A stretch of DNA of 23,909 nucleotides from a virus, in the IMG/VR virus record IMGVR_UViG_3300049456_000021, positions 1-23,909 of that record. One strand, 5' to 3'. This document shows, piece by piece, positions 1 to 23,909 of this stretch (position 1 is the stretch's first letter; every line of letters begins with the position of its first letter). Position numbers and translations under genes: made by a program. The notes below the pieces were generated by a model, which saw only the letters and a list, made by a program, of their open reading frames with translations, did no database searches and was not told the origin of the DNA.

Positions 1-3000
1 CATTCCGTAAGCCGACGAGTGCGGGTTCTGGGCGGTCAGGGAATACCCTGCCTCGCGCATCTCCACGTAGTTGAGGGCTGCCCACTCAGCGCCGCTTCCC
101 CAGCCATAGCGCGCGCCCGCTGCCCGCAGTGCCGCGACGGCGTTGGCTGCCCCGGCCGGGGCAGCGCCGAGAGCCCCGAAAGATGTCGCGTTCATCGCCG
201 CCTGCGCCGCCGCCTGCGCCGTCTTGGTGGAGGCGGTGATAGCGGCTTCCATGGAGGCGGTCATCGTGTTGACGAACTTGCCTTCCTCGTTCGTCGTGAA
301 CTGCCCCAGCCCCGCGTCATTGCCCCTGAAGTTGTCCACGAAGCCGCCGCTGGCGAACCCGGGAACCCGGTGCGCAGCCAGGAAGGGGGCGATAGCGGCC
401 ACCAGGTGCTTGGGGACGACAGCCTCGCCGCCCTCAAGAAGGGCAGGGAAGGTGTCGCCGCCGCCGAACCCGGGAACCCGCATGCCCTCTGCAGCGCCCT
501 TGGAGATCGCGTTCGGTCCGCCCGACCCGGGGGCGGAAGTTCCCGGAGCCCCGGACAGCGCCGTCTGGCGGACCGTGTAGTTGCCGATGCCGACTTCCTT
601 CACCGTGACGCTGGTAGTCGGCGGGAGGCGGTGCAGCGCCGTCCACAGGTTGTCCGCGTGCCCCTTGGTAACGCCCAGCTGGCTGGCGAGCTGCTCGAAC
701 TTGGTCTTCGACAGGTCCGTGTTGTTGTGCAGGATGTTGAACGTGTTGACGCCCCGGCCGGCGATGTCCGACCACAGCTCGTCAGCCTTGCCCTTGTTGA
801 TGCCCAGCTGAGCGGAATACTTCTCGAACGCGGTCCGGGTCTTGGTGGTCTGACCTTCCAGGGTGTTGGACGCCGCCTGGTTCTTCCCGTAGGTGTTGGT
901 CAGGATCTGCTCGATCTGGGTGATGTCGTTAGCCTTGAACCCGAACTGGCTCAGCGCGGCGGTCAGGTCGTTCTGCGCCTGCTTGGTGACCGGGGACTGG
1001 GTGCCGTTCTGGCTCAGCGCGGTCGTGTAGGCGTTGGTCAGCTGGGTGATCTTGACGGTGCCGCCGGCCGCCTGCGCCATCGCGTTCAGCACGTCAGTCT
1101 GCAGCGTGCCCGCGAAGTTGGCGGCAACCTTGCTGACGTTGGTGATCTTCGTGGTCAGGTCGTTGAGCATGCCGGCGAACTGCCCGGAAGACACCGCGTT
1201 CTTGTCCGTCCAGCTTTTCAGGTCCTGGTAGTTCTGGGTCAGGCTCTTGCTGGCGTTGTAGGCAGGTCCCCCCGCCTCCTGGCTGATCATCTCCAGCTCA
1301 GCCAGCGCCGCCTTGGAGCTGCCCGCATACGGGATCAGCTGCCCCACCACGGAGGCAATCGCCTGCTTGTACTGACCCTGCGAGACCACGCCTGCGGCGG
1401 ACGCCACCCGCAGCGAGTCGGTGAAGCTGTTCGCCTGGGTGATCGACTGGTTGTAGGACTGCCAGACCTGCGCGCTGGTGCCGCCGAAAGACTTCAGCGC
1501 AGTGGCGATCTGCCCTATCGACATCTGGGTGCCGCCGGTGAACGCCCGGATCTTGCTGCCCACCACGGGAGCCTGGTTGCCCATCTGAGCCAGGTCCAGG
1601 TTCAGCTGGGTGAACGTCCCGGTCAGCCCGGTGCCCATCTGGATGAACTGGTCCCACGACTGGTTGAGCGCCTGCACCTTGGAAGCCTGGATGCCCGCCT
1701 GGATGTTGACCGCGCCCATCGAGTTGGCGAGGATGCCCCCGGTCTGGTTCATCTTCTCGTAGCCGAGGACCAGCCCCCCGATCTGGATGGCAGCCTGCGC
1801 GGTGAGCTGCCCGTTCTTGCCCATCGAGGACGCCAGCTTGACGCCCGCCATGTCCGCCAGCCCCAGCGCGGTCACGAAGTCCACCCCGTACGCCTTGGAG
1901 ATCTGGGCTGCGCCGCCGACCACGTTCAGCTGCTGCGTGACCAGGGTCTTCTGGAACGCGGTCAGCTGCTGGATCTTGCCGGCAGCCTCGTTGGCAGCCT
2001 GCGCGCCGTCGATCTGCTTCTGGGTGTAGACCTGGGTCTGCCCGGCTGCCTGACCTGCCGCCTGACCCTGCTTGATCAGCGCGTCCTGTGCCTCGGTGAC
2101 CTTCGCCGCAGCCTGAGAGGCACCCTTGGTCATCTCGTTGTTGGCGGCGTTGTACTGCTGGTTGGCGGCAGCCAGCTTAGTGGTGGACTGCGCCATCTGC
2201 AGGGCGATGACATTCAGCACCGACAGGTTGGACGCCTTGGTCACTGCCTGCTGGGCGCTGTCAATCCACTGCTGGGTAGCGTCCTTCGCCCGGGACAGCC
2301 AGAACACCAGCGCGCCGATCGCGACAATGCCCAGCCCGATCGCGACCCCCCACGGTCCCCCCAGGAACGTGACCGCGCTCGCCAGCTTGGTGGTGATGCC
2401 CTCCGCAGCCCTGCCCACCCGGTCACCGAATATCCCGATCTTCGTCCCGCCTGCGACAAAGTTGGTGATCATGTTCGCGACGCCGGCGATGACGTTGGCA
2501 ACCATCGACGCCACGTTGCGCCCGATCGCCGCGAACACCGGGAGACCCAGCGTGCCCAGCAGGGCGATGCCCCTGCCCAGCAGCCCGAACGCCCCGGCGA
2601 GCAGACCCGACCAGCGGTACATCTCCTCGATGACGAAGACCGCCGTCAGGAGCCCGGCAGGCAGCTGCGAGACCCACTTGATCAGTGCGGTGAGACCGTC
2701 GATAACGTGCAGGACGACCTCAGCCAGCCCCGGCATGGCAGCAGCAAGGGACAGGATGGCATGCCCCAGGTTCCCGAGGATCTGACCGAAAGTACGCAGG
2801 TCATCGGTAGCGGACGCGACCAGGCTGTGCAAGGTGCCGCCCAGCGGTCCCTGCAGGTCCGCGACAATCTTCGCGCCGAAGGCGTCGAGCATGTGAGTGA
2901 CATCCAGCCCGATCTGGCTGAATTCGGTCAGCCCGCCGGCTGCGCCCTTCGTGGACTGCTTCAGCCCGTTCAGCCCGAGGGTGGCGGTGCCGCTGAAGGC

Positions 3001-4005
3001 GTTGATCGCGCCGATCGCCTCGCCGAACAGCTCGAAGACGCCCGGGTTGGCAAGATCCTGCGCGGTCTGCATGGAGTGACCCAGCCCGAGCATGTCGCCG
3101 GCGGTCGTGTTCAGCATGGGACCGAGGGCTTCAGACGCGGTGTAGAGCCCGTTGACATGCTGGGCAACCAGCTGCATGCCCTGCACCATCACGTATGCGC
3201 CGGCTGCCGCCGCGTACATGGCGGGCAGGAACACGGCGAGGAACTCAGCCACGCCCATGACGACCAGGTGGATGGCGGTGCCCAGCGAGGTGATGCCGAA
3301 CGCTGCCAGCCCGCTGGCGATGGGGATCGCGCCGAGACTCACGGCGGTGTTGCGCATGCCCGCGTTGAAGGGCATGAGCAGGGCATTGGAGCGCGAGATG
3401 GCGGCTGCCGCCATCGCCATCGTGGTGGCGAAGGCAGCCCCGTCCGGGGTTGCCTTGTTGGTTTCCTGCCACCAGGCGGTGATCGCATCGACGGACTGGC
3501 GCTGGGCGTTCGCCTGCCGGGCTGCCATGTTGGCTGCCATGAACTGCGAGGAGACCAGCTCGTGCTCGGCGGAAATGAACTCGCGGGCGCTGATCGTGCC
3601 GTCGTTCATCTGGCTCGCCAGGTCCCGCATGGCTGCTGCCTCTGCCTGCGTCGCGGCGACCTGTCCTGCGATGTCGCCGAAGCCGCCGGTGAAGTTCTCC
3701 TTGACCTGCTGGGTGACAGGGGGCAGCTTTTCCGCCCCGCCCGTGCCGACGTTAACGTCCCTGATCGTCCGGGTGACCGACTCGCTGGACAGGATGTCCG
3801 GGCGGCCGATCTCCTCGTAGGTGATGCGGATGGTGATGTCGCGGGGCAGTGCGGCGAGCATCGCCATCAGGTCGCGAACCTTGTCCATGATCTCGTTGAG
3901 AGAATCAATGAACTCCGCGTTCTTGGTGATCATCTCATCGACGCCATCGACATACGGCTGGACATCGGCGTCGAATTCCTGGCTTACCTTCGGCAGCTCG
4001 GGCAG
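1..4005 (-). CDS. Tail tape measure protein with C-terminal lytic transglycosylase-like domain (partial, C-terminus off the left edge)
   Basis: The minus frame stays open to the left edge and gives 1335 visible residues. Length, Ala/Gln/Asn-rich helical composition and position after the tail chaperones and gp10-like gene mark it as the tape measure, which sets tail length and may cross the host envelope. Hydrophobic stretches lie near residues 225-260 and 545-570. Near 1175-1225 are the Gly-rich segments GFGGGDTFPALLEGGEAVVP and GFASGGF, common near tape-measure C-termini. The last visible residues, EWAALNYVEMREAG then NPHSSAYGM, match the opening of SLT-type transglycosylase domains; E1318 in MREAG is the likely catalytic Glu. 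No ATG, GTG or TTG occurs in frame before codon 25. A CTG at 4005-4003 lies seven bases after AGGAGG and gives the natural N-terminus MPELPKVSQEF, so I chose it. The frame is certain, the start less so. Confidence 0.9.
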   Translation of the reverse strand, partial: MPELPKVSQEFDADVQPYVDGVDEMITKNAEFIDSLNEIMDKVRDLMAMLAALPRDITIRITYEEIGRPDILSSESVTRTIRDVNVGTGGAEKLPPVTQQVKENFTGGFGDIAGQVAATQAEAAAMRDLASQMNDGTISAREFISAEHELVSSQFMAANMAARQANAQRQSVDAITAWWQETNKATPDGAAFATTMAMAAAAISRSNALLMPFNAGMRNTAVSLGAIPIASGLAAFGITSLGTAIHLVVMGVAEFLAVFLPAMYAAAAGAYVMVQGMQLVAQHVNGLYTASEALGPMLNTTAGDMLGLGHSMQTAQDLANPGVFELFGEAIGAINAFSGTATLGLNGLKQSTKGAAGGLTEFSQIGLDVTHMLDAFGAKIVADLQGPLGGTLHSLVASATDDLRTFGQILGNLGHAILSLAAAMPGLAEVVLHVIDGLTALIKWVSQLPAGLLTAVFVIEEMYRWSGLLAGAFGLLGRGIALLGTLGLPVFAAIGRNVASMVANVIAGVANMITNFVAGGTKIGIFGDRVGRAAEGITTKLASAVTFLGGPWGVAIGLGIVAIGALVFWLSRAKDATQQWIDSAQQAVTKASNLSVLNVIALQMAQSTTKLAAANQQYNAANNEMTKGASQAAAKVTEAQDALIKQGQAAGQAAGQTQVYTQKQIDGAQAANEAAGKIQQLTAFQKTLVTQQLNVVGGAAQISKAYGVDFVTALGLADMAGVKLASSMGKNGQLTAQAAIQIGGLVLGYEKMNQTGGILANSMGAVNIQAGIQASKVQALNQSWDQFIQMGTGLTGTFTQLNLDLAQMGNQAPVVGSKIRAFTGGTQMSIGQIATALKSFGGTSAQVWQSYNQSITQANSFTDSLRVASAAGVVSQGQYKQAIASVVGQLIPYAGSSKAALAELEMISQEAGGPAYNASKSLTQNYQDLKSWTDKNAVSSGQFAGMLNDLTTKITNVSKVAANFAGTLQTDVLNAMAQAAGGTVKITQLTNAYTTALSQNGTQSPVTKQAQNDLTAALSQFGFKANDITQIEQILTNTYGKNQAASNTLEGQTTKTRTAFEKYSAQLGINKGKADELWSDIAGRGVNTFNILHNNTDLSKTKFEQLASQLGVTKGHADNLWTALHRLPPTTSVTVKEVGIGNYTVRQTALSGAPGTSAPGSGGPNAISKGAAEGMRVPGFGGGDTFPALLEGGEAVVPKHLVAAIAPFLAAHRVPGFASGGFVDNFRGNDAGLGQFTTNEEGKFVNTMTASMEAAITASTKTAQAAAQAAMNATSFGALGAAPAGAANAVAALRAAGARYGWGSGAEWAALNYVEMREAGYSLTAQNPHSSAYGM

Positions 4006-4008
4006 ACA

Positions 4009-4019
4009 ATCACCTCCTT
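4009..4019 (-). promoter_or_regulatory. Unusually strong ribosome binding site for the tape measure gene
   Basis: The minus strand reads AAGGAGGTGAT, eleven bases fully complementary to the 3' end of actinobacterial 16S rRNA (which contains ATCACCTCCTT). It overlaps the TAA stop of the gp10-like gene at 4018-4020. The spacing from AGGAGG to the CTG at 4005 is seven bases. The TTG three bases after the GGTGA is in another frame that stops after about 24 codons, so this site favours the CTG start. Confidence 0.75.
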
Positions 4020-4506
4020 AGCGGACGTACGGGCTCATGTGGGCAGCAAATACAGAAACGGCCGAACGCTGAAGGGAGCCATCTCTGATGACAGCCTCCA
4101 GCGCCGGCCGGAAATACGGGTGCTCGGGAACGTGGACACGACGGAAATACCAGGAGCCACCTGTGTTAACCCAGTGCATCATGCCCCGGTTACCCCAGGT
4201 GTCGCCCCCGAATTCCTGGATAGCCGCGTAACGGGCGAATGCCCCCACGCTGGCTACCGCCTGCGTTCCGCTACTAACAGTCTTGCCGCTTCTCACGCTT
4301 CGTGCGAGAGCGCCGGAAGCATACGCAGGCGGATGTCCGACCACCTGCCGCCAGAACATGCCCGGCGGGTGGAATTCCTCTTTAAGCTCCACCGTTGTCA
4401 CCCGGCGCTGGAACGTGGTTGCCATAGCCGTGGCTATGGGACCCGCTGCATCGGCGACCTTCCCCATCAGCCCCGTCAGGAAAACGAAGTTCTCCTCGGG
4501 GGTCAT
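4018..4506 (-). CDS. HK97 gp10-like minor structural / tail completion protein
   Basis: The product has 162 residues, within the usual size of the HK97 gp10 family, which takes part in head-tail joining or tail completion. The C-terminal half has the family pattern: a GALARSV segment, then RYAAIQEFGG, then HPYFRPALEAV. ATG at 4506 follows the stop of the glycosyltransferase gene (4509-4511) by two bases, so the two genes are probably on one transcript. The stop codon merges into the strong ribosome binding site of the tape measure gene, suggesting coupled translation. The position is unusual: genes of this family normally sit between the adaptor and tail tube genes, whereas here it lies after the chaperones. 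Family assignment rests on motifs and size only. Confidence 0.75.
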   Translation of the reverse strand: MTPEENFVFLTGLMGKVADAAGPIATAMATTFQRRVTTVELKEEFHPPGMFWRQVVGHPPAYASGALARSVRSGKTVSSGTQAVASVGAFARYAAIQEFGGDTWGNRGMMHWVNTGGSWYFRRVHVPEHPYFRPALEAVIRDGSLQRSAVSVFAAHMSPYVR

Positions 4507-4508
4507 GG

Positions 4509-5642
4509 TTACCCTCTTTTCTTCATGCGCTCCGCAAGCTCATCGATCGCCGGTTCCATGTACTTCCCGGAAACCAGGTCGAGGTCATAGCCGAGAGCGA
4601 ACTCCCTGAGCTTGTCGCGCTGCACCTTGTCACGGTCCTCGTAGGCACGCTCGAATGCCGCCACGATCTGCCCGATATAAGGCTTGGTCCACCAGCCCTT
4701 GTGGACCCCGTTCCAGAATGGCTCGCCGCCGACGTGAAGCCCGTGCGGGTTAAGCTCGGTCATCGCGGAAGCATCCGTGGTGATCACCGGGGTGCCGCAT
4801 GCCTGGGCTTCGATAATGGGCAGCCCGAAACCCTCGGCGAATGTGGTGGCGCACAGCACGTCGAGCACCCCGTACCATTCCGCCAGGTCCTCGGGGGTGA
4901 CCAGCCCGCAGGCGTAGCGGTACTGATCGACAACCCTGACCAGATCGACAATGCCCAGGTTCTCCGCGAGAGCCTCCAGGTCCTGCCCGCCTTCCTGGTG
5001 CACTCCCGTGTGCAGGGACAGGATGGCGTCCGGGTGGGTCTCATGGAATTTCGCGAAAGCCAGCATCACCTCGGGTGCTGCTTTCCTTATCGCGTCATTG
5101 TTCGCGGCGTTCATGCCGATCACGAAGTAATCGTCCACGCTCAGCTTCCCGCGTACCTCCTTGCGGTCCGCCGGGGGCTTGAACAGTTCCGTGTCGATGC
5201 CGTGAGGGACGTACACCGGGTTGTAGCCGGCGCTGATCATCCGGTCACGTCCCCACTTGCTCATCGCTATCAGCTGCGCCCCGGAGGCTTCAACGCAGTT
5301 CCTGTCCGCGAGGGACTGGGGGCGGGTGTCCACCGGAAGCCAGTGCGCTACCGGCATCTCGCGGAGCAGACCCGGGTCCATCACCCAGATGTCCCCGAGG
5401 GTGATCACCAGGTCAGGCTGGACCACCTTGGCGTGCTGCGACAGGGAAGTCGAACAGTAGTTCTGCCCCCACCCGGGGAGGATGGTGACCCCGTTCCACA
5501 TCGTCGGAGCGCCCTGCAGCCCCCAGTAGGAGCTGATCGTGACTTCATGTTCCATCTCGACTAGCTTGGGAACCCAGTTCGCGGTCTGCTGACCGTATCC
5601 GCTCGGTGCCCAGGGCGTGCAGGAATGCCAGAGAATCCTCAT
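4509..5642 (-). CDS. GT-B fold glycosyltransferase (GT4-like)
   Basis: This 377-residue protein has the two-domain layout of GT-B retaining glycosyltransferases, which move a sugar from a nucleotide donor to an acceptor. The N-terminal domain opens with a Rossmann-type strand (MRILWHSC) and a Gly-rich SGYGQQT loop at 14-20. The linker carries YVPHGIDTELF near 144-154. The C-terminal domain has EGFGLPIIEAQACG at 270-283, the E-x7-E donor-binding motif (E270, E278), followed by TPVI. ATG at 5642 is preceded by AAGGA at a good distance. It lies between the tail chaperone genes and the gp10-like gene, so the operon context is tail morphogenesis. A likely role is sugar addition to tail or capsid proteins; modification of a host surface glycan is the alternative. 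Donor and acceptor cannot be read from the sequence. Confidence 0.88.
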   Translation of the reverse strand: MRILWHSCTPWAPSGYGQQTANWVPKLVEMEHEVTISSYWGLQGAPTMWNGVTILPGWGQNYCSTSLSQHAKVVQPDLVITLGDIWVMDPGLLREMPVAHWLPVDTRPQSLADRNCVEASGAQLIAMSKWGRDRMISAGYNPVYVPHGIDTELFKPPADRKEVRGKLSVDDYFVIGMNAANNDAIRKAAPEVMLAFAKFHETHPDAILSLHTGVHQEGGQDLEALAENLGIVDLVRVVDQYRYACGLVTPEDLAEWYGVLDVLCATTFAEGFGLPIIEAQACGTPVITTDASAMTELNPHGLHVGGEPFWNGVHKGWWTKPYIGQIVAAFERAYEDRDKVQRDKLREFALGYDLDLVSGKYMEPAIDELAERMKKRG

Positions 5643-5651
5643 TCGCGGTCC

Positions 5652-5885
5652 TTATTTGTCGTGGAGCTGTTCTGTTGCATTCCCCCGTGCTTCAGTCAGC
5701 ACCGGGAGCCAGAACATCTCGTCCAGGCTCAGCTCGTCCACTTGTCTCGGCGTCCAGTTGTACTGGTGCGCGAAAAAGTCGTAGGCAAGCACCATCGGAG
5801 GGAATCTCTCCGGGTAGTCGGGCTGGAATTCAGGGCGGAATCCGTTGTACCGGTAGATGAAGATCTGGGTCAGCCGGTAGCCGGC
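5652..5885 (-). CDS. Tail assembly chaperone frameshift extension (gpT-like, read by -1 frameshift)
   Basis: From codon GCC at 5885-5883 the -1 frame stays open for 77 codons to a TAA at 5652-5654. It has no convincing start of its own, and it begins at the A_AAA_AAG heptamer at the end of the upstream chaperone gene. The joined product would be 193 residues if translation begins at 6232. The extension is aromatic and acidic, with segments such as QIFIYRYNGF, VLAYDFFAHQY and SLDEMFWLPVL, which resembles the T part of siphovirus G/GT chaperones that hold the tape measure during tail assembly. GT fusions normally lie directly upstream of the tape measure gene; here two genes intervene. The reading is based on frame, site and position. 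Confidence 0.82.
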   Translation of the reverse strand, partial: AGYRLTQIFIYRYNGFRPEFQPDYPERFPPMVLAYDFFAHQYNWTPRQVDELSLDEMFWLPVLTEARGNATEQLHDK

Positions 5886-6232
5886 TTTTTTGGGTCGGGG
5901 AGGTTGCGTCCTGCGATCAGGTCCATCAGCGGCTCGACCGCCTTCTCCAGCGCGGAGTAATCCTCCAGGTCCATCGCGTCCCCGAGCACCATGTCCGCTG
6001 CCCGGAACGAGTCATTCGCCGGGATGGGACAGGGGTAGGACCAGTCGGTGACGATCCTGCCGAGCAGGGCGTTGCGCATGTCGTTCTGCATTTCCAGGAA
6101 CGACGCCCGGTTCTTGCTGTTGTCCCCCCCCAGCTCGACGGAGACAACCGCCTGGACTGCGAAACGGTCGCTCGCCTTCAGCTTGTCGCGGTATTCGACC
6201 CATGCCCCGGAGGGCAGTTCGGCTCTTGCCAT
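5870..6232 (-). CDS. Tail assembly chaperone (gpG-like)
   Basis: The product has 120 residues from ATG 6232, or 131 from the GTG at 6265. I prefer 6232 because AAGGAAG sits six to seven bases upstream and MARAELPSGAWVEYRD is a natural N-terminus, while the 11 residues before it are almost all basic or polar. Placement just after the tail tube gene, size, and a frameshift site near the C-terminus are the hallmarks of the siphovirus gpG-type chaperone. The body is mixed helical with no catalytic motif, and the C-terminus reads NLPDPKKPATG. The KK codons are the slippage point. Short and extended products are expected from the same message, in a ratio that controls tail assembly. Confidence 0.85.
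   Translation of the reverse strand: MARAELPSGAWVEYRDKLKASDRFAVQAVVSVELGGDNSKNRASFLEMQNDMRNALLGRIVTDWSYPCPIPANDSFRAADMVLGDAMDLEDYSALEKAVEPLMDLIAGRNLPDPKKPATG
5885..5891 (-). promoter_or_regulatory. Programmed -1 ribosomal frameshift site A_AAA_AAG
   Basis: The zero-frame codons are CCA AAA AAG, so the heptamer is A AAA AAG, a classical -1 slippery sequence. After slippage the next codon is GCC and the new frame runs on for 77 codons. The bases from the final G onwards can fold into a 5-bp GC stem with a 3-base loop (GCCGG-CTA-CCGGC), which may stimulate slippage although it abuts the site. The zero frame stops at 5870-5872, four codons after the heptamer. Confidence 0.83.
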
Positions 6233-6297
6233 GTGCTTCTTCCTTGTCTTTCGCTTATTCGACACATTTCCCCTGTTCTTTTTAGGCAGGGGTTATC

Positions 6298-6327
6298 CCG
6301 GGGGGCAGGGATCAGGTTGCCCCCCGG
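6298..6327 (-). terminator. GC-rich hairpin after the tail tube gene
   Basis: CCGGGGGGCA and TGCCCCCCGG form a perfect 10-bp inverted repeat with a 10-base loop, starting eleven bases past the tail tube stop codon. No U-run follows on the minus strand. It may be a terminator without a U-tail, as reported in actinobacteria, or an RNA-stabilising hairpin that lowers expression of downstream genes relative to the tail tube. Confidence 0.55.
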
Positions 6328-6337
6328 AAGCCTTTGA

Positions 6338-7711
6338 TCAGTACGTGGGAATGTTGTTGACCAGGGTGATCGTTCCCGGTCCGAGACCCCCGGAGCCGCC
6401 GTAGTCGATGTTGTTGGCGATGCCCTCGAACGTGTTCCCGTAGCCGATCAGCGCCTTGTTGCGCATGATCTTCGACTTGATGTTCGCCACCTGGCTCGCG
6501 GTGAACGTCAGGGTGAACGGGGTACCCGCGTTGGGAATGGCCGCATTGGACAGCGAGATGGTCATGGGTGCCTGCGCGTTGAGCAGCATCAGGTCCAGCG
6601 GGGTCTCCGAGTTGGTCGGGTCCCACTGGATAGTGCCGTCCATTCCCAGGGGTCCGCGCGCGATGACGTAGGGAACCTGGGTGCCCGCGACAATCCAGTA
6701 GACCTGGGTCTGCCGCTTGAAGGACACGCTGAATTCGCCGATGCCCGCGTAGTTAGTGGTCGAGGCGACCGTCTGACCCGCGATGGTCACCGTCGCCGCC
6801 CAGTTGGGAATCGGGCGGGAGTTGGTGGTGACGTTGGTTACCGCCGTGCCCGATGCCTGCGACAGCCAGGAGTCGCCTGCCATCTTCAGGTTGAGCAGCT
6901 GCTCCGCGTTACCCGAGAAGTCAATGCTCTTCAGCACCGAGGACGGGTACACGCGAGCGCCGAAAGTGTTGGTGGGCGCGGTGCCGAAGGTGGCGTTGGT
7001 GAAGACGTTGACAATGTTGGTCACGTCAGTGAAGGTGTGCGTGGGAGGCTGTGCCCCGAATGCCCCGCCGTAGCCCAGCTGCGAGTTCAGCGCCGCGAAA
7101 CGGTGGGTGAACACGGTGCCGGTGGGCGCGACCGTGGACGCGACGGTAGACCCGATGACCACCGTGCCGTTGATGACAGTCGGGTGCGCGAACCTGACCG
7201 GGGTGGTGATGAAGTTGACGACGTTGGCAGCTGCAGTCGAGGAGACCAGCAGCACCTCGTTGGCGTAGCTCGCCGGGGTGTTCGAGGTCAGCGCCGTGCC
7301 CAGCTGGATGTAGCTGCCCGCGCTGAAGCCGGTGGGGGCAGCACTCAGCGTGAACTGGGTCGCGCCCACGGCGACGGTCGAGGGGATTGTCTGAGGACCG
7401 CCGATCACGTTGCAGGTCGTGGACATGTCTCCGAAAACGTTATCGAAGAAGTATCCGTGGCTGTCCAGGAAGTTAGGACCGCCGAAGCTGAAGGTCGCGG
7501 ACTCGACGCCGAGTGTCTCGTAAAACAGGTCGGTCATCGCGCCACGGATGGCGTTGTCCTTGAGGAACTTGGGCGTGTCCTCAGGCTCGAAAGAGCCCTG
7601 CTCCAGGGGGTGCGTGATGACGGGGACAAGGGGGTTCCCGACCGTCAGTTCGCGCGCAAGCCCCAGCCAGCTGAGTACGCCCGGGTAGATGTTTGGTCCG
7701 CCGAGTGCCAC
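6338..7711 (-). CDS. Major tail tube protein
   Basis: The 457-residue product is beta-rich and Thr/Val/Asn-rich, and its gene lies between the tail-terminator-like gene and the chaperones, the normal place for the tail tube subunit. The C-terminal third contains SVSFKRQTQVYWIVAGTQVP, a long strand region with LTFTASQVANIKSKIM, and the tail IDYGGSGGLGPGTITLVN, which resembles tail tube proteins of large actinophages. It is longer than simple tube proteins (often about 200-300 residues). The Ala/Thr/Val-rich part near residues 105-240 could be a surface insertion such as an Ig-like domain. The start is GTG at 7711 behind AGGAG. The DNA around it (GTGCCACACACTCCT on the plus strand) resembles the initiation region of the capsid gene, which fits high expression. 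Confidence 0.8.
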   Translation of the reverse strand: MALGGPNIYPGVLSWLGLARELTVGNPLVPVITHPLEQGSFEPEDTPKFLKDNAIRGAMTDLFYETLGVESATFSFGGPNFLDSHGYFFDNVFGDMSTTCNVIGGPQTIPSTVAVGATQFTLSAAPTGFSAGSYIQLGTALTSNTPASYANEVLLVSSTAAANVVNFITTPVRFAHPTVINGTVVIGSTVASTVAPTGTVFTHRFAALNSQLGYGGAFGAQPPTHTFTDVTNIVNVFTNATFGTAPTNTFGARVYPSSVLKSIDFSGNAEQLLNLKMAGDSWLSQASGTAVTNVTTNSRPIPNWAATVTIAGQTVASTTNYAGIGEFSVSFKRQTQVYWIVAGTQVPYVIARGPLGMDGTIQWDPTNSETPLDLMLLNAQAPMTISLSNAAIPNAGTPFTLTFTASQVANIKSKIMRNKALIGYGNTFEGIANNIDYGGSGGLGPGTITLVNNIPTY

Positions 7712-7721
7712 ACACTCCTAT

Positions 7722-8237
7722 TTATGCTCTGAAGATTTCCCATATGCTGCATTTGACAAGGCAGTCATATCGCTTTTCCCGCTCATCTGCGGTTGACTTG
7801 AGCCCCGTCACGTAATGCATGTTCTCGCCCACGTTGTAAAGCTCGGAGATAAGTTCCGAGTTGGGGTCCGTGATAGTAATGGGGTTCGGCTGCGAGAACC
7901 GCAGCGCGTACATCATCGCGTCTACCATTCCGGGGAAAATGGGGTCCTGCTGAGCCGTGCTCCCGGTGGAAAACCACGTGAGGTACACATCCATGAAATG
8001 CATCATGCCCTTGGTCCCGGAACTCGTATTAGGTCCGGTGTTCCTGGGGATGGTCCCGCCGAGTTCGGCGGAACGATTCTCCTCGCCGTCCGCCGGCCAG
8101 ATGTAGATCGCGGGGACCTTGGCATTGACCTTGGGATCGGGGGGCGTGATGTATGCCCTGGCATTCGGCTTGCCGTAAGGCATCGGCAAGCCGTCCAGGA
8201 TACTGAGCAGGAAGGCTTGTGCATTTACCAGAGGCAA
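7722..8237 (-). CDS. Tail terminator / tail completion-like protein
   Basis: The 171-residue product starts at TTG 8237, with GGAGGAG six bases upstream. Nothing else fits as well, since the reading frame has no earlier start with a binding site. The sequence has the outline of siphovirus tail terminator proteins: an N-terminal helix (NAQAFLLSILDGL), strands with PAIYIWPADG, a DVYLTWFSTG strand, a FPGMVDAMMYALR helix and a C-terminal strand KRYDCLVKCSIWEIF. It directly precedes the tail tube gene (ten bases between stop and GTG), the normal position for the subunit that caps the tube and joins it to the head. No single diagnostic residue supports the call, so it relies on position and pattern. 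Confidence 0.6.
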   Translation of the reverse strand: MPLVNAQAFLLSILDGLPMPYGKPNARAYITPPDPKVNAKVPAIYIWPADGEENRSAELGGTIPRNTGPNTSSGTKGMMHFMDVYLTWFSTGSTAQQDPIFPGMVDAMMYALRFSQPNPITITDPNSELISELYNVGENMHYVTGLKSTADEREKRYDCLVKCSIWEIFRA

Positions 8238-8289
8238 GGCAGACTCCTCCCTACTCCGATTTTACAGAGATAACAAAAGAATGCAAGCC

Positions 8290-8862
8290 TCACGGTCCGT
8301 ATGAGCCGATACGTGCCTGCTGCGCCTGCAATTCCCGCAGTGCCTGCAAATGCCGCTGAGCGAAAGACGCCCTAGCCGGCTTGACCGCCTTGACTGTCTT
8401 CGCCGTGGACGACGTGCTCTTCTTCTGGGTCAGGATCGTGCCACGCGCGTGCACGTGGCACGCCCTGCGGTGGGCTGCGGTCGTCCTGGCTGCGGTCGCC
8501 CGCGCCGTCTTGGAAGCCGCCGCCCTGGCATGCGCGCGGGCTGTCGCCTGCGCGGTCGCACGGGCAGTCGCCTTCGCGTGCGCGCTGGCGGTGGCGTGGG
8601 CGTGGGCTCTCGCCGTCGCCCTGGCGTGCGCCTGGGCTGTCTTGCGCGCCTTCAGCGAGGCAGCACTGCGGTGACCCGTCTGGGTGCGCTGCACCGGACG
8701 CCGGCTACCCGAGTTGCGAACCGCCTTGTGCGCCGCCCGCCGCGCCTTCTTCGTCTTCTGGCGCACCGGCACGCGGGTGATCACCGCTGCCCGCCTGGCG
8801 TGGCTGGCGACTCGCGTCTTAGCCTTCGCCTGGCGTCTGGTAGTAGTCGTGCCGCAGGACAC
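8290..8862 (-). CDS. Highly basic Ala/Arg/His/Lys-rich protein with strict Ala-X repeats (possible DNA-binding)
   Basis: The product has 190 residues, is very rich in Ala, Arg, Lys, His and Thr, and has very few acidic residues. From residue 76 to 114 every even position is Ala, giving twenty alternating Ala residues; the intervening positions are mainly Arg, His, Thr, Gln and Lys. N-terminal and C-terminal flanks have Lys/Arg clusters such as RQKTKKARRAAHK and QKKSTSSTAKTVKAVKPA. This composition resembles histone H1-like or HU-tail nucleic-acid-binding segments. The gene lies between the head-tail adaptor and tail terminator genes, so a role in packaged DNA or as an internal virion protein is possible. 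The GTG at 8862 follows GGGAGG by only three bases. No other Met codon occurs, so a later GTG is also possible. The plus-strand frame is hydrophobic and I consider it the shadow. I do not recognise a named family. Confidence 0.65.
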   Translation of the reverse strand: MSCGTTTTRRQAKAKTRVASHARRAAVITRVPVRQKTKKARRAAHKAVRNSGSRRPVQRTQTGHRSAASLKARKTAQAHARATARAHAHATASAHAKATARATAQATARAHARAAASKTARATAARTTAAHRRACHVHARGTILTQKKSTSSTAKTVKAVKPARASFAQRHLQALRELQAQQARIGSYGP

Positions 8863-8887
8863 ATGCCTCCCGGCTATCCTGTAAGCG

Positions 8888-8964
8888 GAGCCCGCCCGGG
8901 TGAGGACAGGTCACTTTTCACACCGGATCAGGGAGTTGAACCTTGATCCCCCCTGGGCGGGCTC
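8888..8964. repeat. Nested inverted repeats between the adaptor and the basic-protein gene
   Basis: GAGCCCGCCCGGG (8888-8900) and CCTGGGCGGGCTC (8952-8964) pair over 13 positions with one G-U or mismatch position. Inside them GGATCAGGG and CCTTGATCC form a second 9-bp stem with a 7-base loop. The outer arm begins two bases past the adaptor stop codon. It may terminate or stabilise the adaptor transcript. Without a U-run the function is open. Confidence 0.5.
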
Positions 8965-8965
8965 T

Positions 8966-9946
8966 TTAGATCGTCCGCCGGAACGGGTGAATCAGCAGCT
9001 CAGCCTCGGAGTTCAGGGACTCCACGTCGCCGCCGGTGTGCTGGGAGTGCCCGGAGATGTCGTGGATGCTGGTCGTGGTCGCGCCACGGGTCAGCGCCTC
9101 GGCCGTGCAGAACAAGATGCACGCCTGCTCGATGGTCGCCGGCATGGTGGTGAACACGGTGCCCTGCTCGTGCGGGTAGACCAGCGGGCTGGACAGACCC
9201 ACCGTGCCCGGACCCGACACCGAGGTTGCCGAAGTCACGTGGCAGACCTCCTGCAGAGCCGAGTCCTTGATAGCCCCGGTGGCTCCCAGCTGCCCGGAGT
9301 AGGACGTAGCCGCCCAGCCGGTGCAGTCATCCAGGATCAGGCTGGTGGAGCCCGCTGTGGCGTTCTGGGCGATCTCCGCGTGCGGCCAGCCGTTCGTGTA
9401 CGTCACCTGCAGGGAATAGCCGTTACGGCCGTTGCACTGGTCGATGTAGCCAGCCCCGATGATGATCGCCTGCCCGCCGAAGGCGCTGCCCGAAGGGCTG
9501 TTGGAGCCGAAGATGCCGATCGGGGGGGTCTCGGGCTCATACCAGTTGGTCGGGATCGTCTGGTAGTTCCGGGGGAACGTGTTGGGGGCGACGAGCACCT
9601 TCGTGATGGACAGGACCGGCCACCGTGCCAGGATCGCCCGGGTGTTGTAGGCAATCTGCCCCCAGTAGGAGCCCGTGTTGCCGCCGCCCGCCGAGGGACC
9701 CGTGGTCACGCGGTAGTCGGGTCCGTGCAGCAGCTCGGTGTCGGTGGTGGCGCGGAGGACCTGGTTGCAGTAAGCGTCCACTTTCGCGGTCGCCCGCTGG
9801 CACATGTTCCACCATTCCGCCGCATTCTGGGCGGGGGTCACGTCATCGCCAGGGGGAATACTGGACCAGTCAATGCCCGTGGGGGCGGTAATCAGCGTCA
9901 CCGGCGAAATGTAGGGTGCGCCGACAACAGGCATCGGGGTGGTCAT
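8966..9946 (-). CDS. Head-tail adaptor (HK97 gp6-like connector)
   Basis: This 326-residue product resembles the gp6-like head-tail connector family, which forms a ring below the portal. The N-terminal part has the typical helix pattern WWNMCQRATAKVDAYCNQVL near residues 45-64. The C-terminus has the matching helix EQACILFCTAEALTRG near 280-295, followed by LNSEAELLIHPFRR. The middle (about 70-270) is a beta-rich insert that makes it roughly twice the size of a minimal gp6 protein; it includes QNATAGSTSLILDDCTGW, a pattern common in phage structural beta domains. ATG at 9946 overlaps the stop of the upstream Cys-rich gene (ATGA), so translation is coupled. In typical phages this gene follows the capsid gene closely; here about 7.7 kb of other genes lie between them. 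Confidence 0.78.
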   Translation of the reverse strand: MTTPMPVVGAPYISPVTLITAPTGIDWSSIPPGDDVTPAQNAAEWWNMCQRATAKVDAYCNQVLRATTDTELLHGPDYRVTTGPSAGGGNTGSYWGQIAYNTRAILARWPVLSITKVLVAPNTFPRNYQTIPTNWYEPETPPIGIFGSNSPSGSAFGGQAIIIGAGYIDQCNGRNGYSLQVTYTNGWPHAEIAQNATAGSTSLILDDCTGWAATSYSGQLGATGAIKDSALQEVCHVTSATSVSGPGTVGLSSPLVYPHEQGTVFTTMPATIEQACILFCTAEALTRGATTTSIHDISGHSQHTGGDVESLNSEAELLIHPFRRTI

Positions 9947-10152
9947 GGGAGCCTCTCAGGAGCAGCTTTAAGGCACTTCTTGCAGACGTAGCCGCCACGT
10001 CCGTTATCTTCCTCGGAAAGCCAGTCCGAATGCTTCGGCCAGCACACGTCGTCGCCGCACCGGGTGCACTGCCCGGCAGGAGCGGCCGTCCTGGCGGCAC
10101 GTCCACGGAGGGGTCCGCCGCATCGCTTGCACAGTCCGGCCGCTCTGCTCAT
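9943..10152 (-). CDS. Small protein with three CxxC pairs (zinc-ribbon-like)
   Basis: The 69-residue product has CKRC at 8-11, CTRC at 29-32 and CKKC at 57-60, plus C37 and H41, a layout that suggests one or two zinc sites. It is rich in Arg, Gly and Ala between the pairs. ATG at 10152 has AGGAG six to eight bases upstream. Its stop overlaps the start of the adaptor gene, so its synthesis is tied to head completion. A structural zinc protein or a small nucleic-acid-binding protein would fit. I do not recognise the family. Confidence 0.75.
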   Translation of the reverse strand: MSRAAGLCKRCGGPLRGRAARTAAPAGQCTRCGDDVCWPKHSDWLSEEDNGRGGYVCKKCLKAAPERLP

Positions 10153-10159
10153 GGGACTC

Positions 10160-10834
10160 CTAGGTTGTCAGTCTCTCGATCAGCTGCACCTTGGTGCCCT
10201 TGTCGGAAAGATCGCGCGAGCGTGCCATCTTCTTCAGGGTGGCGATGTGCAGGGTGCCGAGGGGGATAGCAGCCGTGGCAGCTGCCAGGTCAGTCGGCAT
10301 GGGGATGCCGCATTCGCCGCAGAACTTGGTTGCGAGCGAGTTCTTGTGCCCGCTGACGCAGGCGACAGTCTCATCGCTCTTAGGTACCGGCGGGCGCTTG
10401 AGCGGGTCGAGGGTCCGGTCGAGCATCCACTGGGCTTCCGAGAAGTCCTTGAGGTCCAGACCCGGGACGCCCTGCAGCGCAACGTAAGTCCGGAGCATTT
10501 CCAGCTGCTCCTTGCCGCGCTCGGCGCGGATCTTGTTGATGTGCTGCTCGTCGGGGGTCAGCGGGATGCCCTCGGGAGTGCTGGACCAGTGCGGGTCGGA
10601 GTCCGCGACGTGCTCCATCCGGCCGGGAATGTTCTGTTCCTTGTCACCGGGGATGTTCTTGATAAGTTTCGGCTTCCCGTCACCCCGCAGATAGGACTCG
10701 CAAGGATTACAGTCAAGCTTCCACTCCTTGGCAGGGGCTCCACGGGTCACCGAGCGGGAATGAACGGCTCCGCAGCCCCCCGATGTCTGGGGGATAGAGA
10801 CCGACATGAGGTCGGATCTCGCGTAAAGGGACAT
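10160..10834 (-). CDS. Zinc-finger and SAP-domain protein
   Basis: I chose ATG 10834 because AAAGGAG lies seven bases upstream; the frame also has an upstream TTG, but it lies ahead of that binding site. The product has 224 residues. Near the N-terminus C21, H25, C42 and C45 could bind zinc. A second group, C159, H163, C172 and C175 (FCGECG), is a zinc-ribbon-like knuckle. Residues 190-222 match a SAP motif (helix-turn-helix), with LHIATLKKMARSRDLSDKGT followed by QLIERL; SAP domains usually bind DNA. The gene lies just left of the plus-strand module and just upstream of the small Cys-rich gene, with the ATG and the plus-strand promoter back to back. A DNA-contacting head protein is a plausible role. 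Exact function is unknown. Confidence 0.78.
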   Translation of the reverse strand: MSLYARSDLMSVSIPQTSGGCGAVHSRSVTRGAPAKEWKLDCNPCESYLRGDGKPKLIKNIPGDKEQNIPGRMEHVADSDPHWSSTPEGIPLTPDEQHINKIRAERGKEQLEMLRTYVALQGVPGLDLKDFSEAQWMLDRTLDPLKRPPVPKSDETVACVSGHKNSLATKFCGECGIPMPTDLAAATAAIPLGTLHIATLKKMARSRDLSDKGTKVQLIERLTT

Positions 10835-10845
10835 GCGCTTCTCCT

Positions 10846-10874
10846 TTGACAATTGCCAGACCTTCGGATAGGCT
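10846..10874 (+). promoter_or_regulatory. Sigma-70-type promoter of the plus-strand module
   Basis: TTGACA at 10846-10851 and TAGGCT at 10869-10874 are separated by exactly 17 bases. The first gene of the plus module starts 32 bases past the -10 box. The -35 box lies next to the ribosome binding site of the divergent minus-strand SAP gene. This is a consensus -35 with a reasonable actinobacterial -10 (TAGGCT), so activity with the main host sigma factor is likely. Confidence 0.7.
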
Positions 10875-10905
10875 GGCTGGACAGTAGTGAACTGAAAGGG
10901 AAGAG

Positions 10906-11313
10906 ATGATGAAAGATCAGGTCAATGCGCTGCTCAAGCTGAAGCGCAACCGCAATAACCTCGCCCAGATCCAGGACGTGCTCGGGGAAGTCCGCGAGCT
11001 GGCTGATACTGCAGAGACAGCTGTCGAGGCAGCGAAGGCAGCCTGGGCAGCGTGCGAGGAACTGACCGGAGCTGGCGGGGAAGGCAACCCGCTGGTCCCC
11101 TGGTTCGATGACGCGGCAGAGGCTGCCAACCTGTTCCAGCAGTCCCTGCCCGGGGATGACACCCAGGACATCGAGGAGCTGGTGTCCGCAGCCGAAGAGG
11201 CGGCAGAAGAGTACGAGAACTGCCTGGAAGACCGGGACTACAGCGCCGAGGACCGTGAGGGAATCTGGGACGGGCTGATCGATGCCCTGGATAACATCGC
11301 GTCAGCGATGTAG
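10906..11313 (+). CDS. Small acidic coiled-coil protein, first gene of the plus-strand module
   Basis: The product has 135 residues with about 32 Asp/Glu and about 9 Lys/Arg. The first 30 residues carry most of the basic charge (KLKRNRNN), while the rest is strongly acidic and Ala-rich, with helical segments LADTAETAVEAAKAAWAACEE and ELVSAAEEAAEEYEN. ATGATG at 10906 offers two adjacent starts behind AAGGGAAGAG; the second gives better spacing. The gene is transcribed against all its neighbours from its own promoter. Strong negative charge could suit a DNA mimic or an inhibitor of a host DNA-binding enzyme, but that is conjecture. No family is recognised. Confidence 0.75.
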   Translation: MMKDQVNALLKLKRNRNNLAQIQDVLGEVRELADTAETAVEAAKAAWAACEELTGAGGEGNPLVPWFDDAAEAANLFQQSLPGDDTQDIEELVSAAEEAAEEYENCLEDRDYSAEDREGIWDGLIDALDNIASAM

Positions 11314-11322
11314 GGTTCTGGG

Positions 11323-11478
11323 GTGGACAGCGAAGTCATCGCCAGGCTGCTCCCCGGGCATGAGGCGGAAGTCGCCGCCCTGCGAGCCCTCGAACAGGCA
11401 GGCATGCTCGCGCACGTCAGATTCGAATACGAGGAGCCTGATGTTCAACAGCCCGGGGACCCCGGAGTACAGTCGTGA
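11323..11478 (+). CDS. Small hypothetical protein, second gene of the plus-strand module
   Basis: A GTG at 11323 opens a 51-codon frame ending in TGA at 11476-11478. The codons are strongly GC-ending, as in real genes here. The product has an amphipathic helical stretch (EVIARLLPGHEAEVAALRAL) and an acidic Pro/Gly-rich tail. It starts ten bases after the stop of the acidic gene and its last 38 bases overlap the next gene, typical of compact phage cassettes. The ribosome binding site is weak, so translation may depend on coupling. No family is recognised, and the call is less certain than its neighbours. Confidence 0.5.
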   Translation: MDSEVIARLLPGHEAEVAALRALEQAGMLAHVRFEYEEPDVQQPGDPGVQS

Positions 11479-11692
11479 CGGCACGGTAGTCTGGAAGGCT
11501 TCCTGCCCCCGCTGCCACCGTCCCTCAGAGGTCCGCAAGCTGGACCCGTTCGCCGTGCAAGCCTGGATCGGCGGCATGCACGTCCAGGAAGCTTTCCCGC
11601 ACCGGTCGGTCTCTGACCGGGAGACCATGATGAGCGGGCTGCACGACGAGTGCTTCGAGCTGTGGTTCGCCCCGCAGGCCGAAGACGAGTAA
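11441..11692 (+). CDS. Small hypothetical protein with a CxxC motif, third gene of the plus-strand module
   Basis: ATG at 11441 follows GAGGAG by four bases, the best start in this frame; the open frame extends further upstream but without a binding site and inside the previous genes. The product has 83 residues. A single CPRC pair occurs near residues 23-26, and a later Cys and His near HDECFELWF could complete a metal site. The N-terminal part (GTVVWKASCPRCHRPSEV) resembles a rubredoxin-like or zinc-ribbon knuckle. Its stop is followed by structured sequence and the shared terminator. Function is unknown. Confidence 0.7.
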   Translation: MFNSPGTPEYSRDGTVVWKASCPRCHRPSEVRKLDPFAVQAWIGGMHVQEAFPHRSVSDRETMMSGLHDECFELWFAPQAEDE

Positions 11693-11747
11693 ACTGGGGT
11701 CGCGACCGGGTACTCACTCTCCCTGGTCGCAGCGACTAGAGGGTCGC

Positions 11748-11787
11748 CTGAGCCCGGGTTCGTCGCCACTTACGGACCCGGGCTCAG
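11748..11787. terminator. Bidirectional terminator between convergent genes
   Basis: CTGAGCCCGGGT (11748-11759) and ACCCGGGCTCAG (11776-11787) are a perfect 12-bp inverted repeat with a 16-base loop. It lies after the plus-strand CxxC gene and overlaps the last codons of the convergent zinc-ribbon gene. No U-run is present on either side. Convergent position and symmetry suggest it ends transcription from both directions. A second weaker hairpin (GCGACC...GGTCGC) lies at about 11702-11730. Confidence 0.65.
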
Positions 11788-12137
11788 CCCTTGTCCAGGA
11801 TCGGGGTGAACTCCGGGAAGATGTCCTTGAAGGTGACCCTGCGCTCTTCCATCTCCATCTCGGAGACCGTCTCGTCCCCGCACTTGGAGCAGGTCTTCGC
11901 CCAGGCATGCCAGAGCTTGACGCACTTCGGGCACCAGCGCCCCCGCTGCTTGCGGTCGCGGATGAACTGCTTTTCCGGACCCGCGTCCACCAGTCCTGCA
12001 GAAGCGTACTGCTGGTTGCGCAGGGCGGGGATGTGGCGCTCGTCCACGTCCACGCTCGTCCCGGGCTTGGCGGTGTAACGGGTGCCGTCATCCGCCTTGA
12101 AGCCCATGCAGCCGGGGGGGAGAAGTACCTTGGTCAT
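11784..12137 (-). CDS. Zinc-ribbon protein of the head region
   Basis: The 117-residue product starts at ATG 12137, with AGAGGACAGG just upstream. The open frame extends further upstream, but that part runs over the previous gene out of phase and has no good start. The N-terminal half (MGFKADDGTRYTAKPG then SVDVDERHIPAL) resembles a short beta domain found in small actinophage head-region proteins that begin with a DGT-Y pattern. The C-terminal half has a classical ribbon, CPKC at 69-72 and CSKC at 83-86, followed by an acidic helix. The last codons lie inside the shared terminator repeat. Its role is not known. Confidence 0.75.
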   Translation of the reverse strand: MTKVLLPPGCMGFKADDGTRYTAKPGTSVDVDERHIPALRNQQYASAGLVDAGPEKQFIRDRKQRGRWCPKCVKLWHAWAKTCSKCGDETVSEMEMEERRVTFKDIFPEFTPILDKG

Positions 12138-12145
12138 CCTGTCCT

Positions 12146-12427
12146 CTAGTTCGTTGAGCTGATCAGGTAGCAGAAGGTGGCGGCAGTCGCGTTGCCCGTG
12201 GTGGCGAAGAAGGTGAGCCCGCTGCTGCCCACCACCGTCTCGGTGTTCGTCGGGGTCGGGGTAACGGTCAGCCCATTGGTGCTGCTCACTTTGGTGCTGC
12301 TCCCCAGGAACACCGACTGAGCCTGCGACGGCTGGTAGAAGAACAGGTTGCAGTAGCCCGGGGGGGCAGTGAAGGCTGGCACCGTAGCGTTCCCCGGGAC
12401 CGTGACCGTGCCCATGACATAGGACAT
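12146..12427 (-). CDS. Small beta-rich decoration-like protein, tandem paralogue B
   Basis: The 93-residue product is rich in Thr, Ser, Val and Gly and lacks charged clusters, as expected of a small virion surface beta domain. It aligns with the upstream gene: MSYVMGTVTV against MAYVMGQIVV, PPGYCNLFFY against PAGLCNVTFW, and VFLGSSTKVSSTNGL against VYVGSSTSVTSANGL. The similarity shows a tandem duplication. The ATG lies three bases after the stop of the upstream gene, with only a weak binding site, so coupled translation is likely. The V-x-x-G-x-x-x-V-x-x-x-x-G-L pattern is also seen in the capsid-side decoration-like gene at 16283. Decoration of the capsid or head-fibre function is inferred. 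Confidence 0.78.
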   Translation of the reverse strand: MSYVMGTVTVPGNATVPAFTAPPGYCNLFFYQPSQAQSVFLGSSTKVSSTNGLTVTPTPTNTETVVGSSGLTFFATTGNATAATFCYLISSTN

Positions 12428-12430
12428 GAC

Positions 12431-12718
12431 TTACGCCTGGGCGGTCACGATGATGTAGCTGATGGTCCCGGCACCGGTTGCCGCAGTCCCGTAGAACTGC
12501 GACCCGGCGCTGCTCACGTAGTTGAAGAAGCTCGTCGGGATGGAATGGCACTGGAGCCCGTTAGCGGAAGTGACCGAGGTGCTGCTCCCCACGTAGACGG
12601 TCCCGGTCAGCGAACCGTTCCAGAAGGTGACATTGCACAACCCTGCGGGCACCCGGAAAAGGGGGACCGGACCCGTGGTATTAAGCGCAACTACAATCTG
12701 CCCCATGACATAAGCCAC
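12431..12718 (-). CDS. Small beta-rich decoration-like protein, tandem paralogue A
   Basis: I chose GTG 12718 over the GTG at 12727 because it gives MAYVMGQIVVALN, matching the N-terminus of its paralogue, and because AGAGAG then lies eight bases upstream. The product has about 95 residues, is Thr/Ser/Val/Gly-rich and has almost no charged residues. Conserved features shared with paralogue B are the AGLCNVTFW strand, VYVGSSTSVTSANGL and a C-terminal strand region after a Gly/Ala turn. The single Cys in the NVTFW strand is conserved in both copies. A capsid decoration role fits the position and composition but is not proven. Confidence 0.78.
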   Translation of the reverse strand: MAYVMGQIVVALNTTGPVPLFRVPAGLCNVTFWNGSLTGTVYVGSSTSVTSANGLQCHSIPTSFFNYVSSAGSQFYGTAATGAGTISYIIVTAQA

Positions 12719-12750
12719 AAAACCCACTCTCTTTTAGGGCTACCACGTCA

Positions 12751-13104
12751 CTAATCTGCTTCGATCCAAGCAGAGAAGGTGTGACTAATGGAGTCTTCGT
12801 TGTGGACGACCAATTGCATAAACGAGAATGGTCCCGTGTCAGAAATAGTTTGTATCACGTAGTATGGAGCAACGAAGTCATTCGTGTTATCGATAAGGGT
12901 GACAGGATAGGTAGTTCCATCCATCCCCGCCAGAAGGCGGACCTGAACAGCACTAGTAACAGTCGTTTCGTTGAATGGTCCCACGATAATGCTTAGATTC
13001 TTTACCCCTAGCTCATAGTTAATATCTACTGTAGTGCTGTTACCAGCAGTAACAGTCACAACATCCGCTAGTTGGACCGGCACGCCGGCTGGTAGTACGG
13101 TCAT
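12751..13104 (-). CDS. Small beta-rich structural protein, AT-rich foreign-looking gene
   Basis: The 117-residue product reads as a beta sandwich: VTVTAGNSTTVDINYELG, then VKNLSIIVGPFNETTV, then AVQVRLLAG, with a C-terminal QLVVHNEDSISHTFSAWIEAD. The C-terminal NEDS-H-FSAW strand resembles small phage decoration or BIG-type domains. ATG at 13104 follows AGGAG by six bases. The gene stands out by base use: three 60-base blocks inside it that I counted average 43% G+C, against about 65% in a block of the next gene, with many A/T-ending codons. This suggests a recent transfer from a lower-GC source. It lies between the glycosyltransferase gene and the tandem paralogues. Function is inferred from shape and position. 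Confidence 0.75.
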   Translation of the reverse strand: MTVLPAGVPVQLADVVTVTAGNSTTVDINYELGVKNLSIIVGPFNETTVTSAVQVRLLAGMDGTTYPVTLIDNTNDFVAPYYVIQTISDTGPFSFMQLVVHNEDSISHTFSAWIEAD

Positions 13105-13113
13105 ATATAACTC

Positions 13114-13818
13114 CTAGAATTGGTCGAGCACCCACTTGATGTCCGGGTTGAACTTCCTGCGGAGCTTCGACACCTCAGCCGGCATGTCCACGGCACGCCA
13201 CTTCTGGAATGCCATATGGTCGCTTCGCCCCCATGCCTTCTCCGCGAAGGTGTACGTCTCGTCGTGCGGGGTGTCCGGGTCAATGGAATAGTGCTTGTGG
13301 TCCACGACCACCTGCGGGCAGAAGCGGATGAGACCCGAGCGCTTGCCCATCTCAGCCCACACGTTGTCCACGTAGTAGTGCGCGAACCCCGGGTTCATGA
13401 AATACCCGAGATGCATCACGATGTCCGAGGAGATGATGATCGTCTCCGGGATGTCATTGCGGCGCTTGTCGTCCGGGTACACCATTCCCGTGCCGTCCAT
13501 GTCCTCCGTCAGGACCTTCATCAAGATGGTGTCCCAGTGGGGGGTGGCGAACGTATTGTCATCCCCGATGAACATCAGCGCGTCATAGGAGCTGGCGCAG
13601 GCATCCGCCGTGCGGTTCACCTTGGAGACGGTGGGCTCCCTCGGCTCCAGGACCGCGTGCAGCGCACTGCCCCAGTCCATGTCCTTATAGGAGTCCTGGT
13701 CATCGGAGTCGGTGATGAACACCAGGTCCGCGTCGTCGGTCATTTCCTCGAACGACTTCAGGAACCGCTCGCAGTTCTCTCGTCTCTGACGGGTCGGGAC
13801 CATGACAAGAAGAGTCAT
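13114..13818 (-). CDS. GT-A fold glycosyltransferase (family 2-like), last gene of the sugar cassette
   Basis: The 234-residue product begins with a nucleotide-binding strand, LLVMVPTRQRREN, and carries a DxD-like metal and donor site in FIGDDN near residues 83-88. VDNVWAEMGKR near 150-160 and HKHYSID near 174-180 fit the acceptor-side region of inverting GT-A enzymes. It resembles phage and environmental transferases of the glycosyltransferase 2 type. The ATG at 13818 overlaps the stop of the epimerase gene (TAATG). It would transfer the sugar made by the two upstream epimerase/dehydratases. The acceptor might be one of the neighbouring Ser/Thr-rich surface proteins. That is inference from gene order; the family fit is good. 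Confidence 0.82.
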   Translation of the reverse strand: MTLLVMVPTRQRRENCERFLKSFEEMTDDADLVFITDSDDQDSYKDMDWGSALHAVLEPREPTVSKVNRTADACASSYDALMFIGDDNTFATPHWDTILMKVLTEDMDGTGMVYPDDKRRNDIPETIIISSDIVMHLGYFMNPGFAHYYVDNVWAEMGKRSGLIRFCPQVVVDHKHYSIDPDTPHDETYTFAEKAWGRSDHMAFQKWRAVDMPAEVSKLRRKFNPDIKWVLDQF

Positions 13819-14678
13819 TACGGACCTTTCAGTGCTTCAGTGATGCCTTCTTCGACAAGCATCGCCGGCGTGTAGAATTCGAGTAGCCTCTCCGGGCATC
13901 CCACCCGGTATATAAGCCCCTCAGGCTTATCCGCCGTGCTGATCTCCGGGTCATATCCTGCCTGCTCCGCGAAAAGGGCAATCAGCTCCCGCAGGCTGAG
14001 CGCCCTCCCCGTACACAAATTAACAGGTCCGTCAATTTCCTTCACTGCCATAGTGATGATTGCTCTCACCACATCCTTGACGTGAATGAAATCACGGACC
14101 TGATTGCCTGTTCCCCACACCGTCACCGGGTTCCGGCGCTCCCTGAACTGCAGGGCGATGTTGGCGAACGGGAATACCGGGTCCTGACCTGACCCGTACA
14201 CGGTGAACGGGCGCACCACCGAAACCGGGACGCTGGACCGCGATGCCAGCACTTCCCCGGTGAGCTTCGCCCACCCGTACAGCTCGTCCGGAGCCCAGGT
14301 GTCTGTCAGGTCGATATCTTCTTCGTAAAGCGCGCCGCCCAGCGTCCTCTGGAGCCCCGCCGGATACGCGGCGACAGAAGAGACGTAGACGATTCTCCCG
14401 GGCTTGACATGCTCAGCCCACCGGAATAGTCCCGCATCTATTTCCAGGTTCTCCGCATGCGCCATGGGGCTCTCTATGAGAACCCTTCCCCCGACCACGG
14501 CGGCGCAGTGGATCACCAGGTCGTAACGGCGGGACGGGGAATCCCAGTCACGGAAGAAATCCCTGGCGTCGATACCTGTGCGCTTGTCCACGCGGGTAAG
14601 CGAATGCCCCTGCTCTACCAGCGTCGCGGCGATGACGCTCCCGATGAAGCCCGCCGAGCCGGTCAGCAGGACCCTCAC
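13818..14678 (-). CDS. NAD-dependent sugar-nucleotide epimerase/dehydratase (short-chain dehydrogenase fold), copy 2
   Basis: The 286-residue product has the extended short-chain dehydrogenase pattern. The Rossmann motif GSAGFIG is at residues 7-13, the catalytic Ser lies in YVSSVAAY near 98-105, and YxxxK is YGWAK (Y134, K138). The C-terminal substrate part has VVRPFTVYGSGQDPVFPFAN and VRDFIHVKDVVRAI, typical of UDP- or dTDP-sugar epimerases and dehydratases. It is slightly shorter than usual (about 300-330). The start is GTG at 14678, whose GTGA overlaps the stop of copy 1. Its presence next to copy 1 suggests two successive steps on one nucleotide sugar. The exact sugar cannot be named. 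Confidence 0.88.
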   Translation of the reverse strand: MRVLLTGSAGFIGSVIAATLVEQGHSLTRVDKRTGIDARDFFRDWDSPSRRYDLVIHCAAVVGGRVLIESPMAHAENLEIDAGLFRWAEHVKPGRIVYVSSVAAYPAGLQRTLGGALYEEDIDLTDTWAPDELYGWAKLTGEVLASRSSVPVSVVRPFTVYGSGQDPVFPFANIALQFRERRNPVTVWGTGNQVRDFIHVKDVVRAIITMAVKEIDGPVNLCTGRALSLRELIALFAEQAGYDPEISTADKPEGLIYRVGCPERLLEFYTPAMLVEEGITEALKGP

Positions 14679-15565
14679 TTGCCGAACACCTTACGGTAGT
14701 GAACTATCGTCTCGTGGAGCCCGTCTTCGAGGCTGACGAGCCCGTCCGAGACGATCCCTGGCACGAGCCGACTGATGTCTGCCAGCACCTCTGAACCAGG
14801 AGTTTCGCCCGGCCGCATGGGCAGGTGCTCGATTGCTGCGTTTATCCCTGTTTCGCGCCATACCTCAGCTTTGACAGCCTCTGCGATCTGGCGGACGGAA
14901 GTCCTGCGCCCCGTCCCTGCGATATGCGCCCGTCCGTGCTCCGGACCGTTCTCCAGCGCCGTCACCAGGCACCGTGCCACGTCCATGACGTAGATCATGT
15001 CCATGACCTGAGCACCGTCCCCGTACACCTGGATGGGCTCTCCGTGCAGTGCCCTGGCGACGAAAGAGGGGATGATCTTCCGCACCCGGGACGATCCGTA
15101 CGGCTGGGCAACCGACTGCCCGGGACCGTAAGCGTTGTAGGCACGCACGCTGCATACCGGGGTCTTCCGGTATCTCGCGTACATGACGGCGAAACGCTCC
15201 ACCGTGTTCTTGGAGATCGAGTACGTCGAGTACTCGAAGTAGTTGCCCACCGCGATGTTCACCAGCGGCACCTTGTACTGGGTGCAGGCTTCCAGCACGT
15301 TGAGCCCGCCCTGGATGTTGGTCTCCGCAGCGGGGCGGGGATTGGTGATCGTCTCCGAGGTCCCCAGGACGCCAGCCAGGTGGATCACGCCATCGACATG
15401 GGCGACAGCCTCGGTGACAGCGGTAGCATCCCGGATGTCCCCGAGAATGACCTCCAGGTCGCTGCCATGTCGGTCGAATATCACCGGAGTATGCCCGCGA
15501 TGCTCCAGTTCGGCAGCTGTCGCGCGTCCGATGAAGCCATTGCCGCCGGTTACGAGTACCCTCAT
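14675..15565 (-). CDS. NAD-dependent sugar-nucleotide epimerase/dehydratase, copy 1
   Basis: I placed the start at ATG 15565 because it begins directly with MRVLVTGGNGFIG and overlaps the stop of the 40-codon gene by ATGA; a longer version would add 20 residues out of place for this fold. The product has 296 residues. The Rossmann motif GGNGFIG is at 7-13, a GDIRD loop at 42-46, IHLAGVLG at 61-68, and the catalytic YSISK has Y115 and K119. The substrate part has RAYNAYGPGQ and YGDGAQVMDMIYVMDVA. This is the extended SDR family used for GalE-like, RmlB-like and related reactions. It acts upstream of copy 2 in the cassette. Confidence 0.88.
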   Translation of the reverse strand: MRVLVTGGNGFIGRATAAELEHRGHTPVIFDRHGSDLEVILGDIRDATAVTEAVAHVDGVIHLAGVLGTSETITNPRPAAETNIQGGLNVLEACTQYKVPLVNIAVGNYFEYSTYSISKNTVERFAVMYARYRKTPVCSVRAYNAYGPGQSVAQPYGSSRVRKIIPSFVARALHGEPIQVYGDGAQVMDMIYVMDVARCLVTALENGPEHGRAHIAGTGRRTSVRQIAEAVKAEVWRETGINAAIEHLPMRPGETPGSEVLADISRLVPGIVSDGLVSLEDGLHETIVHYRKVFGK

Positions 15566-15684
15566 GGGGCATCGTGCTTCGCGCAGTAGGGGAAGTTCTT
15601 GCCCGTGCACTTGTACTGACTGCACGTGTCGTTCCTGCGAGCGTTATCTATCCACTCGCGGATTTTCCGCTGCCGGGACTTCAT
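15562..15684 (-). CDS. 40-residue Cys-rich peptide inside the sugar cassette
   Basis: A 40-codon frame runs from ATG 15684 to TGA 15562-15564. Its start overlaps the stop of the methyltransferase gene by ATGA and its stop overlaps the ATG of the epimerase gene by ATGA. That double overlap and the absence of any gap are strong support for a real gene. The product is basic at the N-terminus (MKSRQRKIREWIDNARRN) and ends in a cluster of three Cys and one His within CSQYKCTGKNFPYCAKHDAP, which could bind a metal. No family is recognised. It may be a small accessory subunit, or it may keep ribosomes moving between the two enzyme genes. Confidence 0.72.
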   Translation of the reverse strand: MKSRQRKIREWIDNARRNDTCSQYKCTGKNFPYCAKHDAP

Positions 15685-16223
15685 GCGCGCCTCTTCAGGA
15701 TCGCCATGCCATAGCGGTACAAGATGAACTCGCACTCGCTATCGCGCTTGCGCAGCAGACGGAGGAAACTGCCCGCTGTTTCCAGCATTACCGGATCATA
15801 GGCTCCGTCTGCATGGCGCGAGACCCCGATGAACCAGTCTTCCACCACGTAATACCCGCCGGGACGTACCAGCTTCCACAGCAAGCCGAAGCTTTTCCGG
15901 GTGAGCAGCCCGTCGTGACTCGCGTCGTCCACGATCAGGTCGAAAAGACCCCCCAGCTTCCCGGGGAGTTCCCTGTCGTCCTGAAGTGAGACGATTCTCG
16001 CCGTGCCGTCCGGCCACACTGCGTCCGGATTGGCGTCAACGCCGATGATCTCGCCGCAAGGGAAAAGCCCCTGGAACATCCGGAGCGATTCCCCGTTTTC
16101 CACGCCCAGCTCGCAGACCCTGGCATGAGGACCCAGTTCTGCTGCAAGACTCAGGTACGTGGTGAAATACCCGTGCGGCTCAACCTTGTCCGTATCCCAT
16201 GTGGACTTGACCGTTGACCTCAT
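15681..16223 (-). CDS. Class I SAM-dependent methyltransferase (TylF/MycE-like sugar O-methyltransferase type)
   Basis: The 180-residue product begins after a good AAAGG site at ATG 16223. Motif I is CELGVENGESL near 37-47, followed by the acidic ribose-binding residue in GVDANPD (D63). DLIVDDASHDG at 96-106 matches the acidic metal-binding loop seen in the TylF/MycE group of metal-dependent sugar O-methyltransferases, and PGGYYVVEDWF at 121-131 is typical of the same group. It is shorter than many of these enzymes. As the first gene of the coupled cassette it may methylate the sugar made by the epimerases or already attached to a carrier. The domain call is strong and the substrate is inferred. 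Confidence 0.85.
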   Translation of the reverse strand: MRSTVKSTWDTDKVEPHGYFTTYLSLAAELGPHARVCELGVENGESLRMFQGLFPCGEIIGVDANPDAVWPDGTARIVSLQDDRELPGKLGGLFDLIVDDASHDGLLTRKSFGLLWKLVRPGGYYVVEDWFIGVSRHADGAYDPVMLETAGSFLRLLRKRDSECEFILYRYGMAILKRRA

Positions 16224-16242
16224 GCATACAAGCCTTTCTGAG

Positions 16243-16279
16243 TTCGCCCTGACCCCATATTACACAGGGTCAGGGCGAA
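16243..16279. terminator. Perfect 13-bp hairpin upstream of the sugar cassette
   Basis: TTCGCCCTGACCC (16243-16255) and GGGTCAGGGCGAA (16267-16279) are perfectly complementary with an 11-base loop. It lies between the decoration-like gene and the methyltransferase gene, just past the stop at 16283. No U-run follows. It could end or weaken transcription from the capsid side, so the sugar cassette would be made at a lower level than structural proteins. Confidence 0.6.
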
Positions 16280-16282
16280 TTA

Positions 16283-16789
16283 TCAGACAACGCCGGCAGT
16301 AGAGCGGAGCTGTGCCGGAAGTGCTATTGCAGCCTGGGCGGCACCCGCAGTCTTGTGGTCATACAGAAGCGGCGTGACCGTCAGGGTGGCAGTGCCGCCG
16401 CCGGCGGTAATCTGCACGAGTTCCGAACCAGCTCCGGTGCCCACCAGGACGTATGCCCCGGTGACAGTACCCGTGCCCGAAGTAACGGCAAGGGAGGTCG
16501 CCCCCGCGTTAGCCGGGGCGGTCAGGGTAGTGGCGGCAGCCGTGGTGGAATACCCGGAACATGCGTAAAGGTTCACGTTGACGTTCTGGAGCTTTACCGG
16601 GACGTTCCCCGGGAGCAGCGGGAATCCGCTCGCCGGGCTGACACCAGCCCCCCCGATGTAAACAGTGCCCCCGGAGCCCTCATTGGAAAGCCTGACCGTG
16701 GCGGGTGCGCCGGGAGTGGGCGTGAATACCTGCACCCCTACCGGGGTCAGGTTGATGTGCTGATCTACCCCTGGACCGAGGTTCGGCAT
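16283..16789 (-). CDS. Beta-rich head decoration-like protein
   Basis: The 168-residue product is dominated by Gly, Ala, Thr and Val with few charges. Its N-terminal half has VRLSNEGSGGTVYIGGAGVS, then GFPLLPGNVPVKL and VNLYACSG, the strand-turn pattern of small phage head-decoration and head-fibre proteins. The second half has TTLTAPANAGATSLAVTSGT then VTGAYVLVGTG and ELVQITA, a beta repeat often seen in phage surface domains. ATG at 16789 follows AAGGAGG by four bases, a strong site. The VYIGG pattern links it to the pair at 12146 and 12431. Surface location is inferred. Confidence 0.75.
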   Translation of the reverse strand: MPNLGPGVDQHINLTPVGVQVFTPTPGAPATVRLSNEGSGGTVYIGGAGVSPASGFPLLPGNVPVKLQNVNVNLYACSGYSTTAAATTLTAPANAGATSLAVTSGTGTVTGAYVLVGTGAGSELVQITAGGGTATLTVTPLLYDHKTAGAAQAAIALPAQLRSTAGVV

Positions 16790-16819
16790 ACAGCCTCCTT
16801 AAATTGATAGAAGGTTGCC

Positions 16820-17161
16820 TCAGACGTACGAGACGTTGGTGCCGTAGCCGACCGAAGCGGTGCCGGCGGTACCAGGGCTGAGTGCCTTGATGACCGAGCC
16901 GGCGGGAACCTGGCACTGGGACAGGATGACCGTGCCCCCGGAGGGGACCTGGAAGCTGCCGGTCGTGGTGCTGACCGGGGAGCCTGCGGTGGTCTGCGCC
17001 ACGAAAATCGTGGTCGCCCCGGAGTTGGTTACGACGAGATCCCTCGGGTAGAGGTAGGTGCCTGCGGTAGCAGCGAACGCGGCAGTCGGAACCGTGTAAA
17101 GCGCGGTGTCGGTTGTAGCGACCGCTGCATTATTGACAACCCACTGAGCGGCAATTGCCAC
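16820..17161 (-). CDS. Small decoration-like capsid protein
   Basis: The 113-residue product has a beta-rich Thr/Val/Ala/Ser composition, with LVVTNSGATTIFVAQTTAG, FQVPSGGTVILSQCQVPAG and TASVGYGTNVSYV, and no catalytic motif. GTG at 17161 sits behind AAGGAGAAGT, and the DNA from this site into codon 2 is identical over 17 bases to the initiation region of the major capsid gene. That points to strong expression and a shared origin for the leader. A high-copy capsid decoration protein is the best reading. A hairpin at 17215-17249 lies upstream. Confidence 0.75.
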   Translation of the reverse strand: MAIAAQWVVNNAAVATTDTALYTVPTAAFAATAGTYLYPRDLVVTNSGATTIFVAQTTAGSPVSTTTGSFQVPSGGTVILSQCQVPAGSVIKALSPGTAGTASVGYGTNVSYV

Positions 17162-17214
17162 ACTTCTCCTTGTTTTTTGATTTGCGGCTCTGCCGCTTTA
17201 GACGATCCATTTGA

Positions 17215-17249
17215 ATGCCGCCAGGACTTACCTGGATGCCTGGCGGCAT
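17215..17249. terminator. 11-bp hairpin after the coiled-coil gene
   Basis: ATGCCGCCAGG (17215-17225) and CCTGGCGGCAT (17239-17249) are a perfect inverted repeat with a 13-base loop, starting 13 bases past the coiled-coil stop. A second small palindrome (GCGGC-TCT-GCCGC) lies at about 17184-17196. Together they form a structured spacer before the decoration-like gene at 17161. No U-run follows the larger stem. Confidence 0.55.
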
Positions 17250-17261
17250 GTCACTAGATGA

Positions 17262-17669
17262 TCAGAGTGGGGGTGCCATCGGGTCGTCCTCAGCCGGCTC
17301 CTCAGCCGCCTCAGGCTCATCCTCTGGCTGTGCAGCCTTGGCTGTTGCCTCGACTGCCGCAGTTGCCTTAGCAGCTGCCTTAGCGTCCTTATCAGCCTGG
17401 ACCTTGGCGTCCTTCTCAGCCTGCACCGCGTCCTCGTAAGCCTTAGCCCTGGCGTCCTTCTCAGCCTGGACCTTCTCCTCGGCAGCAAGAACATCCGCCT
17501 CAGCCTGGGCTGCTGCCCTGGCTTCAGCCATCTGCTGCGCTTCGAGTGCCTCCCGGGTTGCGGTCGCATTCGCGAGAGCCTGAGCCGAGGCGGCAGCCTT
17601 GCGGTCAGCAGCCTCCTGTGCCAGCTGCTCAGCGGCAGCCTTCTGCATTGCATCCATGGTGTCGCTCAC
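17262..17669 (-). CDS. Ala-rich coiled-coil protein next to the major capsid gene
   Basis: The 135-residue product is almost entirely helical: Ala, Glu, Lys, Gln and Asp make up most of residues 1-110. A 15-residue unit containing QAEKDA recurs (EKVQAEKDARAKAYEDAVQ, then AEKDAKVQADKDAKAAAKA), and the DNA has an identical 18-base block repeated 45 bases apart (17406-17423 and 17451-17468). The last 25 residues are acidic and Pro-rich. It starts at GTG 17669 behind AAAGGAGA, just after the capsid gene. A head fibre, an internal scaffold-type protein or a linker on the capsid are possible. I cannot choose among them. Confidence 0.72.
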   Translation of the reverse strand: MSDTMDAMQKAAAEQLAQEAADRKAAASAQALANATATREALEAQQMAEARAAAQAEADVLAAEEKVQAEKDARAKAYEDAVQAEKDAKVQADKDAKAAAKATAAVEATAKAAQPEDEPEAAEEPAEDDPMAPPL

Positions 17670-17691
17670 ACGACAAGTCTCCTTTTAGGGA

Positions 17692-19605
17692 TTACGAGAA
17701 CGGCGTAACGTCGCTGACCTGGAGACCCTGCAGAATGCCGCTGTACATGGGCGCGTGCGCCACGAGGCTGCCCAGCAGGAAGATGCTGTAGCGGAAGGTG
17801 GCGTCGATGACCGGCCATGCAACACTGATGTAGTCCTGCACCACGGTCATCTCCCATGCGTTGTCCACGTGGCTCCAGGTCTGAGGCAGCTGGTAGCTCA
17901 TGAGCAGCGCGGTGCCCTGGGACATCCAGGGGTGAACAGTCAGCTTGACGGTGCTGCGGGTGACAGGGTTAACAAACTCTGCCACGGCGGCACCTGCGCG
18001 GATACCAGAGATCTGGTCCTGGCTGATGTTCAGGAGGTAGTTGAGGCTGTTGCCCTGCAGCAGCATGTCGTTGGCGAGACGCATGAGGTCACCGCCGTCG
18101 GCGACGATCTCGGAGGGGTCTGCCTTGTAGACGCCAGGCGCAACGTTGTTGAGCCCGTTGTTCTCCCAGAGTGCATCGAGTGCAGTGAAGATAGCGTTGG
18201 TGCTCAGGTGAGTGCCGACACCCTGGTTGACATAGCCGCCCTTCCAGACGTTCGCGGACTCGAAGCCCACGTTCGCGTAAGGACCGGAGCCGTTCGCGGA
18301 CAGCCCGGACAGGGTGGGGATGAGCCCCTCCATGCGGTTGGAGCCGCCGGTGCCGGTGTCTGCAGCCGGGGGAGCGACGGCAGATGCCAGCGCACCCTGG
18401 ACGGTGAACCGGATGCCGCCGACCGCGTTCGCGGTCTGCACGCCCTGGCTGGTGACGCCCGCCTGGACCGTGGTCCCTGCCTGCAGGAAAGAGGTGGCGA
18501 TGGAGACGGTGGCGTTCGTGCTGACGTAGATGTTGTACTGCTGAGCCCCGGGAACCGGGACAATCGTGACATCCGCGACAACCCCGCCTGCGCGGGATGC
18601 GGTGAGGTCCGTGGAGATCGGCGAGCCGATGGTCTCCCCGAAGAAGTTCAGCGCGGTCACGGACACGGCGAAGTGACCGGCAGTACCGCCGGTGATCGCC
18701 GTCTCGTTGGAGCCCGGAGTACGGAATGCCGCAGTCACCTGACCGGGAGTCGGGAGGTTCTGAGAGGAGCCAGCCATCATCTGGTACTCCTCGCCCAACA
18801 TCATCTCCTGCAGGAGAACAAGGTTGGCGAGCGCGGAAACATCCTCGAAGCCCTGACCCTCGAACTGAGCGAGCCACGAGAGGGACTCAGTGAGACCGAA
18901 GAAACGGTAGGGGACAGAGAGCTTGAACTCAGTCTGCTTGCCGGTACCCGGGAGGTTCAGCGGCCAGTTGGTGCCGCCGATGCTGGTGGCGCTGGACTGG
19001 ACAAGCTCCGGGATGGAGATGTCCACGATGCCCTGACCGCCGGTCTGCGAACCGGAGATGCCGAGCAGGCCGTACACCTGGCGAGCCGCACCCTGTCCAG
19101 CGGGACGGGGGAACTTGTTGCGGAACAGGGTGTAGACGGGGTAGATGAGGCGGCTGGGTGCCAGCAGGTCGAAGGGGACCAGTCCGTAGGGGACGCCGTT
19201 GAGACCCAGGTTGCCTGCGGTGAAGCTCTTGTTCAGCTGGGCGCTCTGGTTCAGCTGGTAGCTGAGAGGCGCGAAGCTGCGGTGCTGCTTGAAGTCCGTG
19301 GCGAGCGAGCCGAGAACCGCGTCGGTGTCGCGAACGCCCCGCATGGTAGCGGTGCGCACGTCGAGTGCCGCCTGGGTTGCCTTGGTCAGGATCTCCCCGG
19401 AGTGACGCCCCTCCTGAAGGGGAACGCCATTGTTGGTCACGTGACCAACGCCCTTTACCAGGTCCTTCGCCTTGGTGGTGAAGAGAGCCTCGTAGTCGGA
19501 CCGGCGGGCTGCCGCGCCCATCTGGGCATTGACAGCGCCAATAGGTGCGCCAGCACCCATGGAAGGAGCAGCAAGCTCCTCATTCGTGGTCAGGATATCT
19601 GCCAC
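17692..19605 (-). CDS. Major capsid protein with inserted Ig/Fn3-like domain
   Basis: The 637-residue product follows the protease/scaffold gene, the normal place for the HK97-fold capsid subunit. Residues 225-275 (FKLSVPYRFFGLTESLSW, then DVSALANLVLLQEMMLGEEY) fit the P-domain spine helix region, and residues 490-610 (SEIVADGGDLMRLAND, then a C-terminal VKLTVHPWMSQGTALLMSYQ) fit the A-domain and E-loop side. At about 285-405 there is a beta-rich insert with FAVSVTALNFFGETIGSP and VPGAQQYNIYVSTN, the pattern of Fn3/Ig-like modules, which explains the large size. The N-terminal 100 residues may be cleaved or act as a delta-like region. The start is GTG 19605 behind AAGGAGAAGT. Residue ranges are approximate. 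Confidence 0.85.
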   Translation of the reverse strand: MADILTTNEELAAPSMGAGAPIGAVNAQMGAAARRSDYEALFTTKAKDLVKGVGHVTNNGVPLQEGRHSGEILTKATQAALDVRTATMRGVRDTDAVLGSLATDFKQHRSFAPLSYQLNQSAQLNKSFTAGNLGLNGVPYGLVPFDLLAPSRLIYPVYTLFRNKFPRPAGQGAARQVYGLLGISGSQTGGQGIVDISIPELVQSSATSIGGTNWPLNLPGTGKQTEFKLSVPYRFFGLTESLSWLAQFEGQGFEDVSALANLVLLQEMMLGEEYQMMAGSSQNLPTPGQVTAAFRTPGSNETAITGGTAGHFAVSVTALNFFGETIGSPISTDLTASRAGGVVADVTIVPVPGAQQYNIYVSTNATVSIATSFLQAGTTVQAGVTSQGVQTANAVGGIRFTVQGALASAVAPPAADTGTGGSNRMEGLIPTLSGLSANGSGPYANVGFESANVWKGGYVNQGVGTHLSTNAIFTALDALWENNGLNNVAPGVYKADPSEIVADGGDLMRLANDMLLQGNSLNYLLNISQDQISGIRAGAAVAEFVNPVTRSTVKLTVHPWMSQGTALLMSYQLPQTWSHVDNAWEMTVVQDYISVAWPVIDATFRYSIFLLGSLVAHAPMYSGILQGLQVSDVTPFS

Positions 19606-19635
19606 ACTTCTCCTTGCTAAGAGTAATTGCGTTCG

Positions 19636-22374
19636 TTATTCGGGGATGTCGCCCCGGTGCCGAAGGAGAGCGTTGTAGGCAGCTTCCCGCTCCGCAGGAT
19701 TCTCGCTGGTCCGCCATGTACGCTCAAGCTGGCGGATCATCATTCCCTGAATGCGCTCGTGGTGCTCAGCCTGCTTGACGATCCCCGCCGGGGCATTCTT
19801 CGTCACAGGATTGTTGAGCGCGAGACCGGCAAAAGCGGCAGTAGACGGGTCAGGCTGGTTAGCCAGTGCATCCCAGCGCTGGTCGTTTACCGTCAGCCGC
19901 TGCCGGTAACTGTCGATCTCGGTATTCTGAGCCGCGATCTTCTCCTCGTAAGATGCATTCCGCTCTTCGAGGGCGGTGATCTTTACCTGGAGGGGCTCAA
20001 GGATCTCCGACATCATGGTCTTCATGAGGTCGGGAGTCAGTGCACTGGCTCCTGCAGCCTTGCTGATGTCAGGAGCAGTAACGGGTGGTGCCTGAACAGC
20101 CTCAGGCTCGGGCTCGATGCCCAGCGCCTTGCGGACCTCGCCGATGGAGGTGATGCCCTGCCGGACCTGCTTGTGCAGGGACGCGGCATAGCGCTTGGCA
20201 GCCTTGCGGCTCAGCTTCTCGCGCGCCTGCTCCTCGGTGATCTCGCCGAGCAGGACCCGCGCCTCCAGCTTGCGGATGTCCTTGTAGACATCTGCCAGCA
20301 CCGCGCCGGTCTCGGTGACCTCGATCTCCTTGTGACCGACCGCCGCGATCGGGTGCGCGCCGACATTCTCCTGGCGGTAGGCATCCTGGTCGAGCATCGG
20401 GCACGAGGACGGGAACATGTGGTTCAGGTGGTCGTGCAGCATCGACAGCGCGCGGCGTGCCTTCTCCTTCTCGATCTCCGCGTAGCGGATCTGAGTGGGA
20501 ACGCCCTGCTCAGCGGGGTACTCGAAGTCAGCCTTCATGTGGCTGGGGCTCGGGGACTGGTGCCCGCCGCTCAGCGGGGGACGCCCGAAGCCGTGCGCGT
20601 TCGGCCGCGTGTCCGGGACCTTCGCACTGGAGTTCGGCGAGCCGTAGCCCTCGCTGAGCTGGGAGTGCCCGTCCGTGATGACCGGGCGGTGGAACTTCCC
20701 GGGGCTCATCTCGCACGGGGTCGGGTACGAGGTGGGACCGGGGTTGGCATCCCGGAACGCCTTGTACGCCTCGAACCGGTACTGGTTGACCTCGCCCTGG
20801 TCGGTCGCCTTCAGGATGGAGACCGCCTGCCATGCCTGCTGCGCCTCCATCGCCTCGGTCAGCGACTTGCCGGTCGCGGCGTTCAGCGCCTTGCGCTGCC
20901 ACAGGTCGGTGTCGATGAGGGTGTCCACGCCTGCCAGCGGGAAGAGCTGGGCGATCTCGTTGGGGTTGTACGCCGGGCAGGTGAAGTCGTGCAGCATGCC
21001 AAGGTCGGTGTCCATGCCGATGGTCTTGTAGCGCATCAGCACGTCCGTCGCGCCCTTCATGTGGGGCTTGGCGGGAGACTCGTGCAGCTCGGGCAGCGGT
21101 GCCGTCTCGGGCTGCTGCGTCTCCTTCGGCGCGGGCAGGGGACCGCACTTGTCGGTGTGCTCGTGCTCCTCGGCGCAGCCGGCAACCTTGGTGCTGTCGT
21201 CAGCATCCGGCTTGTTCAGCCACGGGGGAAGCTTCTTGCCAGTCTTCTTCTTGCCGCCCTTAGCGGGGGGCGCGGAAGCCTTGGCTGCCTCGGGGGCACC
21301 GGCGTGCGGCTCGGGGATAACCGGCTTGTCGTCAGCGTCATTGTCGCCGTCGCCGACTTCCGGGTCCTTGGTGATAGCCGGCTCGTCCGCCTTCTCGACC
21401 ACGGGCTCGGTCTCGGAGGTAATGACCTTCTCGGTATCACCACTGTCGAGGGGATTATCCACACCCAACTCTCTTGCTCGCCGGGCGATCAGCTTTCGCG
21501 CTTCCGCCACGTTGCCATGCCCGGAGCGCGCCAGGATGGCTGCGCGACGAAGGGCGTCAGTATCCGGAATCGGGTAAGACCCGTCCGGGAGTGCATGTCC
21601 GGCCGAAGCCTGCTGCCGGCGCTGGTCCACGGAGAAATCGCGGTGGTCCTTGCCCAGCAGCTCTGCCTCCGCGTCGGCGATAGCCTTCGCGGCAAGCTCG
21701 TTGTAGTGGCGCTTGACGATCTTGTCCTGCATGATCTTCATGAGATCGTTGGGCGTGAAATTGATGTCGAAGTCCGAGGGAACCTCGAAGTCCGTGATGT
21801 CGTCCTTGGTCACGGTCGCGCCCAGCGCCTTGGCGATGGCGGCTTCGTCGCCGAACAGCTCGCCGGTGAACTCGGCGTGCCCGTCAACGGACTTGACCAG
21901 CTGGAAACCGCACTGGGCATTAGCCGGGCGGTCTACCAGGGAGATCTCCACGATCTTCCCGGACTTGATGATGCCGCCGCGTGCCTTGCCGGTCATGTCG
22001 CGCTCGATAGAAGGATTCGCGATGCCCACCGAGTAAGCCCGCAGGACTCCCTTGGAGACGAGCTTCTTGGCGGCGTCCTCTACGATCAGCGCCTTCACCC
22101 AGGTTGCGCCGTCCGGGTCGGTGTGCGCCTCGACGCCGATGCCAGCCGGGTCACGCTGGGGATTGTGCTGGACGCGGACATTGCCGCCGGTTGCCAGCCA
22201 TTCGGCGATAGCCTTGGAGCTGAAGTCAGGGTGAACGATCTGCTGATCGTGATCGACAGAGCCGTCAGTGGCGCGGCCGTAGACCATGAGGTCGCCGTCA
22301 GGAGTGCTCTCAACCTTCTCGATGCCAAAGGAGACGTAAGTCAGCTCTCCGGAATCGGTCAGTGTCGTCGCCAC
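19636..22374 (-). CDS. Prohead maturation protease fused to scaffold-like domain
   Basis: The 912-residue product begins at GTG 22374 behind GGAGG. Residues 25-155 match an S78/XkdF-like phage serine protease: H70 in VQHNPQRDPAG and S115 in LRAYSVGIANP are the likely catalytic pair, with EISLVDRPAN at 143-152. Residues about 245-310 contain DFSVDQRRQQA, LPDGSYPIPD and ARKLIARRARELG, a DUF6582-like helical module. A Cys/His-rich middle (GCAEEHEHTDKCG) and an acidic Pro-rich linker follow. The last 150 residues have a coiled coil (LEPLQVKITALEERNASYEE) typical of scaffold segments. The protease and scaffold appear fused, as in lambda gpC/Nu3-type organisation. The cut sites are not visible from sequence. 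Confidence 0.85.
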   Translation of the reverse strand: MATTLTDSGELTYVSFGIEKVESTPDGDLMVYGRATDGSVDHDQQIVHPDFSSKAIAEWLATGGNVRVQHNPQRDPAGIGVEAHTDPDGATWVKALIVEDAAKKLVSKGVLRAYSVGIANPSIERDMTGKARGGIIKSGKIVEISLVDRPANAQCGFQLVKSVDGHAEFTGELFGDEAAIAKALGATVTKDDITDFEVPSDFDINFTPNDLMKIMQDKIVKRHYNELAAKAIADAEAELLGKDHRDFSVDQRRQQASAGHALPDGSYPIPDTDALRRAAILARSGHGNVAEARKLIARRARELGVDNPLDSGDTEKVITSETEPVVEKADEPAITKDPEVGDGDNDADDKPVIPEPHAGAPEAAKASAPPAKGGKKKTGKKLPPWLNKPDADDSTKVAGCAEEHEHTDKCGPLPAPKETQQPETAPLPELHESPAKPHMKGATDVLMRYKTIGMDTDLGMLHDFTCPAYNPNEIAQLFPLAGVDTLIDTDLWQRKALNAATGKSLTEAMEAQQAWQAVSILKATDQGEVNQYRFEAYKAFRDANPGPTSYPTPCEMSPGKFHRPVITDGHSQLSEGYGSPNSSAKVPDTRPNAHGFGRPPLSGGHQSPSPSHMKADFEYPAEQGVPTQIRYAEIEKEKARRALSMLHDHLNHMFPSSCPMLDQDAYRQENVGAHPIAAVGHKEIEVTETGAVLADVYKDIRKLEARVLLGEITEEQAREKLSRKAAKRYAASLHKQVRQGITSIGEVRKALGIEPEPEAVQAPPVTAPDISKAAGASALTPDLMKTMMSEILEPLQVKITALEERNASYEEKIAAQNTEIDSYRQRLTVNDQRWDALANQPDPSTAAFAGLALNNPVTKNAPAGIVKQAEHHERIQGMMIRQLERTWRTSENPAEREAAYNALLRHRGDIPE

Positions 22375-22396
22375 ATGCCTCCATATTTGGTCATAG

Positions 22397-22431
22397 AAAA
22401 AGGCGCACTGCCAATTAAGGCATAGTGCACC
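22397..22431 (-). terminator. Rho-independent-type hairpin with U-run before the protease gene
   Basis: On the minus strand GGTGCACTATGCC and GGCAGTGCGCC form a stem with a two-base bulge and a 6-base loop, followed by TTTTT at 22401-22397. The U-run makes this the most classical terminator in the window. It lies between the small upstream genes and the protease gene, only about 20 bases ahead of the GTG. Confidence 0.65.
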
Positions 22432-22439
22432 TGATCGTG

Positions 22440-22469
22440 ATTATATATTAGCTGTTATTCATCGCGCAA
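22440..22469 (-). promoter_or_regulatory. Possible sigma-70-type promoter of the capsid operon
   Basis: On the minus strand TTGCGC (22469-22464) and TATAAT (22445-22440) are separated by 18 bases. A transcript would start near 22433 and meet the hairpin at once. The -10 is a perfect consensus in a GC-rich region. The -35 is only moderate. It might drive the protease and capsid genes, with the hairpin as an attenuator or a 5' RNA stabiliser. Confidence 0.45.
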
Positions 22470-22742
22470 GAGCCATTCGCGAAGAATGTCACTGGTAAGC
22501 TGCTCCATGGACCACCCGAAAGGAGCCGCTTCCCTTTCGATAGCCGCGTCGAACTGCTCTCCGACCGCTTTCGCGAGGATTCTGTAAGCGTCCCGGCGCA
22601 TCGTCCAGCATTCCCCGGCAAGCTTCTGCTGCGCCCTGGAAGGATTATCCCGGGGCTCGACCGCCTGGAGAAGTTCCAGCTCCTGCACCGTGCTGAGATA
22701 ATGGCTTCGCATGTATGGCAGGGAGAGCCAGTCGGCGTCCAT
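22455..22742 (-). CDS. Small hypothetical helical protein
   Basis: I chose ATG 22742, which overlaps the stop of the upstream gene as TAATG; the frame stays open upstream but over another coding sequence. The product has 95 residues, mainly helical and acidic, with YLSTVQELELLQAVEPRDNP, a WTMRRDAYRILAKAVGEQFD segment and a C-terminal QLTSDILREWLLRDE. No metal or catalytic motif is seen. The gene ends a run of coupled small genes and is followed by the U-run hairpin. Function and family are not recognised. Confidence 0.72.
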   Translation of the reverse strand: MDADWLSLPYMRSHYLSTVQELELLQAVEPRDNPSRAQQKLAGECWTMRRDAYRILAKAVGEQFDAAIEREAAPFGWSMEQLTSDILREWLLRDE

Positions 22743-23065
22743 TACTTGCCTCCATGGTGGGTTTCCTTGAGCTTTTCCCATTCGGCAAGCGCCCTTTGCG
22801 CCGCCGAGCGGACTTCCGGGTGGACATGCCCGTGCGCCTCCCCGAGGTCTCCCCGAGCCCATCTCTTCACCGCGTTGATGGCGGTAGCGATAGCCTGGGA
22901 CTCGCCCATCCCGTGATCGCGCATGAGCGCCCTGGCAATGTTCTGGATGTACGCGGGGAGCTGCTGCTTATCCGGGGAATGCCTGTCCGGGGTATGCCAG
23001 AGACCCTCGTGCCCGAGAGGATGGTGCTCGGTGCTTACCCGGGGGGTCTCTGCGGACTTGTCCAT
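22742..23065 (-). CDS. Small actinophage-type head-region protein
   Basis: The 107-residue product has a C-terminal pattern seen in small proteins or domains of actinophage head regions: IARALMRDHGMGESQAIATA then INAVKRWARG, a GHVHPEVRSAAQRALAEWEK helix and a basic tail. The N-terminal 30 residues are polar and His-rich and probably flexible. ATG 23065 overlaps the stop of the small membrane protein gene by one base (TGATG), so translation is coupled. No named function is known to me for this pattern. Confidence 0.75.
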   Translation of the reverse strand: MDKSAETPRVSTEHHPLGHEGLWHTPDRHSPDKQQLPAYIQNIARALMRDHGMGESQAIATAINAVKRWARGDLGEAHGHVHPEVRSAAQRALAEWEKLKETHHGGK

Positions 23066-23220
23066 CAGTACCAGTGCCGCCTGCCCCTGACCGGGCGTCC
23101 TGCGTGCCCGAGCAGAGCCAGGACCAGCCCGGCGACAATCAGGATGATCCCTATCGTGAACAGGATTCCTATTCCCGCGATCAGCCCGATGATGAGAAGG
23201 ATGAGCCCGAGGAATATCAT
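23065..23220 (-). CDS. Small membrane protein, 51 residues
   Basis: I chose ATG 23220 because AAAGGAG stands just upstream; an upstream extension in the same frame reads over another gene. The product is nearly all Leu, Ile, Val and Gly for residues 1-37, enough for one long or two short membrane segments with a turn near GIGILFTIG. It ends in a basic tail, GRPVRGRRHWY, which would face the cytoplasm. The size and layout resemble phage-encoded membrane peptides, including some holin-like proteins and superinfection-exclusion peptides. Its position among head genes does not fit lysis, and it is coupled to the next gene. The role is open. Confidence 0.72.
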   Translation of the reverse strand: MIFLGLILLIIGLIAGIGILFTIGIILIVAGLVLALLGHAGRPVRGRRHWY

Positions 23221-23230
23221 GTGTTCTCCT

Positions 23231-23581
23231 TTACGCAGGGACCTGGATGCCCAGCTCGGTTGCCTTCTCCGGGTCGAGGAACCGGGTCTCGAAATGCCCG
23301 TCGCCGTACCAGACTTCCGCCACGTCCGTGTCCCGGGCGAGGCGCATCTTGACGACGGTGCGGGTGTACGGATTGACCAGCACGCTGACCTGAGCGCCGG
23401 CGACCTTGTTCTGGGCGGCGTCCTCATCGAGGTAGATGTCCATCTTGTCGGTCTGCCTGTACGCCAGGGCATCCTCGTTCAGCTGGCGGTAGGAGTCCTC
23501 CACCAGCCACATGGTGCGCACGTCGCCCTTGCGGTTGTTCCACTCGTCCCGGCACAGGTCCTGGAATCGCTTAAGATTCAT
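23231..23581 (-). CDS. Hypothetical protein of the head region
   Basis: I chose ATG 23581, which overlaps the stop of the ParB-like gene as ATGA and has GGGAG six bases upstream; four codons ahead there is another ATG without a good site. The product has 116 residues in a mixed alpha/beta order: FQDLCRDEWNNRKGDVRTMW, then MDIYLDEDAAQNKVAG, then QVSVLVNPYTRTVVKMRLAR and a C-terminal GHFETRFLDPEKATELGIQ. No catalytic motif is seen. Its place between the ParB-like gene and the small membrane protein suggests a packaging or portal-side accessory role. I do not recognise a family. Confidence 0.75.
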   Translation of the reverse strand: MNLKRFQDLCRDEWNNRKGDVRTMWLVEDSYRQLNEDALAYRQTDKMDIYLDEDAAQNKVAGAQVSVLVNPYTRTVVKMRLARDTDVAEVWYGDGHFETRFLDPEKATELGIQVPA

Positions 23582-23909
23582 TTTGGCTCCCATCGGTCAC
23601 AGATATCACGGGGCTTGATGTCGCCCTTTACCAGATCGCATGTCCCGTCACTGCGGAACATGACGCAGTTAGCGCAGTCGCGGACGCCCGTCGAAGGGCG
23701 GTAGTTCACCGACAGCTTGGAGACCATCACCCGGCTCTTGTTCTGCGGGTCGGACCCGGAGTGCAGCTGGGAAGAATGGGTCTGGGTGGCGGACTGGTAG
23801 TCCTCGGCGGAATTGACCGTGCCGATGTACGCCAGCACCGGCTGCTTCAGCTCTTCCCTCGCCAGGGCGCGGTGGTGCCCGTCCACGATGAAGGCTTTCC
23901 CCGTCTTCT
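23578..23909 (-). CDS. ParB-like nuclease-fold protein with C-terminal four-Cys module (partial, N-terminus off the right edge)
   Basis: The frame continues to the right edge, where it reads TGKAFIVDGHHRALAREEL, the core of the ParB/sulfiredoxin-like fold with the GHHR motif. Such modules occur in phage head proteins as fusions to MuF-like minor capsid proteins. After a polar linker the C-terminus has CANC, then a Cys seven residues on, then IKPRDICDRWEPK; this C-x2-C-x7-C-x9-C order with the final W-x-P resembles the high-potential iron-sulfur-like Cys domain of several actinophage head proteins. The four Cys probably bind a metal or cluster. The gene is upstream of the protease gene, where a portal or minor head protein is expected. 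Confidence 0.72.
   Translation of the reverse strand, partial: KTGKAFIVDGHHRALAREELKQPVLAYIGTVNSAEDYQSATQTHSSQLHSGSDPQNKSRVMVSKLSVNYRPSTGVRDCANCVMFRSDGTCDLVKGDIKPRDICDRWEPK

Follow-up and report, generated by a model that had tools for sequence, protein, structure and literature searches.

Virion glycosylation has been shown experimentally for the mycobacteriophages Che8 and Corndog, in which capsid and tail tube are modified (PMC11600133, PMC12363180). Corndog carries an O-methyltransferase and three transferases, gp35-gp38, in its virion operon (PMC4351075), and gp110 of Che8 has been described as indispensable for glycosylating the capsid (PMC12363180). In the literature that we found, such modification had been shown for few mycobacteriophages only. 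In the current study, we characterized a five-gene sugar cassette in 23,909 nt of soil phage DNA (IMG/VR record IMGVR_UViG_3300049456_000021, positions 1 to 23,909; hereafter, the window). The cassette encodes a methyltransferase, a microprotein, two nucleotide-sugar enzymes (EPI1 and EPI2) and a glycosyltransferase (GT_A), and lies in a slot bordered by the virion-like genes g16283 and g12431.

Compared by published description, Corndog resembles the window in having an O-methyltransferase and transferases among its head genes (PMC4351075). However, the Corndog genes lie between portal and protease, whereas the slot follows the capsid gene, and PMC4351075, in which the word epimerase does not occur, gives no NDP-sugar epimerase genes in gp35-gp38, whereas the window has EPI1 and EPI2. 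Modification of the Corndog capsid and tail tube has been reported (PMC11600133). Che8 gp108-gp110 are also like the window, in that stop-start coupled transferases are combined with a sugar-type O-methyltransferase domain, the C-terminus of gp108 matching Methyltransf_24 and TylF. The window methyltransferase may be homologous to this domain: the two align pairwise at 31 bits and point to PF13578, for the window protein by a match just under the cut-off, although the profile of the window family misses the domain at E 0.01. In Che8, these genes are close to the end of the genome, and the annotation of the region read shows no genes for sugar synthesis next to them. Since GT_A has no significant similarity to Che8 gp109 or gp110 by BLASTP or profile search, its likeness to the Che8/Corndog module is taken as one of functional analogy and not of homology. 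In the Actinoplanes phage phiAsp2, Pas33/Pas34 provide a GT_A domain (29% identity) together with a methyltransferase, next to a putative major head protein, and translational coupling is annotated in the operon. Unlike the separate genes of the window, the GT_A domain of Pas34 is fused to Methyltransf_24 in one protein, and no epimerases are annotated nearby. The slot works like bacterial O-antigen and capsule loci, in which variable sugar genes between conserved genes are exchanged as blocks, but it differs from them in its location in a phage head operon, in having no detected flippase or polymerase and in ending with one constant transferase. Our search of the literature, limited to papers outside subscription, found no variable virion-sugar locus, which is weak evidence of novelty.

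Results

The cassette reads from 16223 to 13114 on the minus strand, as do the neighbouring genes (Table 1). The first-pass annotation had described five stop-start coupled genes with no gaps, and all five ORFs and their junctions are present as described: TCAT at 15681-15684 (methyltransferase/peptide) and at 15562-15565 (peptide/EPI1), each ATGA on the coding strand; TCAC at 14675-14678 (EPI1/EPI2), coding-strand GTGA; and CATTA at 13816-13820 (EPI2/GT_A), coding-strand TAATG. Virion genes flanking the cassette on either side are separated by gaps of 3-100 bp, without overlaps, while 53 of 73 slot-internal junctions in relatives overlap or touch. All five genes are under purifying selection, with dN/dS against the closest relative (L004) of 0.23 for the methyltransferase, 0.05 for the peptide, 0.25 for EPI1, 0.24 for EPI2 and 0.39 for GT_A. 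Because the flanking genes are gapped, coupling recurs in relatives and dN/dS is low, the coupling exceeds what chance would give. An Rfam search of the window and seven relatives returned no match.

Table 1. Coordinates and supporting evidence for genes of the cassette and its surroundings in the window.
Feature	Position	Strand	Evidence
GT_B, glycosyltransferase, GT4/group 1	4509..5642	-	PF00534 E 1.5e-13; phrog_2170
g12146, paralogue of g12431, candidate acceptor	12146..12427	-	40% identity to g12431
g12431, downstream slot border, small, Ser/Thr-rich, nearly uncharged, candidate acceptor	12431..12727	-	After GT_A in most relatives
g12751, 117-aa Ser/Thr-rich protein directly after GT_A	12751..13104	-	This window only
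GT_A, GT-A-fold glycosyltransferase (predicted), 234 aa	13114..13818	-	phrog_14945; AF2; Foldseek; relatives
EPI2, extended-SDR nucleotide-sugar epimerase/dehydratase/reductase, 286 aa	13818..14678	-	PF01370; PDB matches; motifs
EPI1, extended-SDR nucleotide-sugar epimerase/dehydratase, 296 aa	14675..15565	-	PF01370; phrog_540; PDB 4zrm; family alignment
40-aa basic microprotein, C-x4-C-x7-C-x2-H	15562..15684	-	ATGA overlap at both ends; conservation
Sugar O-methyltransferase, MycE/TylE type, 180 aa	15681..16223	-	phrog_21658; PDB 3ssm, 8ia9; motif
g16283, upstream slot border, Ser/Thr-rich, low-charge, all-beta virion-like protein, candidate acceptor	16283..16789	-	Conserved in relatives; AF2
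g16820, small, Ser/Thr-rich, low-charge virion-like protein, candidate acceptor	16820..17161	-	Composition
Probable major capsid protein, upstream of slot	17692..19605	-	MMB025 relative; position after protease-like gene
Head maturation protease-like protein	19636..22374	-	phrog_80 E 1.2e-6

The methyltransferase matched the macrolide sugar O-methyltransferases MycE (3ssm, E 2e-12) and TylE (8ia9, E 1e-6) in the PDB and has in common with them a DDxSH...ED motif that is kept across its own family; its match to PF13578 (Methyltransf_24) was weak, just under the cut-off. D100, H103, E128 and D129 are invariant in eight family members and presumably correspond to the metal and catalytic residues D275, H278, E303 and D304 of MycE. 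Unlike MycE and TylE (about 400 aa), the window protein consists of the catalytic domain only and has another substrate context. The C/C/C/H pattern of the microprotein is possibly a zinc knuckle. Counterparts with 90% and 50% identity occur in L004 and in a second relative (L007), with EPI1 directly after in both, and peptide-only searches found none beyond these two. EPI1 (PF01370, E 4.5e-41) carries GxxGxxG and YxxxK motifs, but the catalytic Ser/Thr before YxxxK is absent: an invariant V-G-N and a shortened loop stand there in 12 of 12 sequences. By its sequence, EPI1 is thus assigned to an unusual extended-SDR subfamily. EPI2 (PF01370, E 1.2e-33) has both SSV and YxxxK, and its PDB matches include MoeE5 and GDP-fucose synthase.

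GT_A matched phrog_14945 (E 3.6e-31). Since its profile retrieved nothing from PDB sequences at E <= 1, we predicted the fold instead. The AF2 model (pLDDT 96.5) matched GT-A enzymes by Foldseek (E 3e-9), including the teichoic-acid transferases TarS, TarP and RmlT, and four aspartates (D37, D39, D40 and D87) are invariant. GT_A is therefore predicted to have a GT-A fold (GT2-like) with a conserved Asp motif, in a transferase family in which we found no close relative of known structure. GT_B lies outside the cassette and is probably the partner of GT_A; in distant relatives, it occurs directly before GT_A or within the same slot. The cassette had been proposed as a complete sugar unit, which its content does not bear out, given the probable participation of GT_B and the lack of a PF00483 sugar-nucleotidyltransferase in 12 related records. 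Given that lack, host NDP-sugars are probably used.

Upstream of the slot, the probable capsid protein has 23% identity to an MMB025 protein annotated as 'major head protein'. The expected Ser/Thr-rich, decoration-like neighbours were found, with S+T of 19.6-31.2% across g16820, g16283, g12751, g12431 and g12146 (g16283 being at 19.6%) and charged residues below 5% in four of the five; the exception is g12751 (about 12%), which had no family match in the searches run. The joint family of g12431 and g12146 averages 27% S+T and 2% charged residues. The AF2 model of g16283 is all-beta (pLDDT 88); the protein has weak matches to phage structural proteins and none to PDB folds below E 0.001. We do not claim common ancestry for all three small Ser/Thr-rich families, for which profile comparison gave a probability of 32-37%. 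No acceptor motif was found. Ser/Thr richness may simply reflect beta-sandwich virion proteins.

In the window and in the 22 distinct viral relatives whose slot is complete, GT_A is the last gene of the slot that separates g16283 from the next virion genes, and the genes before it differ from relative to relative. The cassette is hence not a single invariable unit: GT_A is constant, whereas the upstream genes are exchanged. Most replacements are sugar enzymes, among them a C-methyltransferase with a cupin, DegT aminotransferases, UDP-galactopyranose mutase, a UDP-arabinopyranose-mutase-like protein and GT17, and 26 of 30 slot proteins tested matched carbohydrate or methyltransferase families. 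The interval from g16283 to GT_A spans 14-6550 bp, vs. 13-104 bp from g16820 to g16283; other intervals of the operon hold variable ORFs too, and one distant relative (L037) has no full GT_A in the slot. Across 23 loci, GT_A divergence was correlated with cassette sharing even when capsid divergence was taken into account (partial r -0.30, permutation p 0.0004). This Mantel correlation is modest, and capsid distance, too, remains partially correlated with the sharing of cassettes (p 0.008). Scanning genome contigs with a 7-sequence GT_A alignment found one prophage, unrelated and in Micromonospora rosaria DSM 803, with the order terminase-portal-protease-capsid-GT-GT_A-major tail-tape measure. 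A Micromonospora genome searched for a clue to the host had no capsid relative; the host is likely actinobacterial. Among phages of Streptomyces and Arthrobacter, distant named relatives of GT_A are encoded away from virion operons. In the Microbacterium phage Magritte, EPI1 and two transferases are found upstream of the terminase gene. Related cassettes do not always sit beside host LPS or glycolipid genes, an arrangement raised earlier as speaking against virion modification; close GT_A relatives are in virion operons. The placement of sugar-modifying enzymes and a transferase inside a structural operon is likewise borne out by the head-operon context and by the relatives.

Discussion

We consider it likely that this is a virion-glycosylation locus made up of a constant transferase and an exchangeable sugar-tailoring cassette, and its gene content suggests that these phages may coat their particles with exchangeable sugars. 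Upon late expression, EPI1 and EPI2 would turn a nucleotide sugar of the host into a different hexose or deoxyhexose donor, with the zinc-knuckle-like peptide probably helping EPI1. GT_A, perhaps with GT_B, would move the donor sugar onto Ser/Thr of phage structural proteins; we infer that the likeliest acceptors are the uncharged, Ser/Thr-rich small proteins flanking the slot, or else the capsid or tail-tube protein. Once the sugar is attached, the methyltransferase would cap it by O-methylation, and stop-start coupling would hold the enzymes in proportion. Replacement of the cassette by other sugar pathways in relatives would let the sugar coat of the particle vary like a serotype.

Another explanation is that the cassette sugar is added to the host envelope, as in serotype conversion, and blocks superinfection. 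Pyranose mutases (PF03275, PF03214) occur in relatives' slots, and such enzymes produce furanose donors of a kind known in the cell walls of actinobacteria; TarS, TarP and RmlT among the structural neighbours of GT_A also fit this reading. However, the slot genes tested included no flippase or polyprenyl-transferase family, and thus neither the membrane flippase nor the polyprenyl-phosphate transferase of gtrABC type, and a 19-residue hydropathy threshold of 1.6 is exceeded by just 4 of 75 slot proteins (maximum 1.95). Envelope modification is unlikely in our view, and a late head operon location, kept even in the unrelated prophage, suits virion modification better.

The highly variable gene content of the slot, together with the variable ORFs in other operon intervals, might instead mark an ordinary cargo (moron) island, where sugar genes gather at an insertion-tolerant site and have no action on the virion. 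The retention of GT_A as the last gene, the predominance of carbohydrate or methyltransferase types among the tested slot genes, and their coupling and purifying selection make this quite improbable. It is also conceivable that the cassette provides a sugar and links it to a modified base in the DNA of the phage, since DNA glycosylation by phage glycosyltransferases is known (PMC12619734) and phrog_2675, whose N-terminus is a GT_A domain, is labelled DNA methyltransferase. Yet the 'DNA methyltransferase' portion in Pas34 gives a match to Methyltransf_24, the class weakly matched by the window's sugar O-methyltransferase, a thymidylate-synthase-like (dCMP hydroxymethylase class) gene is absent from 7 of 9 related records, possibly fragments, and synteny is with head genes and not replication genes. 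We regard DNA hypermodification as very unlikely.

Virion glycosylation being the preferred reading, there is about an even chance that a clade of soil phages keeps the transferase and structural acceptors and swaps whole sugar-building cassettes, for methylated hexose, branched deoxysugar, amino sugar and furanose sugars, producing a 'virion serotype' by O-antigen-like block exchange. If true, phage particles would bear variable sugar coats, on which selection might act through receptor use, soil surfaces, predation or competing phages, and the locus would represent a natural set of variants for donor and acceptor specificity.

Results

The virion genes of the 23.9-kb virus record lie on the minus strand in the order protease-like gene, probable major capsid gene, three small genes, sugar cassette and further virion genes. 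The first-pass annotation had described the cassette as five genes coupled by stop-start overlaps; all five are real and every joint is present as described. Purifying selection acts on all five, with dN/dS values against the closest relative, L004, of 0.23 (methyltransferase), 0.05 (peptide), 0.25 (EPI1), 0.24 (EPI2) and 0.39 (GT_A).

Coordinates of the cassette and associated genes
Feature	Position	Strand	Remark
Protease-like protein	22374-19636	minus	
Probable major capsid protein	19605-17692	minus	
Methyltransferase	16223-15681	minus	ATGA joint to peptide
40-residue peptide	15684-15562	minus	ATGA joint to EPI1
EPI1	15565-14675	minus	GTGA joint to EPI2
EPI2	14678-13818	minus	TAATG joint to GT_A
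GT_A	13818-13114	minus	fifth gene of cassette
GT_B	5642-4509	minus	second glycosyltransferase (GT4); tail-side part of operon

GT_A matches phrog_14945. A sequence search of the PDB gave no relative; the AlphaFold model (pLDDT 96.5, pTM 0.92) matches GT-A enzymes including AvpGT, WrtF, RmlT, SpsA and GalNAc-T2, which bears out the earlier assignment of the last cassette gene as a GT-A transferase. EPI1 and EPI2 both hit the NAD-dependent epimerase/dehydratase families PF01370 and phrog_540. At the expected catalytic Ser/Thr position, EPI1 has V-G-N in all 12 aligned members, with a shortened loop; it represents a distinct phage-encoded SDR subfamily in which V-G-N is invariant. Other carriers of the subfamily are Microbacterium phage Magritte, where the gene is annotated as UDP-glucose dehydrogenase, and Streptomyces phage Satis. 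Among macrolide-sugar O-methyltransferases, the methyltransferase has matches in MycE (E 2e-12) and TylE (E 1e-6), and it retains the DDxSH and ED positions, the metal and catalytic residues of MycE. Of the five products, the 40-residue microprotein, with a C-x4-C-x7-C-x2-H pattern, is under the strongest constraint; it was found only alongside EPI1, and in each of the three loci found to carry it, its gene lies upstream of EPI1 and is joined to it by ATGA.

A capsid search collected 35 related viral loci. Twenty-two distinct relatives have a complete slot; in these, GT_A (about 43-61% identical) follows the Ser/Thr-rich gene g16283 and immediately precedes the virion genes g12431/g12146/g11784, the slot end being set by GT_A itself. 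The stretch separating g16283 from GT_A measures anywhere between 14 and 6550 bp, compared with 13 to 104 bp for the adjoining g16820-g16283 interval. The window's slot type recurs in L004, and L007 has EPI1, EPI2 and the peptide in common with it. Other slots hold an epimerase, C-methyltransferase and cupin (L005, L008, L009, L016, L026, L027, L080), aminotransferases (L006, L015, L019, the last with SIS and LMW-phosphatase genes), a UDP-galactopyranose mutase (L034), PF03214 mutase-like genes (L011, L033), GT2 and GT17 transferases or a hexapeptide acyltransferase; three are single-gene slots (L010, L020, L025), and in L029 GT_A is the sole slot gene. Carbohydrate or methyltransferase families were matched by 26 of the 30 slot proteins tested, the genes having been called by a simple script trained on the same sequences, on contigs that may be incomplete. 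The capsids of the window and L005 are 87% identical, yet GT_A is the only slot gene in common. No full GT_A was found in the slot of L037, a distant relative. A slot gene in L012 (11459-12154) and L020 (12881-13585) has a nucleotidyltransferase-like N-terminal signature, with no Pfam match at E 0.001, and L006 carries a second g16283-family copy further downstream (20406-20912).

With correction for capsid distance, GT_A distance correlated with cassette sharing (partial r -0.30, p 0.0004, 23 loci), the pattern that a transferase fitted to its donor would produce. A weaker partial correlation remained for capsid distance (p 0.008), and part of this signal is therefore common descent.

In six relatives (L027, L029, L034, L036, L037, L076) the capsid gene is split by about 0.3-1.6 kb near residues 150-160, 232, 260 or 595. 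The one insert checked (L029) has stops in all three frames and so is an intron rather than an intein; a search of seven relatives gave no match to any Rfam group.

All named GT_A relatives are phages of actinobacteria. When species genomes of bacteria and archaea (~85,000) were scanned with a GT_A profile built from seven sequences, this pattern-limited search gave one relative, in a Micromonospora rosaria prophage whose capsid is unrelated; the order there is terminase, portal, protease, capsid, another transferase, GT_A, major tail protein and tape measure. Actinoplanes phage phiAsp2 encodes, next to a putative major head protein, a single protein that joins the GT_A domain to a Methyltransf_24 methyltransferase. 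More distant relatives, from Streptomyces and Arthrobacter phages, are encoded away from virion operons, adjoining other transferases and a nucleotidyltransferase, so use of the family is not confined to one context. The DNA methyltransferase label of phrog_2675 (L090:8992-9681, L096:6001-7791) is probably wrong, since its N-terminus is the GT_A domain, and phiAsp2 Pas34 carries a Methyltransf_24 domain at its C-terminus.

Discussion

Virion glycosylation is the best reading of the cassette, and we consider it a likely one. The Corndog virion operon contains an O-methyltransferase and transferases (PMC4351075), and three articles, each citing Freeman et al. (2023), report modification of capsid and tail-tube proteins (PMC11600133, PMC12363180, PMC12619734). 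In this reading the cassette works like the Che8 and Corndog modules, although GT_A has no detectable homology to the Che8 transferases. The papers found here contain no description of exchangeable sugar cassettes.

Modification of the host envelope is disfavoured because no gene for a membrane flippase or lipid-linked transferase was found among the slot genes tested. Nor is DNA a favoured target, given that seven of nine related records, which may be fragments, lack a thymidylate-synthase-like gene and that synteny is with the head operon. The variable contents might suggest a neutral cargo island; the constancy of GT_A, the narrow range of gene types and purifying selection speak against this.

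For virion glycosylation, the starting material is probably a host NDP-sugar, since a search of 12 related records for a PF00483 nucleotidyltransferase gave none. EPI1 and EPI2 would tailor the donor, GT_A, perhaps with GT_B, would transfer the sugar, and the O-methyltransferase would cap it. In several distant viral loci GT_B stands immediately before GT_A or in the same slot, and the window GT_B therefore probably belongs to the pathway. The nearest candidate acceptors would be the small, almost uncharged Ser/Thr-rich proteins flanking the cassette on both sides, whose families average 24-27% S+T and 2-4% charged residues; these proteins are also evolving more quickly than the capsid protein.
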